Part shown: in pieces, positions 1 to 64,000 of the stretch
Numbering within the stretch: the first letter of the stretch is position 1
Layout of the letters: every line of letters starts with the position of its first letter
Origin: Myxococcus fulvus
Lineage (GTDB): Bacteria > Myxococcota > Myxococcia > Myxococcales > Myxococcaceae
Length of the DNA: 64,000 nucleotides
Direction: 5' to 3'
NCBI RefSeq assembly: GCF_900111765.1
Contig: NZ_FOIB01000008.1
Location: 248,001-312,000 of the forward strand
Position numbers and translations under genes: made by a program
The notes under the pieces: generated by a model
Told to the model about the DNA's origin: nothing
The model's database searches: none
What the model saw: only the letters and a program-made list of their open reading frames with translations

Positions 1-704
1 CCCACGATGTTCACCTTGCCGGTGAGCGGGGACACGTCTAGCGTCCAGATGTTGTCGCCCTGGCTCAGGTACACGTAGGCCTTCTCCGTGTAGCCCTGCG
101 GGAAGAAGTAGAGATACGCGACGCCGCTGTCCACGGCCTCGCGCTGCTGGCGCGTCCACACCGACACGCGCACGTCCGACGGCAGCTCGCGCGGCGGAAT
201 CTCCTCCGACGTGAAGGACGAGAAGCGCGACTGGCTCTCCACGCGCTGCTTCTCCGCCTCCATCAGGTCCTGCGCGCTGACCGTCTCCCCGGCCGAGGCC
301 ACGTAGCTGCGCCGCTCCTGCCCGTTGCCGGAGCCGCTCCGGTTGGAGCGCCGGGCCCGGTCCCTCTCGGAGTTCTCGTCGCGCAGGGCGGTGTCGCGGT
401 CCCTCGCCGTCGTCACGCCGCTCTCCGCGCACTCGGCGTGGTAGCGCGTGGCCTTCTCCTCCTTGGCCTCCGGAATCTCGAACACCAGCCGGCACGTCTT
501 GCCGCGCAGCGCCGCCGAGTCGTAGAGCGAGCGGATGGTGCCGGCCAGCTCGCCGGCCGCGCCCTTGGCCTTGGCGCCGGTGAGCGAGCCGATGCCCATC
601 ACCGCCGCGGAGAACAGCATCGCGACGATGATGATGGCGATGGAGATCTCGATGAGCGTCAGGCCGCGCTCGTGGCGCCGCCGTGTCGCCGTGCTTCGCG
701 TCAT
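1..704 (-). CDS. gspH: GspH-like type II secretion minor pseudopilin (3' end outside window)
   Basis: The product begins MTRSTATRRRHERG followed by LTLIEIS and a hydrophobic run, the prepilin peptidase site (cleavage after Gly14) and N-terminal helix of type IV-pilin-like proteins. About 234 codons are visible with no stop, so the C-terminus lies beyond base 1. After the helix come a GspH-like segment (AGELAGTIRSLYDSAALRGKTCRLVF) split by a charged linker rich in Arg, Glu and Ser, then a beta-rich part. The ATG (704-702) overlaps the stop of the preceding gene as ATGA, so translation is coupled. Position after gspG supports GspH, a minor pseudopilin of the periplasmic pseudopilus. FimT or another minor pseudopilin is the main alternative. 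Confidence 0.75.
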   Translation of the reverse strand, partial: MTRSTATRRRHERGLTLIEISIAIIIVAMLFSAAVMGIGSLTGAKAKGAAGELAGTIRSLYDSAALRGKTCRLVFEIPEAKEEKATRYHAECAESGVTTARDRDTALRDENSERDRARRSNRSGSGNGQERRSYVASAGETVSAQDLMEAEKQRVESQSRFSSFTSEEIPPRELPSDVRVSVWTRQQREAVDSGVAYLYFFPQGYTEKAYVYLSQGDNIWTLDVSPLTGKVNIV

Positions 705-1147
705 GGCTGCCCCCAGTCCGCCAGCACGCCTCCGCTGCTCAGGTCCGCGTCCAACCCCGCGCCGCCCTGCTTGCCGTCCGCGCCCAGGGAGATGACGGCG
801 CCGCTCTTGCCGTCCATCCAGTAGACGTACGGGTGGCCCCATGGATCATTGGGCACACCCTCGATGAGCTTCGACTCGATGAGCGGGGTGAAGCCCTCTT
901 CCCTGGAGGGGAAGTGGCCCATCAGCCGGTGGTGCGCCTTGAACATGCCCTCCAGCTTGCGGATCTCCGTCCGGGCGCGGCGCTGCTGGGGGGCCAGCGT
1001 GCGGTCCTCCGTCGCGTAGACGAGGGCGAACGCCAGCACCGTGGCCACCAGGAAGATGCCGCCCAGGATGAGCTGGCCCGACCGGTTCGGACGGGCGCCC
1101 CCCGCGGGTGAGGACGTCGGGGATGTCACTGCGTTCTGCTCGTTCAT
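701..1147 (-). CDS. GspG-like protein lacking a prepilin peptidase site
   Basis: A 148-residue product from ATG at 1147; a TTG six bases upstream is also in frame. Residues about 30-50 form a transmembrane segment (LILGGIFLVATVLAFALVYA). The rest resembles the GspG major pseudopilin globular domain: a YP/FP-type motif (HFPSREEGFTPLIESK), NDPWGHPYVYW, and the calcium-loop signature SLGADGKQGGAGLDADLSS. It has no Gly-Phe/Met-Thr-Leu-Ile-Glu segment. The residues before the helix are GARPNRSGQ, without the conserved Glu5. It could therefore not be processed or assembled as an ordinary pseudopilin. It sits 37 bases after gspG and overlaps the next pseudopilin gene by ATGA. It may be a membrane-anchored GspG mimic acting as cap, adaptor or decoy; that role is inference. 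Confidence 0.85.
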   Translation of the reverse strand: MNEQNAVTSPTSSPAGGARPNRSGQLILGGIFLVATVLAFALVYATEDRTLAPQQRRARTEIRKLEGMFKAHHRLMGHFPSREEGFTPLIESKLIEGVPNDPWGHPYVYWMDGKSGAVISLGADGKQGGAGLDADLSSGGVLADWGQP

Positions 1148-1184
1148 ACCCAAGTCCTGTCAACACACGGGGCGCGCCGGTTCT

Positions 1185-1613
1185 TCACTTGGTGGCGGCC
1201 CCGTCCGCGGACGAGATGTCCGCGTCGTTGCCCTCACCGCCGGCCGTGCCGTCCGCGCCGTAGGAGATGATGACGGGCTTGCCGCCCTCGTTGAGGTACA
1301 CGTAGTCGTTGTTCCACGGGTCCTTCGGCATCGACTCCAGCGACTGCGTCTCCACCAGCGCGTTGAGGCCCGCCGACGTGTCCGGGTACTTGCCCTTCTT
1401 CGTGTAGTAGAGCTTCAGCGCACCCTGGATGTTCTTGATGTCCAGGGAGGCCCGGTCCCGACGGGCCGCCTCGAGCTGGGGAATCACCGCCACGCCGACG
1501 GCGGCGGCGATGAGGCCGAGGATGGTGATGACCACCATGATTTCGATGAGCGTCATGCCCCGGCGGTTGCGGCGGCGGCGCTGCTGCTGGGTGTTCTGGG
1601 TCGTCTGGTTCAT
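1185..1613 (-). CDS. gspG: Type II secretion major pseudopilin GspG
   Basis: 142 residues from ATG 1613, chosen because GAGGTGAGAGAC directly precedes it; an in-frame start ten codons upstream lacks that support. The basic leader (RRRRNRRG) ends in G followed by MTLIEIMVV, the prepilin peptidase site with Glu5 and N-methylation position. The globular domain carries KYPDTSAGLNALVE, KDPWNNDYVYL and the calcium-loop motif ISYGADGTAGGEGNDADISS, all GspG hallmarks. GspG polymerises into the periplasmic pseudopilus that pushes folded substrates through the GspD channel. The gene follows a 51-codon ORF in the gspCDEF operon. Confidence 0.95.
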   Translation of the reverse strand: MNQTTQNTQQQRRRRNRRGMTLIEIMVVITILGLIAAAVGVAVIPQLEAARRDRASLDIKNIQGALKLYYTKKGKYPDTSAGLNALVETQSLESMPKDPWNNDYVYLNEGGKPVIISYGADGTAGGEGNDADISSADGAATK

Positions 1614-1671
1614 GTCTCTCACCTCGGGGTGACTTTCTGGCAAGCCACCGCTTCGTGTTCTGGACTTCCTG

Positions 1672-1827
1672 TCAGGGGACCCGGGGGACGTCCACCACTC
1701 CGGGAGGGGGCACGGCGGCCCGGGGGCCGTACAGCCGGGCCCCCACCGTCACCAGCGCCGCGGCGACGGCAATCATCGCCGCCAGCGTCACACGCTGAAT
1801 CCAACGGTCTAACGTCTCATTCGTCAT
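1672..1827 (-). CDS. 51-residue single-span membrane protein within the gsp operon
   Basis: This ORF starts at ATG 1827, 12 bases past the gspF stop, behind GGTGAGGTG about 8 bases from the start. It reads MTNETLDRWIQRV, then a hydrophobic segment (TLAAMIAVAAALVTVGARLY) and a Pro/Val-rich tail (VPPPGVVDVPRVP). The pattern is a single-span inner-membrane peptide with a short periplasmic or cytoplasmic tail. I do not recognise a family. Position between gspF and gspG and the good ribosome binding site argue that it is a real accessory part of the secretion system. A chance ORF in high-GC DNA is the alternative. Confidence 0.55.
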   Translation of the reverse strand: MTNETLDRWIQRVTLAAMIAVAAALVTVGARLYGPRAAVPPPGVVDVPRVP

Positions 1828-1839
1828 GGGCGTCGCACC

Positions 1840-3096
1840 TCACCGGATGGCCGAGTTCACCTGGAGGATCGGCATCAGGATGGAGAGCGCGACGAATGCA
1901 ATCACCGCGCCCATCACCACGATGAGCAGGGGCTCGAGCAGCGAGGTGAGGGCGCCGATGCGCACGTTCACCTGCGTCTCGTAGTTGTCCGCCACGTTGG
2001 TGAGCATCTCCTCGAGCTGACCGGAGCGCTCGCCGATGGCGACCATGTGGTAGACGAGCGGCGGGAACTCCCCGGAGCGCTTGAGCGGGTTGGCGATGCT
2101 CTCACCCTCGCGGATGGAGTCGCGGGCCTTCTCCACGACCTCCGCCAGCACGGTGTTCGTCATCACCGCCTTGACGATGTCCATGGCCGCCAGCAGCGGG
2201 ACGCCGCTCTTGAGCAGCGTGGACAGCGTGCGGGCGAAGCGGGAGATGGAGAGCAGCCGCACCAGGTTGCCCACGATGGGCGCCTTGAGCGTGAAGCGGT
2301 CCCACTTGGGCTTGCCCTTGGGGCTCACCGTCCAGCGCATGAACAGCCAGCCGCACAGCACCATGAACGGGACGGCGATGAACCACCAGTCCTGGAAGAA
2401 GTTGCTCGTGGCGATGAGCATCCGCGTGCTCAACGGCAGCGTGGCCTTCATCGTCTCGAAGATCTTGGTCACCTTCGGGACGACGAACACCATCAGCGCC
2501 ACGAGGATGCCGCCGCCCACCACCATCATGATGGCGGGGTAGAGCATGGTGCTGAGGATCTTCTGCTGCAGCCGGGCCTGGTTCTCCGTGAAGTCGGCCA
2601 GGCGGGTGAGCACCGCGTCCAGGGCGCCGGACGCCTCGCCCGCGCGCACCATGTTCACGTAGATGCTGGGGAAGATCTTCGGGTGCTGCCCCAGCGCGTC
2701 CGCCAGGGACGAGCCCTCGTTGACGCGCTGCTTGATGTCGGAGAGGGCGCGCTTGAAGCGCTCCTTCTCCACCTGGTCGACCAGGGCGGTGAGCGACTCC
2801 ACCAGCGTGACGCCGGCGCCCAGCAGCGTGGACAGCTGCCGGGTGAAGATGGCCACGTCGTCGGTGTTGACGCGGCCCCGGCCCAGCTTGCGCAGGTCGA
2901 TGTCGCGCGCCACCTGCGCGGCGTTGGCGCCCTTGGACACCGCGCCCCGGCTGCCCTCCGCCTGGGCGAGCACGTCCGTGAGGAAGATGCCGTCGGCGCG
3001 CAGCTTGGAGCGCAGCGTCTTGGGCGAGTCGGCTTCCAGCAGGCCCTTGATCTGCTTGCCCGCGGAGTTGAGACCTCTGTACTCGAAGACCGGCAT
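1840..3096 (-). CDS. gspF: Type II secretion inner-membrane platform protein GspF
   Basis: 418 residues, usual for GspF (about 400). It begins MPVFEYRGLNSAGKQIKGLLEAD, the standard GspF/PilC opening. Two homologous four-helix cytoplasmic domains follow (FTRQLSTLLGAGVTLVESL near 85 and FARTLSTLLKSGVPLLAAM near 285), each followed by membrane helices: one near residues 185-210, a second near 235-255, and a third at about 385-410 (LLIVVMGAVIAFVALSILMP). GspF is the polytopic platform that links the GspE ATPase to pseudopilus assembly. It starts 40 bases after gspE. Confidence 0.96.
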   Translation of the reverse strand: MPVFEYRGLNSAGKQIKGLLEADSPKTLRSKLRADGIFLTDVLAQAEGSRGAVSKGANAAQVARDIDLRKLGRGRVNTDDVAIFTRQLSTLLGAGVTLVESLTALVDQVEKERFKRALSDIKQRVNEGSSLADALGQHPKIFPSIYVNMVRAGEASGALDAVLTRLADFTENQARLQQKILSTMLYPAIMMVVGGGILVALMVFVVPKVTKIFETMKATLPLSTRMLIATSNFFQDWWFIAVPFMVLCGWLFMRWTVSPKGKPKWDRFTLKAPIVGNLVRLLSISRFARTLSTLLKSGVPLLAAMDIVKAVMTNTVLAEVVEKARDSIREGESIANPLKRSGEFPPLVYHMVAIGERSGQLEEMLTNVADNYETQVNVRIGALTSLLEPLLIVVMGAVIAFVALSILMPILQVNSAIR

Positions 3097-3136
3097 GGCT
3101 CGATGACCCCGGCCCCTCCCAGGGAGGAGCTGTCGG

Positions 3137-4951
3137 TTACATGTCCTCCTGGGTGATGCTCAGCACTTCGGCGATGGTCGTCTCCCCCAGGGAAATCTTG
3201 CGCGCGCCGTCCTCGAGCAGGGTGATCATCCCCTTGGACGTGGCGGACTTCTTGATGGTGGAGGCGTCCACGTTCTTCAGCACGAGCTGGCGCACGTCGT
3301 CGTCCACGGGCAGGAACTCGTAGATGCCCGTGCGGCCTCGGTAGCCGTTGCGGTTGCAGGTGGGGCAGCCCACGGCCTTGTAGATGCGCTCGGTGCCGTA
3401 GCGCTCCTTGAAGGAGGCGCGCGAGTGGCCGATCTCCTTCAGCTCCGCGTCCGTGGGCTGGTAGAGCGCGCGGCAGTCCGGGCACACGCGGCGCACCAGG
3501 CGCTGGGCGAGGATGCCCGTGAGCGACGACGCCACGAGGAACGGCTCCACGCCCATGTCCACCAGACGGGTGACGGCGCCGGCCGCGTCGTTGGTGTGGA
3601 CCGTGGAGAGCACCAGGTGGCCCGTGAGCGAGGCCTGGATGGCGATCTCCGCCGTCTCCTTGTCGCGGATCTCACCGACCATGATGACGTCCGGGTCCTG
3701 GCGCAGGAAGGAGCGCAGCCCTTGCGCGAAGGTGAGGCCGATCTTGGGGTTGATGGCCATCTGGCCAATCCCCTTGAGCTGGTACTCCACCGGGTCCTCG
3801 ACGGTGAGGATGTTGAGGTCCGGGGTGTTGATCTTCGACAGCGCGCCGTAGAGCGTCGTCGTCTTGCCGGAGCCCGTGGGGCCGGTGACGAGGATGATGC
3901 CGTGCGAGCGCTTGATGACGGCTTCCATGGCATGGAGCGTCACCTGGCTCATGCCGATCTCCGCCAGGTCCAGCAGCGTCGCCGTCTTGTCCAACAGACG
4001 CATGACGATGCGCTCCCCGTTGGTGGTGGGGATGGTGGACAGACGGATGTCGATGTCGCGGCCGGCCAGCTTGATGCGGATGCGGCCGTCCTGCGGCAGG
4101 CGCTTCTCGGCGATGTTCAGCTGCCCCATCACCTTCACGCGGCTGACGATGGCGTTCTGGTAGCGCTTGGGCGGCTTGATGACCTCTTGCAGCACGCCGT
4201 CCACGCGGAAGCGCACGAGCAGCTCGCGCTCCATGGGCTCGATGTGGATATCGCTCGCGCGCTCCTTGGCGGCGCGGAAGAGCACCGAGTTCACCAGCCG
4301 GATGACCGGGGCCTCGTCGTCCGTGTCCAGCAGGTCCTGCGGCTCGTCCAGCTCGTGGGCGATGGCGTCCAGGTCCTGCGTCTCCATCTCGTCGACCAGC
4401 TGCTCGGCCTCGTTGATGGAGCGGTCATAGACGCTGTTGATGGCGTCGGTGATGGTGCTGTCGAGCGCCAGCCGGGGGCTGATGCTCTGCCCCAGGAGCA
4501 GCCGCGCGTGGTCCAGCGCGGACGTGTCCAGCGGGTCCGCCACCGCCAGCACCACGCTGTCGTTCTCCAGGGACAACGGGAGGATGTGCGCCTGCTTGGC
4601 GAAGTTGATGGGGATGCGCTTGACCAGCTCCGCGTCCACCTCCTCCGTGAAGATGCGCGCCAGGTAGGGCAGGTCCAGCTGGTGTCCCAGCGCCTTGGCG
4701 ACGTCCTCGGCGCTGACCGCCTTGAGCCCCACCAGGACCTCACCGATGCGTCCGCCCTTCTCCTCCTGGAGGGCGAGCGCCTCGCGCAGCTTCTCCTCGG
4801 TGAGCGAGGGGACGAGCGCGCGGAGGATCTCCCCCAGCGGCCTGCCGCACAGGAAGGCCTGACCGTGGGAGACGACCTGGGTGGAGTCGTTCCGGGCGGG
4901 GGCCGCGCCGGACGCGGCGGTGGCGAGAGTGGGGTCTGCGGTCACGTTCAT
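3137..4951 (-). CDS. gspE: Type II secretion ATPase GspE
   Basis: 604 residues. An N-terminal T2SSE_N domain (about 35-180) is followed by the ATPase core with Walker A GPTGSGKTTT (near 355), the Asp box, Walker B (DVIMVGEIRDKETAEIA) and the His box (GHLVLSTVHTNDA). A four-cysteine zinc site is formed by CPDC and CPTC near the C-terminus. GspE is the cytoplasmic hexameric motor for pseudopilus extension. The first 30 residues are an extra Ala/Thr-rich leader. The gene starts 5 bases after gspD. The PilB family is similar, but gene order fixes the assignment. Confidence 0.96.
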   Translation of the reverse strand: MNVTADPTLATAASGAAPARNDSTQVVSHGQAFLCGRPLGEILRALVPSLTEEKLREALALQEEKGGRIGEVLVGLKAVSAEDVAKALGHQLDLPYLARIFTEEVDAELVKRIPINFAKQAHILPLSLENDSVVLAVADPLDTSALDHARLLLGQSISPRLALDSTITDAINSVYDRSINEAEQLVDEMETQDLDAIAHELDEPQDLLDTDDEAPVIRLVNSVLFRAAKERASDIHIEPMERELLVRFRVDGVLQEVIKPPKRYQNAIVSRVKVMGQLNIAEKRLPQDGRIRIKLAGRDIDIRLSTIPTTNGERIVMRLLDKTATLLDLAEIGMSQVTLHAMEAVIKRSHGIILVTGPTGSGKTTTLYGALSKINTPDLNILTVEDPVEYQLKGIGQMAINPKIGLTFAQGLRSFLRQDPDVIMVGEIRDKETAEIAIQASLTGHLVLSTVHTNDAAGAVTRLVDMGVEPFLVASSLTGILAQRLVRRVCPDCRALYQPTDAELKEIGHSRASFKERYGTERIYKAVGCPTCNRNGYRGRTGIYEFLPVDDDVRQLVLKNVDASTIKKSATSKGMITLLEDGARKISLGETTIAEVLSITQEDM

Positions 4952-4956
4952 GGGCT

Positions 4957-7575
4957 CTATTCCCCGGTCTCGGGCTGGATGCGCAGGCGCTCGGGCGACG
5001 CGTCTCCGGTGGACTCCGGAGCCGGCGCTTCGGGCGTCTGCGGCGCCGGAGTCGCGGGGGCTGACTCTTCGGAACCGGCGGGAGGCAGCGGCGCTTCCCG
5101 CACCTCGGGCTCGGGCGACACGGGGGCCGGGCCCTGCGCGGGCGGCACGCTGTTCGAGCGGCCGGCCGGCGGGGTGTTGGTGCGCGAGGGCGCGGACGAG
5201 CCCGGCGAGATGACGCGCTCGCCCTGCACGCCCGGGCCGCCGTTCTCCGCGCGCTGGCGCTCGCGCAGGACGGCCTGGTTCATCTTGGACAGCGGGCCGG
5301 GCTTGCGGCTGAAGTCCACCGCCACGTCGTAGCCGGGCACCTGGCCGTAGAACTGCTCCACGAACTGCTGACGCTCCTTCATCTTGCGCTCGAAGATGAC
5401 GCGGAAGTCCTCGGGGCCCCGGATGATGTAGGGCGTCAGGAACAGGAGCAGGTTCGTCTTCGTCTTCTTGCGCGTCGTCTCGCGGAAGAAGTTGCCGATG
5501 ATGGGGATGTCGCCCAGCACCGGGACCTTGGTGACGGACTCAATGGTGCGGTCCTGCATGATGCCGCCCAGCACCACCGTCTCCTGGTCCTTGGCGATGA
5601 CCGTCGTCTTCGCGCTGCGCTTGCTGGTCGTCGGTCCGAGCACCGCGTCGTTGGAGGCGATCTCCTCCGTCTGCTCGGTGATGACCATGCGGATGTAGTC
5701 GCTCTCGTTGATCTGCGGCTTCACCGTCAGCTTCAGCTCCACGTTCTGGCGCTGGATGGGCGCGTACAGCGAGCCCAGGCCGCCCAGCGCGCCGAGCAGC
5801 GACGTGTTCAGGCCGCCCGCGCCGCCCGCGGTGCCGGCGCCCACGCCCGTGCCCAGCGACGAGGGCGAGAAGCCGGACTGGAAGGGCACGTTCTGGCCCA
5901 CGGTGATCTCCGCCTCCTCGTTGTCGCTGGTGAGGATGTGCGGCGTGGACAGCACGTTCACGTCGGAGCTCTGCTGCATCGCGTGCAGCACCACGCCGAA
6001 GGCGGGGATGTCCAGGCCCAGCTTCTCCAGGGCGGGGATGACGGGGCCCTGCAGGCCCGCCAGGAAGCCGCCGAAGGACGCCAGGTTCGCCAGGCTCAGC
6101 GACGGGGGCAGGCCCGAGCCGGTGTTGTTGGTGCCGATGAGGCCAGGCACCGCGCCGTCATCCGTCTGCAGCGAGAAGCCGCTGTGCAGGTTGACGCCGT
6201 ACTCGGCATTGCGGTCCAGGTTCACCTCCATGATGACGGCCTCGACGAACACCTGGCGACGGGGCGTGTCGAGCTGCTGGATGACCTGGACGATGTTCTT
6301 GTAGTCCGACTGGCTGGCGACGATGACGAGCGAGTTGGTGCCCTTGTCGGCGGAGATCTTCACCTCGCCGCTGAACAGCTCCGCCGCCTGCGTGGGCGCG
6401 TTGCCGCGCGGCATGCCCGGGGGCAGGTTGGGGGCGCCCGGCGTGCGGGGACGGTTGGCCGTGCCCTGCGCCAGCGACTGCAGCGTGCTCGCCAGCTCCT
6501 CCGCGTTGGCGTTCTCCAGGTAGTAGACGTTGATGCGGCCGCCCGTGCCGGACGGGATGTCGAGCTGGGTGACGATCTCCTGGATGCGCTCGAACGCGGC
6601 GGGGCTGGCCACGATGATGAGCTTGTTGGTGCGCTCGTCCGGGATGATCTGCGACAGCGTCACCGGGCCCCCGGCGGACTCTCCGCCCTGGGAGGGCTGG
6701 GCGATAATCTCACCGCCGGGCTGACCCGCGGGCGGCACGCCCTGGGTGAAGTTGCCGGGGCGGGTGGCGCCGGGGCGCGCGCCCTTGGACTCGAACAGCT
6801 TCTGCACCGTGCCGGCCACGTCCTGGGCGCTCGCGAACTGCACCTGGATGACGCGCAGCTCGTCGCTGGCGGCGCGCGAGTCCAGCTGGTTGATGAGCCG
6901 CTCCAGGCGGTGGATGTTGGAGCCCACGTCGTTGACGATGATGGTGTCGGGCGGGTACGGGATGGTGTCGCCGTCCTTGGACACCAACTGCTGCAGCACG
7001 CCGCGCAGGGGTTCCACCTCCACGTTGCGGATGCGGAACAGCTTGGTCACCATCTGCTCGTTGGTGGTGTACGGCTGGCCGTCCTCGACGATGGTGGGGA
7101 TGGGGTTCTGCTTCGCCGAGCGCTTGTCGACGATCTTCATGAAGCGGCCGTACTGGTAGACAGCCAGGCCGTTGGCGTCGAGCGAGGCGAGGAACGCGGA
7201 GTAGAACGCGTCCGCGTCCACCTCCACGCGGCCGTTCTCCGGGCCGATGATGGAGATCTTCCCGCGCACGTTCTCCGGGAGGATGAACGTGCGGCAGGTG
7301 GCGTCCGCCACCGTCTGCACCAGCTTCTCGATCTCCACCTTGTCGAAGTAGATGCCGTAGCGCGCGTTGCGCCGGGCCTCCTCGCACGTGGGCGTACGGC
7401 GAGGCCCTTGATTGGCCTCCTCGGCGGGGGCGCCGCCGGGGGACTGGGGCGTGATGGTCCGCTCACCGGGCGCGGAAGGCGCGGAGGTGCCGGGCGGGGT
7501 GGGGCGGCGCTGGGCCTGCGCGGGGATGGCGAGCGCGAGGCACAGGCAGAGCATCCAGGACGGGAGCGTCTTCAT
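4957..7575 (-). CDS. gspD: Type II secretion outer-membrane secretin GspD
   Basis: 872 residues, longer than the usual 650-750. A signal peptide (MKTLPSWMLCLCLALAIPAQAQ) precedes the N0 domain (about 75-150: DKVEIEKLVQTVADAT), N1-N3 domains and the secretin domain, with the VPVLGDIPIIGNFFR motif near its end. Two additions account for the length: Gly/Pro-rich inserts in the N-domain linkers and a C-terminal tail of about 130 residues rich in Pro, Ser, Ala and Glu, where pilotin-binding S-domains usually lie. GspD forms the outer-membrane channel. No good Shine-Dalgarno precedes the ATG, and the 24-base gap from gspC suggests translation depends on coupling. Confidence 0.96.
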   Translation of the reverse strand: MKTLPSWMLCLCLALAIPAQAQRRPTPPGTSAPSAPGERTITPQSPGGAPAEEANQGPRRTPTCEEARRNARYGIYFDKVEIEKLVQTVADATCRTFILPENVRGKISIIGPENGRVEVDADAFYSAFLASLDANGLAVYQYGRFMKIVDKRSAKQNPIPTIVEDGQPYTTNEQMVTKLFRIRNVEVEPLRGVLQQLVSKDGDTIPYPPDTIIVNDVGSNIHRLERLINQLDSRAASDELRVIQVQFASAQDVAGTVQKLFESKGARPGATRPGNFTQGVPPAGQPGGEIIAQPSQGGESAGGPVTLSQIIPDERTNKLIIVASPAAFERIQEIVTQLDIPSGTGGRINVYYLENANAEELASTLQSLAQGTANRPRTPGAPNLPPGMPRGNAPTQAAELFSGEVKISADKGTNSLVIVASQSDYKNIVQVIQQLDTPRRQVFVEAVIMEVNLDRNAEYGVNLHSGFSLQTDDGAVPGLIGTNNTGSGLPPSLSLANLASFGGFLAGLQGPVIPALEKLGLDIPAFGVVLHAMQQSSDVNVLSTPHILTSDNEEAEITVGQNVPFQSGFSPSSLGTGVGAGTAGGAGGLNTSLLGALGGLGSLYAPIQRQNVELKLTVKPQINESDYIRMVITEQTEEIASNDAVLGPTTSKRSAKTTVIAKDQETVVLGGIMQDRTIESVTKVPVLGDIPIIGNFFRETTRKKTKTNLLLFLTPYIIRGPEDFRVIFERKMKERQQFVEQFYGQVPGYDVAVDFSRKPGPLSKMNQAVLRERQRAENGGPGVQGERVISPGSSAPSRTNTPPAGRSNSVPPAQGPAPVSPEPEVREAPLPPAGSEESAPATPAPQTPEAPAPESTGDASPERLRIQPETGE

Positions 7576-7599
7576 GGAGGAGCGGGCGCGACGTGGGGT

Positions 7600-8505
7600 T
7601 TAACGGACGTTGTAGGACTTGCGGATCGGCGCGCCGTTGCGCTCGATCTCGATTTCGATGCGGGAGGAGTCCTTCATCTTCGAGTAGACCTCGAGCGCCT
7701 TCTCGGGGCTGTTGAGGTCGAACCCGTTGATGCGGCGGATGACGTCGCCGTTCTGGACGCCGATCTTCGAGTAGATGGAATCCGGGCGGATGGAGAAGAG
7801 CTTGAACCCCACCGCCTGACCGTCCTTGAAGGCCGGGACGATGCGCGCCTGCATGGCCACGTCGTTGAGGTTGTTGAGCGTCTTGTCGATCTCCGCGCGC
7901 GGCACTTCGTACTCGTTGTCGCTGACGGCGCGGATGCCGCTGGGGGACGCGGTGTTCGTCTGCGCCACCGGAGGCGTCGGCGGGGTGAAGGCCTGCGCGC
8001 CGTCACCCGGGTTGCCGTCGATGAACTCCTTGCGGCCCCCGTTGAGGATGATGACGCGCTCACGCTCGATTTCGAGCACGGTGGCGCCCTGCAGGGCATT
8101 GCCCACCATGTACGTCTGCGAGCGCTGCGTCACCATGTCCTGGACCGACGCGAAGGACCAGTCCGGGTTGCTCGCGACGAGCGTGCCGAGCAGCTTCACC
8201 CGCAGGCCGCTCTTCACCGGGGCGGCGTTGGGGTCCACCTCCGGCGTCGTGGGCTCCCTCACCGCGACTTCCGGCTCGGGAATCTTGATGCCCGTCACCC
8301 GTGACAGGCCCTCCATGTCTGGCAGCGCGAGCGCCGCCTGCGCGGGCCGGTTCGTCGGCGCGCGCGCGGTGGCCCCCGATGACGGCACCGGGGAGATGGA
8401 GGATTCGACGAACAGGTTCACCGTCTTCGCCGCCAGCAGCGCGACGAGCAGGATGAACAGCAGGTTCACCGTCCAGAAGTATTTGCGAAAGAAGAGTTCC
8501 ATCAC
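7600..8505 (-). CDS. gspC: Type II secretion inner-membrane protein GspC
   Basis: 301 residues. A short cytoplasmic end is followed by one transmembrane helix (about 11-31, TVNLLFILLVALLAAKTVNLF), a Pro-rich linker, and the homology region (about 110-165: VKLLGTLVASNPDWSFASV, a typical GspC HR motif). A C-terminal PDZ domain follows at about 215-295 (QAVGFKLFSIRPDSIYSKIGVQNGD). GspC links the inner-membrane platform to GspD and takes part in substrate choice. It is the first gene of the operon, with a sigma-54 promoter 31 bases upstream of its ATG. Confidence 0.94.
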   Translation of the reverse strand: MMELFFRKYFWTVNLLFILLVALLAAKTVNLFVESSISPVPSSGATARAPTNRPAQAALALPDMEGLSRVTGIKIPEPEVAVREPTTPEVDPNAAPVKSGLRVKLLGTLVASNPDWSFASVQDMVTQRSQTYMVGNALQGATVLEIERERVIILNGGRKEFIDGNPGDGAQAFTPPTPPVAQTNTASPSGIRAVSDNEYEVPRAEIDKTLNNLNDVAMQARIVPAFKDGQAVGFKLFSIRPDSIYSKIGVQNGDVIRRINGFDLNSPEKALEVYSKMKDSSRIEIEIERNGAPIRKSYNVR

Positions 8506-8535
8506 GCTTCCGAGAAGAAAGCCGGACCCGGGAAG

Positions 8536-8551
8536 AGCAAGGCAGGTGCCA
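8536..8551 (-). promoter_or_regulatory. Sigma-54 promoter of the gsp operon
   Basis: On the minus strand the sequence is TGGCACCTGCCTTGCT. It matches the -24/-12 consensus TGGCAC-N5-TTGCW at every fixed position, with the required 10 bases between GG and GC. The expected start of transcription is near 8525, giving a leader of about 20 bases before the gspC ATG at 8505. An NtrC-type activator gene lies immediately upstream, which supports function. Confidence 0.85.
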
Positions 8552-8655
8552 TCCGCGGGTCAGACGGGCCATCCAAAGGGGACGGCCAAGCACTCGTAAT
8601 TATTCCGAAAAGGGCGGGCACCCCAGGCAGGGGAGCGGGCTGCTCCAGGGCTTGG

Positions 8656-8666
8656 GACAAATTGTC
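8656..8666. promoter_or_regulatory. Candidate upstream activator site for the gsp promoter
   Basis: GACAAATTGTC is a perfect palindrome (arms GACAA/TTGTC) in otherwise GC-rich DNA, about 120 bases upstream of the -12 element. That is a usual distance for enhancer sites of NtrC-type activators. A second weaker dyad, TGACGGCCTGTCA, lies at 8688-8700 over the stop of the regulator gene. Binding by the neighbouring regulator is inferred. Confidence 0.5.
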
Positions 8667-8697
8667 AAAGCGGGGTGGGGGCCTTTGTGACGGCCTG

Positions 8698-10089
<1,392 letters not shown>

Positions 10090-10122
10090 GGTGGGGGCCG
10101 CACTATGCAATACCCGTTCCCG

Positions 10123-11133
10123 TCAGGCGTGTTCCTCGTCCGCCTCCACGGGGCCTCCGCCCATGCGGCCGATGTCCTCGCGCTTGACGGAGTCGACGTT
10201 GAACTTGCGCGCGCTGGCGAGCATCCGGTCCACGGTGTCGTCGAAGTCGGGCTTGCCGCCGTTCTTCTTGAAGCGCAGGAAGTTGATGCGCGCGACGACG
10301 AAGTTCTTGAGGTAGGGGCTCTGCAGGCCCTTGGCCTTGAGGGAATCGACGACGGCGACGACGGCGTCATCGAGCTCCAGCAGCCGGTCCGCGCGCGCGT
10401 CGCGCACCTTCAGCGCGTCCTCCAGCGGCACGTCCATGAAGTCCTCCACCGCCTTGACGAAGGGGTGGTAGGCACCCGCGGAGTAGCGGGGGCGCTTCTC
10501 GTACGCGGCGCCGAGCGTGATGAAGGCGGGCTCCTCGAACAGGTGCGCGAAGGCGGACTCCTTGCCCGCGCGGCCCGCGCCCACGAGGCCCCGGTACATG
10601 CGCACCACCTCGAGCGAGCGCTCCTTGAGGTTGTGGGCCTTCTCCGTGTTGAGCGCGAGGATTTGATAGGCCACGTCCTCGTCGGGCAGCAGCAGCGCGA
10701 CGATGGACTTCGCGCCGAGCAGCTTGCTCGCGTGCAGGCGGTGGTTGCCGTTGGGCGTCCAGTAGCGGCCCTCCTTGCGCACGGCGATGACGGGGTCCAG
10801 GAAGCGGTCCAGCCGCTCCATGGCGCTGGCGAGCCGCTTCACATGGGGCTCGGACAAATCGCGCTGGTACGGGGTGGGCTCCACCTTGTCGATGGGCAGC
10901 ACCGCGAGCACCACCGGATGTCCGCCCAAGGGGTCGCGGTAGACGCCGAGCACCTCGCCGCCGTCGGTGCGCACCGCCTCGAGGATCTCCGTGGGGTACT
11001 CCACCGAGTCGCTGGCCACGTCCTGGGGAGACAGGCCGCGTGACCTCGGTTCCGCCTTCTTGCGACGGGGCTTCCTGGGGGCGGCGGCGGGCTTCTTCGC
11101 TGCGGCGCTCTTGCGTGCGGACTTCGCTGCCAT
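10123..11133 (-). CDS. ParB/sulfiredoxin-fold domain protein
   Basis: 336 residues behind GAGGAGGACGCACCC. The first 30 residues are a Lys/Ala/Arg-rich tail (KSARKSAAAKKPAAAPRKPRRKK), histone-like and probably DNA-binding. A ParB-type nuclease domain follows at about 70-150: LPIDKVEPTPYQRDLSEPHVKRLA, then a WTPNGNHRLHASKLLG motif corresponding to the ParB box II GERR/GNHR element. The C-terminal half is helical without a ParB helix-turn-helix that I can recognise. No parA is adjacent, so a role in chromosome segregation is not supported. CTPase activity or nucleic-acid binding of the ParB/Srx fold is possible. Confidence 0.75.
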   Translation of the reverse strand: MAAKSARKSAAAKKPAAAPRKPRRKKAEPRSRGLSPQDVASDSVEYPTEILEAVRTDGGEVLGVYRDPLGGHPVVLAVLPIDKVEPTPYQRDLSEPHVKRLASAMERLDRFLDPVIAVRKEGRYWTPNGNHRLHASKLLGAKSIVALLLPDEDVAYQILALNTEKAHNLKERSLEVVRMYRGLVGAGRAGKESAFAHLFEEPAFITLGAAYEKRPRYSAGAYHPFVKAVEDFMDVPLEDALKVRDARADRLLELDDAVVAVVDSLKAKGLQSPYLKNFVVARINFLRFKKNGGKPDFDDTVDRMLASARKFNVDSVKREDIGRMGGGPVEADEEHA

Positions 11134-11188
11134 GGGTGCGTCCTCCTCGCGCTGCGGACGAGTGATGTAGCAGGAGACCCTGACACGT

Positions 11189-11211
11189 CCTCCCCCAGCG
11201 GGTGGGGGAGG
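11189..11211 (-). terminator. Stable hairpin between pmbA and the ParB-domain gene
   Basis: CCTCCCCC and GGGGGAGG form a perfect 8-bp stem with a 7-base loop, 48 bases after the pmbA stop. There is no T-tract on the minus strand, so it is a weak intrinsic terminator or a pause/processing site. Confidence 0.4.
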
Positions 11212-11258
11212 AGGAGCGCTCCGGCGTCGCCCACGCTAGGGGGACGCGGCAGGTAGGG

Positions 11259-12605
11259 CTACCCTCCCGAGAGGGTGAGCTGCCGGAAGCGGACAGTGGG
11301 CGCGCCCACCGTGCCTCCGCGGAACTGCAAGTCATTCCCCACGCCGTCCAGGTCCTGGAGCATCTTGAGCACGTTGCCCGCCACGGTGACCTCCTGCACC
11401 GCGTGCGTCAGTTCGCCGTTCTCAATCCACAGGCCGTTGGCCCCCGCCGACAGCTCGCCCGTGACGGGGTTGGCGCCGTGGCCGAGCAGGGACGTGACGT
11501 AGAAGCCACGGTCCACCTCCTTGATGAGGTCCTCGGGCGAGCGCGTACCGGCCTCCAGGTAGAGGTTGGTGGTGCCGATGCTCGGCAGCGCGTTGTAGCC
11601 GCGCCTGGCGTTGCCGGTGGGCCGCGCCTTCGCCTTGCGCGCGGTGAACGCGTCGTAGAGGAAGCTCGACATGACGCCCCGGTCGATGATGGGCGTGCGC
11701 CGCGTGGGCACGCCTTCACCGTCGAAGGGCGCGGTGGCGAGTCCTCGGGGCAACAGGCCATTGTCCACCAGCGTGACGTGCTCGGAGGCCAGGCGCTTGC
11801 CCTTGAGCGACGCCAGCATGCTGGCCTGCTGATGCACGGCATTGCCGCTGGCGGCCTTTGCCACGCCGGACACGAAGGACGCGGTGACGAGCGGGTCGAA
11901 CAGCACCGGCACCTGCTGCGTCTTCACGCGCCTGGCGCCCAGCATCCGCACCGCGCGCCGCGTCGCCTCGCGGCCGATGGACTCGGGCGACTCCAGGTCC
12001 GCCAGGAAGCGCTTGTAGTCGAGCCAGTAGCCCTTCTGGAGCTGCCCGTCCTGCGCGGCCACGGGCATGGCGAACATGAACACGTACGTGCCCGAGTAGC
12101 CCCCGACCATGCCTTCCGACGACGCGACGTAGACCTCCGACACGAAGTCTCCGGCGCCCACCGAGTTGAAGGTGCTGACGCGCGAGTCCTCCGCGCGGCC
12201 CGCCTTCTCCATCTCCAGCGCGGCCTTCACCTTCCAGTCGCCGGGCAGGTTCGCCACGGCCTCGTCGTACAGCGCGCCGGTGTCGCCGAAGCGGCCCAGG
12301 TCGCGCGCGCCGGGCAGGCCATTGAGCTTGTTGGGCGCGGCGGCCTCGGCCAGCTTCAGGGCCTGGTCCACGAGCAGGTCGATGCCCGAGGGCTCGAAGT
12401 CCGACGTGAAGGCGAAGCCGAGCCGGTCCTTCGTCACCACGCGCAGGCCCACGCCCTTGGCGGTGGACTGGGTGAGGTCCTCGATCTGTCCTTCGCGCAC
12501 GCGCACGGTGCTCTGGCGGCTGACCTCGATGAAGGCCTCGGCCTGGCGGGCGCCCTTCTTGGTGGCGCGCTGGACGATTCGCTTCGCGAGCTTCTGGTAG
12601 TCCAT
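11259..12605 (-). CDS. pmbA: TldD/PmbA family protein, PmbA (TldE) subunit
   Basis: 448 residues from ATG 12605. It belongs to the TldD/PmbA (peptidase U62) family: an N-terminal region (AEAFIEVSRQSTVRVREGQIEDLTQ) and a C-terminal beta-barrel ending GAPTVRFRQLTLSG. It lacks HExxxH, as expected for the PmbA/TldE partner, which in E. coli forms a heterodimeric protease with TldD that trims peptides such as microcin B17. It begins 17 bases after tldD, so the two are made together. No RiPP precursor or modification enzyme is nearby, so the substrate is unknown. Confidence 0.93.
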   Translation of the reverse strand: MDYQKLAKRIVQRATKKGARQAEAFIEVSRQSTVRVREGQIEDLTQSTAKGVGLRVVTKDRLGFAFTSDFEPSGIDLLVDQALKLAEAAAPNKLNGLPGARDLGRFGDTGALYDEAVANLPGDWKVKAALEMEKAGRAEDSRVSTFNSVGAGDFVSEVYVASSEGMVGGYSGTYVFMFAMPVAAQDGQLQKGYWLDYKRFLADLESPESIGREATRRAVRMLGARRVKTQQVPVLFDPLVTASFVSGVAKAASGNAVHQQASMLASLKGKRLASEHVTLVDNGLLPRGLATAPFDGEGVPTRRTPIIDRGVMSSFLYDAFTARKAKARPTGNARRGYNALPSIGTTNLYLEAGTRSPEDLIKEVDRGFYVTSLLGHGANPVTGELSAGANGLWIENGELTHAVQEVTVAGNVLKMLQDLDGVGNDLQFRGGTVGAPTVRFRQLTLSGG

Positions 12606-12622
12606 GGTGTCGGTGCTCTCTG

Positions 12623-14101
12623 TCAGACCTGGGTTCCGCCGACGGTGACGTTGTCGATGCGCACGGTGGGCAGGCCCACGCCCACGGGCATCGACTGGCC
12701 GTTCTTGCCGCACACGCCCATGCCCGGATCCGGCTGCGGATCACACCCCACGCGGGACACGTTCTTGAGCGCCTCCGGCCCCACGCCGATGAGGATGGCG
12801 TTCTTCACCGGGCGGCCCAGCTTGCCGTCCTCGATTTGATACGCCTCGCTCACCTCGAACACGAAGTTGCCGTTGCTGATGTCCACCTGCCCGCCGCCGA
12901 ACGTGGCGCAGTACAGCCCGCGCTTCACCTCCTTGAGGATGTCCTCGGGGTGGTGGTTGCCCGGCGCGAGGAAGGTGTTCGTCATGCGCGGAATGGGCAG
13001 GTGCTTGAAGGACTCGCGCCGCCCGCTGCCGGTGGAGCGCTGGCCCATCAGCTTCGCGTTGAGGCTGTCGTAGAGGTAGCCCTTGAGCACGCCGTTCTCG
13101 ATGAGGACCTTGCGCTCACCGGGCGTGCCCTCGTCGTCGATGTTGATGGAGCCGCGCCCGCTGGACACCGTGCCGTCGTCGATGACCGTCACCAGCTCCG
13201 AGGCGACCTTCTGCCCCAGCTTGCCGGCGAACAGCGACGTGCCCTTGCGGATGAAGTCCGCCTCCAGGCCGTGGCCCACCGCCTCGTGCAGCAGGATGCC
13301 GCTCCAGCCCGGCGCCAGCACCACCGTCTGCGGGCCCGCCGCGCAGTCCACCGCGCCCAGCGTGGCCACCGCCTGCCTCGCGGCCTCGCGGCCCACGTCC
13401 TCGGGAGGGAACGTGGCCCAGTGGGTGAAGGGCACCCGGCCTCCGCCGCCGTACGAGCCCGTGCGCCGCTCGTTCTTCTTGCCCTGCGCCACCACCTGGA
13501 TGGACATGCGGCACAGGTCCTGGGTGTCCTCGGTGTAGCGGCCCTCGGTGTTGGCCACGGCGATGCGGCGCGTCTGGTCCACGTAGGCGCCGTTGACCTG
13601 CGTCACCCGCGAGTCGAACGCGCGGGCGGCCCCATCCGCGCGGGTCAGCAGGGACGCCTTGAGGGAGACCTCCACGTCGGCGAGCGGGGTGGGGACGCGG
13701 TAGTGGCTGGGCACGGCGATGCGCGAGACGGGGAAGGCCCGCTCGGAGCCCTGGCCCTGGGCGATCATCGCCGCGGTGGAGGCGGCCCGCAGCAGCGCGG
13801 GCTCGTCCCAGTCGTCGGAGAAGGCGTAGCCCACCTTGCCCCCGGAGATGACCCGCACGCCCACGCCCTGGATGAGGCCCGTCTGGGCGCTCTTGATGCG
13901 CGACTCCTCCAGCACGACGCTGGTGCTGTGGGTGCGCTCCACGTAGACCTCGGCGAAGTCCCCGCCTCGCTCCATGGCCACGGCCAGCAGGCGCTCGAGC
14001 AGCGCCTGGGGCAGCAGGGGGGCGAGCGCGACGCGGCGGGCCGCCAGGGGGGCGAGCTGAGAGGTGGAGGCACGCCGGGCCGGCGCGGACACTCGGGGCA
14101 T
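12623..14101 (-). CDS. tldD: Metalloprotease TldD
   Basis: 492 residues from ATG 14101, supported by GAGGGAG nine bases upstream; the frame is open for 95 codons further, but that part has no homology or start signal. The metal site HEAVGH (HExxxH) lies near residue 272 in LLHEAVGHGLEADF, followed by the family motif SINIDDEGTP and a C-terminal GVGLPTVRIDNVTVGG. The N-terminal 30 residues form an Ala/Arg-rich extension. TldD is the catalytic half of the TldD/PmbA protease in the cytoplasm. The gene diverges from the FHA gene across 176 bases. Confidence 0.95.
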   Translation of the reverse strand: MPRVSAPARRASTSQLAPLAARRVALAPLLPQALLERLLAVAMERGGDFAEVYVERTHSTSVVLEESRIKSAQTGLIQGVGVRVISGGKVGYAFSDDWDEPALLRAASTAAMIAQGQGSERAFPVSRIAVPSHYRVPTPLADVEVSLKASLLTRADGAARAFDSRVTQVNGAYVDQTRRIAVANTEGRYTEDTQDLCRMSIQVVAQGKKNERRTGSYGGGGRVPFTHWATFPPEDVGREAARQAVATLGAVDCAAGPQTVVLAPGWSGILLHEAVGHGLEADFIRKGTSLFAGKLGQKVASELVTVIDDGTVSSGRGSINIDDEGTPGERKVLIENGVLKGYLYDSLNAKLMGQRSTGSGRRESFKHLPIPRMTNTFLAPGNHHPEDILKEVKRGLYCATFGGGQVDISNGNFVFEVSEAYQIEDGKLGRPVKNAILIGVGPEALKNVSRVGCDPQPDPGMGVCGKNGQSMPVGVGLPTVRIDNVTVGGTQV

Positions 14102-14277
14102 TTTGCGGGACTCCCTCGGTGAATCGTTGGGGGTGTGGGAACCTACATAGGAGGGGGAAACGTCCTGAGCAACGGACAATGGCCCCGCTTCTTTCCCCAA
14201 GGGCGGGCTTGTCGCATTCCCACCGTGGTGGCGCCGCTTTAAGATGCCGGACGTTTCGGAGACCTGGACCCGACCCC

Positions 14278-16374
14278 ATGCCTGCTCGTCCTCCATCCCC
14301 CCCTCGCCCTGGTGCCGGAGGCAAGCCCCCATCCCGGGGCCGCCCTCCGCGCGAGGTGTCCTCCGACGAGGACTTCGCCGCGCCACCCTCCGGAGACGAG
14401 GGCCAGCCCGACGGCCCCGCCAACCCGGAGCTCTACGGGGACGCCGAGCCGCCGCGCTCGCGCACGGACGAGACGCGGGTGGCCTCGGTGTCCGACGTGC
14501 GCGAGGAGTCCCGGCGCCGCCACGAGGAGGAGGACGACAACGCGGACGCCACGCGCGCGGGGCCCCCGGTGCAGATGCTGGTGCTGGCGGGGCCGGACCG
14601 CGGGCGCAAGAAGCGCTTCCAGGGTGTGCGCATGGTGGTGGGGCGCGGCAAGGACTGCGACTTCGTGCTGGATGACCAGTCCGTGTCGCGCCGGCACCTG
14701 GAGCTCATCTACGGCCAGGGCGGCGTGGCGATGCGCGATCTGGGCAGCATCTCCGGCACCCAGGTGAATGATCAGCGCGTGGACGAGTGCACCCTGAAGC
14801 ACGGGGATGAAATCGCCATCGGCAAGACGCGCCTTCGCTTCGTGGACGAGGCGGAGCAGATCAAGGAGCTGCGCGAGCAGGCGGAGGCCCGCGAGGCGGA
14901 GGAGAAGCGCGAGCGCGAGGAGGCCGCGAAGGACCGCGACGAGGCCCGCAAGGCGGCGGGTGCGTCCCGGGGCACCGACGTGGACCCGAATGATCCGCGG
15001 CTCAACGAGGCGACCAACGCCAACTACCGGATGCCGGACGAGCTGAAGGAGAAGAATCGCGACGCCAGCGGCGTGAAGAAGGGCAAGGGCGCCATCGCGA
15101 TTCCCCGGCCGCGTCCGCCTCCGCGCAGCGCCGTCACCGGCGGTGGGGGGAATTCGAAGGCGAAGCTGCTCATCGGCGTGGGCGGTGGCGTGGTGGTGCT
15201 GCTCATGCTGGGGCTGATGCTCATCCCCTCCGGCCCGCCGCCTCCGCCTCCGGTGGACCCCAACGTGGAGCGCTCGAAGCTCTTGATGCAGAAGGCGCGC
15301 GAGGCGGTGCGCTCGGACGACTTCGCCGGCGCGGTGAAGCTGGTGGAGGAGGCGGAGAAGCTGCGCCCGGGCGCGGACGACGAAGGCCTGGGCAAGGCGG
15401 CGGCGAAGGAGCTGGTCGTGCAGCAGTCTTTCCAGGCCGTGCGCGAGCTCATCGACGCCAACGACTTCGAGGGGGCCCGGCAGAAGCTGTCCGAGACGCC
15501 CCAGGGCACCGCCAAGACGGACGACGTGCGGCGCAAGCTGGAGCAGGAGGTCAAGACGAAGGACGAGCTGTGGCGCATCCAGAAGATGGAGGAGGCGCTC
15601 ACGGCGCGTGACGTCGCCACGGCCCAGTCGCTGCTGGAGCAGGTGCCGGAGCTCAACCGGCCCGCGTACTCGCAGAAGCTGCAGGACCTGCAGGCGGAGC
15701 TGGCCAAGGAGGCCCGGGACAGCGCGGTGCGAGACAGGGCCAGCCGGGAGCGCAACGAGGAGCGGGCCAAGGAGGAGCGCAAGCGCTTCATCGCGGAGGC
15801 CTTCACGGACGTGGAGCGGCGCTTCAACGGCGGCGACTACCAGCGCGCGGTGCTCGAGTGCGACCGCGTGGTGGAGAAGTACAAGGCGGACAAGGACGTG
15901 AAGGACCGCTCGCGCCAGCTCAAGACGCTGATTCCCCAGTTCCAGCGCGCGCTGGATGACGCGCAGAAGAAGCTCGCGTCCAATGCGCTGGAGTCCGCGT
16001 CCAAGCCCCTGCGCCGCGCGGCGGAGCTGTACCGGCAGATCGGCTTCGACGGCTCATTGGGGCGCACGCTGGACGAGCAGCTCGCGTCGGCGGCGCTGGC
16101 GGCGGGGCAGGCGGCGCTGAAGAAGGGCGACCTGGCGGCGGCGGGCAGCAACTTCCGCGAGGCCCTGCGCCTCAACCCGGGTGACCGTCGGGCGCGGGAT
16201 GGCCTGGACGACCTGAGCAAGAAGGTGGAGGAGCTGTACATGCGCGCGTATATCGAGCGCGACCGGGACCCTCGCTCCGCCGCGGAGAAGTTCAAGATCG
16301 TCATCGAGACGGCGCCCGAAGGTTCGGATACGAAGCGCAAGGCCGAGATGTTCCTGAGCGAGATGCAGCCGTGA
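14278..16374 (+). CDS. FHA-domain membrane protein with coiled coil and TPR-like C-terminus
   Basis: 698 residues. Residues 1-95 are disordered and charged and contain TDETR (63-67) and DATRA (90-94), Thr-acidic patches like known phospho-FHA ligands. The FHA domain spans about 98-189, with the conserved GRGKDCDF, SVSRRHLEL and SGTQVND elements. A charged coiled coil (190-240), a transmembrane helix (about 296-320) and a long helical TPR-like region (about 335-698, with ALKKGDLAAAGSNFREALRLNPG) follow. The topology suggests a cytoplasmic phosphothreonine reader joined to a periplasmic scaffold. It heads a plus-strand group with the cyclic-nucleotide-binding gene 37 bases on. The start is placed where the domain-bearing frame has ATG 14278; its Shine-Dalgarno is weak. 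Confidence 0.82.
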   Translation: MPARPPSPPRPGAGGKPPSRGRPPREVSSDEDFAAPPSGDEGQPDGPANPELYGDAEPPRSRTDETRVASVSDVREESRRRHEEEDDNADATRAGPPVQMLVLAGPDRGRKKRFQGVRMVVGRGKDCDFVLDDQSVSRRHLELIYGQGGVAMRDLGSISGTQVNDQRVDECTLKHGDEIAIGKTRLRFVDEAEQIKELREQAEAREAEEKREREEAAKDRDEARKAAGASRGTDVDPNDPRLNEATNANYRMPDELKEKNRDASGVKKGKGAIAIPRPRPPPRSAVTGGGGNSKAKLLIGVGGGVVVLLMLGLMLIPSGPPPPPPVDPNVERSKLLMQKAREAVRSDDFAGAVKLVEEAEKLRPGADDEGLGKAAAKELVVQQSFQAVRELIDANDFEGARQKLSETPQGTAKTDDVRRKLEQEVKTKDELWRIQKMEEALTARDVATAQSLLEQVPELNRPAYSQKLQDLQAELAKEARDSAVRDRASRERNEERAKEERKRFIAEAFTDVERRFNGGDYQRAVLECDRVVEKYKADKDVKDRSRQLKTLIPQFQRALDDAQKKLASNALESASKPLRRAAELYRQIGFDGSLGRTLDEQLASAALAAGQAALKKGDLAAAGSNFREALRLNPGDRRARDGLDDLSKKVEELYMRAYIERDRDPRSAAEKFKIVIETAPEGSDTKRKAEMFLSEMQP

Positions 16375-16411
16375 GGCGCTCGCCAACAACGTTCGTACGT
16401 GGGGAGATGGG

Positions 16412-17743
16412 ATGAGCGAGTCGTCGCTGCGTGAGCTCGGGATGGACCTCATCGAGGAGCGCCAGTTCGAGCGTGCCCTCGCCGTGTTCGCGGAGGCGGT
16501 GCGCCGGGTTCCCGCCGACCACCGCTCCCGGATGATGGCGTCCCGGTGTCTGGCCGAGCTGGGTGAGCGCGAGCGCGCCGTCACGTCGTACCACGCGACG
16601 GCCGAGGGGCTGCTGCGTCGCGACTACCTGCTGTCCGCCATGGCCGCGTGCAAGCTGGGGTTGGACCTGGCGCCCAACGAGCGACGGTTGAAGGAGACGC
16701 TGATCCGCGTCCACTCGCGCGCGGTGCGCAGCGCGCCGGGTCGCGCCGTGGTGCCGCCGCCCCTGCCGCCCGAGACGCTGTACGACGGGAAGGTGGAGAC
16801 GGACTTGATGGGGCTGGCGGGCGAGGAGCTCTCCAACCGCGCCATCGAGGTGCTGGCCGCGCCGGACCCGGGTGGCTCGGCGGATCCGAACAGCCGTCCT
16901 CCGCTGCCGCTGTTCGCGGACCTGGACCGGGAGGCGTTCATCGACCTGGTGGGCCGCATGGCGTGGCGCCGCGTGCGTCCCGAGGAGGTGGTGAGCCGCG
17001 AGGGCGAGCCCGCCGACCACCTCTACGTGCTCGTCGCCGGCAAGGCGGAGGTGACGCGGCAGATGGAGGGCGAGGCGCGCACGCTGGGCTTCCTCGGCGG
17101 TGGCTCCATCTTCGGGGAGATTGCGCTGCTGACGGGCGCGCCGCCGACGGCGACGGTGTCCGCGGTGTCCGACACGGAGGTCTTCGAGATTCGCCGCGAG
17201 CACCTCAACGCGGTGGCCAAGAGCCACCCGGCGGTGCCTCAGGTGCTGGCGGACTTCGCGCAGCAGCGCATGGCGCGAAACCTGATGGCCACCTCGCCCA
17301 TGTTCCAGATGATGCCGGAGTCGGAGCGGGGCGCGCTGTTGCAGCGCTTCACCTTCCGCGCGCTGCAGGGGAACGAGAAGGTGCTGGTGGAGGGCGAGCA
17401 CTCGCCGGGTTTGTTCCTGGTGCTGGCCGGTGAGCTGGTGGTGCAGAAGGAGGACCCGGCGGGCGGCACGGTGACGCTGGGCGTGCTGCGCGAGGGTGAT
17501 GTGGCGGGGGAGATCTCGCTGCTGACGGGGCTGCGCGCCTCGGCGACGGTGGTGGCCACGCGCAAGACGGCGGCGGCGTTCCTGGAGCGCAACGCGTTCC
17601 ATGCGCTGGTGCAGGCCTTCCCGCACATCCGGACGTATCTGGAGCAGCTCTCGGACCGGCGGCTGAAGCAGATTGGCGAGGCGCTGCGGCCCGCCGAGAT
17701 CATCGACGCGGACGAGCTGGTGCTCGAGCCCGAGGCGGCGTGA
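16412..17743 (+). CDS. TPR protein with two cyclic-nucleotide-binding domains
   Basis: 443 residues behind GTGGGGAGATGGG. Residues 1-95 form two or three TPR-like helix pairs (FERALAVFAEAVRRVPADHRSR). Two CRP-like cNMP domains follow at about 165-285 and 300-420. The phosphate-binding cassettes are GEIALLTGAPPTATVSA and GEISLLTGLRASATVVA. The first lacks the Arg that contacts the cyclic phosphate (Thr instead), while the second keeps an Arg. There is no DNA-binding domain, so it is a sensor or adaptor rather than a transcription factor. It lies between the FHA gene and a small membrane-anchored protein gene (7 bases apart), so the three may form one signalling unit. Confidence 0.85.
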   Translation: MSESSLRELGMDLIEERQFERALAVFAEAVRRVPADHRSRMMASRCLAELGERERAVTSYHATAEGLLRRDYLLSAMAACKLGLDLAPNERRLKETLIRVHSRAVRSAPGRAVVPPPLPPETLYDGKVETDLMGLAGEELSNRAIEVLAAPDPGGSADPNSRPPLPLFADLDREAFIDLVGRMAWRRVRPEEVVSREGEPADHLYVLVAGKAEVTRQMEGEARTLGFLGGGSIFGEIALLTGAPPTATVSAVSDTEVFEIRREHLNAVAKSHPAVPQVLADFAQQRMARNLMATSPMFQMMPESERGALLQRFTFRALQGNEKVLVEGEHSPGLFLVLAGELVVQKEDPAGGTVTLGVLREGDVAGEISLLTGLRASATVVATRKTAAAFLERNAFHALVQAFPHIRTYLEQLSDRRLKQIGEALRPAEIIDADELVLEPEAA

Positions 17744-17750
17744 GGGGCAC

Positions 17751-18245
17751 ATGGTGACGTTGTCGCGTTCGAGGGTGGTGGGCGTGGCGCTGGCGTTGGT
17801 GGCGGCCGGCGCGGTGCTCTATTTCTGGCCGCGCCATGAGCCCGGTGTCCCGGAGGCGGTCACCCGTCAGGTCATCACGATGACGCGGGCCGCGGAGGCC
17901 AAGGACATCAGCAAGGTGATGGAGGGCGTGTCCGAGCGCTTCAAGACGGACGGCGGCATGGACTCGCGGCAGGTGCGCGGCATCCTCACCGGGCAGGTGC
18001 TGCGCGGTCAGTGGGTCCGCATCTTCACCACGAACCTGGAGGTCCACGAGGTCTCGCCCACGCAGGGTGACTTCCAGGCGCGCTTCATCTTCGGCCGCTC
18101 GCAGGCGGAGAGCGTGAAGGACCTGGCGGCCGACAGCGTGCTGAACGCGTACCTCATCGAGGGCACGTTCGAGAAGGAAGCCGACGGCGAGTGGCGCGTG
18201 GTGCGCGCGAAGTACCGGCCGCTCGAGGCGACGGAGTTGCTGTAG
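17751..18245 (+). CDS. Small membrane-anchored or secreted NTF2-like protein
   Basis: 164 residues from ATG 17751, 7 bases after the cyclic-nucleotide-binding gene. An N-terminal hydrophobic segment (VVGVALALVAAGAVLYFW) is followed by a soluble domain of about 135 residues: helix (VTRQVITMTRAAEAKDISKVMEGV), then beta strands ending EADGEWRVVRAKYRPL. This order resembles the NTF2/SnoaL fold. I do not recognise a named family. Probably periplasmic and anchored to the inner membrane, co-transcribed with the two upstream genes. Confidence 0.78.
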   Translation: MVTLSRSRVVGVALALVAAGAVLYFWPRHEPGVPEAVTRQVITMTRAAEAKDISKVMEGVSERFKTDGGMDSRQVRGILTGQVLRGQWVRIFTTNLEVHEVSPTQGDFQARFIFGRSQAESVKDLAADSVLNAYLIEGTFEKEADGEWRVVRAKYRPLEATELL

Positions 18246-18261
18246 CGCCTCGCGGCGGGTG

Positions 18262-18686
18262 CTGACTGGAGCAGGGCGCTCGTCTCGTTTGCGCCCTGGC
18301 TCACGCACGCCTCACCCTGATTCACCGAGTCGATGCGTGGAGGCAGCTCTTCGCGAGGCATGCCCTGCGCCCGCTTGTCTCGTTCGGCCACGCCTTGGCC
18401 ATCGCCGTGGTCCGTCGATGTGCGAGGTCAGTGCTCCTCGCGCGGCGTGCGCTGTGTCTGCTCGTGCTACGGACGCCTCACTGGAGCAGGGCGCCTGTCT
18501 CGTTCGGCCACGCCTTGGCCCGTCGATGCGCGAGGTCAGCGCTCCTCGCGCGGCGTGCGCTGCGCCTGCTCGTGCGACGGGCGTCTCACCGGAGCAGGGC
18601 GCCATGGCCATCGCCGTGGTCCGTCGATGCGCGAGGTCAGCGCTCCTCGCGCGGCGTGCGCTGTGTCTGCTCGTGCTACGGACGCC
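18262..18686 (-). repeat. Decayed tandem copies of the 3' end of the adjacent TPR gene
   Basis: Four imperfect copies of the last 100-150 bases of the TPR gene lie directly beyond its stop. Each copy holds an element like CGAGGAGCTGNCCTCGCGNATCGA; counterparts begin near 18330, 18415, 18523 and 18623, with the parent at about 18772. Most also keep the tail GGCGCCCTGCTCCAGT (near 18265, 18481 and 18588; parent 18687). The copy farthest from the gene is the closest: its minus-strand translation reads RAQGMPREELPPRIDS and ends in ETSALLQ, against RAQGMPREELASRIDT and ETGALLQ in the gene. The middle copies resemble each other more than the parent, implying later amplification. No real gene is seen in 18246-18686. 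Confidence 0.85.
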
Positions 18687-20267
18687 TCACTGGAGCAGGG
18701 CGCCCGTCTCGTTCAGCCAGGCCTTGGCCATGGCGCCCTGGCCCGCGGTCTCCAGGCCCTTCTTCACCGTGTCGATCCGCGAGGCCAGCTCCTCGCGAGG
18801 CATGCCCTGCGCCCGCGCGCGCACCAGCCCGAAGTAGTAGTGCTGGCAGCCCGCCGCGTACGCGCTCTGCGCGAAGAGCAGGTCGCCCATGGCGCTGTAC
18901 GCCTCGGGCAACGAGCCCGCGCCCGTGTCTGGCGCGATCACCGCGAGCAGCGCCTTCGCGCCCTCGTAGTCCTTGCGCCGCACCAGCAGCGCCCCCTTGG
19001 CGTACTGCGCCTTCGCCAGCCCCACGCCCTTGGCGGCAATGGCCTTGTCGTACGCGACGAGCGCGTCGTCCTGCCGCTCCGCCGCCTCCAGCAACCCACC
19101 GCGCGCCAGCCAGTAGCGGCCGTCCTGCTCCAACAGCGGGACCTTCTTCCCGTCCGCGGACGCCACCTGGATGGCGCCGAACGCCCCCTCGTACGCATCC
19201 AGCAGCGCCAGCGCGCCCGTGGTGTCCCCCGAGGCCTGCAAGCTGCGAGCGCCGTCCAGGTAGAGCAGGGGCGCCGTCTTGCGCTTCGCCACCGCGGCCT
19301 CGAACGCGCCCCGTGCCTCGGGCACCTTGCGCGCGGCCAGCGCTCGCGCCCGCGCGAAGAGCGCATGCACGTCATCCGGCACGGCCTTCAGCGCCGCGTC
19401 CGCCTCCTGGAGCGCCTGGTCCGCGGCGCCACGCGACAGCGCCAGCTCCGCCTTCAGCGCCCCCGCGCGCGACGTCAGCGCGGGCGTCAGCTCCGCCTGC
19501 TTCTCCTGGGCCGTGGCGAGCGCGCGCTCGGCCTCGTCCAGCTTCTTGCCCTGGTACGCGTGCGCCAGCCCCATGCCCAGCCGCGCCATCAGGTGGTCCG
19601 GGTTCACGCTCGTCGCCTTCTCGAACGCCTCCACGGCCTGCGCGGGCTGCCCCTCATCCAGCAGCGCCTCGCCATATGCCGTGGTGAAGCGCGGATCCCG
19701 ATACGCGTTCTCCGCCGCCCGGGCGAAGGCCTGACGCGCGCCGGGCAGGTCCCCCTTCGCCTGGAGCGTGAACGCCTGCGCCAGCGTGAGCCGGGGACTG
19801 TTGGCCCCTTGCGTCTGCAGGTCCGCCAGGTACTTCTCCGCCTCGGCCGTCTTGCCCTCCGCGAGCAGATGCAGCGCGCGGGCCCCATGCCTCTCCCCGG
19901 AGCGCGAGTCGAGCGCCTCGGCGCGGGCCAGGTACTCACGCGCGCGCGCATCCGCGCCGGGCTGGTGATGCTCCAGCCACAGCACCGTCTGGATGTCGGC
20001 GGCCAGCGCCTGGGCGTCGCGGGCGTCGGAGTCCAACTGGAAGAGCTTCTCCAGCTCCGCCATCGCGCGCGTCAAATCGGACGGGTTGCCTCGCAGCGCG
20101 GCGGCCCGGGCCGTGCGCAGGTGCTCCTCCGTCTCCCTTCGCACCGTTCCCCGGTGGACGAACCAGGCCACGGCGCCCGCGAGCACCACCGCCACCACCG
20201 CCACCTGCGTCAGCGCGCTCTTCCAACTCTCGCGTCGCTTCCAGTCGCCGTGATTCTCGGTGCCCAT
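18687..20267 (-). CDS. Membrane-anchored tetratricopeptide-repeat protein
   Basis: 526 residues. A short basic cytoplasmic end and one transmembrane helix (about 19-38, ALTQVAVVAVVLAGAVAWFV) are followed by some 12 TPR-type helix pairs across 50-500 (for example QPAQAVEAFEKATSVNPDHLMARLGMG, near 215). The domain is probably periplasmic and serves as a scaffold; no enzyme motif is visible. It has a near-consensus promoter and is transcribed away from thrB. Its last codons have been duplicated downstream (18262-18686), so the C-terminus RIDTVKKGLETAGQGAMAK may be a mobile or unstable edge. Confidence 0.85.
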   Translation of the reverse strand: MGTENHGDWKRRESWKSALTQVAVVAVVLAGAVAWFVHRGTVRRETEEHLRTARAAALRGNPSDLTRAMAELEKLFQLDSDARDAQALAADIQTVLWLEHHQPGADARAREYLARAEALDSRSGERHGARALHLLAEGKTAEAEKYLADLQTQGANSPRLTLAQAFTLQAKGDLPGARQAFARAAENAYRDPRFTTAYGEALLDEGQPAQAVEAFEKATSVNPDHLMARLGMGLAHAYQGKKLDEAERALATAQEKQAELTPALTSRAGALKAELALSRGAADQALQEADAALKAVPDDVHALFARARALAARKVPEARGAFEAAVAKRKTAPLLYLDGARSLQASGDTTGALALLDAYEGAFGAIQVASADGKKVPLLEQDGRYWLARGGLLEAAERQDDALVAYDKAIAAKGVGLAKAQYAKGALLVRRKDYEGAKALLAVIAPDTGAGSLPEAYSAMGDLLFAQSAYAAGCQHYYFGLVRARAQGMPREELASRIDTVKKGLETAGQGAMAKAWLNETGALLQ

Positions 20268-20297
20268 GGACCTGTCTCCCCGCGCTGGAGTTGGATG

Positions 20298-20326
20298 CTA
20301 TTAGGTACGCCCCTCGCGGGTGTCAA
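20298..20326 (-). promoter_or_regulatory. Near-consensus sigma-70 promoter of the TPR gene
   Basis: On the minus strand TTGACA is followed by 17 bases and TAATAG. Transcription should start near 20291, giving a leader of about 24 bases. It is one of the best vegetative promoters in the window. Confidence 0.75.
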
Positions 20327-20359
20327 TGGACGGAGCCCCGAGCACGGGAGGAGTGAGCA

Positions 20360-21331
20360 ATGGCGGTCCACACGGTGCTGTCCCCCGAAATCTTCACGCG
20401 CATCGCAGAGACCTTCGGGCTGGGAAACGTGCTCGGCGTGACGCCCATCCCCCAGGGCTCCATCAACACCAACCACCGGTTGGAGGCCGACACCGGCCGC
20501 TACTTCGTCCGCCACACGACGGTTCGCTCCTCGGAGGACCTGCGCTTCGAGTCCGCCCTGCTCGCGCACCTGGCCGCGCACCACTTCCCCTCGCCCGTGC
20601 AGCTCACCACGCGCGAGGGCGCCACCTTCGTCGAGCTCGCCGGCGGCCGTGTCAGCGTCTTCCGCTGGCTCCCCGGTGAGGAGAAGCGCCACCCGGGCCT
20701 CACCGCCGAGCACCTGGAGCGACTGGGCACCGAGCTGGGCAAGCTGCACCGCGACACCCAGTCCTTCGGCGGCAGCCGCGACAACCCGTACTCCCCCCAG
20801 GTGGTGCGCGGCTGGCTGGGGGAGCTCTCGCGCCACCCGGACACGGCGCTGTCCTCGCTCTCCGGAGAGCTGGAGGGGATGCTCGCCAGCGCGGAGTCAC
20901 GGCGCCAGGGACTGGAGCCGCTCGGCGTCATCCACGCGGACCTCTTCACCGACAACGTGAAGTGGCTGGGCGACAGCGTGGGCGCCTTCTTCGACTTCGA
21001 GATGGCCTGCCGCGAGGCCTATGGCCTGGACCTGGTCATCACGTTGAACGCGTGGTGCTTCGACGGCGGGCAGTACCTGCCGGAGCTGTGTCGCGCGCTG
21101 GTGCGCGGCTACCAGGACGTCCGCCCGCTGGCCCCGGTGGAGCGAGAGAGCCTCTTCGGCCACGCGCTCTTCGGGGCCGTGCGCTTCACGGCGAGCCGCA
21201 TCCGGGACTACCACCTGTCGGCGCTGCCCGCGGACAAGCTGGTGCGCAAGGACTACCGCACCTACCTGACCCGGGCCCGCGCGCTGACGGCCATGGGGCC
21301 CCAGGGCTACGCGACGCTCCTGGGGCTGTGA
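20360..21331 (+). CDS. thrB: Homoserine kinase, APH-fold (ThrB2) type
   Basis: 323 residues behind GGGAGGAG. The opening MAVHTVLSPE and the spacing of motifs match the aminoglycoside-phosphotransferase-fold homoserine kinases (about 316 residues). The catalytic loop is VIHADLFTDNVKW (HxDxxxxN) and the metal motif is FFDFEMA. It phosphorylates homoserine to O-phosphohomoserine in threonine synthesis. No other threonine gene is nearby. A related choline-kinase or antibiotic kinase role is less likely given the N-terminus. It diverges from the TPR gene and ends 4 bases from a convergent lipoprotein gene. Confidence 0.88.
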   Translation: MAVHTVLSPEIFTRIAETFGLGNVLGVTPIPQGSINTNHRLEADTGRYFVRHTTVRSSEDLRFESALLAHLAAHHFPSPVQLTTREGATFVELAGGRVSVFRWLPGEEKRHPGLTAEHLERLGTELGKLHRDTQSFGGSRDNPYSPQVVRGWLGELSRHPDTALSSLSGELEGMLASAESRRQGLEPLGVIHADLFTDNVKWLGDSVGAFFDFEMACREAYGLDLVITLNAWCFDGGQYLPELCRALVRGYQDVRPLAPVERESLFGHALFGAVRFTASRIRDYHLSALPADKLVRKDYRTYLTRARALTAMGPQGYATLLGL

Positions 21332-21335
21332 GTCC

Positions 21336-21803
21336 TCAGATGCCGGTGACGATCTTCCACTGGTTGCCCTCGAGCCGGAACACCATCTGCTCCAGCTCCG
21401 CCTCCTTCTGCGGGCGCGAGGTGAGGCCCGGCATCCGGAAGTTCAGCTTCCAGTAGTAGATGGCCGTGGCGATGTCCTTGCCCACCTGGACCTTGCGCAC
21501 CTCCATCTCCACCTTGGGCGACTGGAGCTGAGGGAAGAGCGTCTCCAGGTAGGGGCCCAGGTTCGCCGCGGTCAGGTCGTCCTCGGGATCACTCGGCGTA
21601 CCGGCGTCCTCGCGGAAGTCCTTCGACACCAGCGCCTGGATGGCGTGGGCGTCGCGTGCCTCGATGGCAGACCGATAGGCCTCCATCACTGCCAAAATGG
21701 CGCGGGTCTCGTCGGTGTCGTCGATTTCAGTGCCGGGGATGCGCTTCGGAGCGCAGGCGGCCAGGAGGGTCAGGGCGCAGATGGCGAGGAAGCGGTAGAG
21801 CAT
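21336..21803 (-). CDS. Lipoprotein with NTF2/DUF4440-like domain
   Basis: 155 residues. The signal peptide ends in the lipobox LLAAC (lipidated Cys16; next residues Ala-Pro, so not an Asp+2 inner-membrane retention signal). The mature part is an NTF2-like domain (ETRAILAVMEAYRSAIEARDAHAIQALVS, then strands to GNQWKIVTGI). There is no Shine-Dalgarno; the promoter -10 box ends six bases before the ATG, so the mRNA is probably leaderless. Ligand and role are unknown. Confidence 0.85.
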   Translation of the reverse strand: MLYRFLAICALTLLAACAPKRIPGTEIDDTDETRAILAVMEAYRSAIEARDAHAIQALVSKDFREDAGTPSDPEDDLTAANLGPYLETLFPQLQSPKVEMEVRKVQVGKDIATAIYYWKLNFRMPGLTSRPQKEAELEQMVFRLEGNQWKIVTGI

Positions 21804-21809
21804 GGCGGG

Positions 21810-21839
21810 GCCTTACGAAGACAATGCGGAGGAAGTCAA
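21810..21839 (-). promoter_or_regulatory. Sigma-70 promoter giving a probably leaderless mRNA
   Basis: On the minus strand TTGACT, 18 bases, then TAAGGC, followed by CCCGCC and the ATG at 21803. The predicted start of transcription falls on or within one or two bases of the A of the ATG. Confidence 0.6.
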
Positions 21840-21875
21840 CCCATTCCCCACGGCCCCGCCTGCACTTCGCGTGCC

Positions 21876-22403
21876 TCAGCCCTTGCGGATGACCTCGGAG
21901 ATGAAGCGGTTGAGGACGGGAATCTCGTTGTCGAGGATCTTCAGGCCCTCGCCCTGGATGACCTTCTCGCCGATGAGCGCCAGGGGCTTCATCAGGAAGG
22001 GCAGCTTGAGGGAGATTTCGCCGTCCAGCGAGCGCTCCGTCTGGCCCGCGCCCAGGTCACGGAAGCGCAGCGTGCCCGTGTTCACCAGCATCTTGGAGAT
22101 GGTGTGGGACGTGGGCACGTTGGTGAACGTGAGCTCCTTGCGGCGCTTGTCGTAGGTGGACGACTCGATGAAGGCGAACCACTCGGGGGGCACGCGCTTG
22201 GGGCCGATGCTCTCGATGACCGGCTTGGGGCGGTAGCGCACCTTGCGGCGGACCACGTCACCCTCGACCTTCACCTCGAGCGGCTGGAGCTCCAGCAGCA
22301 CGCCATGGTGCTTGAGCAGGAACTCGAAGTACCGCTCGTCGAGGAGCGCGCGCTCCACCTCGTCCACCGTCCCCTGGATTCGCTGCCTCGTCTCGAACCG
22401 CAT
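21876..22403 (-). CDS. DUF2505 (START-like) protein
   Basis: 175 residues. The product begins MRFETRQRIQGTVDEVERALLDERYFEFLLKH and proceeds through alternating strands (EVKVEGDVVRRKVRYRP) to a C-terminal helix (GEKVIQGEGLKILDNEIPVLNRFI), the START/SRPBCC pattern of the DUF2505 family. Such proteins usually bind a hydrophobic ligand; no catalytic residues are known. It has no signal peptide and is probably cytosolic. The start is supported by AGGAGGGAAGCG upstream. Confidence 0.78.
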   Translation of the reverse strand: MRFETRQRIQGTVDEVERALLDERYFEFLLKHHGVLLELQPLEVKVEGDVVRRKVRYRPKPVIESIGPKRVPPEWFAFIESSTYDKRRKELTFTNVPTSHTISKMLVNTGTLRFRDLGAGQTERSLDGEISLKLPFLMKPLALIGEKVIQGEGLKILDNEIPVLNRFISEVIRKG

Positions 22404-22468
22404 CGCTTCCCTCCTGATGACCTGGCTCGTCGCCGCTGTTAGGGCTGCCTGCCTAGCGGAAAGCGCGG

Positions 22469-24829
22469 CTAGCGGAAAGCCTGTCGTGGCACGAGCACAC
22501 CCCGGAAGGTCTTCTCCTCGAAATCACACCGCTCCGCCCACTCCTGGGCGGTGGCCTTGAAGGCCGTGCCGAAGTCCGGGAGGACACCCACCTCGTGGCG
22601 CACCGCGCCGCAGTCGCCCGAGAGATAGGAAGCCTCCACCTTCAGGCGCAAGGCCTCGCGGCGAAGGGACAGGGGCAGCGAATCGTCCGACAGCGCACGT
22701 TGCAGGGACTCGCCGGCCAGGACGGGGGAGCCCACCTGCTGCAGCCTGCGGCCCAACAGGTAGTTGAGGTACGGGTCCGAGGGCAGGGCCTGCAGGGCGC
22801 GCGACAGGAGCAACAGCCGCAGCTCCTCCTTGGGGGCCAGGAAGTACGCGTCGATGCCGGCGCGGCGCGCCGTGGACTCCAGCGCGGCGAGCTTCACCTG
22901 GGCGGTGCGCGTCAAATCCGGCGTGGCGTCCAGGGCCAGCACCGTGTCCAGGTGCGCGCGGGCCTGCTCGGGGCGCTCGCGGCGGGTCTCCACGTCGGCC
23001 AGCGCCATGGCCACCTCGGCCTCGGAGACATTCTGCCCCTTCACCTTGCCCGCGAGCGTGGTGAGCACGGTGGTGGCCTCGTCGTAGCGCTCCAGCGCGG
23101 AGAGGGCGGCGGCCTCGCCCAGGCGGTAGGCGGGCTCCTCGGGCTGGAGGGTGGCGGCGCGGGTGTAGCGCTCCAGCGCGTCCGACGGGTCCGTCACGAG
23201 CGAGGCGCGGGCGGGCTCGGTGAGCCGGGCCACCTCGCGCGCGCAGGCGCGGCTGAAGAGGCTGCCTGCGCGGAAGCGCGCGAAGGCGCGGGCCACGGCG
23301 GCGTCGTCCAGGGGCAGCGCGTCGACATGGCGCTCCCACTCGCCGACGAGCTCGTCGAGGGGCCGCCCATAGGCCTCCTGGAAGTCCGCGTGCGCGTAGA
23401 GGGCGCGCAGCCTGTCCGTGCCGTACGTGTCCGCGAGGTACAGGAGGAAGGAGCCGGCCACGGTGTACGCGCGCGCGGGAGCGGACTGGTAGAAGCCCTC
23501 CGGCCCCATCAGCTTGCGCATGTCGGGCGCCAGCTTCTGGCGGCGCATGCCCGCGGCCCACTGGTGCAGCGTGAGGTCCCCCTGCGCGGGGCCGTCCGCG
23601 GCGACGGCGAACCCCTCGATGACGCCCATGAGGGGCCACAGGCCCAGGCGCGTGGTGACGCGGAAGGGACCGCTGCCGGCGGGCGCGGCCATGACGTGGG
23701 CCAGCTCGTGGTGCAGCGTGGAGTGGGGGAAGGGCTTGTCCTGGATGTGCAGCTCGTGGCGCCAGGGCTTGGCGTACTGGGTGCGGCCGGCGCCCACCAG
23801 CCGCTGCTTCTCCTCCTCGTTGCGATACAGCCACACGCGGATGCGCTCGGTGGGGGCAACGCCCAGGAAGCGCTGGACCTGCGTCCAGCGGAACTCCATG
23901 TCGCGGGCCATCCGGTCCACGTCCTCGCGCGACTTGCCCCGGGGGTAGTGCAGCCGGAAGTGCTCCGTGTCGCGCACGCCGCCCAGCGTCTCGGCCAGGT
24001 ACGCGTCCGTCATCCGGGTGCGCAGCTGGGGCCCCTTCACCTCCAGGAAGCCGATGGCGATGACGGGCAGCAGGAGTCCCACGAGCACGCCCACGCGCGG
24101 GGCTGCTCGCGACAGGTGCCCCGAGTCCATCTTGAGGAACGCGGTGGCGAGGCCCGCGAGGACCCAGGCCCACAAGAGGGTCTCCAGCCTGAACCAGCCG
24201 AGCGCGGGCGTCATCACCAGGGCCTCGTCGTAGAGGGGGCCGGGGAGATGTCCCAGGTAGTGGTTGAAGGCGAAGACCTGGGGGCCGGCGACGATGGGCC
24301 ACACCGTGGGCACCAGCGACAGCAGGACCAGCAGCACATGCAGCCCCACTCCCCGCGAGGGCCGGCGAGCCCCCAGGCCGCACAGCACCCCCGAGGCCGA
24401 GGCCAGCACGGCCGAGGGGAGGGTGAGCATGGGATAGAAACCCACCAGCTCGAAGGGGTCACACGCGGTGCGCAGCCACGCGAAGACGGTGGAGGTGAGG
24501 AAGGGGGGCACCAGCGCCGCCACGTTGAGGAACAGGGCCGTACCCAGGGCGCGGGCCACGGCGGTGCCGGGGGCGTCCGGGCGGAGGGCGCCGGGGGGGC
24601 GGGGCTCCTGGCCGAGGAGGATTCGCCGCTCCTGGGCGGCGGCGGCCACGCCCGTCCCCCCGCCGAGCAGGCCCACGGCGATGGCCAGGGCCAGGCCCAG
24701 TTCGAAGCCCGGGACACCGAAGAGGGGGAGGAGGACGAGCGCCGAGCCTCCGCCCGCCAGGAGGAGCAGGGGGGCCAGGACGGCCGGGCGACGCATCAAG
24801 GCGCGGGCACGGGTGAGGACTTGCTCCAT
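22469..24829 (-). CDS. Polytopic membrane metallopeptidase (peptidase MA-like) with TPR tail
   Basis: 786 residues from ATG 24829. The first 290 residues hold about seven hydrophobic segments. A gluzincin domain follows, with HELAH in LHHELAHVMA near residue 375 and a downstream EGFAVAADG supplying the third zinc ligand (HExxH plus Glu). The C-terminal 250 residues are TPR-like (DALERYTRAATLQPEEPAYRLGEAAALSALERYDEA). The layout is of the MA-family membrane peptidases, with the active domain probably periplasmic. It diverges from the PilZ gene with only 25 bases between start codons. Confidence 0.85.
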   Translation of the reverse strand: MEQVLTRARALMRRPAVLAPLLLLAGGGSALVLLPLFGVPGFELGLALAIAVGLLGGGTGVAAAAQERRILLGQEPRPPGALRPDAPGTAVARALGTALFLNVAALVPPFLTSTVFAWLRTACDPFELVGFYPMLTLPSAVLASASGVLCGLGARRPSRGVGLHVLLVLLSLVPTVWPIVAGPQVFAFNHYLGHLPGPLYDEALVMTPALGWFRLETLLWAWVLAGLATAFLKMDSGHLSRAAPRVGVLVGLLLPVIAIGFLEVKGPQLRTRMTDAYLAETLGGVRDTEHFRLHYPRGKSREDVDRMARDMEFRWTQVQRFLGVAPTERIRVWLYRNEEEKQRLVGAGRTQYAKPWRHELHIQDKPFPHSTLHHELAHVMAAPAGSGPFRVTTRLGLWPLMGVIEGFAVAADGPAQGDLTLHQWAAGMRRQKLAPDMRKLMGPEGFYQSAPARAYTVAGSFLLYLADTYGTDRLRALYAHADFQEAYGRPLDELVGEWERHVDALPLDDAAVARAFARFRAGSLFSRACAREVARLTEPARASLVTDPSDALERYTRAATLQPEEPAYRLGEAAALSALERYDEATTVLTTLAGKVKGQNVSEAEVAMALADVETRRERPEQARAHLDTVLALDATPDLTRTAQVKLAALESTARRAGIDAYFLAPKEELRLLLLSRALQALPSDPYLNYLLGRRLQQVGSPVLAGESLQRALSDDSLPLSLRREALRLKVEASYLSGDCGAVRHEVGVLPDFGTAFKATAQEWAERCDFEEKTFRGVLVPRQAFR

Positions 24830-24854
24830 GGCCTCCCCTATACTCCCGGGCCGC

Positions 24855-25252
24855 ATGTCCGAACAGAAGACAGGTCCCGAGCACCGCCAGCACGGGCGCG
24901 CGCCCATCGAGCTGAAGGTCGACTACAAGAAGCTCAACTCGTTCTTCGCGGACTACACGAAGAACATCAGCAAGGGCGGCACCTTCATCAAGACGAAGAA
25001 GCCGCTGCCCATCGGCACGCGCTTCCTCTTCAAGTTGACGGTGCCCCACCGGGAGGCGCCGTTCGAGCTGCTGGGCGAGGTCGTCTGGTCCAAGGCGGAC
25101 GGCGACGAGCCGGGCATGGGCATCCGCTTCATCTACAGCAGCGACACGCAGCGGGTGGAGTTCGAGACCGTGGTGGAGCGGCTGATGTCCGACAGCCTGG
25201 GGCCCGAGCTCACCGAGAAGCTGCTCAACAAGCCGCTGCACCCCCAGCACCC

Positions 25253-25256
<4 letters not shown>
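24855..25256 (+). CDS. PilZ-domain c-di-GMP receptor (TIGR02266-like)
   Basis: 133 residues. It is a single PilZ domain with both ligand motifs: RQHGR (RxxxR, about 12-16) and NISKGG ([D/N]xSxxG, near 39-44). It ends with a helical extension (VEFETVVERLMSDSLGPELTEKL). This matches the Myxococcus paralogue family TIGR02266. Binding of c-di-GMP is expected from the intact motifs; the target is unknown. Its stop overlaps the start of the DUF192 lipoprotein gene (ATGA), so the two are translated together. Confidence 0.9.
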
Positions 25257-25807
<551 letters not shown>

Positions 25808-25828
25808 CGCGCGCGACGTTGCTCGCGC

Positions 25829-25866
25829 GTGACGTCATGGGGCCGTGACGTGATGAAGAAGTGACG
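25829..25866 (+). promoter_or_regulatory. Three GTGACG direct repeats at a 16-base period upstream of phoX
   Basis: GTGACG occurs at 25829, 25845 and 25861, exactly 16 bases apart; the first is part of the palindrome TGACGTCA. A fourth copy at 25804 overlaps the preceding stop. They end about 97 bases before the PhoX start. An operator for a regulator of this operon is possible. The period differs from the 11-base PhoB/PhoP boxes. Confidence 0.4.
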
Positions 25867-25962
25867 CACTGAACAAGCCTTCGCCACACAGCCTCCTCAG
25901 GATGCGCTCGCGTCCGTTCGCCCGCATGCGAGCGCGACGCGAACCCCTGGAGGAAGTGGCTC

Positions 25963-28320
25963 ATGTCTTCTCGTCTGTTGCGGCTCGCGACCGGTGCGAT
26001 GCTTCTGGGTAGCTCGTTGTCCTTCGTCGCCTGTGAGGGGGACATGGGTCCCGCTGGCGCGAACGGGCAGGATGGTCAGGATGGCGCGCCCGGCGAGGAT
26101 GGTGCCCCGGGTGGTGACGGTGCTCCGGGGGCCGCGGGTCCGCAGGGGCCGGCGGGTCCGGGCTCGCAGGGGCAGCCGGGGCCCGGCGCGGTGACGCGGG
26201 CGCCCGGCGTGGAGGCGGGTACGCCGCTGTCCTCGGTCATCGCGCTGACGTTCCGGGGCGACCTGGGCACGAGCGCGACGAACCTGGCCGAGTACGTGAA
26301 GTCGCGCGTGGACCAGGTGGTGGCGGGCACGCTGCCCTCGCCGCTGGTGTTCCCGCTGCCGCCCGCGTCGACGGACTCCGTGCGCACGGTGCCGGGCCTG
26401 TACTCCACCACGGTCATCAAGTGGATGGACCCCATCACCTTCAGCAAGGCGGGGGCGCGCTTCGGCGCCAACGTCGACTACATCGCGTTCTTCGGCGACG
26501 GGTGGGCGTCGGGGGACAGCGCGCCCCAGTTCAACGGGAGCGGCGCGTCCGGGTGGATGTGGATCAACCACGAGTACATCTCCGGCACGAAGCCGCGCGT
26601 GGGCACGGCGCCCATCGGCCAGCACCTGGACTTCGCGCGCTTCCTGCGGAGCACCGGCACGTTGTCCAACACGGTGACGGACGGCACCACGTGGCAGGAC
26701 GACGCGCTCGTCGCCTACAACAAGGAATGGAAGAAGCAGGTCGGCGGCACGTGGATTCGCGTGGTGCAGGACCCGTCCACCGGTGAGTGGGCAGTGGACC
26801 GCAACGCGAGCAATCTGCGCTACGACGCCTCCAGCGCCACGCTGGCGAAGGTGGTGGGCATGCGGCTGTCCGGCGTGGACACCGATGACTCCGGCGCGCC
26901 CCTGGCCGAGGGCGTGGTGGCGGGCACGCACTCCAACTGCTCGGGTGGACAGACGCCGTGGGGTACCGTCTTCACGGGCGAGGAGAACGTGCAGGGCGTC
27001 TACGGCGACCCCGAGGGTGGCCTGTGGACGTCGAAGAACGACTGGGTCCCCACCGCGCCCGGGATGCAGGCGGGAGCGCCGCTCGCGCCCGACTTCTCGG
27101 CGCCCGCGTCCGGCGACATGGTCAGCTCGGACACGCGCTCCACGCACCGCAAGGATGGCCACGGGTTCCTCACGGAGATCGACCCGGGCCAGCCCGCGGA
27201 CCTCTGGTACGGCAAGGACGCGACGAAGCCGGGCGCGGGGCACCGCAAGCTCGGCGTCATGGGCCGCGCGCACTGGGAGAACGCGGCCTTCGTCGTGGAC
27301 GCGAACTGGAAGCTGCTGGAGGGGCAGCCCATCGTCATCTATGGCGGTGATGACCGCCGCGGTGGCCGCATCTTCAAGTTCGTGTCGAGCCGCCCGTACA
27401 CGGCGGGGATGACGAAGGCGCAGACGCGCGCGCTGCTCGACGAGGGCAAGGTCTACGCGGCGCACTTCGCGGGGCTGAACAACGCCACGGGCGACACGCT
27501 GGTGGGCGGCGCCATCCCGACGGAGGAGGCGCCGGGGCAGGGGCGCTGGGTGGAGCTGAGCCTGGACAGCGCGGACCTGACGCCCAACGGCGAGGCGCTC
27601 GGCGTGCCCACGATGACGGTGGGGGCCGCGCTGCGCGACGTCAGCTACAACGCGATTGGCGGCTTCACGGACGACGACCAGGTGCGCAAGCTGCTGTGGA
27701 CGGCGGCGAACAAGGTCGGCGTGATGGAACTCAACCGTCCCGAGGACCTGGAGTGGAACCCCAAGGACCCGAGCGGCACGCCGCTGTTGTACGTGGCCTT
27801 CACCGAGCATGGAGACCCGACGGCGTTGGACCAGCAGGGCCGGGTCGCCACCGCGACGCGAGGGCAGGATGGAGTGTGGGTGACCAAGGCTCGCGCGGCC
27901 ACGGACAACCGCGCGGTGGACCGAGTGGGCTCCATCTTCGGCATCCGCGAGGCGAACCCGGCGGCGCCGGGGGGCTCGAAGACCTTCGCGTACTTCCGCG
28001 TGTGGAAGGGCGAGACGGCGGCGACCAGCGCGGCGCCGGAGTTCTCCGCGGCCAAGCCGGACAACCTCGTCATCGACCGTGACGGCGGCGTGTGGTTCGG
28101 CACGGACGGCAACTTCGGCGTCAACAAGGTGGCCGACGGCGTCTTCTACCTGAACCAGAAGCCGGCGCACCGGGGCAACGCGCACTTCCGTCGCGCGTTC
28201 CGCGTGTTGTCCATGCCGAGCGACGCGGAGGCCACCGGGCCCGCGTTCAGTGCGGACATGAAGACCCTGTTCGTCAGTGTCCAGCACCCGGGCGAGGACA
28301 GCTACAGCGTCTGGCCGTAG
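25963..28320 (+). CDS. phoX: PhoX-family (DUF839) lipoprotein with collagen-like stalk
   Basis: 785 residues behind GGAGGAAG. The lipobox FVAC gives lipidated Cys24. Residues 26-75 are Gly-X-X repeats (GQDGQDGAPGEDGAPGGDG) as in collagen. The rest is a PhoX/DUF839 propeller: TFRGDLGTSATNLAEYV, MWINHEY, GTVFTGEENVQG, HGFLTEID, GRAHWENAAFVVD, YGGDDRRGGRIFKFVS and LYVAFTEHG, the last set being metal-ligand motifs of PhoX phosphatases. PhoX enzymes are Ca/Fe-dependent phosphatases active on phosphoesters. A lipid anchor plus stalk would hold the enzyme at the cell surface, unlike the usual Tat-exported form. A two-haem protein gene follows after 30 bases. Confidence 0.88.
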   Translation: MSSRLLRLATGAMLLGSSLSFVACEGDMGPAGANGQDGQDGAPGEDGAPGGDGAPGAAGPQGPAGPGSQGQPGPGAVTRAPGVEAGTPLSSVIALTFRGDLGTSATNLAEYVKSRVDQVVAGTLPSPLVFPLPPASTDSVRTVPGLYSTTVIKWMDPITFSKAGARFGANVDYIAFFGDGWASGDSAPQFNGSGASGWMWINHEYISGTKPRVGTAPIGQHLDFARFLRSTGTLSNTVTDGTTWQDDALVAYNKEWKKQVGGTWIRVVQDPSTGEWAVDRNASNLRYDASSATLAKVVGMRLSGVDTDDSGAPLAEGVVAGTHSNCSGGQTPWGTVFTGEENVQGVYGDPEGGLWTSKNDWVPTAPGMQAGAPLAPDFSAPASGDMVSSDTRSTHRKDGHGFLTEIDPGQPADLWYGKDATKPGAGHRKLGVMGRAHWENAAFVVDANWKLLEGQPIVIYGGDDRRGGRIFKFVSSRPYTAGMTKAQTRALLDEGKVYAAHFAGLNNATGDTLVGGAIPTEEAPGQGRWVELSLDSADLTPNGEALGVPTMTVGAALRDVSYNAIGGFTDDDQVRKLLWTAANKVGVMELNRPEDLEWNPKDPSGTPLLYVAFTEHGDPTALDQQGRVATATRGQDGVWVTKARAATDNRAVDRVGSIFGIREANPAAPGGSKTFAYFRVWKGETAATSAAPEFSAAKPDNLVIDRDGGVWFGTDGNFGVNKVADGVFYLNQKPAHRGNAHFRRAFRVLSMPSDAEATGPAFSADMKTLFVSVQHPGEDSYSVWP

Positions 28321-28350
28321 CCACGCGGGAAGCCAGGAGGGACGCCACCG

Positions 28351-30021
28351 ATGTCGCTCATGTCGAAGGGAGGCGCGCGAGCCGCCTTGGGGGTGTTGCT
28401 CGCGCTGGGAAGTCTGCTCGCATCCGCGGCGGTGTGGCGTCAGCGGGGGACGTCCACGCCCTCACAGGGGGAACCACCCTTCGACCCGCTCGCGCAAGCA
28501 CTGGCGAGCGGGAGCACGGTGGCCAACCGCGAGGCTCCCATTCCGTCCATGTGTTACACGAAGACGGAGGGCGTCTCGAATCCGTGCTGGACGTGTCACA
28601 CGGGCGGCGTCGGCTTCAACACGATGGACGATGAGTCGCTGCAGGCCGAGTACGCCTTCAGCGATGTCGGGTTGCTCAACCAGTGGAGCAACCTGTTCAC
28701 GGACCGCTCGGAGGCGATGAAGGCCATCTCCGACGACGAGGTGCTGCGCTACATCCGTGAGGACAACTACGCGCCGCTGCGCGAGTCGTTGATGCGGCGG
28801 CCCGGTGGGTTCAAGGGCTGGGTGCCGGACCTGGACCTCTCGCGTGGGTTCGACGCGGAGGGGTTCGCCAAGGACGGCAGTGGCTGGAGGGCCGTGCGTT
28901 ACAAGCCGTTCCTCGGGACGTTCTGGCCGACGAATGGCAGCACGGACGATGTGTTCATCCGGCTCCCGGACGCGTTCCGTCGCGATGCGGGAGGACAGCC
29001 GTCGCGCGAGGTGTATCGGCTCAACCTGGCAATCCTGGAAGCGGCGATGACGGTGGACCCGGCGCAGCTGGACGCGGCGAAGTCACGACGTCGGGTGGAG
29101 CCGGTGGACGAGCGCGCGGGTGGGGTGGACCTGGATGGGGACGGTGTGCTGTCCCGGGGCGTGGAGGTGGTGCGCGGACTGCCGACGCACTACGCGGGGG
29201 CCGCGGCGAAGGTGCCGGTGCGGCGAGACTTCTACCCGCGCGGTGTCGAGTTCCTGCACACCGTGCGGTACGTGGACCCGGATGCGCCCGCGCTGTTGTC
29301 CGCGCGCATGAAGGAGGTCCGCTACTCGCGCAAGGACGAGGAGTACGCCGGGGACCAGGTGATGGCGTTCTATGGCGCGGAGCAGGAGAAGAAGATGCGC
29401 AACCGGCTGCCCGCGTTCCCGGGCACACCGGAGCTGGGGCTCATCAACGAGTTCGGCTGGCGCCTGCAGGGCTTCATCGAGGATGCGAAGGGGAGGCTGC
29501 GCGTGCAGACGATGGAGGAGCACGTGTTCTGCATGGGCTGTCACACGAACCTGGGGGTGACTGTGGACCAGACCTTCGGCTTCCCGCGCAAGGTGCCCGG
29601 GAGGGAAGGGTGGCGGCACCAGGACCTGCGTGGCATCGCGGACGTGCCGCAGGCGGGGCACGCGAAGCCGGAGGTGCTCACGTACTTCGAGCGGGTGAAG
29701 GGCGGCGACGAGTTCCGTGCGAACGAGGAGCTGCTCACGCGCTTCTTCGCGGACGGGAAGGTGGATGAGGCGTCCGTGCGTCGGGCCGCGGCGGGAGGAG
29801 ATAAAGACCTGGCGTGGTTGCTGACGCCGTCGCGCGAGCGGGCGCTGGCGCTGGGGCGGGCGTACATGGCGCTGGTGCGCGAGCAGGGCTTCACGAAGGG
29901 GCGCGATACGTTGGTGGCGCCGCCGACGAACGTGCTGCCCTCGGTGGAGAACGGCTCCACGGGGCTCGAGGACGCGGGCCTCATCTTCGAGGACGGCCGA
30001 CTGCACCTCGCGTGGGAGTAG
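28351..30021 (+). CDS. Exported two-haem cytochrome-like protein
   Basis: 556 residues behind AGGAGGGA. An N-terminal signal or anchor (AALGVLLALGSLLASAAVW) is followed by a first haem-c motif CWTCH (79-83) and a second, CMGCH (near 394). An aspartate loop DLDGDG near 258 could bind calcium. The regions between are not familiar beyond conserved blocks in uncharacterised multihaem-type proteins. It shares a transcript with PhoX, 30 bases away. A redox partner for an iron-containing surface enzyme is possible; nothing in the sequence shows a substrate. Confidence 0.8.
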   Translation: MSLMSKGGARAALGVLLALGSLLASAAVWRQRGTSTPSQGEPPFDPLAQALASGSTVANREAPIPSMCYTKTEGVSNPCWTCHTGGVGFNTMDDESLQAEYAFSDVGLLNQWSNLFTDRSEAMKAISDDEVLRYIREDNYAPLRESLMRRPGGFKGWVPDLDLSRGFDAEGFAKDGSGWRAVRYKPFLGTFWPTNGSTDDVFIRLPDAFRRDAGGQPSREVYRLNLAILEAAMTVDPAQLDAAKSRRRVEPVDERAGGVDLDGDGVLSRGVEVVRGLPTHYAGAAAKVPVRRDFYPRGVEFLHTVRYVDPDAPALLSARMKEVRYSRKDEEYAGDQVMAFYGAEQEKKMRNRLPAFPGTPELGLINEFGWRLQGFIEDAKGRLRVQTMEEHVFCMGCHTNLGVTVDQTFGFPRKVPGREGWRHQDLRGIADVPQAGHAKPEVLTYFERVKGGDEFRANEELLTRFFADGKVDEASVRRAAAGGDKDLAWLLTPSRERALALGRAYMALVREQGFTKGRDTLVAPPTNVLPSVENGSTGLEDAGLIFEDGRLHLAWE

Positions 30022-30037
30022 TCGCGCAGTCCCGCCA

Positions 30038-31240
30038 CTACTTCGCGGCAGGGCGCTCGGCGAGCTCGGTGGCGCGCAGCAGCAACTGCTTCATCGTCAC
30101 GGTGCCCAGGAACTGTCCCTGCGCATCGGTGACGACCACCGGGTCGTAGACCGCCTCCGGGGGCCGCGCCATCGCGAGCCCCACGAGCGCCGTCACCGCG
30201 ACCTGGTCCTCGATGATGAGCGAGGGCGCGTGCGTCGCGCTGCCGGGCACCCATGAAGCGAGGTTTCGCCGCGTCACCAGCGCCCGGGGCCGCGAGCCTT
30301 CGAGCACCACCACATGGTCCGCCTGCGGCGCGTCGCGGAACACGTCGTTCACCGTGTCCACCGTCGCGGACACATCCACCGTCGCGCGGCGGATGACCAG
30401 TCCACCGACGGTCGTGTCATCCGCGCGCTCTCGCAGGAGCAGGGCGCGCATCGCCTCGCGCCGCCGCGACTCGAACGCCTCCGCGGGGCGCATCGGGCTC
30501 GGCGTCGGACGCGCGAGCAGATATCCCTGCGCGTGACGGATGCCCAGCCGCAGCAGCACCGTCATCTCCTCCCACGTCTCGACGCCCTCGGCGATGAGGA
30601 TGGCGTCCACGCTCGACGAGAAGTCCACCAGCGACTTCACCAGGTGCTGACGGTACGCGTGCAGATGGATGTCGCGCACCAGCGCCTGGTCCAGCTTGAT
30701 GAAGCGCGGCACGCAGTGCACCAGCGTCACCAGCCCCGAGTGCCCCGCGCCGAAGTCATCCAGCGCGAGCCCGAAGCCCTGCGCCGCGCACTCGCGCGTC
30801 AGCCGCTGCAACAGCGCGCCATCCTCGATGACCGCCTTCTCGGTGATCTCCAGCACCAGATGCCGAGGCCCCAACCCATGCCGCTCCAACAGCGCCAACG
30901 TCGAGCCATCCCCGAAGCGAGGGTCGCTCAACACATCCGGGCTCACGTTGAAGAAGAACGGCGCGCGACGCTGGTCCTCCGGCAACTTCGAGATGCAGCG
31001 CAGCGCCGACGTCCAGCACGCGCGCTCCAGCTCCCACGTGTAGCCGGAGACCCGCGCGTGCGTGAACAGCTCGTGCGGTGACTCGAGCGAGCCCTGTCCG
31101 CGCGACAGCACCTCGTACCCGATGACCTCACCCGTGCGCAGATCCACGATGGGCTGGAACGCGGAGGTCACCCCAGGCTCGGTGCCGTTCCACAACCAGA
31201 GGGGAATCAGACCGGGCTGTCGGACGAGGGGGTGGGTCAT
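30038..31240 (-). CDS. EAL-domain c-di-GMP phosphodiesterase with CBS pair
   Basis: 400 residues. The EAL domain (about 20-255) keeps the catalytic set: Glu in YEVLSRG (EAL written as EVL), Asn in FFFNVSP, Glu in LEITEKAVIE, the pair in ALDDFGAGHSG, Lys in IKLDQAL and Glu in IAEGVET. It is therefore likely active, hydrolysing c-di-GMP to pGpG. Residues about 275-395 look like two CBS motifs (VVVTDAQGQFLGTVTMKQLLL), a nucleotide-sensing module. No GGDEF or membrane segment is present. It converges on the cytochrome gene. Confidence 0.9.
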   Translation of the reverse strand: MTHPLVRQPGLIPLWLWNGTEPGVTSAFQPIVDLRTGEVIGYEVLSRGQGSLESPHELFTHARVSGYTWELERACWTSALRCISKLPEDQRRAPFFFNVSPDVLSDPRFGDGSTLALLERHGLGPRHLVLEITEKAVIEDGALLQRLTRECAAQGFGLALDDFGAGHSGLVTLVHCVPRFIKLDQALVRDIHLHAYRQHLVKSLVDFSSSVDAILIAEGVETWEEMTVLLRLGIRHAQGYLLARPTPSPMRPAEAFESRRREAMRALLLRERADDTTVGGLVIRRATVDVSATVDTVNDVFRDAPQADHVVVLEGSRPRALVTRRNLASWVPGSATHAPSLIIEDQVAVTALVGLAMARPPEAVYDPVVVTDAQGQFLGTVTMKQLLLRATELAERPAAK

Positions 31241-31375
31241 GACGGGCCAAATGTTACCTGACGCTACCCACGTCTACAGTTCATGCCTGCGAACCACCAC
31301 CACAACCACCACTCAGCGTACGAGACAGCGCCCGTTCCCCCCTCTCTCCGTGTCCGATATCCGGGAATTCCTCGC

Positions 31376-32581
31376 TCAGGACGTACGAATCCGAGCGGTT
31401 TCGGCCTCCGAGGAGGCCTCCTCCCCGACGGGTTGGACGGGTTCGGGGACATGCGCGAGGGTGGCCTGCGAGGCCACGGCGTCCAGTCCCTGACCCTCTT
31501 CCCACTGCACCGACGACAGCGCGCGGAAGCGTCGCGCCAGGGATGACAGCTCCGCGGCCTTGAGCTGCGCCTGTCCGCTGCGCAGCGACAACAACGCCAC
31601 GCGCGCGCGCTCCAGCAACGCCACTTCGGAGCGAAGCCTCGCGAGGATTCGCTCGCGCCGCACCTTCAGCTCGCCCAGTCGCTCCACCTCCTCCGCGAGC
31701 GACGCGGCCGCCGCCTCCAATTGCCTGCGGGCCACCGCGTCCGAGGTGGCTCGCGCGGCACGCTCCAGCTCCTCACGCTCGGCCCGCAGCTCCGCCTGCG
31801 CGCGCTCCTCGAGCTGCGACTCCACGCCCGCCCACTCGGAGGCCAGCTCCACCGCGTCGCGGGTGATGCGCGCCAGCGTGCGGGCCAGCTCCTCGCGCGC
31901 GGGCTCTCGCGGCAACAGCGCGAGCGACTGACCACACTGGCGATACAGCGCGAGCGCCCGCTCGCACTGCGTCCGGAAGTCGCCCGCGAGCCGCGGAATC
32001 AGCTCCTCCGCGCGCGCCTCCACCGGGTCCGCCGTGAGCGCCAGGTGCGCCGCCACCGAGCTCAGTCCCACGAAGAGCCCCAGGATGGCGCCCGTCGCTC
32101 CCGCCGCGAGCAGCGCGGGCGTGGCCAGGTCCGCCAGCCGCGCGGAGAACACGCGGGCAATCTCCGAGCCCGCGAGCGTGAGCCCCGCGCCCAACAGCGC
32201 CCCCAGGCCCAGGTGCACGAGGGTGGGGCGCGCCTCCGCCACCTGCCCCTCCACGCCCTTCTCGCTCAGCCGCGCGCGCACCAGCAACGAGCCCGCCGCC
32301 GCCGCGCTGCACGCCACCGTCCACGCGGGCGCCATCCCCAGCGCATACGGCACCGACGTCAGCAACACGCCCAGGCCCCCCAACAGCACGCGGTCCCACT
32401 TGTCGCCCTGCGCGCACGCCAGCACCACCGCCGCGGGCACCAGCCACACCAACGGCAGCGGCACCCCCAGCCTCGCGGTGACGAGCTGCACCAGCCCCGC
32501 GCCCGCGCCCGCGGCCAGCGCCCTCGTCACGGTCCGCTCGAAGGCTTCGCGGTGGTGCAACTGCAAAATGGTGGCGTTCAT
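31376..32581 (-). CDS. Membrane protein with long C-terminal coiled coil
   Basis: 401 residues from ATG 32581 (GGAG upstream). The first 190 residues carry four to six hydrophobic segments (VPLPLVWLVPAAVVLACAQG; ATPALLAAGATGAILGLFVGL). Residues about 200-370 are a highly charged Ala/Glu/Arg/Leu coiled coil (AELRAEREELERAARATSDA), ending in a short acidic tail. No domain is recognised. A structural or membrane-organising role is possible but only inferred. Confidence 0.75.
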   Translation of the reverse strand: MNATILQLHHREAFERTVTRALAAGAGAGLVQLVTARLGVPLPLVWLVPAAVVLACAQGDKWDRVLLGGLGVLLTSVPYALGMAPAWTVACSAAAAGSLLVRARLSEKGVEGQVAEARPTLVHLGLGALLGAGLTLAGSEIARVFSARLADLATPALLAAGATGAILGLFVGLSSVAAHLALTADPVEARAEELIPRLAGDFRTQCERALALYRQCGQSLALLPREPAREELARTLARITRDAVELASEWAGVESQLEERAQAELRAEREELERAARATSDAVARRQLEAAAASLAEEVERLGELKVRRERILARLRSEVALLERARVALLSLRSGQAQLKAAELSSLARRFRALSSVQWEEGQGLDAVASQATLAHVPEPVQPVGEEASSEAETARIRTS

Positions 32582-32654
32582 CGACACTCCGAGCGTGGGG
32601 GCAGGGCAAGGGGCTCCCCCTTTCACGCACGGCCGAATTAAAAGGTCTGCCGGA

Positions 32655-33683
32655 ATGAGAACCCCCCCGGTCCCCGTGGCGATGCGCGCGCTGGTCCTCC
32701 ACGCCTATGACGGGCGCCCCGAGTCCCTCCAGGTGCAGACGCGCGCCGTGCCACGTCCCACCGCGGGGCAGGTGCTGGTGCGCATGGCCGCCTCGCCCAT
32801 CAACCCGGCGGACCTCCAGTTCGTGCGGGGCCAGTACGGCGTGCGCAACGCGCTGCCCGTGGTGCCGGGCTTCGAGGGCAGCGGCACGGTGGTGTCCGCG
32901 GGGAGCCTCGCGGGACAGCTGCTCGTGGGGCGCCGCGTGGCGTGCGTGGCCCCGGTGGGCGGGGATGGCCTGTGGGCCGAGTACGCGGTGGTGCCGCTGC
33001 AGCAGTGCATCCCGCTGCGCGCGCACATCTCCGTGGAGCAGGGCGCCAGCCTCTTCGTCAACCCCTTCACCGCGTGGGTGCTGATGGAGCGCGCGAAGGA
33101 GGGCGGCCACGTGGCGCTCGCGCAGACCGGCGCGGCGAGCAGCGTGGGGCGGATGCTCGGCTCGCTGGCCCGTCGTCGGAACGTGGCCATGGTGCACGTG
33201 GTGCGGCGCAAGGAGCAGGTGGAGCTCTTGCGCGGCCTGGGTGTCGAGCACGTGCTGAGCAGCGACGAGCCCGAGTTCCAGGAGCGGCTGCGGCTCATGT
33301 GTCACGAGCTCAAGGTGACGCTCGCCTTCGACGCGGTGGCGGGGCGGCTGACGGGGCAGCTGTTGAGCGCGCTGCCCGAGGGCGGGCACGTCACGGTGTA
33401 TGGCGCGCTGTCGGAGCAGGAGTGCCGGTTCGACCCGGGCGACGTCATCTTCGGACGCAAGACGGTGGACGGCTTCGCGCTGTCGGAGTGGGCGCGTCGG
33501 GGCTTCGGCCGCGAGCAGCTCAAGGCGCTGATGGGCGTGCCGGCGCTGGTGGGCCGCGAGCTGGAGACGCCCGTGCGCGCGCGGCTGCCGCTCGAGTCCG
33601 CGGGCGAGGCCGTGAAGATCGCCTCCGCGGACATGACGTCCGGCAAGGTGCTCTTCATGCCGGCGCAGGGCTCGCTGACCTGA
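32655..33683 (+). CDS. Zinc-free medium-chain dehydrogenase/reductase (quinone oxidoreductase-like)
   Basis: 342 residues from ATG 32655; a second ATG nine codons on (32682) could be used. The GroES-like domain (SPINPADLQFVRGQYG, PVVPGFEGSGTVV) is followed by a Rossmann domain with an AQTGAASSVGRMLGSLAR loop in place of the usual AAxGGVG. The catalytic zinc cysteines are absent, as in the QOR/MECR group using NADPH. The substrate is unknown: quinones, enones or enoyl thioesters are possible. Confidence 0.85.
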   Translation: MRTPPVPVAMRALVLHAYDGRPESLQVQTRAVPRPTAGQVLVRMAASPINPADLQFVRGQYGVRNALPVVPGFEGSGTVVSAGSLAGQLLVGRRVACVAPVGGDGLWAEYAVVPLQQCIPLRAHISVEQGASLFVNPFTAWVLMERAKEGGHVALAQTGAASSVGRMLGSLARRRNVAMVHVVRRKEQVELLRGLGVEHVLSSDEPEFQERLRLMCHELKVTLAFDAVAGRLTGQLLSALPEGGHVTVYGALSEQECRFDPGDVIFGRKTVDGFALSEWARRGFGREQLKALMGVPALVGRELETPVRARLPLESAGEAVKIASADMTSGKVLFMPAQGSLT

Positions 33684-33696
33684 CGACGGAAGACGC

Positions 33697-34173
33697 TCAG
33701 GCCTTGTCGCGGGAGATGGGGCCGACCTTGCCCTTCGTCACGCGCAGGTAGTCGGACGGGGCCAGCACCAGCTGCGTGCCACGCACGCCCGCGGACACGG
33801 CCACCTCGTCGAACAGCTCCAGCGTCTCGTCGACGAAGACCGGGTAGTCCTTCTTGCCGCCGATGGCCGTGCACCCGCCGCGCACGTAGCCGGTGAGCGG
33901 CTGCAGCTCCTTGAGCGGCACCGTGTCCACCTTGCGGTCCCCGCTCAGCCGGGCCAGCGCCTTCAGGTCCAGCTCCGCGTTGCCGGGCACCACCGCCATC
34001 AACACGCCGGTGCGGTCTCCGCGCGCGACGAGCGTCTTGAAGACCTGCTCGGCGGGCATGCCCACCTTGGCGGCCACCGACTCCGCGGAGAGGTCCTCCG
34101 GGTCCACCTCGTAGTCGCGCAGGGAGTACTTCACGCCCAGCGAGTCGAGCAGCCGGGCGGCGTTCGTCTTCAT
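33697..34173 (-). CDS. ybaK: Cys-tRNA(Pro) deacylase YbaK/EbsC
   Basis: 158 residues, typical length. Family features are an opening TNAARLLDSLGVKY, the conserved Lys in VFKTLV (about 46), VPGNAELDLKALA and GYVRGGCTAIGGKKDYPVFVDE. The enzyme hydrolyses Cys wrongly attached to tRNA(Pro), acting in translation quality control in the cytosol. It follows purK by 4 bases, so it is probably the last gene of a purE-purK-ybaK operon. Confidence 0.93.
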   Translation of the reverse strand: MKTNAARLLDSLGVKYSLRDYEVDPEDLSAESVAAKVGMPAEQVFKTLVARGDRTGVLMAVVPGNAELDLKALARLSGDRKVDTVPLKELQPLTGYVRGGCTAIGGKKDYPVFVDETLELFDEVAVSAGVRGTQLVLAPSDYLRVTKGKVGPISRDKA

Positions 34174-34177
34174 CGCG

Positions 34178-35320
34178 TCACACCCCGAGAACGGCGGCCG
34201 CGGCCTTCACCCGCGCGAGGGCATCCTCGGGCGTGGTGCCCACCGCGGACAGGTGCCCCATCTTGCGGCCCTTGCGCGCCTCGCGCTTGCCATACAGGTG
34301 CAGCCGCACGCCGGGCAGCGCCAGCGCGTCCTCGAAGCGCGGCCCACCCTCGCGCAGCCACAGGTCGCCCAGCAGGTTGACGATGGCCGCCGGGCGCACC
34401 ACCTCCACCGAGCCCAGGGGCAGGTTGCACGCCGCGCGCACCGCCTGCTCGAACTGCGAGGTGAGGCAGGCGACCTCCGTGGAGTGGAAGCTGTTGTGCG
34501 GCCGCGGCGCCAGCTCGTTGACGAGCACCGTGCCGTCGCGCAGCAGGAACAGCTCCAGCACCAACAGGCCCTCCACCTGCAGCGCGTCGGTGATGGCGCG
34601 CGCCAGCTCCGTGGCCCGCGCGCTGACCTTCTCCGGCAGGGGGCCCGGCAACAGCGACCACGCGAGGATGCGCTCCTCGTGGTGGTTGAAGGCCGGCGGG
34701 TACACCGCGAGCTCGCCCTTGGGGCTGCGCGCCACCAGCACGGACAGCTCCGACTCCAGGTCCAGCGCGGCCTCGACGACGACGGAGCGCTCACCCAGCT
34801 CGCGCCACGCGGAAGGCGCTTCGCTCGCGGACTTCACCTCCACCTGCCCGCGCCCGTCGTAGCCGCCCTCGCTGGACTTCACGAAGCACCGCCCGCCCAG
34901 CGCCTGGATGGCCTGGGCCAGCTCGTCGGCGGAGTGCGCCTCGCGCCATGGGCCCACGGGGAAGCCGCCCTTGGCGAGCCAGCCCTTCTGCCGGCCGCGG
35001 TGCTGGATGACGTGCAGCACGGACGCGCCCGGGCGCATGGGCGCATGGCGCGCGACCGCCTCCAGCGTGGCGAGCGGCACCTTCTCGATTTCGAGCGTCA
35101 CCGTGTCGCAGCCCTTCGCCAGCTCCTCCGCGGCGGCGATGTCCCCGAAGGACGCGGTGATGCAGCGGTCCACCACGGAGCGCGAGGGGCAGGTCGGGTC
35201 CGGGTCCAACGCCTGCACCTGGAAGCCGAGCGTGCGCGCGGCCAGCGCCATCATCCGCCCGAGCTGCCCTCCGCCGAGGATGCCAATCGTCCCGCCAGGG
35301 AGCACCACGCGCGGGCTCAT
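34178..35320 (-). CDS. purK: N5-carboxyaminoimidazole ribonucleotide synthase PurK
   Basis: 380 residues from ATG 35320. It is an ATP-grasp enzyme: N-terminal [18 protein letters not shown], central [12 protein letters not shown] loop, and [13 protein letters not shown] near the end, all PurK signatures. It makes N5-CAIR from AIR, ATP and bicarbonate in purine synthesis, with PurE acting next. The ATG overlaps the purE stop (ATGA). A run of Val-Ala-rich residues follows the ATP-grasp core without change in length. Confidence 0.95.
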
Positions 35321-35814
35321 GACAGCTCCCGGTGCGCGAGCACCTCGTCGGTGCGCGCCTTGCGCCACGCGGCCAGTCGCTCGCGCAGCTCCGGGTACTT
35401 CAGCGCCAGGATGGACGCGGCGTGCAGCGCGGCGTTGGCGGCGCCCGGCTTGCCGATGGCCTGCGTCCCCACCGGCACGCCCTTGGGCATCTGCACGATG
35501 GAGAGCAGCGCGTCGATGCCGTTGAGCAGCGTGGTGGGCATGGGCACGCCGATGACCGGCAAGAGCGTCTTCGCGGACACCATGCCCGGCAGGTGCGCCG
35601 CGCCCCCCGCGGCGGCGATGATGAGCGACAGCCCACGCGACTCGGCCGTGGACGCGTACTCCATCATCCAGTCCGGCGTGCGGTGCGCGGAGACCACCCG
35701 CACCTCGTGGGGGATGCCCAGCTCCTTCAACACGTCGATGCCCGGCTGCAGGTACTCGAGGTCGCTCTTGCCGCCCATGATGACCCCGACCCAGGGGGTG
35801 TTGCCGCTCGCCAT
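35317..35814 (-). CDS. purE: N5-CAIR mutase PurE
   Basis: 165 residues from ATG 35814, with GGAGG ten bases upstream. It has the class I PurE motifs [39 protein letters not shown] and GVPMPT. It converts N5-CAIR to CAIR. It is the first gene of purE-purK-ybaK and has a clear sigma-70 promoter; I see no PurR-type or riboswitch element in the 48-base leader. Confidence 0.96.
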
Positions 35815-35862
35815 TCGGTCCACGCCTCCATGCGCTCTCCGGCCGAAGGCTGGAGGAGGGCG

Positions 35863-35891
35863 GAGATAGGCGGGGGGCGGGGGACGGTCAA
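35863..35891 (-). promoter_or_regulatory. Sigma-70 promoter of purE-purK-ybaK
   Basis: On the minus strand TTGACC, 17 bases of mostly C, then TATCTC. The start of transcription should be near 35856, about 42 bases before the purE ATG. Confidence 0.7.
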
Positions 35892-35944
35892 CCTGGAAAG
35901 ACGTCCCCACGCCCGGGGAGTGGGAGAGCGCACAGCCGCGCCCT

Positions 35945-37360
35945 TCAGTACGTGGAGCCCACCTTGCCGAAGCCCTTCAGGGCCTTGACCTTGGACTTCT
36001 TCACCGCCGAGCGCAGCTCCTCCTCGCTCCCGGCGCTGCTGTACTCGTCCAGCGTGGCCTGCTGCTCGGCCAGGTCGGCGGCCACCGCGGCGGGGCTGGC
36101 CACCGCGCCGGCCTCCTGCAGCATCACCTGGTTCTGCTGGATGTAGCCCTTGGCCTCCTCACGGCGGCCGTCACGTAGGGCCTCGGCGGCCTTCTGGAGG
36201 TTCGCCGCGCTGCGCGCCCGCACCGCGTACACCGTGGCGTCCTTGTCCTGGCGCGCGAGGACCTCCTCCTGCCGGTCCGTCACCACCGCGGACAGCGCGG
36301 CGTTGTTCTCCACTGGCGCCTGGCGGATGAGGTCCGAGTAGCTCAGGGACACGTCCGTCACGCGCACGGTGCTGCCCACCGCCTGGCCCGTCGTCACCAG
36401 CCTCACCACCACGCGCTCCAACTGGCCGGCGGAGAAATCCGGCAGCGACACCGTCACCTGGTTGCCGGACTGCCGCGCGTTGTAGCCCATCACCTCGCCC
36501 AGCGACGTGCCGGACGGCAGCGTGAAGGTGAGCGTCACGCCGCGCGCCACCGTCGTGGAGGCCTGCTGCAAATCCTTCTGGAAGAGGGCGGCCAGCTGGC
36601 TTGCGTCCTCGAGGAAGCCGTACGCGCCCGCGCCGTACTCGGCGAAGGCCTGCATCAGGTCCTCGTTGAAGTCGGTGCCCACGCCGATGGCGCTCACCGT
36701 GATTCCGGACGCGCGCAGCTCCTGCACCTGGCGCTCCAGGCCCTCGTCGTCGGTGATTCCCTCGGTGGGCTGCCCGTCGCTCATCAGGATGAGGCGGTTG
36801 ACCCGGAACGAGGACTGCGCGGTGGACAGCTGGAAGCGGCCCGCGGACAGGCCCGCGGCGATGTTGGTGCCGCCGTCATCCCAGATGCCGTCCACGTACT
36901 GGAGCATCCGCTCGCGCTGCGCGGGCGTGGCGAGCGCCGCCGGCAGGCTCTTCACATCCGAGCCGTAGTGGACGATGGCCAGCCGGTCCTCCTCCCTCAT
37001 CAGCCCGATGAGGTGCCGCGCGGCCTGCTTCGCCTGCGCCAGCTTGTAGCCGCTCATGGAGCCCGAGCGGTCGATGACCAGCGCCAGGTTCACCGGGCTG
37101 CGCCTGGCCCCCGGCACCTCCGCGCCCATCAGGTCCACCGTGGCGAACAGCTCCGAGCTGCCCGCGGGGACGTACGGGTGCGACAGGCGGCTCGTCATGG
37201 TCAGCGAGCCGGGCGCGCCCGTCAGGGGAGGGGGCCTGGGCGGCGGGTGGGCCACCACCACGGGCTGCGTCTTCGGAACGCCCACCTGGGGAAGGCCCAA
37301 CACCAGCGCGGTGAGGGCCAGGACTCCAGCCAGGGAGAGGAAGAGGACCGTTCGATTCAT
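35945..37360 (-). CDS. Exported von Willebrand factor A domain protein
   Basis: 471 residues. A signal or anchor segment ([20 protein letters not shown]) and a Pro-rich linker precede a VWA domain at about 90-260, with the complete MIDAS motif: [12 protein letters not shown] and SDGQPTEG. A beta-rich domain (280-360) and a charged helical tail ending [15 protein letters not shown] follow. The shape resembles surface or envelope VWA proteins that bind ligands through a divalent metal. It lies 86 bases past cglC on the same strand and may be read through from it. A role in adhesion is only suggested by context. Confidence 0.85.
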
Positions 37361-37446
37361 GAGGCAGGGCTCCTGGGCGTGAGGACGCGGGCCCTGCCTT
37401 TACGAACCAGCGCGGGGAAAAGGTCTATCCCCCGCGCCGGAAAGTG

Positions 37447-37980
37447 TCACCCACCCTGCGAGGTGCCCAGGCGCCCGGCGCAGAAGAAGGGCGAGTTGTT
37501 CTCGCCGAAGGTGTTCCGATAGAAGTTCTCGTCCGCGGAGCGCAGCGCCTCCAGCGTCTCCTGGTCCAGCAGCAGCGAGCGGCACGTCATGCGGTCGGGG
37601 AGGTTGGGCTCCACGTCCGTGGTGTCCTTCACCTCACATGCGCTGGCGCTCGCCCCGTCGATGCAGGGCTTGCTGCAGTAGCCGCGCGCCGGCGCCGTCA
37701 GGTCCACTTCACCCTCCGCGGTGCGGGCTCGCGGGTACTCCTGATCCCGCACGCAGATGAGGTCCTCGCACTCCACGGAGCCGAAGGAGATGAAGTCCTG
37801 GCGATCCGCCACCTCGCTCTCCAGCACCGGCACCGCGCCCGTCGGGTAGTCGATCTCCTCCTGCGGCGTGGCCGCCTTGCGCACCAGGGTGCAGGGCTTG
37901 CCGATTTCGCTGCTGACCTTGCATCCCGCCAGCACGAACACGGTGGTCGCGAGGAACGCGGCTCGGACGGACATCTTCAT
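37447..37980 (-). CDS. cglC: Gliding motility lipoprotein, CglC type
   Basis: 177 residues. The signal MKMSVRAAFLATTVFVLAGC is lipidated at Cys20. The mature part has eight further cysteines (as in VECEDLICV, YCSKPC, ACEVK, MTCRS, FFCAG), fitting a disulfide-linked periplasmic or outer-membrane protein. Its size, cysteine pattern and position beside gltB-gltA-gltC match the adventurous gliding lipoprotein CglC of Myxococcus. The name relies on that context and recalled family features. It diverges from gltB with its own promoter. Confidence 0.8.
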   Translation of the reverse strand: MKMSVRAAFLATTVFVLAGCKVSSEIGKPCTLVRKAATPQEEIDYPTGAVPVLESEVADRQDFISFGSVECEDLICVRDQEYPRARTAEGEVDLTAPARGYCSKPCIDGASASACEVKDTTDVEPNLPDRMTCRSLLLDQETLEALRSADENFYRNTFGENNSPFFCAGRLGTSQGG

Positions 37981-38033
37981 GAGACCTCTTCAAAAGGGGG
38001 GAGGGGCGTGGGGGGGCCACGCTCAGCGCTCCC

Positions 38034-38061
38034 AGGGTAGCACAGCACCTCCCGGTGCCAA
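38034..38061 (-). promoter_or_regulatory. Sigma-70 promoter of cglC
   Basis: On the minus strand TTGGCA, 16 bases, TACCCT, about 53 bases before the cglC ATG. It is placed back to back with the gltB promoter in the 263-base divergent region. Confidence 0.55.
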
Positions 38062-38143
38062 CGACCCTCGAGTCGCACTGTCCGCCCTGGAATTGTGCAG
38101 GAATACCGGAGAGATACAGGGCAGACAGGCATCACAAGGGCGG

Positions 38144-38172
38144 TTGCCGCTCGGGAATACGACCGATAGGAT
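38144..38172 (+). promoter_or_regulatory. Sigma-70 promoter of gltB-gltA-gltC
   Basis: TTGCCG, 17 bases, TAGGAT. Expected transcription start is near 38179, leaving a leader of about 65 bases to the TTG start of gltB. Confidence 0.6.
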
Positions 38173-38243
38173 GGCGAAGCAGAAAGAGTCGCGCTGAACC
38201 CCCCGGTGGAGTCTTTCCCCCCCTCCCCCACGGAGCCCCCGGT

Positions 38244-39068
38244 TTGAATCGCCACACGTTGCTGCTCGCGCTGTGCCTGGTGCCTGGTCTGGCATCCGCG
38301 CAGAGCCAGGAGGGCATGGGACTCGACCTCACGGAAGAGACCCAGCCCAAGTCGGAAGAGTCCACCACGCCACCGCCGGCGGAGGAGGCCGCGCCCGCGA
38401 GCACGGCCACGCGCCCCGTCGAGGAGGAGGCTCCGCCTCCCGAGGCCTTGATGCCGCTGACGGACATCACCCAGGAGGACCGGGTGAAGAGCGTCCAGCG
38501 AAAGGTGTACCGGAAGAAGGGCCGGTTCGAGCTGACCCCGCTCATCAGCATCTCCGTCAACGATCCGTTCTATTCGAAGGTGGGCGCGTCGGTGCGAGGC
38601 GCGTACTACCTGGCGGACACGCTGGCCATCTCCGCGCGCGGCTCGGTGATGCAGGTGGTGCCGTCGGATGACGTGCGCACCGCCAAGCGCACCTTCAACA
38701 GCAAGATCTTCAACTCGGTGCCCCAGTGGTCCGCCATGGGCGACGTGGAGTGGAGCCCGCTGTACGGCAAGGTGGCGTTCCTCAACTCCATCCTCCACTT
38801 CGACGGCTACCTGCTGGCGGGCGCGGGCGTGGTGAACACGGAGACCTCGTCCCTGCCGGGCCGCGGGCTCAACCCGGCCGCCGACCTGGGCCTGGGCATG
38901 CGCTTCGTCGCCCAGGACTGGATCGCGGTGAACGTGGCGCTCATCAACACCTCCTATGTGGATCAGCCCCTGGGTAGCGCCAAGGGCGCCGTGCAGAACG
39001 TCATGACCCTCAACGCCGGCATCTCGCTGTTCCTGCCCTTCCGTTCGACGGGGAGGGACGCGGAATGA
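38244..39068 (+). CDS. gltB: Gliding motility outer-membrane barrel protein GltB
   Basis: 274 residues from TTG 38244. This start gives a clean signal peptide (NRHTLLLALCLVPGLASAQ) and has GGAG eight bases upstream; a far upstream ATG in frame would bury the signal. A Pro/Glu-rich linker is followed by KKGRFELTPLISISVNDPFYSKVG and alternating beta strands ending ISLFLPF, an outer-membrane barrel pattern. The next gene has the same plan. Order and sizes match gltB-gltA-gltC of the Myxococcus Agl-Glt gliding machine, where GltA and GltB are porin-like. Which is GltA and which GltB rests on gene order. Confidence 0.82.
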   Translation: MNRHTLLLALCLVPGLASAQSQEGMGLDLTEETQPKSEESTTPPPAEEAAPASTATRPVEEEAPPPEALMPLTDITQEDRVKSVQRKVYRKKGRFELTPLISISVNDPFYSKVGASVRGAYYLADTLAISARGSVMQVVPSDDVRTAKRTFNSKIFNSVPQWSAMGDVEWSPLYGKVAFLNSILHFDGYLLAGAGVVNTETSSLPGRGLNPAADLGLGMRFVAQDWIAVNVALINTSYVDQPLGSAKGAVQNVMTLNAGISLFLPFRSTGRDAE

Positions 39069-39847
39069 AGCCCGTCTTCCGTTGGCTGCTCGCGCTGTGC
39101 CTGATGGCGCCGGTGCTCGCGCACGCGCAGGCCTCCGAGGAGGAGGAGGCCGGCGACGTGTCGGAAGTGGACAAGGACCGCCTGGGGCCCCTGCGTGAGC
39201 GGGTGCGTCCGGTGTCCGGCCACGTGTTCCTGAAGAAGGGGCGCTTCGAGTTCAGCCCGTCCGCGACGCTGTCGCTGCGCGACGCCTTCTTCACCAAGTA
39301 CATCTTCGGCGGCACGCTCACCTACCACCCCATGGAGACGCTGGGCGTCAGCCTGCGCCTGGGCTACGCGGTGACGTCGGTGGCCGGCGCGGCGCAGCTC
39401 TGCACCTTCTCCGACGGCTCGGACAGCTCCACGCGGGGCTGCTCGTCTCCGACGATGAAGGACCTGGACGGCCAGGCGCCCGGGCAGCTCAAGCTCATGG
39501 GTGGCGTGGACGTCCAGTGGGCGCCCATCTACGGCAAGCTGTCGCTGCTCGCCGAGAAGTTCGTCCACTTCGACCTCTACGGCGTCGTCGGCGCGTCCGT
39601 CGTCCAGTACCGGGGCCCGGACCTGGATGACACCACGGGCCTGCTGGCGAAGGACTACCTGACGCCCGGCGGCAACGTGGGCGTGGGCCTGCGCTTCTTC
39701 TTCAACCGCTGGGTGTCGCTGCGCACCGAGGTGCGCGACCTCATCTACGTGGAGAAGAGCCGCACCTCCGACAGCTACCTGCGCAACCAGCTGATGTTCG
39801 AGCTGGGTGTGTCCTTCTTCTTCCCCTCGTCCAACCCCGAGTCATGA
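39065..39847 (+). CDS. gltA: Gliding motility outer-membrane barrel protein GltA
   Basis: 260 residues. The signal peptide (MKPVFRWLLALCLMAPVLAHAQA) is followed by an acidic linker and KKGRFEFSPSATLSLRDAFFTKYIFG, paralogous to the GltB motif. Barrel strands end in FELGVSFFFP. Two cysteines (about 117 and 127) could form a loop disulfide. The ATG overlaps the gltB stop and its stop overlaps the gltC start, so the three proteins are made in fixed ratio. It is part of the outer-membrane section of the gliding complex. Confidence 0.82.
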   Translation: MKPVFRWLLALCLMAPVLAHAQASEEEEAGDVSEVDKDRLGPLRERVRPVSGHVFLKKGRFEFSPSATLSLRDAFFTKYIFGGTLTYHPMETLGVSLRLGYAVTSVAGAAQLCTFSDGSDSSTRGCSSPTMKDLDGQAPGQLKLMGGVDVQWAPIYGKLSLLAEKFVHFDLYGVVGASVVQYRGPDLDDTTGLLAKDYLTPGGNVGVGLRFFFNRWVSLRTEVRDLIYVEKSRTSDSYLRNQLMFELGVSFFFPSSNPES

Positions 39848-41919
39848 TGCGTTCCTTCAGGCTCATCCGTCTCGCCGTCCTCGGGCTCGCGCTCGTGTGG
39901 ACGGCTCCATCCTACGCCCAGAGCTTCGAGGGCCTGGACCTGGGCGGTCAGTCCAAGTCCAAGAAGAAGAAGAAGGGCGCGACCTCCAAGTCCGCCAAGG
40001 GCTCCAAGTCCGCCAAGGGCAAGAAGAAGACCGGGCGCGGCAAGGCCGCTCCCGCGGCGGTGGAGGCTCCCGAGGAGGAGTCCATCGCCTCGCCCGCGCC
40101 GGTGGAGGCCGCTCCCTCGGCCATCACGGCTCCGGCGGCGGCGACGCCCGCCGCGACGACCTCCACGCCCGCGACGCCGCCTCCGGCGCCCACGCCCGCG
40201 GCCCCTCCGGCACAGGAGAACGCCGGTGGCTTCGGGCTGGACCTGACGCAGCAGGAGGCCCCCAAGGCTCCGGCGCCCACCATGTCGTTCGACGCGGTGG
40301 ACGTGTCCGGCAAGACGGCGGACCGTCAGCGCCTGGACGTGGCGGTCAGCCTCTTCAAGAACGACGAGTACGAGAAGGCCTCCATGGCGGCCCACGAGCT
40401 GCTGGCGGACCCGAAGCTGGCGGGCCTGCACACCGAGGCGCGCTACGTGCTGGCCAAGTCGCTCTACCGCATGGGCATGTACCACTCGTCGCTCGGCGAG
40501 TTCTCGAAGATCCTCTCGCTGGGGCCCTCGACCAAGTTCTTCAAGACGAGCCTGGAGTGGCTGTTCTTCATCAGCCGCAAGACGAAGAACGAGACCGTCA
40601 TCCTCGATGAGATCGCCCGGCACGCGAACCAGGAGTTCCCGGAGAAGTACCGCAACGAGTTCCGGTACCTGCTGGCGCGCTACCACTTCGTGCGCGGTCG
40701 CGCGCTGGACCAGGTGGGCCAGACGGCGGACGCGGACAAGAGCTTCGCCGAGGTGAAGCGGCTGACGCTGCTCATCCCGAAGACGGACCTGTTCTATCCC
40801 CGCGCGCGCTACCTGGACGGCATCGCGTCGTTCCGCAACGGCAGCCGCCAGAAGGACGCGGCGTCCAAGCGCGGCAACGGGGAGATGCTCGCGTCGGTGG
40901 AGGCGATGAAGGAAGTGGTGCGCCTCACCCGCCCGGTCGCCGGCAAGTCCGCGGACCAGGCCAAGGCGGACAAGTCCCTGCGCGAGCTGGCGTTCATGCA
41001 GCTGGCCCGGACGCACTACGGCATGCAGCAGAACCGCTACGCGCTGTTCTACCTGGGCAAGGTGGAGCGCGGGAACACGCAGTGGCTGGAGTCGCTCTTC
41101 GAGTCGAGCTGGGCCAACTACCGCGTGGGCCAGTACGAGCAGGCGCTGGGCAACCTCATCACCCTGTCGTCGCCCTTCTTCCGCGAGGAGTACTTCCCGG
41201 AGGCGCTCATCCTCAAGGCGGTCATCTATTACGAGAACTGCCGCTACCGCGAGTCGAACATCATCCTCCAGGACTTCGAGCGCACGTACCTGCCGGTGCA
41301 TGACCAGCTCGAGGGCCTGGTGAAGAAGGACATGGAGGCCTCGGCCTACTACTCGGTGCTCGCGGACGTGCAGAAGAAGAACAAGGAGGGGCTGGAGAAG
41401 AACGACACCGACCTCATCCTGGAGCGCATCCTCCGCCTGGCCCTCACGGACCAGGACCTGCGCAAGACGAACGACTCCATCCTCGAGCTCGAGGGGGAGA
41501 TGGACGCCTTCGCCAGCCGCGGCGACACCTTCAAGTACTCCGAGCTGTCCAAGCAGCTGCTGGAGGAGCTCAAGGTGCAGCGCCTGAGCCTCATCTCCAA
41601 GGCCGGCATCATGGCCAAGGGCAAGCTGGAGACGGAGCTGGTGGCGCTCAAGCAGCTGCTCGCCAACGGCCTGCGCATCAAGTTCGAGACCACCACGAAG
41701 GAGAAGGAGTTCCTGGAGGAGCAGCTCAAGGCGGGCGGCCGCACGGCCATCGTCAAGAAGTACCGCTTCTCCGTGGCGGTGGCGGACGACCAGCTCTATT
41801 GGCCGTACGAGGGTGAGTACTGGCGCGACGAGCTGGGCACCTACCAGTACACGCTGACCAAGGGCTGCATCGACCGCGACTCGGCGAACCGCAACGTCCA
41901 GTCGGCGGAGGCCCTGTAG
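39844..41919 (+). CDS. gltC: Gliding motility periplasmic TPR protein GltC
   Basis: 691 residues. The signal peptide ends at AQS. Next are a Lys/Ser-rich stretch (KSKKKKKGATSKSAKGSKSA) and an Ala/Pro/Thr linker to about residue 135. TPR-like helices span 155-520 (NDEYEKASMAAHELLADPKLAGLHTEARYVLAKSLYRMG), then a coiled coil and a C-terminal YWPYEGEYWRDELGTYQY block. It matches GltC, the periplasmic TPR partner of GltA/GltB. The basic stretch right after signal cleavage is unusual and may bind peptidoglycan or lipid head groups. Confidence 0.85.
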   Translation: MMRSFRLIRLAVLGLALVWTAPSYAQSFEGLDLGGQSKSKKKKKGATSKSAKGSKSAKGKKKTGRGKAAPAAVEAPEEESIASPAPVEAAPSAITAPAAATPAATTSTPATPPPAPTPAAPPAQENAGGFGLDLTQQEAPKAPAPTMSFDAVDVSGKTADRQRLDVAVSLFKNDEYEKASMAAHELLADPKLAGLHTEARYVLAKSLYRMGMYHSSLGEFSKILSLGPSTKFFKTSLEWLFFISRKTKNETVILDEIARHANQEFPEKYRNEFRYLLARYHFVRGRALDQVGQTADADKSFAEVKRLTLLIPKTDLFYPRARYLDGIASFRNGSRQKDAASKRGNGEMLASVEAMKEVVRLTRPVAGKSADQAKADKSLRELAFMQLARTHYGMQQNRYALFYLGKVERGNTQWLESLFESSWANYRVGQYEQALGNLITLSSPFFREEYFPEALILKAVIYYENCRYRESNIILQDFERTYLPVHDQLEGLVKKDMEASAYYSVLADVQKKNKEGLEKNDTDLILERILRLALTDQDLRKTNDSILELEGEMDAFASRGDTFKYSELSKQLLEELKVQRLSLISKAGIMAKGKLETELVALKQLLANGLRIKFETTTKEKEFLEEQLKAGGRTAIVKKYRFSVAVADDQLYWPYEGEYWRDELGTYQYTLTKGCIDRDSANRNVQSAEAL

Positions 41920-41972
41920 CGGACGGCCCCGCGTCGAATCGTCGCGGGGTGCTCGCACGGAGCGCCTTTTCG

Positions 41973-42010
41973 ACCGCCGGAGCGCTATCTTCCGCGCTCC
42001 GGCGGTTTTT
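41973..42010 (+). terminator. Strong rho-independent terminator after gltC
   Basis: ACCGCCGGAGCGC pairs perfectly with GCGCTCCGGCGGT (13 bp, 8-base loop) and runs into five T residues. It ends the gltBAC transcript. It also lies only 24 bases before the next gene's GTG. A smaller GC hairpin (CCCCGCG/CGCGGGG) lies at 41927-41949. Confidence 0.9.
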
Positions 42011-42034
42011 CATTTCAGGCAAAGGGAGCTACGG

Positions 42035-43315
42035 GTGAGCCGGACGGCGTCACTGCGCGTCGTCTTCGGAATCGTGTCGCTGGACCTCATCGGGTTCGGC
42101 ATCCTGATTCCGCAGCTGGGCGTGTACGGAGTGAAGTTCGGGGCGTCGCCGTTCACGGTGGGCCTGCTCATCTCCGTCTTCTCGTTGATGCAGCTCATCG
42201 CGGCGCCGGTGCTCGGGCGGCTGTCGGACAAGTACGGCCGCAGGCCCGTGCTCCTGGCCAGCCAGGTGGGCTCGCTCTTGGGCTACCTGCTGTTCGCCGT
42301 GGCGCACTCGCTGCCGCTGTTGTTCCTGGCGCGCGTCATCGACGGCATCTCCGGCGGCAACATCGCCACCGCGCAGGCGGTGGTGGCGGACATCACCAAA
42401 CCCGAGGAGCGCGCGCGCGGCATGGGCGTCATCGGCGCGGCCTTCGGGCTGGGCTTCGTGCTGGGGCCCGCGCTCGGGGGCTTTCTGGGTGCGTGGGGTG
42501 GCAACCTGGCCATCGGCCTGTTCGCCGCGGGGCTGGTGGCCGTGAACCTGGTCTGCACGTACCTGTTCCTGCCGGAGTCGCGCGCGCCGGGCGGGCCGGA
42601 GGGGCACGCGCGCACGCTCAAGGGCGTCGCCCAGGCGCTGCGGCTGCCCGTGGTGGCGAAGTGCCTGGTGCTGATGCTGCTGTTCACCACGGCCTTCGCC
42701 CAGATGGAGGGCACCTTCTCCGTCTACCTGCTGACGCGCTTCCTCTCCTCGGGGCCGGTGGCGTTGGAGGAGGGCGGCCTGTTCCTGCACGCGGTGAGCA
42801 CCGACGCGGCGGTGCTGAGGGAGGCGAGCCTTCGCGCCGGCTGGCTCTTCGCCGTGGTGGGGATTTTGAGCGCGCTGGTGCAGGGTGGGGTGGTGCGCCG
42901 GCTGGTGGGCAAGGAGGGGGGCGGCTCCGGGCGGGAGGCGCAGGTGGCCCTGGCGGGCTTCGCGGTGACGGCGATGGGGCTGGCGCTGTTGCCGGTGGCG
43001 CCCACGTACGGGTGGCTCTTCCCTGTGATGGGGCTGTTGGCGGTGGGCTCGGCCTTGACGAACCCGTGCCTGTCCGCGCTGGTGTCGCTCCACGCGCCGG
43101 CGGACCGGCTGGGCGCGGCCCTGGGGGGCTTCCAGGCGGCGGGCTCGCTGGGGAGAATCGTGGGCCCGGCGCTGGGCGGGTGGCTCTTCACCCGTTTGGG
43201 GCCCGGGGCGCCGTACGGCACGGCGGCGGGAATGCTCGTCGTGGGTGCCCTGGTGGCCGCCTCGTTGGTGGGGCAGGCAAGAATGGCAGGCGCGAGGGCC
43301 CAACAAAGGTCGTAA
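42035..43315 (+). CDS. MFS transporter, TetA/YceL-like drug carrier
   Basis: 426 residues from GTG 42035 (AAAGGGAG upstream). Twelve hydrophobic segments are expected. The loop 2-3 signature is GRLSDKYGRRPVLLA, and motif C-like AAFGLGFVLGPALGGFLG in helix 5 marks a proton-driven exporter. The substrate cannot be named. The loop around residue 250 is longer than usual. The gene begins 24 bases after a strong terminator and no promoter fits that gap, so it needs read-through or a promoter inside the upstream hairpin region. plsX follows at once. Confidence 0.88.
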   Translation: MSRTASLRVVFGIVSLDLIGFGILIPQLGVYGVKFGASPFTVGLLISVFSLMQLIAAPVLGRLSDKYGRRPVLLASQVGSLLGYLLFAVAHSLPLLFLARVIDGISGGNIATAQAVVADITKPEERARGMGVIGAAFGLGFVLGPALGGFLGAWGGNLAIGLFAAGLVAVNLVCTYLFLPESRAPGGPEGHARTLKGVAQALRLPVVAKCLVLMLLFTTAFAQMEGTFSVYLLTRFLSSGPVALEEGGLFLHAVSTDAAVLREASLRAGWLFAVVGILSALVQGGVVRRLVGKEGGGSGREAQVALAGFAVTAMGLALLPVAPTYGWLFPVMGLLAVGSALTNPCLSALVSLHAPADRLGAALGGFQAAGSLGRIVGPALGGWLFTRLGPGAPYGTAAGMLVVGALVAASLVGQARMAGARAQQRS

Positions 43316-43316
43316 G

Positions 43317-44363
43317 ATGGAGGCCATGGTGGTCAAGCAGCCGCAGCCCGTGACGATTGCCTTCGACGTGATGGGGACGGACCATGGGCCCGCGGAGGTG
43401 GTGCGCGGCGCCGCGCAGCTCTCCCTGGACTCACCGCACATCCATGCGTTGCTGGTGGGGGACCGCACCCTCATCGACAACGCGCTCGCGGAGACGAAGC
43501 ACAACGGCGAGCGCATCTCCGTCCAGCACGCCGCCGACTTCGTGGGCATGGACGAGAAGCCCGGCGAGGCGCTGGCGCGCAAGCCCAACGCCTCGGTGGC
43601 GGTGGCGGCCCGGCTGGTCGCCGAGGGCGAGGCGCAGGCGCTGGTGTCCGCGGGCAACACGGGCGCGGGCGTGCTCGCGTGCGCGCGTCACTTCCAGCTC
43701 ATCCCCGGGGTGCGCCGCGCGGCGCTCGCCACGGTGTACCCCACGCGCTCGGTGCGTGGCGCGAAGGAGGACCCGTTCTCCCTCATCCTCGACGTGGGCG
43801 CTACGGTGGAGGCCACCGCGGATGACCTGGTGACGTTCGCCGTGATGGGCTCGAACTACGCGCGCATCATCTCCCGCAACGAGCGGCCCAAGGTGGCGCT
43901 GCTCTCCAACGGCGTGGAGCCCCAGAAGGGCCCGCCCCGGGTGGTGGAGGCGCACGCGCGGCTGTCGGAGATGAAGGACATCCACTTCATCGGCAACGTG
44001 GAGGGCATCGACATCCCCAAGGGCACCGCGGACGTCATCGTCACGGACGGCTTCGTGGGCAACGTGTGCCTGAAGATGCTGGAGGGCGTGCACGAGACGG
44101 TGGTGGAGCTGGCCCAGTACGCCTACAAGGAGAGCCTGCGCTGGCGCGCGGGCCTGGCCATGCTGTCCAGCGGCATCCAGCGCATCAAGGACATCACCGA
44201 CTGGAACCAGTACGGGGGCGCGCCCATCCTCGGGTTCGACCGCATCTTCATCAAGGCGCACGGGCGCTCCAAGGCGCACGCCATCGCCAACGCGGGCAAG
44301 GTGGCCGCCAAGGTGGTGGCCAACAACCTGGGCAACGCCATCCGGGAAGGCCTCCAGAAGTGA
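43317..44363 (+). CDS. plsX: Phosphate acyltransferase PlsX
   Basis: 348 residues from ATG 43317 (AAAGG seven bases upstream; ATG 43326 is an alternative). Conserved blocks are TIAFDVMGTDHGPAEVVRGA, ASVAVAARLVAEGEAQALVSAGNTGA, LSNGVEPQKG, NVEGIDIPKG and VTDGFVGNVCLKMLEG. PlsX makes acyl-phosphate from acyl-ACP for PlsY in phospholipid synthesis. It is not with fabH/acpP/rpmF, its usual neighbours, but overlaps a phosphatase gene (GTGA). Confidence 0.95.
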   Translation: MEAMVVKQPQPVTIAFDVMGTDHGPAEVVRGAAQLSLDSPHIHALLVGDRTLIDNALAETKHNGERISVQHAADFVGMDEKPGEALARKPNASVAVAARLVAEGEAQALVSAGNTGAGVLACARHFQLIPGVRRAALATVYPTRSVRGAKEDPFSLILDVGATVEATADDLVTFAVMGSNYARIISRNERPKVALLSNGVEPQKGPPRVVEAHARLSEMKDIHFIGNVEGIDIPKGTADVIVTDGFVGNVCLKMLEGVHETVVELAQYAYKESLRWRAGLAMLSSGIQRIKDITDWNQYGGAPILGFDRIFIKAHGRSKAHAIANAGKVAAKVVANNLGNAIREGLQK

Positions 44364-45409
44364 GTCTGCCGGACCGTATCGACCCGCGACCGCCGCGGCG
44401 CATCTACCGCTGGGACCTGGACAAGACGTACCTCCAGACCGACTTCGACTCGCTCCGGGACTTGCTGCGCACCGCGTTCCAGAAGGCGCACGAGAAGGTC
44501 GCCGTGCCCGGCGCCAGCGCCCTCATCCGCGAGCTGTCGGAGAGCGGCGACTCGCGGCTGTGCATCGTCTCCGGCAGCCCCAAGCAGATGCGCGCGGTGC
44601 TGGAGGAGAAGCTCAAGCTGGACGGCGTGCGCTGGGACGAGTTCGTCCTCAAGGACAACGTGGGCAACCTCTTGCGCGGCCGCTTCCGGGCCCTGCGCGG
44701 GCAGGTGGGCTACAAGCTGCCCGCCATCCTGGAGAGCCGGGTGAAGGCGCCCGCGGAGGCGGAGGAGGTCCTCTTCGGGGACGACGCGGAGGCGGACGCG
44801 TTCATCTACTCACTCTTCGCGGACCTCATCGCGGGGCGCGTGGACGAGCGGGTGCTGTCCCAGGTGCTGGAGGCGGGCGGGGTGTACCCGGACGACGCGG
44901 AGCGGGTGCGCGCGGCGTGGAAGCAGATTCCGGTGGCGGACCCGGTCCGGCGCATCTTCATCCACCTGGACAAGCTGACGCCGCCCGCGCACTTCACGCC
45001 CTACGGGCCGCGCGTGGTGCCCATCTTCAACTACTTCCAGGCGGCGCTGGTGCTGCTGGCGGACGGCCACCTGTCCGCGCCCCAGGTGCTGAAAATCGCC
45101 GTGGAGATGGTGCAGACGGCCGGGCACAACATCATCACCCTCTCCAACTCCTTCCAGGACCTGCTGCGCCGGGGTCTGCCGCTGCAGCAGGCCGCGGTGG
45201 CGCTGTCCCAGGCGCTGGAGGGGCCCAACAAGCTGCTGGCCGCCATGCGTCCGATGCCGGACATCCTGTCCGCCTTCAGCAAGCGGCTGGCCGCCCTGGG
45301 CACCCCGCCGCCCCCGCCGCCGGTGCAGGCGGTGGACTATGTGTCCCTCATCCACCACGCGCTGCCCCGCAACCACAAGGGGCGCACCCGGCCCTCACCT
45401 GGTGGGTAG
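44360..45409 (+). CDS. App1-like HAD phosphatase (putative phosphatidate phosphatase)
   Basis: 349 residues from GTG 44360, overlapping the plsX stop. It begins with the HAD nucleophile motif DLDKT in IYRWDLDKTYL, continues with motif II IVSGSPK and a Lys in VGYKLPAI, and has an acid motif FGDDAEAD. These fit the App1/LNS2 group of lipid phosphatases. The C-terminal 120 residues are helical with a Pro-rich end. Translational coupling to plsX suggests action on phosphatidate or a related lipid, but this is inference. There is no signal peptide. Confidence 0.7.
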   Translation: MSLPDRIDPRPPRRIYRWDLDKTYLQTDFDSLRDLLRTAFQKAHEKVAVPGASALIRELSESGDSRLCIVSGSPKQMRAVLEEKLKLDGVRWDEFVLKDNVGNLLRGRFRALRGQVGYKLPAILESRVKAPAEAEEVLFGDDAEADAFIYSLFADLIAGRVDERVLSQVLEAGGVYPDDAERVRAAWKQIPVADPVRRIFIHLDKLTPPAHFTPYGPRVVPIFNYFQAALVLLADGHLSAPQVLKIAVEMVQTAGHNIITLSNSFQDLLRRGLPLQQAAVALSQALEGPNKLLAAMRPMPDILSAFSKRLAALGTPPPPPPVQAVDYVSLIHHALPRNHKGRTRPSPGG

Positions 45410-45427
45410 GGCGGGCAGGTTGCTCGC

Positions 45428-45465
45428 AAGCCCCCTGTCCAGGGGGCCGGGCGCCCGGTGCTTGG
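45428..45465 (+). other. Branched RNA-like structure after the App1-like gene
   Basis: CCCCCT-GTCC-AGGGGG and the perfect palindrome CCGGGCGCCCGG sit side by side, closed by CAAG/CTTG, which would fold as a three-way junction 19 bases past the stop. No T-tract follows. It may be a terminator, an RNA-processing site or a small RNA element. Confidence 0.4.
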
Positions 45466-45920
45466 GACGTTTCCAGAACGTTTCGGGCCGTACCAGTGTT
45501 GATACCCAGGCAGAGTCCGCGGGCGGGCTTCGGGCCAGGGGCCGGTGTCCGGCTCCCAGGTCGATACTCGTGGCGGACCCTATTGACGGCCTGGAGCGAA
45601 CTGGAACCGGATGTCCTTCGACGCTGCTTCGAATGCGCGGATGAGCCCCTTCTCGCCGGACGAGCGGAGGGTGGGGCACTGTCGCTCCACCTGCCCGGTG
45701 GGCTCGCTGAAAGGGCGCTACTCCCTCCCGGGGCGGATGCGCTATAGACGGCTGCCCCTGAAGCGCCCCATGCGGGGTGTCCAAGGCGATGACGCGAGTT
45801 TTGACTGAACCGCCGCCTGCCGGCGGTCCACTGCCACCTGCGCCCGATTTTGACGCGCGCGAGGTTGCCTCCTTCGAGGCGGCAGTGGGCTCCAGGCGCG
45901 GCGACCAAGAGGTTTCCTAC
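45466..45920 (+). other. Intergenic stretch before pcnB, no separate gene seen
   Basis: No ORF here has both a start signal and protein-like composition. From GTG 45777 the pcnB frame is open, so the last 144 bases could encode an extra 48 residues (APDFDAREVASFEAAVG), but AAGAGG before ATG 45921 favours the shorter form. A clear promoter was not found; TATAGA at about 45743 could be a -10 box. Confidence 0.4.
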
Positions 45921-47633
45921 ATGTCTTCCAATCTGGAGCTGACGGCGGCCCCCTCGGAACAGGCGACTGCCCCCGAGAACGAGGCCACTGCTTCAGCCCC
46001 TTCCGAGGTCGAGTCCCCATCCCCCCTGCTGGCCCAGTCGGCCCCCACCGCCCGCGCGCCGGAGCCCCCGTCGGAAGACGAGGCGGACGACGACGAGGAT
46101 GACGACGACGAGGCGGACGCGCTCGACGACACGGGCCTGGGCGCCGTCGAGGAGGTGCTCGCCGCCGCCGAGGCGCAGGACGCGGCCGAGGCCGCCGCCG
46201 ACGAAGAGGTGGAGCAGGTGCCCACCGTGCTCGAGCCCGAGCCCGAGCCGACCCCCTACGAGCGAGAGCTCCACGCGCCCCACGTGCGCTCCACCGGCGA
46301 GCCGGCGGAGATCGACCCGGACGAGCTGGACCCGGACGCGCTCAAGGTGGTGCTGCGGCTGCATCAGCACGGGCACCAGGCGTACCTGGTGGGCGGCTGC
46401 GTGCGGGATTTGCTCCTGGGCCGCAAGCCCAAGGACTTCGACGTGGCCACCAGCGCGCACCCGAACGAGGTGCGCGCCATCTTCCGCAACTGCCGGCTCA
46501 TCGGCCGTCGCTTCCGGCTGGCGCACGTCTACTTCAAGGGTGGGAAGATCATCGAGGTCTCCACCTTCCGCGCGAACCCCACGGAGCTGGAGGCCGCCGC
46601 GCCGGCCGCTCCGGAGGACGAGGGGGAGAGCGGGGGGGATGACCTGCTCATCACCCACGACAACGTCTTCGGCACCGCGCAGCAGGACGCGCGCCGCCGC
46701 GACTTCACCATCAACGGCCTGTTCTACGACGTGAGCGAGGGGCGGGTCATCGACTACGTCCGCGGCCGGCGTGATTTGGACGAGCGCTTCATCCGCACCA
46801 TCGGCGACCCCGAGGTGCGCATGCGCGAGGACCCGGTGCGAATCCTCCGCGCCGTGCGCTTCGCGGCGAAGCTGGACCTGGACATCGAGTCGCGCACGTA
46901 CGCGGCGATGGAGGGCGCGGTGGAGGACCTGCCGCGCTGCGCGCCCGCGCGCCTGTTGGAGGAGACCTTCCGCCTCATCCGCGGCGGGGTGTCCGCGCCC
47001 GCGCTCAAGCTGCTGGACGCGCTCGACGCGCTGAAGCTGCTGTTGCCGCCCGTCAACGCGTACCTCAAGCAGCACGGCAAGGAGGGCGAGAAGACCTTCT
47101 ACGCCTTCGCCCAGGCGCTGGACCGCCGGGTGGCCGCGGGCGAGCCGCTCGACGACGCCATCCTCCTGGAGGCGCTGCTGGTGCCCATCAGCCACTCCGG
47201 GCCTCCGGCCGAGCCGCAGGACGGGGGCCGTCCATCGGTGTCGCAGGTGGTGGAGGAGCTGCTCGCGGGCTTCGTGCAGTCGGCCCGGCTGCCGCGCCGC
47301 ATCGCCGAGCGCTGCCGCATGCTGCTGCTCGCCCAGCGCACGCTGTCGGGGGAGCGCCGTCGCAAGAGCGCGGCCTTCCGTCGGCACCCGCTCTTCGGCG
47401 AGGCGCTCACCGTGTTCGAGATGTCGGTGGAGGCCACCGGCGAGGGCCGTGAGCAGCTGGAGGCGTGGAAGGCCGGCGAGGTGCCGCCCCCGCGCGCCGA
47501 GTCCTCGGAGGGCGAGGGTGGCTCGGAGCCCGGTGGTCAGCGCAAGCGCCGTCGCCGCCGTCGTCGCCGTCGTTCCTCCGGTGAAGGGGCCGCCTCGGCG
47601 GGTTCTTCCGGCTCGGGCGCCGGCGAGGCGTGA
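45921..47633 (+). CDS. pcnB: Poly(A) polymerase PcnB with acidic N-terminal and Arg-rich C-terminal tails
   Basis: 570 residues. The nucleotidyltransferase core (about 120-360) has YLVGGCVRDLLLGRKPKDFDVATSAHP (catalytic DFD), FRNCRLIGRRFRLAHVYF and RRRDFTINGLFYD, closer to PcnB than to CCA enzymes. Residues 1-115 are disordered and strongly acidic (EDEADDDEDDDDEADALDD). The C-terminus ends in a run of eleven Arg/Lys residues and a Gly/Ser tail, like the basic tail of E. coli PcnB but more extreme. It adds 3' poly(A) to RNAs to promote decay. The downstream DMT gene overlaps by GTGA. Confidence 0.88.
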   Translation: MSSNLELTAAPSEQATAPENEATASAPSEVESPSPLLAQSAPTARAPEPPSEDEADDDEDDDDEADALDDTGLGAVEEVLAAAEAQDAAEAAADEEVEQVPTVLEPEPEPTPYERELHAPHVRSTGEPAEIDPDELDPDALKVVLRLHQHGHQAYLVGGCVRDLLLGRKPKDFDVATSAHPNEVRAIFRNCRLIGRRFRLAHVYFKGGKIIEVSTFRANPTELEAAAPAAPEDEGESGGDDLLITHDNVFGTAQQDARRRDFTINGLFYDVSEGRVIDYVRGRRDLDERFIRTIGDPEVRMREDPVRILRAVRFAAKLDLDIESRTYAAMEGAVEDLPRCAPARLLEETFRLIRGGVSAPALKLLDALDALKLLLPPVNAYLKQHGKEGEKTFYAFAQALDRRVAAGEPLDDAILLEALLVPISHSGPPAEPQDGGRPSVSQVVEELLAGFVQSARLPRRIAERCRMLLLAQRTLSGERRRKSAAFRRHPLFGEALTVFEMSVEATGEGREQLEAWKAGEVPPPRAESSEGEGGSEPGGQRKRRRRRRRRRSSGEGAASAGSSGSGAGEA

Positions 47634-48562
47634 GCACCCAGGCGTCGCGCGCGGACGTGTCCCGCGCGCGCGTCTACGGCGGGCTGGTGCTGGGCGTCGT
47701 GGCCGTGTCCTGGGCCGCGCCGCTCATCCGCTTCGCGGAGGCCCCGTCGCTGGCCATCTCCGCGTGGCGCCTCACCTTCGCCGCGGCGCCGCTGCTGGCG
47801 CTCGCGCTGGTGCGAGGGCGCTCGGAGCTGGCCTCCTTCTCCGTGCGCACGTGGGGCTGGCTCCTGCTGTCGGGGCTCGCGCTGGCGCTGCACTTCGCGA
47901 CGTGGATTGCGTCGCTCCAGTACACCACCGTGGCCAGCTCCGTGGCGCTCGTCACCACGCAGCCGGTGTGGGTGACGCTGTTCGCGTGGCTCGCGCTGTC
48001 GGAGCGCGTGGGCTCGCGGGGCGTGGCGGCGCTGGTGCTGTGCCTGTCGGGCAGCGTGCTCATCGGCGCGCGGGACTTCGCGGCCGGCGGCACGGCGCTG
48101 TGGGGGGACCTGCTCGCGGTGGCCGGGGCCATCCTGGCGGCGGTGTACTTCGTCGTGGGCCGCCGCGTGCGCGAGTCCATGTCCCTGGGCACCTACGTGG
48201 GCGTCGTCTACGCGGTGGCGGCGGCGGCGCTGATGCTGGCGCACGGCTTCGTCGACTCGCCGCTGACGGGCTTCTCCTCGCGCACGTGGTGGGTGCTGGC
48301 GGGGCTGGCGCTGGTGCCGCAGCTCATCGGACATTCGCTGCTCAACGCCTCCGTGCGCCACCTGTCCGCGCCCTTCGTTGCGGTGGCGTCGCTGGGCGAG
48401 CCCGTGCTGTCCACCCTGTGGGCGGTGCCGCTGTTGGGCGAGACGCCGGACTGGGTGCAGCTGGTGGGCGGAGGGCTCGCGCTGGTGGGCGTGCTGGTGA
48501 TGTCGCGGGACGAGGCCGCGCGGCAGCCGCCTCCTCCGGACATGGTGCCCGCGGCGGACTGA
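47630..48562 (+). CDS. DMT-superfamily (EamA) transporter
   Basis: 310 residues from GTG 47630, overlapping the pcnB stop. Ten hydrophobic segments in two EamA repeats are apparent; the first has SWAAPLIRFAEAPSLAISAWRL and VASSVALVTTQPVWVTLFAWL, the second VSL-type motifs SAPFVAVASLGEPVLSTLWAVPLLGE. It is an inner-membrane carrier for a small metabolite or amino acid; substrate unknown. Confidence 0.9.
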   Translation: MSTQASRADVSRARVYGGLVLGVVAVSWAAPLIRFAEAPSLAISAWRLTFAAAPLLALALVRGRSELASFSVRTWGWLLLSGLALALHFATWIASLQYTTVASSVALVTTQPVWVTLFAWLALSERVGSRGVAALVLCLSGSVLIGARDFAAGGTALWGDLLAVAGAILAAVYFVVGRRVRESMSLGTYVGVVYAVAAAALMLAHGFVDSPLTGFSSRTWWVLAGLALVPQLIGHSLLNASVRHLSAPFVAVASLGEPVLSTLWAVPLLGETPDWVQLVGGGLALVGVLVMSRDEAARQPPPPDMVPAAD

Positions 48563-48571
48563 GGCGCGGCC

Positions 48572-49780
48572 TCAGCGCTTCGGGGGCGTCTTGTCCACGG
48601 GGCGCTCGGAGCGGTGCGCGTCGTCGCTCGGGGCGTCGGTGCCCGCGATGTCCGCCATCGTAATCGCCTTGCTGCCGAAGCGCTCCGCGATGCGGTCCAT
48701 CGCCGCGTTGAGCTTGGCGGTGCGCGGCGGGGCGGCCGGGAAGAGGCCCAGCTGCGGTGGGGCCTCGTCGAGCTGCACGCTCACCCCGGTGAGGCGGATG
48801 GGCTTGCCCTCGTGCGCGCGCTCCAAGAGCTCCAGCGCCGCGCGGTAGAGCGTCTGTCCATCATCCGTCACCTCGCGCAGCGTGGTGCGGCGGGTGAGCA
48901 GGGTGAAGTCGGAGAGCTTCAGCTTGAGCTGCACCACGCGCCCCTGCACGCCCGCGCGCCGCAGCCGCCGTGCCACCCGCAGGGCCTGCGCGTGGATGTG
49001 AGGCTTCAGGGCCTCCACGCCGACGAGGTCCTCCTCGAAGGTGTCCTCGGCGCCCACGCTCTTGGCGGCGCGGTCCGGCACGACGTCGCGCGCGTCGATG
49101 CCCTGGGCCAGCTCCCACAGGTGCCGGCCGCTGGTGCCCAGCCGCTGCTCCAGCCAGGCCACGTCCTTCGTGGACACGTCGCCGATGGTCTTCAGCCCCG
49201 CGCGCTGGAGCGCCTCCTCCGTCTTGGGCCCCACGCCCCACAGCCGCGACACCGGCAGCCCCGCGAGGAAGGCCACCGTCTCCTCGGCGCGCACCTCCCG
49301 CTGGCCGTTGGGCTTGGCCAGGTCTGAAGCAATCTTCGCCACGAACTTCACCGTGGCGATGCCCGCGGAGGAGGGCAGCTGGAGCTCGTCCGCGATGTCC
49401 TTGCGGATGCGCCGCGCGATGTCCGAGGGCGCGCCGAACAGGCCCACCGAGGCGGTGACGTCCAGGAAGGCCTCGTCCAGCGACAAGGGCTCGATGAGCG
49501 GCGTGTAGCGCTCGAAGATGGCGAAGACCTGCTCGCTGGCCTCCGCGTACGCGGGGAAGCGTGGCTTCACCACGATGGCGTGCGGCGCGGCCTTCACCGC
49601 GCGGGCCATGGGCATGGCGCTTCTCACGCCGAAGGGCCTGACTTCGTAGGACGCGGCGACGACGACGCCCCGCTGCGCATGGCCGCCCACGATGAGCGGT
49701 TTGCCCTTCAGGGCCGGGTTGTCCCGCTGCTCCACGGACGCATAGAAAGCGTCCATGTCCACGTGGATGATGGCTCTCAT
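48572..49780 (-). CDS. dinB: DNA polymerase IV DinB
   Basis: 402 residues from ATG 49780. Y-family polymerase: IIHVDMDAFYASVEQRDNP (metal Asp), YSLDEAFLDV-type motif as PLSLDEAFLDVTAS, a GIATVKFVAKIASDLAKPNGQ palm region and a little-finger domain. The C-terminus has an unusual tail of about 60 residues beyond QLGLF, a beta-clamp-binding motif (PPQLGLFPAAP). It carries out error-prone bypass synthesis. I found no clear LexA box. The Shine-Dalgarno is poor. Confidence 0.94.
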   Translation of the reverse strand: MRAIIHVDMDAFYASVEQRDNPALKGKPLIVGGHAQRGVVVAASYEVRPFGVRSAMPMARAVKAAPHAIVVKPRFPAYAEASEQVFAIFERYTPLIEPLSLDEAFLDVTASVGLFGAPSDIARRIRKDIADELQLPSSAGIATVKFVAKIASDLAKPNGQREVRAEETVAFLAGLPVSRLWGVGPKTEEALQRAGLKTIGDVSTKDVAWLEQRLGTSGRHLWELAQGIDARDVVPDRAAKSVGAEDTFEEDLVGVEALKPHIHAQALRVARRLRRAGVQGRVVQLKLKLSDFTLLTRRTTLREVTDDGQTLYRAALELLERAHEGKPIRLTGVSVQLDEAPPQLGLFPAAPPRTAKLNAAMDRIAERFGSKAITMADIAGTDAPSDDAHRSERPVDKTPPKR

Positions 49781-49838
49781 TGCAGGAGCCACTCTACCGG
49801 CTCTGTCTGACGTTTCCGGACTCGTAAGACGCTCCAGG

Positions 49839-50822
49839 TCAGGGGCGCTCGCTGTCGAGCATGTGCATCTGCTCGGCCCCATACCGCTCGCCGGTGAAAG
49901 CCACCAGAGACTCGAGGGCGGAGACGTCCTCACGGGACAGCGGACGTGCCAGGGCGGCGAGCGCGTCCTCGAGCTGGGCGACGCGCCGGGCGCCGATGAT
50001 GGGGACGAAGCCGGGCTGACGCGCGAGCACCCAGGCGATGGCGAGCTGTGCGGGCGACATATCCCGCTCCTGGGCGAAGCGATGCAGCGCCTGCACCGAG
50101 GCCTCGTTCTTGGCGCGGTGCTCGCCGCTGAAGCGGGGCAGGTGCGCGCGGAAGTCTCCCGCGCCGGTGGGCTTGCTTCCGGTGAGCAGGCCGCGCGAGA
50201 GGACGCCGTAGAGCGTGGCGCCGACGCCCAGCTCCCTGAGGGCGGGGAAGAGGCTCGTCTCCGGGCCTCGGCTGGCGAGGGAGTACTCGAGCTGCACGTC
50301 GACGATGGGATGCACGCGCCAGGCGCGCCGCACCGTCTCCGCGCCGACCTCCGACAGGGCGATGTGCCGCACGTAGCCGGCCTTCACCAGCTCGGCGATG
50401 GCGCCGATGGTCTCCTCGATGGGGACGTTCGGGTCCAGCCGGGCGGGCCGGTAGATGTCGATGACGTCCACGCCCAATCGCTTGAGTGAATAGGCGGCGA
50501 AGTTCTTCACGGCCACGGGGCGCAGGTCGATGCCGCCCCAGCTGCCGTCCGGTCCACGCATGGCGCCGAACTTGACGGAGAGCTGGACCTTCTCGCGGCG
50601 GCCGGCGATGGCGCGGCCCACGAGCAGCTCGTTGTGGCCCATGCCGTAGAAGTCCCCGGTGTCGAGCAGCGTCACGCCGCGCTCCAGGGCCGTGTGGATC
50701 GTGCGGAGGCTCTCCGCATCATCCGTGGCGCCATACATCCCGGACATGCCCATGCAGCCCAGTCCGAGCCGGAAGACCTCCGGTCCCGTGCTCCCCAGCT
50801 TCACCGTGTGCTTCGTGTCCAT
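49839..50822 (-). CDS. Aldo/keto reductase without the usual catalytic His
   Basis: 327 residues from ATG 50822 (AGGAG upstream). Fold markers: FRLGLGCMGMSGMYG, TALERGVTLLDTGDFYG (catalytic Asp and Tyr) and Lys in LSVKFG. The strand that normally reads LYYLHRVDP is IYRPARLDP here, so the tetrad His is Ala. I recall the same YRPARLD block in a subfamily of NADPH-dependent reductases, so the loss may be a family trait. The substrate is unknown. It diverges from a LysR gene across an 81-base region with a palindrome, so the LysR protein probably controls it. Confidence 0.88.
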   Translation of the reverse strand: MDTKHTVKLGSTGPEVFRLGLGCMGMSGMYGATDDAESLRTIHTALERGVTLLDTGDFYGMGHNELLVGRAIAGRREKVQLSVKFGAMRGPDGSWGGIDLRPVAVKNFAAYSLKRLGVDVIDIYRPARLDPNVPIEETIGAIAELVKAGYVRHIALSEVGAETVRRAWRVHPIVDVQLEYSLASRGPETSLFPALRELGVGATLYGVLSRGLLTGSKPTGAGDFRAHLPRFSGEHRAKNEASVQALHRFAQERDMSPAQLAIAWVLARQPGFVPIIGARRVAQLEDALAALARPLSREDVSALESLVAFTGERYGAEQMHMLDSERP

Positions 50823-50869
50823 GTGCGTCTCCTGGTTCGTTGCGACCCGGGAAAGGTGAGGCATCGCCA

Positions 50870-50899
50870 GGGTTGAATCCAATCAATAGGATGGAACCC
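50870..50899. promoter_or_regulatory. LysR-type operator between the reductase and lysR genes
   Basis: GGGTTGAATCC and GGATGGAACCC form an inverted repeat (9 of 11 positions) around 8 bases of AT-rich centre (AATCAATA), directly before the LysR ATG and 47 bases from the reductase ATG. This is the usual place for autoregulation plus divergent activation. Confidence 0.6.
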
Positions 50900-50903
50900 T
50901 CAC

Positions 50904-51824
50904 ATGAACGCCCTCTATGAGAAGTCGCTCGACCTGAACCTGCTGAGAGTCTTCGTCGTGGTGGCGGAGGCGGGCAGCGTCACGGCGGCGGCCGCTCGGC
51001 TGTACCTCACCCAGCCGGCGGTGAGCGCGGCGCTCCGGCGACTGACCGAGGCCGTGGGTGCCCCCCTGTTCGTGCGCAGCGGCCGGGGGCTGGCGTTGAG
51101 CGCGCGGGGCCGGCGGCTGCTCGCCACCGCGAGGCCCCACCTGGAGGCGCTGGTGGAGGCGGCGCTCTCCCCCGCGGCGTTCGACCCTGGCACGAGCGAG
51201 CGCACGGTGCGCCTGGGGCTCTCCGACGCGAGCGAGTCGTGGCTGCTGCCCCGGCTGCTGGAGGTCCTCGCGCGCGAGGCGCCGAGGATGAGGCTGGTGG
51301 TGCTGCCCGCGCAGTTCCGGAACGTGGGGGCGCTCTTGAGCACGTCCGCCGTGGACGTGGCGATGACGGTGGCGGACGAGCTGCCGCCGAACATCCGCAG
51401 GCTGAAGCTCTTCCACGAGGGCTTCGTCTGCCTCTACGACCCGCGCCACGCGCGGCCGGGGAAGCGCTTCACGCTGGAGCGCTACCTGGAGCACGAGCAC
51501 GTCATCGTCTCGTACAACGGCGACTTGCGCGGCGTGGTGGAGGACGCGTTGGGGCTGCAGCGCAAGGTCCGCGTGTCGATTCCCTCGTTCCACGGGGTGG
51601 GGGACCTGGTGGAAGGGAGCGCGCTCTTGGCCACGGTGCCGGGGATGGTGGCGCGCCAGGTGGTGGCGTTGCGCCCGGCGCTGCGGACGGTGAAGCTGCC
51701 CTTCGCGGTGGAGGGCTCGCCCCTGGAGCTGTTCTGGCGCGTCACGTCCGAGGACGACGAGGCCCTGCGCTTCATCCGCGAACACGTGGTCCGGATTGCC
51801 CGGAGCCCGGGGCCCTCGCCCTGA
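50904..51824 (+). CDS. LysR-family transcriptional regulator
   Basis: 306 residues. An N-terminal winged helix-turn-helix (LDLNLLRVFVVVAEAGSVTAAAARLYLTQPAVSAALRRL) is followed by a periplasmic-binding-protein-like sensor domain (about 95-300). Divergent from the aldo/keto reductase gene; the shared palindrome is the likely target. The inducer is unknown. The HAD gene starts 11 bases later and may be co-transcribed. Confidence 0.93.
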   Translation: MNALYEKSLDLNLLRVFVVVAEAGSVTAAAARLYLTQPAVSAALRRLTEAVGAPLFVRSGRGLALSARGRRLLATARPHLEALVEAALSPAAFDPGTSERTVRLGLSDASESWLLPRLLEVLAREAPRMRLVVLPAQFRNVGALLSTSAVDVAMTVADELPPNIRRLKLFHEGFVCLYDPRHARPGKRFTLERYLEHEHVIVSYNGDLRGVVEDALGLQRKVRVSIPSFHGVGDLVEGSALLATVPGMVARQVVALRPALRTVKLPFAVEGSPLELFWRVTSEDDEALRFIREHVVRIARSPGPSP

Positions 51825-51835
51825 GCGGTTCTGCT

Positions 51836-52519
51836 ATGACTTCGAGTCGCTCCCCGGTGGACCCCCGCCCACCGACGACAGCTCCCCGCATGACGCCCTT
51901 TCGACTGGTCATCTTCGACTTCGACGGCACCCTGGCGGACTCGCTGCCGTGGTTCCGCTCCATCTTGAACGACGTGGCCGACCGCTTCGGGTTCAAGCGC
52001 TTGTCGCCCGAGGAGCTGGAGGCGCTCCGCGGGCTGTCCGGCCACGACATCCTGGCGAAGGCGAAGGTGCCCATGTGGCGGCTGCCCTCCATCGTCAACC
52101 ACATGCGCAAGGAGAAGCTGGCGGCCGCGTCGTCGACGCCCCTGTTCCCCGGGGTGCCGGAGCTGCTCGCGGACCTGAAGGGCGCGGGCGTCACCGTGGC
52201 CATCATCAGCTCCGACAGCGAGGCCTCCGTGCGCGCGGTGCTGGGGGAGTGCGCCAGGGATGTGGCGCACTTCGACTGTGGCGCCGCCCTCTTCGGGAAG
52301 GCCGCGAAGTTCCGCCGCATGGTGAAGCGCGTGAAGGTCCCTCCCAGCGAGGTCCTCTCCGTGGGCGACGAGATTCGCGACCTCGACGCGGCCCGGGAGG
52401 CGGGCATCCCCGCGGCGGCGGTGGCGTGGGGCTACACGCTGCCGGAGGCGCTGGCCCGGCACTCGCCGGACCACCTGTTCCGCTCCCTGGACGAGCTGCG
52501 CGCCGCGCTCCTGGGCTGA
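51836..52519 (+). CDS. HAD-family phosphatase, Gph/PGP-like
   Basis: 227 residues from ATG 51836; ATG 51890 is possible but has no ribosome site. Motif I is VIFDFDGTLADSLPW, motif II VAIISSDSE, motif III Lys in KAAKFRRM and motif IV SVGDEIRDLDAAREAGI. A small helical cap (30-100) suggests phosphoglycolate phosphatase-like or carbamoyl-phosphate phosphatase-like function; the exact substrate is not shown. Confidence 0.87.
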   Translation: MTSSRSPVDPRPPTTAPRMTPFRLVIFDFDGTLADSLPWFRSILNDVADRFGFKRLSPEELEALRGLSGHDILAKAKVPMWRLPSIVNHMRKEKLAAASSTPLFPGVPELLADLKGAGVTVAIISSDSEASVRAVLGECARDVAHFDCGAALFGKAAKFRRMVKRVKVPPSEVLSVGDEIRDLDAAREAGIPAAAVAWGYTLPEALARHSPDHLFRSLDELRAALLG

Positions 52520-52578
52520 AACGCACGGGCGGAGGGAAGGCCCATGGGGCCCGCCCTCCGCTCGGGGATTGCGTCGGC

Positions 52579-53211
52579 TCAGCTTCGCTGCGCGTAGAAC
52601 TCGACGATGAACGGCTCGTTCACGTCGACGGGAATCTCCTCGCGCTCGGGCAGGCGCGCGTAGCGCAGGCCCTCGCCGTCGCCGAGCACCTGCACGTAGG
52701 GCGGCACGTTGCGGCCCTTCATGCGCTCGAACGACTCACGGACGATGGTCAGCTTCAGGTGCGCGGCGTGGTACTTCACCTCGCTGCCCGGCTTGACGCG
52801 GAAGCTGGGGATGTCCGTCGCGGCGCCGTTGACCTGGAAGTAGCCGTGGCGCACGAACTGACGCGCCTGGCGGATGCTGGTGGCCAGCCCCGCGCGCAGG
52901 ATGAGCGAGTCCAGCCGGCTCTCCAGCAGCTGCAGCAGCACCGTGCCCGTGTTGCCGGGCGAGCGGCGCGCCTCCATGAACGCGCGCCGGCACTGCTTCT
53001 CCAGGAGGCCGTAGTAGAGCTTCAGCTTCTGCTTCTCACGCAGGCGGCGCGAGAAGTCGCTGTTGCCCATGCGGGCCGTGGCGCCGTGCTGGCCGGGCGG
53101 GTAGGGCCTGCGCAGCACCGGGTCCTTGTCCGGATCCTTCGCGGTGATTCGCGAAAGAGGAATCCCCAGTCGTCGGCACATCTTGCCCCTTGGTCCCAAG
53201 TCACGCGCCAC
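52579..53211 (-). CDS. rpsD: Ribosomal protein S4, cysteine-poor form outside the alpha operon
   Basis: 210 residues from GTG 53211, with GGAGG seven bases upstream. It has [45 protein letters not shown] and the S4 RNA-binding domain ([24 protein letters not shown]). The N-terminal zinc-knuckle cysteines of zinc-bound S4 are missing (only Cys12 remains), so it is a zinc-free form. It stands alone, without rpsM, rpsK, rpoA or rplQ, which suggests a second, conditional S4. A Fur-family-like palindrome lies 47 bases upstream of the start codon. Zinc or iron control is inferred. Confidence 0.92.
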
Positions 53212-53257
53212 GTCGTGTCCTCCGTCTCCGGCCCGGTGCTGTCAGGCTCAGTTGATT

Positions 53258-53274
53258 TTGATAATCAGTATCAA
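53258..53274. promoter_or_regulatory. Fur/Zur-family-like operator upstream of the S4 gene
   Basis: TTGATAATCAGTATCAA has perfect outer arms TTGATA/TATCAA. Its 15-base centre, TGATAATCAGTATCA, differs from the classical 7-1-7 Fur box TGATAATCATTATCA at one base. Flanking repeats of ATCA (to 53288) could allow a second dimer. Such an AT-rich block is exceptional in this DNA. Whether Fur, Zur or PerR binds cannot be told from the sequence. Confidence 0.65.
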
Positions 53275-53538
53275 TATCAAGATCAGTACCGTGAAACCGG
53301 CCCGTGGGTCAAGGGGGTCGTGGACTCGGGGTGCGGGGCGTTTCGCGGAGGACGTGGAGGGGAGGGTGTGCGGCGTGGGGCCTGACGGGTTGGGGAGGGG
53401 CAGGACGGGCTTGCCCGGGTTCGCGCGTGGAGGGGCGGCGGCGCCGTGGTTGGGTTTGACCCGGCCTTGACGCGTGCTGCCGCGAGACGTGTCTGCCTTT
53501 GTGGAGGTTTTCGAGGGCAGCGGACGAATGGTCCGTCG

Positions 53539-53551
53539 AGACACCGTGTCT
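53539..53551. promoter_or_regulatory. Palindrome AGACACCGTGTCT upstream of the lipoprotein cluster
   Basis: A perfect 13-base palindrome with GACAC/GTGTC half-sites. A second copy of the same half-sites lies about 40 bases downstream at 53579-53592. Confidence 0.5.
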
Positions 53552-53576
53552 TGCGATTTGCGTGGGTTGGTCATTC

Positions 53577-53606
53577 TTGACACGGGTGTGTCGGAACGGG
53601 TTACAG
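53577..53606 (+). promoter_or_regulatory. Promoter with embedded GACAC-GGGT-GTGTC operator
   Basis: TTGACA, 18 bases, TTACAG form a sigma-70-like promoter. The palindrome GACACGGGTGTGTC (53579-53592) starts within the -35 box and covers the spacer, where a bound protein would block polymerase. Confidence 0.5.
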
Positions 53607-53615
53607 CGGCCCGTG

Positions 53616-53645
53616 TTGTGAGGGGTTGCGGGAAGGGCATAGAGT
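53616..53645 (+). promoter_or_regulatory. Second possible promoter before the first small lipoprotein gene
   Basis: TTGTGA, 18 bases, TAGAGT; a start near 53652 would give a 27-base leader containing GGAGAGA before ATG 53679. The rest of 53212-53678 holds no convincing gene. Confidence 0.35.
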
Positions 53646-53678
53646 CGCGGCCCTCCCTTTCCCGGAGAGACTCACGCC

Positions 53679-54281
53679 ATGACTGTCTTCAAGAAGCTTG
53701 TCTGGGCTTGCGCCGCCGTGTCCCTGTCCGCCTGTGGTGGTCTCGAGTCGTCCTCGCCCGAGGAGTCGTTGGGGGCGCGTGAGGACGCGCTGACGACCAG
53801 CTCCTTCGGGGGCTGTAGCTTCACCATCTCCTCGGCGGTGATTCCCGGAGAGCTCCCGCCGCGCTACGCCATCACCCTGACGCGCGCCGCCTCCGGCACG
53901 TGTCCCCACGCGGCGGGCAGCGTGGAGCTGGGGCGCTCCTACAACACGCCGCACATCGCCGTGCTGGGGACGGGTGTGGGGCTGGCGACGGCCTTCTCGA
54001 CGAAGCACTCCCCCAGCGGCAGCGCCAACACGCAGTGCCGCGTCAACCACATCGACCCGGCGACGCTCGCCAAGGTGCGCGACGACACCATCGTGGTGAA
54101 CTTCGGCGCGGGCAACGTCCCCGTGTGCAACCTGGACAAGACGGACGCCGGCGCCACGCTGGTGGTCTACGGGACGAAGACGGGGCCGCTGCCGGGGGAG
54201 ACGGGCAGCGGCAGCAACTACGTGGCCACGTACTACAACTACTTCACCAGCACGACGCCACCCGTCTACTACGCCTATTGA
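53679..54281 (+). CDS. Lipoprotein of unknown function (first of three)
   Basis: 200 residues behind GGAGAGA. The signal MTVFKKLVWACAAVSLSAC is lipidated at Cys19, then Gly-Gly. The mature protein has four cysteines (near 46, 75, 120 and 150), two probable disulfides and a beta-rich pattern (AGSVELGRSYNTPHIAVLGTGVG; GATLVVYGTKTG), with a Tyr-rich end. I do not recognise a family. Two shorter lipoprotein genes follow on the same strand. Confidence 0.82.
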   Translation: MTVFKKLVWACAAVSLSACGGLESSSPEESLGAREDALTTSSFGGCSFTISSAVIPGELPPRYAITLTRAASGTCPHAAGSVELGRSYNTPHIAVLGTGVGLATAFSTKHSPSGSANTQCRVNHIDPATLAKVRDDTIVVNFGAGNVPVCNLDKTDAGATLVVYGTKTGPLPGETGSGSNYVATYYNYFTSTTPPVYYAY

Positions 54282-54397
54282 CGCAGGATGTGGGCCCGCG
54301 GGGTGTCTGGCTCCGTGGGCCCGCATGGGCGGGGCGCACTCTGGGTGTGTTAGGGTGGAGGGTCCGTACCACCCGAAAACAGTCCCTGGAGGCACGA

Positions 54398-54694
54398 ATG
54401 CAGGCTGGAAGGTTCGTCAGCGGTGCGTTGCTTGCGGTGGGGTTGATGCTGGCGGGTTGTGGTGGTCCCCTGGAGGAAGACCTCGGGAAGCAGGAGTCCA
54501 CGTCACGTGAGGGCCTGGTTCCCGACTGCAGCCTCACGTCGGCGGGGACTGTCTATTACACCTCCGCGACGCGTCTGCGCATCGTGGGCTACCGGGGATG
54601 TGGTTGTGGCTCCTGGACGAGCTGGGGGACGATCTCCACGTACTCCCAGCCCACGAATGCCTGCATTCCGCCGGTCGGCATTCCGGAAGACTGA
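54398..54694 (+). CDS. Small cysteine-rich lipoprotein (second of three)
   Basis: 98 residues from ATG 54398 (CTGGAGG upstream). The lipobox LAGC gives Cys21, followed by GGPLEEDLG. The mature part of about 78 residues has four cysteines, including the close pair CGCG (in YRGCGCGSWTSWG), and aromatic residues. This suggests a compact disulfide-held domain on the cell surface. It shares the CGGPxL start of the mature protein with the next gene, so the two probably arose by duplication of a signal module. Confidence 0.75.
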   Translation: MQAGRFVSGALLAVGLMLAGCGGPLEEDLGKQESTSREGLVPDCSLTSAGTVYYTSATRLRIVGYRGCGCGSWTSWGTISTYSQPTNACIPPVGIPED

Positions 54695-54716
54695 GGACGT
54701 GCGTGTGAGTCGAAGG

Positions 54717-54747
54717 CGGCCCGTCCAGTGATTTCCTGGGCGGGCCG
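54717..54747 (+). terminator. Hairpin terminator between the second and third lipoprotein genes
   Basis: CGGCCCGTCCAG and CTGGGCGGGCCG pair with one mismatch around a 7-base loop and are followed by TTGTCGTGTT. It would stop most transcripts before the third gene. Confidence 0.6.
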
Positions 54748-54786
54748 TTGTCGTGTTGCTCAACCCGAAGCGTGTTGGAGAGACGA

Positions 54787-55041
54787 ATGAAGGCGAGCGT
54801 CATCTGGGGTGGACTGTTGTCGCTGGGGTTGCTCGTGGGCTGTGGTGGGCCGGAGCTGGACGTCCAGGCCCCCGACGTGGAGACCGCGAGTTCGACGGAG
54901 GAGTTGTTCCCGGACTGTCAGGGCTATTGGGGGATGGGGTGCCCCAGGCCGTACATGGAGGTCCAGTGTGACAACTCCAGCACGGGCCTGCCTGGCTTCT
55001 GCATCTGTCAGCCGGATACGCTCGTGTTCGATTGTCTCTGA
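54787..55041 (+). CDS. Small cysteine-rich lipoprotein (third of three)
   Basis: 84 residues from ATG 54787. The lipobox LVGC gives Cys20, with mature start CGGPELDVQ. Six more cysteines lie in the last 45 residues (PDCQGYWGMGC, VQCDN, FCICQ, FDCL), a density that suggests three disulfides. Its last 34 bases overlap, on the other strand, the end of the terpene synthase gene. No family recognised. Confidence 0.72.
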   Translation: MKASVIWGGLLSLGLLVGCGGPELDVQAPDVETASSTEELFPDCQGYWGMGCPRPYMEVQCDNSSTGLPGFCICQPDTLVFDCL

Positions 55042-57050
55042 GCGCGTGACGGGGTGTCAGCGGGCGCGAGCAGGACGCCGTTGTCATCGGGGTCCTGCTC
55101 CGCGTGGTGCAATGCATAGCGCTGGGTGTCGACATTCGCCCATTCGTTGTAGCCGTGGATCCAATCGCGCAGCCCCGAGATGAAGCCCCGGAGTTGTTGG
55201 CTTGCCCCATGCTCCAGCCGGCTCGCTCGCTGCTGGAACATGAGTATCTCCTCTTGGACCCGTCGAGCGGTGAAGTCGACGCCCTCCTGGAGGGGATGGC
55301 CTCGGGCCACATGGAGGCTGACCATGTTCCGGACCTGGCTTGGGTGCAATGTCTCCACGGCCATGCTGTGGATGTCATTGTTCCAGATGACGATGTTGAT
55401 GGTGTGGTGGAGCAGCCGCTGGACGTCGAACTGGTGGTACTCGTCGGCGGGGACCTTTCCCGCGTTCGCCGCGTCGCACAGGGTGAGGCAGGGCAGTACG
55501 CCGCCGACGTAGCGGCGAAGGGCCTCATAAGAAGGGTAGGCCAGGGGCTCCTTCATGAGGTTGCACAGAATCTGGAGCCCGGCGGCAGAGCCCCACAGCC
55601 GAATTCCCTGGGCAAAGCGCTCGAAGTGCTCTGGGTCGAGCCGCGCCCGCATTCGCTGGCAGATGTCCAGGAACGCAGCCTCTCCGAAGCGAGGTGTCGC
55701 GGTCGTGTGGTTGAAATCGATGACGTCCAGAATCGCAGTGAGATTGGGGAGGGTCTCCTGGGTGACCGCGTCCACCCTGTCCACGAAGAGGTCGTCCACG
55801 ATGAAGTACCAGAGAACGAAGTCCGTGAAGAGCTGAACCAGCTCGCGGTCCGCATGCGGATAGCAGCGGGCCATGAGCCACCCGTACTTCCCGCGGGCGT
55901 GCCGGGCCAGGTGCTTCTCGGAGAGGATGAGCCCCTGTGCTCGAGCCCAGCGCAGCGACTCCTGCTCGACGCCCTCGGCGAAGGGGGCGCATGCGCCTGA
56001 CCACGGAAAGGTGAAGGTGGGGTACCGGATGTGCTCCAGTGACGAAGCGCGACTTTCGAACACGCCGTCGCCCCTCGTGTCCTGGGCTGCGTACTTCGAC
56101 GAGTAGCGCTGGGTGAACATGTCTCCCCAGTCCTGATACCCGCTCATCCATTCCCTCAGTCCGTTGATGAAGGTGCGAAGCTCCTTGCGCCCTGTGCGCT
56201 CCAGGGGCGCGGCCTCTGCCTGGAAGGCGTGGATCTCCTCGTGGATTCTCCGCGCGGTGTAGTCGAGGCCCTCCTGGAGGGAGTGGCCCTGGGCCGCGTG
56301 GATCAAGGCCATGTTGCGGCGCTGGTCGGGCTCGTGTGCCTCGGTGTGGATGCTGTGCAGGTCATTGCCCCAGGCCGCGATGTTGTTGACGTGGACGCGC
56401 AAGCGCTCCAGGGCGGGGTGGTAGTACTCCTCGGGCGTCAAGGGCGCCCCAGTGGCGGCGTCGATGAGGGCCATGGAGGGATTGACGCCGCCGGTGTGTC
56501 GTCGAATGGCGCGGTAGGGGCGCAGTGCGAGCGGCGTTCGGAGGACTTGCCCGACGATTTGCATCCCCGCGGAGCCCGCCCACATGCGCATGCCGTGGGC
56601 GAAGCGTGAGAAATGCTCGGGGGACAGGTGGTCCTTCAACCGTCGACAGATGTCTTGCAGGGCCTGCTCCCCGACGAGGGGCTCGGGGGCGCTCTCCCCG
56701 AGGTCGAGGACATCCAGGAACGCGGAGAGCTGCGACAGCGTGTTGGCGTTGAGCGGATCCACCCGGTCCACGAACAGGTCATCGACGATGAAGAGCCAGG
56801 CGGTGAAGTCCGTGATGGCTTGGAGCAGGGCGGGCGCTGCATGGGGAAAGCTGCGGGCGGCGAAGGCGGCATACCGCGCGCGCTCGCCCCGGGCCCGGTG
56901 CTCCGCCGTGGGGAACAGCCCGTGCTGGCTGGCCCAGGCGAGCATCGTCTCCTCCAGTTGCTCGACATCGGGCGCGCACGCACCCCGCCAGGGGAAGCGG
57001 ATGGCGGGAATCCGAACGTGTTCGAGCTCCGCGAAGAGGGGGACTCTCAT
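55008..57050 (-). CDS. Tandem two-domain class I terpene synthase
   Basis: 680 residues from ATG 57050 (GGAGG upstream). Two homologous terpene cyclase domains, about 1-330 and 338-665, each begin with an LEHxRxPxxxFPWxGACAP block. Both keep the aspartate motif DDLFVD (90-95; 419-424), the NSE triad (N229-D-x-x-S233-x-x-x-E237; N558, S562, E566), an upstream Arg pair and a downstream QRY motif. Geosmin synthase is also tandem, but its second half has an altered DDYYP-type motif, so this is not a standard geosmin synthase. The likely substrate is farnesyl or geranyl diphosphate. No P450, methyltransferase or prenyl synthase is adjacent. Confidence 0.88.
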   Translation of the reverse strand: MRVPLFAELEHVRIPAIRFPWRGACAPDVEQLEETMLAWASQHGLFPTAEHRARGERARYAAFAARSFPHAAPALLQAITDFTAWLFIVDDLFVDRVDPLNANTLSQLSAFLDVLDLGESAPEPLVGEQALQDICRRLKDHLSPEHFSRFAHGMRMWAGSAGMQIVGQVLRTPLALRPYRAIRRHTGGVNPSMALIDAATGAPLTPEEYYHPALERLRVHVNNIAAWGNDLHSIHTEAHEPDQRRNMALIHAAQGHSLQEGLDYTARRIHEEIHAFQAEAAPLERTGRKELRTFINGLREWMSGYQDWGDMFTQRYSSKYAAQDTRGDGVFESRASSLEHIRYPTFTFPWSGACAPFAEGVEQESLRWARAQGLILSEKHLARHARGKYGWLMARCYPHADRELVQLFTDFVLWYFIVDDLFVDRVDAVTQETLPNLTAILDVIDFNHTTATPRFGEAAFLDICQRMRARLDPEHFERFAQGIRLWGSAAGLQILCNLMKEPLAYPSYEALRRYVGGVLPCLTLCDAANAGKVPADEYHQFDVQRLLHHTINIVIWNNDIHSMAVETLHPSQVRNMVSLHVARGHPLQEGVDFTARRVQEEILMFQQRASRLEHGASQQLRGFISGLRDWIHGYNEWANVDTQRYALHHAEQDPDDNGVLLAPADTPSRAQRQSNTSVSG

Positions 57051-57083
57051 GGTGTTCCTCCAGCCGAAGTGTGGTGAGGCGCC

Positions 57084-57113
57084 ATTCTGTCCGCAAGCTG
57101 TCATGTGTTTCAA
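57084..57113 (-). promoter_or_regulatory. Promoter of the terpene synthase gene
   Basis: On the minus strand TTGAAA, 18 bases, CAGAAT; a start near 57077 gives a 27-base leader carrying the GGAGG site. Confidence 0.5.
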
Positions 57114-57209
57114 AGCGTGGATTCGAATCGTGCGGGATGGATGTCTTTGCGCTGCGGGCCGGGCGCATCCCCGCAGCGGAGCGCGCGCGGCTCCGCTATC
57201 GTGAGACCC

Positions 57210-57623
57210 ATGAAGACCCTGACCGAGTACCTGTGGTTCGAAACGAAGCAGCGCCGGGAGCTGGTGCGCCTGACGGACACCGTGGCCTCGCTGGTGCGCA
57301 AGAGTGGCATCCAGGAGGGGATGGTGCTGGTCTCCGCCATGCACATCACGGCGGGGGTCTTCGTCAATGATGACGAGTCCGGACTGCACGAGGACATCTG
57401 GGAGTGGCTCCAGAAGCTCGCGCCCTTCGGTCCGGACTATCGCCACCATGGGACGGGTGAGGACAATGGTGACGCGCACCTCAAGTCCATGCTCGTCCAC
57501 CACCAGGTCATCATCCCTGTCACCGCGGGGAAGCTGGACCTGGGCCCCTGGCAGCAGGTCTTCTACGCGGAGTTCGATGGCCAGCGGCGCAAGCGCGTCG
57601 TCGTCAAGGTGATGGGCGAGTAG
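57210..57623 (+). CDS. YjbQ/UPF0047 family protein
   Basis: 137 residues from ATG 57210. Family blocks: [64 protein letters not shown]. The trimeric family has weak thiamin-phosphate synthase activity in some members; its true role is unsettled. It diverges from the terpene synthase gene across 159 bases. Confidence 0.9.
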
Positions 57624-57792
57624 GGAAGGGTCTTTCCGTCGGAGCCGATTGATGACAAACACACTTGCGAGTGTGGACTGATCTACTTCCGCGCCGCATG
57701 GGCCGCCGTCGGGTCGGGCCAAACGCAAGCCATCCGGCACTTGATGCCGACGTGGGACTGGGCCGGTGCGCGTCAGGTTACATTGCACGCCC

Positions 57793-59466
57793 ATGGATTC
57801 CGCGACGTCCAAGCCCTTTGGGCGCTATTCGTTGGTGTCGAGATTGGGCAAGGGGGGAATGGCCGAGGCGTGGCGTGCGCACCTGGTGGGCGAGGCTGGC
57901 GTGACGAGGCCCGTGCTCATCAAGAAGGTGCTGCCCGAGTATTCGCAGGACGAGCGCTTCATCCAGATGTTCGTCAGCGAGGCCCGCATCTCCGCTTCTC
58001 TCTCTCATGGCAACATCGCTCAGGTCTTCGACTTCGGTCGAATCGATGGAGAGCACTTCCTGGCCATGGAGCTGGTGGATGGTCAGCCTCTCGACCGGGT
58101 GCTCAAGCGCGCGCGCCAGCATGGCTTGACATCCATTCCCATCGCCCAGGCGGTCTTCGTCGCGCTGGAGGTCTGCCGGGGATTGCATTACGCGCACACC
58201 CGCGTGGACAGCGGGGGCGTCTGCCTGGAGCTCGTGCACCGGGACATCACTCCCGAGAACATCCTGGTCAGCTACGAAGGGCAGGTGAAGATCGTCGACT
58301 TCGGCATCGCCAAGGCGCGCGAGCTACGAGGTTTCAACACGGAGCCCGGCGTCGTGAAGGGCAAGTATCTCTTCTTCTCCCCTGAGCAGGCGCGAGGCGA
58401 GGAGGTCGACGCGCGGACGGACATCTGGGCCACGGGCGTCGTGCTCTATCAATTGCTGTGCGGGCGGTTGCCAATCGAGGGGCCCGCCTACGTCGTCATG
58501 CACCAGCTCCAGGAGGGACGGTTCCCCTCGCCGCGCACCCTTCGGCCCGAGTTGCCGCTGGAACTGGAGCAGATTCTCCAGAAGGCATTGGCCGTGAAGC
58601 GCGAGGAGCGCTTCGTGTCCGCCCAGGCCTTCGCGGAGGAACTCTCGGGATTCCTCTACGCGACCACGCCTCGGTTCTCGCCCCTGTCCGTGGCAGGGCT
58701 CGTCCAGACGCTGTTCGCCCCCGAACTGCGTGAGTCCGGACGCGAGCCACAGGTGCCGCCCGGGTTCGATGATGCGCTGCCGCGTGAGCACGAACATCGT
58801 GTCATCGACACGGCGAGGGAACCCGCGACGACATCGGCCCCGGAGCCGCGAGGACGTCGCGAGCTGTCCGGCTGGGGGGCTCGTGCCGCCGTGACCTGCG
58901 TGGTCGTCAGCGGACTCGGGCTCGCGGGCTGGAGCCTGTTCGAACGAGCGCCGGAGCCCACGGCGGTGACACCGACGGCGCCCATCCGTGGCGTGGAGGC
59001 GCACTCCGTCAAGCCCGCGGCCACCCAGGCTCCCGTCACGGCGGCGCCCGAGGTGCCGGTCCCTGCTGTCGCCGAGGTGGCCGTGGAGCCGGAGGGCGAG
59101 TACTTGAACCTCATCAAGCAGGCCAAGAGCGCCACGGTGGGCGGACGGCACAAGACTGCGGCCGCGAGCTACCGCAAGGCGATGGACCTCAATCCCGACT
59201 CCACGGAGGCCAAGGCCGGGCTGGGCATCGCCCTGGTGAACGGCTTCGAGTCCGAGTCCGCCTTCCGCGAGGCCACCAGGCTGCTGGCGGACGTGGTCCG
59301 GGATGACGAGAAGAACGCGCGGGCCTGGCTGTCGCTCGGCATGGCGTACCAGTCCCTCGGCAAGAATGCCGAGGCGGCACGGGCCTACAGCCAGTACTTG
59401 AAGCTGGAGCCCTCGGGCCCGTCCGCCAACGAGGTCAGGGCGATGCTCAAGTCGCTGGGGAAGTGA
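57793..59466 (+). CDS. Membrane Ser/Thr protein kinase with TPR output domain
   Basis: 557 residues from ATG 57793. The kinase domain (10-280) has [11 protein letters not shown], catalytic Lys44 or 45, HRDITPEN (149-156), DFG (169-171) and [10 protein letters not shown] in place of APE. A transmembrane helix lies at about 368-388 ([19 protein letters not shown]). The outer part is a Pro/Ala linker and a C-terminal TPR unit of about 110 residues ([23 protein letters not shown]). It looks like an active kinase with an external protein-binding domain. Its last 20 bases overlap the convergent rluA-like gene. Confidence 0.92.
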
Positions 59467-60421
59467 GGCTCGCGTCGCCGTGCTCGCCACGCGGCAGCGG
59501 CAATCCCAGCCGCTCCAGCTCCGCGCGCAGCTCCGGGGGCAGGGGACTCGTCACATGCAAGGGCTTCTTCGTCACCGGATGCGACAGCCCCAGCGCCCGC
59601 GCGTGCAGGAAGAAGCGCCCCAGCTCCGGCGCCTCGCGCCCGCCGTACAGCGTGTCTCCGACGATGGGCGCGCCGATGCCCGCCAGATGCGCGCGCACCT
59701 GATGCAACACGCCCGTGAGGATGCGCACCTCCACCACGCTGTGCTCTCCCGCACGCGACAGCACCCGGAAGCGCGACACCGCCTCGCGCGCGTCCTCCGC
59801 ACCGAACGGCGCGGGCTCCACCCGGTCCGGATGGCGCGGGTGGTGGCGCAGCGGCAGCTCGATGTCGCCCTCGTCCACCAGCGGCCCCGTCACCAGCGCC
59901 AGATAGCGCTTGTCCACCGCGCGCTCACCGAACGCCTCGCGCACCGTGTTCCAGGCCGCGCGCGTGCGCGCCGCCACCACCACGCCCGACGTCTCCACGT
60001 CCAGCCGGTGGCACAGCCCACCCTCACGCGGGTCCACCGACGCCTGCGCGCACTCGGGGTAGCGCGCCACGAGCGCGTTGGCCACCGTGCCCGTCTCCCC
60101 CGACTGCAGCGGATGCGAGGGCCGGCCCGCGGGCTTGTCCACGAACACCAGCTCCGCGTCCTCGTGCAGCACCGTGAGCGAGAGGTCCTGGTCCGGCACC
60201 GCCTCGCGCGTCTCCTCCTCGAGGACGACGGCCACGGTCTGGCCCTCCACCAGCGTCAGGCCCTTCTTCGCCGCGCGGCCGTTCACCTTTACCGCGCCGG
60301 ACTCGAAGAGCCGCTTGAGGCGGGCGCGCGACAGGCTCAGCGCCTCGCCCACGAAGAGGTCCACTCGCTGGCCCGCCTTGTCGGCGGCCACCGTGAAGGT
60401 GTGAAGCTGGGAGGTGCTCAC
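59447..60421 (-). CDS. RluA-family pseudouridine synthase
   Basis: 324 residues from GTG 60421, which overlaps the kinase stop as GTGA. An S4-like RNA-binding domain (about 15-65, [22 protein letters not shown]) precedes the catalytic domain, with Asp in [12 protein letters not shown] and the LLTGRxHQxR-type motif as [13 protein letters not shown], and [13 protein letters not shown]. It isomerises uridines in rRNA or tRNA; RluC/RluD-like, exact target unknown. Coupling to a protein kinase gene is unusual. Confidence 0.92.
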
Positions 60422-61545
60422 TCGGAAAGTGCCTCGTAGACTTCCTCGGCCGTCTGGAACCGGTCGTCCGGCTCCTTGCGGATGAGGCGGTGGGCCACCC
60501 GCGCGAACTGCGGGTCCCCATGAAGGTTCAACGCCAATACGGGCGGAGGCTCCGTCTCCAACACCTGCCGCCACAACTCGTGCGGCGTCTTCGCGTCGAA
60601 GGGGGGCCGCCCGCTCAGCAGCTCATAGAGGATGACGCCCAGGCTGTACAGGTCCGAGCGTCCATCCAGCGGCTCTCCCAGAATCTGCTCCGGCGCCATG
60701 TAGCGGTACGTGCCCACCATCTTGCCGACTTCCGTGATCGCCACGTCGTCCGCGAGGAACTTCGCCAGGCCGAAGTCCATCAGCCGCACCTGCCGGTCCT
60801 CGTCCACCATGACGTTGGAGGGCTTGAGGTCGCGGTGCACCAGCCCGTGCCCGTGGATGTACGCCAGCGCCTCGCACAGCTGCAGCATGGTGTCCTTCAG
60901 CCGCCCCATGCGCTCGGGCCGGTTGAGGTCCTCCTCGCGCGGCGCCCGGCCGTCATCCGCCAGCTTGCGGGGCGCGGGTGCGGGGACGTCGAACCCCTCC
61001 AGCGAGTCATCCGAGTCCAGCGCGTCCTGGTTGTCCTCCGCGCCGTAGCTGCGCAAATCCTCGCTCGGGGGCTCCTCGTTGAAGGCGTCCATGCTGAACA
61101 GGCCGTCCTGCCCAGAGCGCGAGTCCCCCGGCACATCCAGGTCCGAGTCGCTGCCCACCCCGAAGTCGTCGTCCGCCGTGCGCCGCACGGACAACAGGCT
61201 CCGGGGCGCGCTGGAGCTGCTGGGCGACAGGAGGTCATCCCCGCGAATCTCCAGGTAGTGGCGCAGCGTGAGCCCCTCGATGAGCTCCATGGCCAGGTAG
61301 GGCCAGCCCTGGTGGACCCCCGCCTCGAAGACCTTCACCACGTTGGGGTGGGACAGGTCCGCCAGCGTCTCGAATTCGCGCGCGAGCCGCCGCGCCGCGC
61401 GCTCGTCCAGCGTCGGGCCGGCCGAGAGCAGCTTCAGGGCGACTTCGTCGTTGCTGCGGCGGTCCAGGGCCCGGTACACGGTGCCAGCCCCGCCGCTGCC
61501 GAGCGTCTCCAGGACGCGGTAGGGACCGATGAGCTTCGGGGGCAT
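60418..61545 (-). CDS. Soluble Ser/Thr protein kinase with a large acidic insert
   Basis: 375 residues from ATG 61545. Gly loop [12 protein letters not shown], catalytic Lys38, HRDLKPSN (237-244), DFG (257-259) and APE (284-286) are all intact. Between the hinge region ([17 protein letters not shown], ending at 102) and the helix before the catalytic loop ([20 protein letters not shown]) lies an insert of about 105 residues (104-208). It is rich in Ser, Asp and Glu and probably disordered. There is no membrane segment or sensory tail. It is divergent from the next kinase and coupled to the pseudouridine synthase gene. Confidence 0.92.
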
Positions 61546-61675
61546 GCGTGGCGTGGATCCTACGGAGCCGGTCGCGCCAGGGCAAACTCGTTGACGCTCG
61601 GCTGCATGGTCCTGGGCAGAACACTCGCGGGGGGATTTCACTTTTCCAGGAAAACCTGGGAGAACCTTCAGCCTC

Positions 61676-63757
61676 ATGCAAGTCGGGAAGTATCAACTCG
61701 TCCGAAAGCTTGCCTCGGGGGGCATGGCGGAGGTCTTCCTCGCGAAGGCCGCTGGCCCCATGGGGTTCGAGAAGACGCTCGTCTTGAAGCGCATCCTGCC
61801 GCACCTGGCGGAGGACCCGGCGTTCGTGGAGATGTTCCTGGGCGAGGCGCGGCTGGCCGCGCAGCTCGAGCACCCGAACATCGTCCAAATCTTCGACTTC
61901 GGCGAGGCGGACGGCAGCTACTTCCTGGCGATGGAGTTCATCGACGGGCCCACGCTGCGGCGGCTGGTGAAGCGCGCGCTGGAGCAGCCGTTGCCGCCGG
62001 TGGTGTGCGCGAAGCTGGTGGCGCAGGCGGCGGAAGGCCTGGCGTTCGCGCACGAGTTCAGTGACGCGGCGACGGGGGAGCCCTTGGGGCTCATCCATCG
62101 CGACGTGAGCCCGGACAACATCCTGGTGTCGCGGCAGGGCGCGGTGAAGGTGGTGGACTTCGGCGTGGCGAAGGTGGCGGGGCAGGGGCACCGCACGCAG
62201 ACGGGCGTGGTGAAGGGGAAGGTGGCGTACATGCCGCCGGAGCAGTTGCGCGCCAGTCCCCTGGACCGCCGCGTGGATGTGTATGCGCTGGGGGTGGTGC
62301 TGTACGAGCTGCTCACGGGCAAGCGCCCGTTCGAGACCACCACCGAGGCGAGCACGATGCAGGCCATCCTGTTCGAGCCCTTCGTGCCGGTGGAGGCGCG
62401 CAGGCCCGACGTGCCGGAGGCGCTGCGGAGGGTTCTCGAGCTGGCGTTGATGAAGGAGCGCGACGCGCGCTACCCGGACTGCCGCGCGCTCCAGTCGGAC
62501 CTGGAGCGCTATCTGTTGTCGTCGGGCGAGCCGGTGGGGGCGTACCAGCTCTCGCAGTTCGTGGCGAAGGTGACGGCGGAGGCCGGGGGCACGCCCGCGG
62601 CGGGAGTGGTGGCGCCGGCGGGCGTGACGCCGCCGAAGCCCGCGAGCTCGCCCCGGTCGATGTCCGCTCCCGTGGAGGAGCGGGCGGTGAAGACCACGCC
62701 GCTGCCGGTGGTGGACTCGACGTCACCGACGACGCCGATGCCGATGTCGGTGCGCGGAGTGATGGGCGGCGAGGCGGCGCAGGCCCGGCCTGTCTCGGCG
62801 GAGGCGCGTGAGAAGGGGAAGCGGGTGAGCGCGCGGCATGCGTTGCCGGCGCAGGCGGGGGTGGCGGGGCAGGTCCGTGGAGCGGATGACGGGTGGAAGG
62901 CCGCGTCGCTCGCGGGGGCCGCGGAGGTGGCCCAGGGCGCCGAGGCCGAGCGGGATGCGAATGACCGCGTGCGGACGGACGCGGGGGCGTCGGATGAGGA
63001 CCACATCTCCACGGGGGTGCAGGTCTCCGCGCCGATGGGCAAGGGGCGTGGGTGGTTGGTGGGAGTCATGGCGGCGGGGGCCGTGCTCGTGGTGGGTGGC
63101 GGCCTTGTGTTGGCCACGCGCGAGGAGTCTCCGAAGTTCGTGAACCCGCCGCCGCTGCCTGTCGCGACGAAGCGCGAGCCGGTGAAGGCACCGGGGCGAG
63201 AGGGCGTGGCCCAGGTTACGAAGTCACCCGAGGCGGCTCCGGTGGGGACTCCGCCCTCGGGCGCACAGGCTCCGGTCCCACAGCCCTCCGGAGAGCCGGC
63301 GGCGAATCCGGTGGAGGTCGCGAAGGGGAGTGGTGGGGCGGAGGCGAAGCCTTCCGTGGTGGAGCACGCGGGTGGGGCGAGCGCCGCGCGAGCTCCTGTT
63401 TCGCCCGTGCCGGCGGGACAGGATGCGTCGGCGCGTCAGGGGGCGGCGAGCCCCGTGGGACAGAAGCCCTCGCAGATTCCCGTGTTCGAAGCCAAGCAGG
63501 AGGCGAAGCCCACTGCCCGTGCGAAGCCTCCGGCGCGTGTGGGCAAGGGGACGCTGGAGTTCCGCGTCCGGCCCTATGCCGTCGTCACGCTGAATGACCA
63601 CGAGTTGGGGCCGACGCCGTTCGCCCCCAAGGAAGTCCCTGCGGGAAAGCACCGCATCAAGCTCCACAACCCAGACCTCCACAAGACACAACACGTCACC
63701 GTGGAGGTCGGGGCAGGGGAGACGAAGGTCATCAAGCACAACTTCGAGGCGGAATAG
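61676..63757 (+). CDS. Membrane Ser/Thr protein kinase with C-terminal PEGA domain
   Basis: 693 residues from ATG 61676 (GGGAGAA upstream). Kinase domain 5-285: [12 protein letters not shown], Lys38, HRDVSPDN (141-148), DFG (161-163) and PPEQ in place of APE. A long Ala/Pro/Val-rich linker with Thr-Pro repeats ([18 protein letters not shown]) could be autophosphorylated. A transmembrane helix is near 460-481, then a Pro-rich outer stalk and a PEGA domain at about 615-690 ([31 protein letters not shown]). PEGA domains are common in surface proteins of this group. It likely senses an envelope signal. Confidence 0.93.
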
Positions 63758-63860
63758 ACTCACGTTGGCGCTGGGGTGGTCGTGCCTGAGATGATAGCGC
63801 TGCTCGCCCCAGCGTGGGACTGTGTCATTTCATGGAGTGCTCAGACGCTGAGCCCACGGT

Positions 63861-64000
63861 TCAGGGCCAGTTGGGCCAGTGAATCACGCGTCCATTGGCC
63901 CCCACAGCCCAGAGGTCATCGGGTCCCGTGCCTGTGATGGCATGAAGGGCCTCAGTTCCTGAGTAGATCGTCTGCCAGTTCGTGCCGTCGAACCGGAAGA
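63861..64000 (-). CDS. C-terminus of a propeller-like repeat protein (5' part outside window)
   Basis: The last 45 residues read FRFDGTNWQTIYSGTEALHA, then ITGTGPDDLWAVGANGRVIH and WPNWP, then TGA. The GxxPDDLWAVGxxGxxxHW pattern is the repeat of secreted myxobacterial beta-propeller-like proteins. The gene enters from the right edge and converges on the PEGA kinase, with 103 bases between the stops. Confidence 0.75.
   Translation of the reverse strand, partial: FRFDGTNWQTIYSGTEALHAITGTGPDDLWAVGANGRVIHWPNWP

What the first reader, a model, noticed from the sequence alone, without database searches (positions are those of the whole stretch)
55008..57050. Fused terpene synthase with two complete class I active sites
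Both halves keep DDLFVD, the full ND-x-x-S-x-x-x-E triad at the normal spacing of about 140 residues, and the C-terminal RY pair. The halves are clearly duplicates of each other (same opening block, same motif spelling). The best-known tandem bacterial terpene synthase, geosmin synthase, has differing motifs in its two halves and uses the second for a retro-Prins step. Two canonical diphosphate-ionising sites in one chain would be a different architecture: one substrate handled twice, two products, or one silent half. No tailoring genes are adjacent, so the product may be a plain volatile.
Basis: partly seen in the sequence, partly recalled or inferred. Interest (0 to 1): 0.85.

Follow-up and report, generated by a model that had tools for sequence, protein, structure and literature searches.

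The report
Fused double terpene synthase in Myxococcus
A Myxococcus soil bacterium carries one gene that joins two long-separated terpene-making enzymes end to end, each with its own complete active site, so one protein probably makes two scent-like molecules at once; this has not been tested in the laboratory.

Summary
ORF 55008-57050 (-) encodes 680 aa made of two full-length class I terpene synthase domains in register at an offset of 329 residues. Each half has DDLFVD at position 90, a sensor Arg exactly 46 residues before the NSE triad, a full NSE triad at 229 and an RY pair at 315. The halves are paralogues (46.5% identical) but not sisters: half A groups with M. eversor copies, and a tree joining A with B is rejected (AU p 0.0003). 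The gene is therefore a fusion of two already diverged synthases. The joint falls on what was the GTG start codon of the second gene, with no added linker. At the same site beside UPF0047, M. eversor and M. qinghaiensis carry one single-domain synthase, and genome G058 keeps only a 22-codon 3' scar. I found no second fused copy in 195 Myxococcota genomes or in a pattern scan of 84,980 genomes. The other two-domain synthases inspected in the phylum are geosmin synthases (DDHFLE/DDYFP) or, once, a relative. Best reading: two independent cyclases in one chain, probably FPP-using, with different products. Biochemistry is untested and the structure models were poor. It is a new variant of a known kind.

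The parts
55008..57050 (-). Fused two-domain class I terpene synthase gene, 680 codons plus stop
56064..57050 (-). Half A (residues 1-329), complete class I terpene synthase domain
   Evidence: nearest relatives M. eversor TS3 (72%) and TS1 pseudogene (67%)
55011..56063 (-). Half B (residues 330-680), complete class I terpene synthase domain
   Evidence: nearest relatives M. qinghaiensis and M. eversor single synthases (57/56%)
56766..56783 (-). Half A Asp-rich motif DDLFVD (residues 90-95)
56502..56504 (-). Half A pyrophosphate-sensor Arg183, 46 residues before the NSE triad
   Evidence: spacing rule from PMC5082573
56340..56366 (-). Half A NSE triad NDLHSIHTE (229-237)
56103..56108 (-). Half A RY pair (315-316)
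55779..55796 (-). Half B Asp-rich motif DDLFVD (419-424)
55515..55517 (-). Half B pyrophosphate-sensor Arg512, 46 residues before the NSE triad
55353..55379 (-). Half B NSE triad NDIHSMAVE (558-566)
55116..55121 (-). Half B RY pair (644-645)
56061..56063 (-). Fusion joint: GTG (Val330), aligned without gaps with the GTG start codon of the single-domain relatives
56071..56076 (-). GAGGGG, Shine-Dalgarno-like, 7 nt before the internal GTG; possible internal start for half B alone
   Evidence: Sequence; function not tested
57057..57061 (-). Shine-Dalgarno GGAGG, 6 nt before the ATG; matches GGAGGTACACC / GGAGGCACATC of the single-domain relatives
57213..57623 (+). Conserved neighbour UPF0047 (YjbQ family), divergent; marks the synteny of the site across the genus

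Best explanation
The gene is a fusion of two diverged class I terpene synthase paralogues of a small subfamily found here only in Myxococcus. The second gene's GTG start became codon 330 of one reading frame (shown by alignment). Each domain is inferred to fold as its own alpha-bundle, bind three Mg2+ through DDLFVD and the NSE triad, and ionise its own allylic diphosphate, probably FPP, with the sensor Arg and RY pair holding the leaving diphosphate. The two domains are inferred to work in parallel rather than in series, because class I chemistry removes the diphosphate that the second canonical site would need. Half B has diverged more and differs from half A at the residue four before the NSE triad and in helix G, so the products are probably different. 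Shown: sequence anatomy, phylogeny, synteny, fusion joint. Inferred: fold, substrate, parallel action, two products.
For: All four class I features are present in both halves at the same positions. Each half aligns along its length to solved FPP cyclases such as T-muurolol synthase (profile E 7e-41) and to other class I cyclases. NSE and Asp-rich residues are intact in both halves, whereas the M. eversor TS1 copy shows what decay looks like: an in-frame stop, no start codon and a Ser-to-Gly change in the triad. Half A clusters with M. eversor TS1/TS3 at 100/99, and A+B as sisters is rejected, so both domains had separate lives before fusion. The joint aligns codon for codon with the ancestral start. 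dN/dS of about 0.4 (NG86, rough) between half A and its nearest copy, and between half B and the single synthases, suggests constraint. Half B carries 25 private changes at positions fixed in the relatives against 14 in half A, and a longer branch, 0.47 against 0.18.
Against: No product, substrate or activity is known. The fused form is seen in one genome only, so selection on the fusion itself cannot be measured. Half B's long branch also fits relaxed constraint. Both structure models are poor (mean pLDDT 45.5 and 59.6), so the structure matches are only consistent. FPP preference rests on distant homologues (about 25% identity); half A's best solved match is a set of ancestral spiroviolene-synthase designs, which points to diterpene chemistry.
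Confidence: 0.55

Rival explanations
1. One half, more likely B, is catalytically silent or nearly so and serves as the dimer partner of the other (a covalent pseudo-dimer).
For: Half B has a longer branch and more private changes, including N190>L519 just after the helix G break and N222>I551 in helix H, positions fixed in all its relatives. Many bacterial class I cyclases are homodimers (background knowledge).
Against: Every catalytic motif is intact in B, and B still shows constraint against its single relatives (NG86 dN/dS about 0.41). The helix H Asn is not universal: the aligned ancestral SVS protein lacks it.
Confidence: 0.22
2. Serial action as in geosmin synthase: half A makes a neutral terpene and half B reprotonates and rearranges it.
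For: It is the only established tandem class I precedent found (PMC6604706).
Against: Half B has a canonical DDLFVD like half A, whereas geosmin synthase C halves in this phylum have DDYFP. Half B is related to free-standing single-domain synthases, which have no partner domain to feed them. Identity to geosmin synthases is only about 25%.
Confidence: 0.12
3. The fusion is a neutral accident: half B is still mainly made from the internal GTG, or the gene is a passing fusion on the way to loss, as in G058.
For: There is a GAGGGG/GTG internal start 7 nt apart; G058 lost the gene and left a scar; the clade is patchy and M. eversor has two damaged copies.
Against: The 680-codon frame is intact with no stop, and the main start has its own good GGAGG site.
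Confidence: 0.08
4. Assembly or annotation artefact.
For: Only one genome has the fused form.
Against: Mid-contig position in a 530-kb contig; the halves share only 46.5% of residues, too far apart for repeat collapse; the frame is open through the joint.
Confidence: 0.03

Closest known systems
Single-domain terpene synthases of Myxococcus eversor AB053B (L043) and M. qinghaiensis QH3KD-4-1 (L042)
   Same: Same UPF0047-side site, same motifs (DDLFVD, NDMQSLPME, RY), 52-57% identical to the halves
   Different: One domain instead of two; uncharacterised
Geosmin (germacradienol/geosmin) synthase
   Same: Two class I alpha domains in one chain; present in the same genome (C27)
   Different: DDHFLE and DDYFP motifs, about 25% identity, about 760 aa, second domain acts on a neutral intermediate
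(+)-T-muurolol synthase of Roseiflexus castenholzii (PDB 9hqd, 9hqi)
   Same: Best solved match of the family profile (E 7e-41, positions 17-324 of 335), same motif layout
   Different: Single domain, about 25-27% identity
4-epi-cubebol synthase (NCBIfam NF042951)
   Same: Best NCBIfam model for each half
   Different: 127 and 135 bits against a cut-off of 500; not a member
Spiroviolene-synthase ancestral designs SVS_A2 (PDB 6tbd, 6tja)
   Same: Best single-sequence solved match for half A
   Different: Single domain, low identity, diterpene lineage

Membership tests
Class I (type I) terpene synthase, PF19086 | Asp-rich motif near position 90 | tested here: met
   DDLFVD at 90 and 419, i.e. 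90 in half B numbering (rule from PMC5082573)
Class I (type I) terpene synthase, PF19086 | NSE triad near 230 | tested here: met
   NDLHSIHTE 229 and NDIHSMAVE 558
Class I (type I) terpene synthase, PF19086 | Sensor Arg 46 residues before the NSE triad | tested here: met
   R183 and R512
Class I (type I) terpene synthase, PF19086 | RY pair near the C-terminus of the domain | tested here: met
   315 and 644
Class I (type I) terpene synthase, PF19086 | Pfam gathering score | tested here: met
   99.9 and 81.4 bits against 23.7
Class I (type I) terpene synthase, PF19086 | Alpha-bundle fold | tested here: inconclusive
   All-helical models whose Foldseek hits are class I cyclases, but mean pLDDT 45.5 and 59.6
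Class I (type I) terpene synthase, PF19086 | Turnover of a prenyl diphosphate | not testable with these tools
   Needs enzyme assay
Geosmin synthase | DDHFLE in N half and DDYFP-type motif in C half | tested here: not met
   DDLFVD in both; the geosmin synthases inspected in the phylum keep DDHFLE/DDYFP with one DDHFLD variant
Geosmin synthase | Sequence similarity to geosmin synthases | tested here: not met
   About 25% identity; NF041168, a 735-position model that NCBI names as an encapsulin cargo terpene cyclase, gives 138 bits against a cut-off of 1200
4-epi-cubebol synthase (NF042951) | Curated score of 500 bits | tested here: not met
   126.9 and 134.8 bits
Family 2 encapsulin cargo terpene cyclase (NF041167/8) | Curated score | tested here: not met
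   144 against 400 and 138 against 1200 bits

The most novel reading that the evidence does not exclude
The two canonical sites work in series on a diphosphate intermediate: one half isomerises or elongates the prenyl diphosphate without losing it (a cyclase turned prenyltransferase or isomerase) and hands it directly to the other half, which cyclises it. That would be a single-polypeptide class I-class I assembly unlike geosmin synthase.
Probability: 0.06. Interest if true: 0.8.

Novelty: new variant of a known kind. Interest (0 to 1): 0.45.

Why it matters
In bacteria the characterised class I-class I tandem found in the papers searched is geosmin synthase, whose second half does something unusual. 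A tandem with two ordinary ionisation sites would show that fusing cyclases is a second route to making terpene mixtures at a fixed ratio. The near relatives (single gene, damaged copies, deletion scar) make this a rare case where the birth of a tandem terpene synthase can be followed step by step.

Tried and rejected
An internal duplication as the origin of the halves: rejected by the AU test (p 0.0003). Geosmin synthase membership: rejected by motifs and identity. Encapsulin cargo and 4-epi-cubebol synthase: below curated cut-offs. A second fused copy: not found in 96 family genomes, 195 phylum genomes, the GTDB contig pattern scan, plasmids or viral contigs. Whether B groups with the single synthases is unresolved (support 72/20; alternatives p 0.31). 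Structure prediction with the few permitted rows gave low-confidence models, so pocket volumes were not computed. Searches centred on other phyla were not possible, so a tandem canonical synthase elsewhere in bacteria is not excluded. The listing of PF19086 matches was cut off, so weaker two-domain proteins in the phylum could have been missed. Paper searches found no characterised bacterial tandem other than geosmin synthase, but many subscription papers are not held.

Full report
Observation. The minus-strand ORF 55008-57050 encodes 680 residues from an ATG at 57050 with a GGAGG site 6 nt upstream. Pfam finds PF19086 twice and once in each half tested alone. A shift of 329 residues, with no gap, gives 152 of 329 identical positions; 1000 shuffles never exceeded 44 over offsets 300-349. 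Both halves carry DDLFVD at position 90, a sensor Arg exactly 46 residues before the NSE triad, the triad at 229 and RY at 315, matching the layout given for active bacterial type I cyclases in PMC5082573.

Who its relatives are. The window lies in a Myxococcus-genus genome of 10.8 Mb with 11 PF19086 matches, including a geosmin synthase on C27. The genus is inferred from the same-genus genomes that match M. eversor and M. qinghaiensis records. With the full protein as query, only two other genomes in the family or phylum carry close relatives: M. eversor AB053B (three copies) and M. qinghaiensis (one). Nearly everything else is at most about 27% identical over the matched length. No second fused copy was seen. 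In plasmids the best match was 28.5% and viral contigs gave nothing. Searches centred on other phyla were not possible, so other tandem canonical synthases outside Myxococcota remain possible.

Origin. The halves are 46.5% identical, yet half A is 72% identical to M. eversor TS3 and 67% to M. eversor TS1, and forms a clade with them (100/99). Holding A and B together as sisters costs 75 log units, AU p 0.0003. Whether B joins the single synthases (57/56%) is unresolved (72/20). The gene is therefore a fusion of two diverged paralogues, not a fresh internal duplication. Codon alignment places the joint at GTG 56061-56063: GTG TTC GAA AGT CGC... in the window against GTG CTC GAG AAT CGC... at the start of the M. 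qinghaiensis gene. The end of half A also reads GGC GTG, as does the end of the M. qinghaiensis gene, so a short shared GGCGTG may have guided the event (inference). A GAGGGG 7 nt before the internal GTG could still start half B alone (inference).

Site history. The divergent neighbour UPF0047 is present in 25 of 27 genus genomes. M. eversor and M. qinghaiensis carry a single synthase at this spot. Genome G058 has only a 22-codon 3' remnant, HRYLSKYAEQDANDNGVLLAAR, and no other part of the gene. Close relatives of the protein were not found in the remaining genus genomes. In M. eversor two half-A-like copies lie elsewhere: TS1 has an in-frame TGA where relatives have Trp, a Ser-to-Gly change in the NSE triad and no start codon, and sits behind the end of another gene; TS3 lacks the first 34 residues. 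The window gene itself has lost one base near its 3' end relative to the G058 scar, which lengthens the C-terminal tail by about 17 residues.

Function. Each half aligns along its length to solved class I cyclases. The family profile matches T-muurolol synthase (E 7e-41, positions 17-324), followed by the spiroviolene-synthase designs; 1-epi-cubenol synthase (NcECS) is also high on the list. Taken alone, half A is closest to the spiroviolene-synthase designs and half B to T-muurolol synthase. NCBIfam's best model, 4-epi-cubebol synthase, is far below its cut-off for each half. FPP as substrate is plausible but weakly supported. Half B has 25 private changes at positions fixed in the relatives against 14 in half A. 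At the position four before the NSE triad, which aligns with the site mutated in the SVS A224I structure if that entry's numbering follows the chain, A has Ala and B has Val. These differences suggest different products, but the pocket was not modelled: AlphaFold with four or five rows gave mean pLDDT 45.5 for the full chain and 59.6 for half B. Foldseek still ranked class I cyclases first for both models, which is consistent but weak because superposition was poor for half B (rmsd about 12-13).

Comparison. The geosmin synthases inspected in this phylum have DDHFLE in the N half (one DDHFLD) and DDYFP in the C half. One paralogue in genome G002 has DDHFLQ/DDFFF. The window protein is about 25% identical to geosmin synthases. 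It works like two class I cyclases and is a member of that family by every sequence test. It is not a geosmin synthase.

Verdict. This is a genuine two-site fused terpene synthase, new as an architecture as far as the searches reach, with mechanism inferred and not shown. Interest 0.45: an attractive and directly testable enzyme, seen so far in one species.

Noticed in passing
L075 (G000 C1:128.3-133.0 kb): Three neighbouring same-strand single-domain terpene synthase genes with variant Asp-rich motifs (EEHME, EEQFD, DEQFD) but intact NSE triads and RY pairs.
   Followed up: partly
L077:982-3267: A second geosmin-synthase-like two-domain protein in genome G002, 47-54% identical to geosmin synthases, with DDHFLQ in the N half and DDFFF in the C half.
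   Followed up: partly
L076:2934-5057: Two same-strand single synthase genes in G058 whose open frames are separated only by the first gene's stop codon, a near-fusion of another lineage.
   Followed up: no
L069, about 8150-8260 (minus strand): 22-codon 3' scar of a lost terpene synthase at the same site as the window gene.
   Followed up: yes
window 55008-55075: One-base loss relative to the G058 scar extends the C-terminal tail of half B by about 17 residues.
   Followed up: partly
L071:2342-4372 and L040:8319-9308: M. eversor has two half-A-like copies away from the ancestral site: one with an in-frame stop and no start codon, one lacking the N-terminal 34 residues.
   Followed up: partly
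window 54389-55028: Run of small predicted lipoproteins next to the synthase; G058 has an extra related copy at the same place.
   Followed up: no
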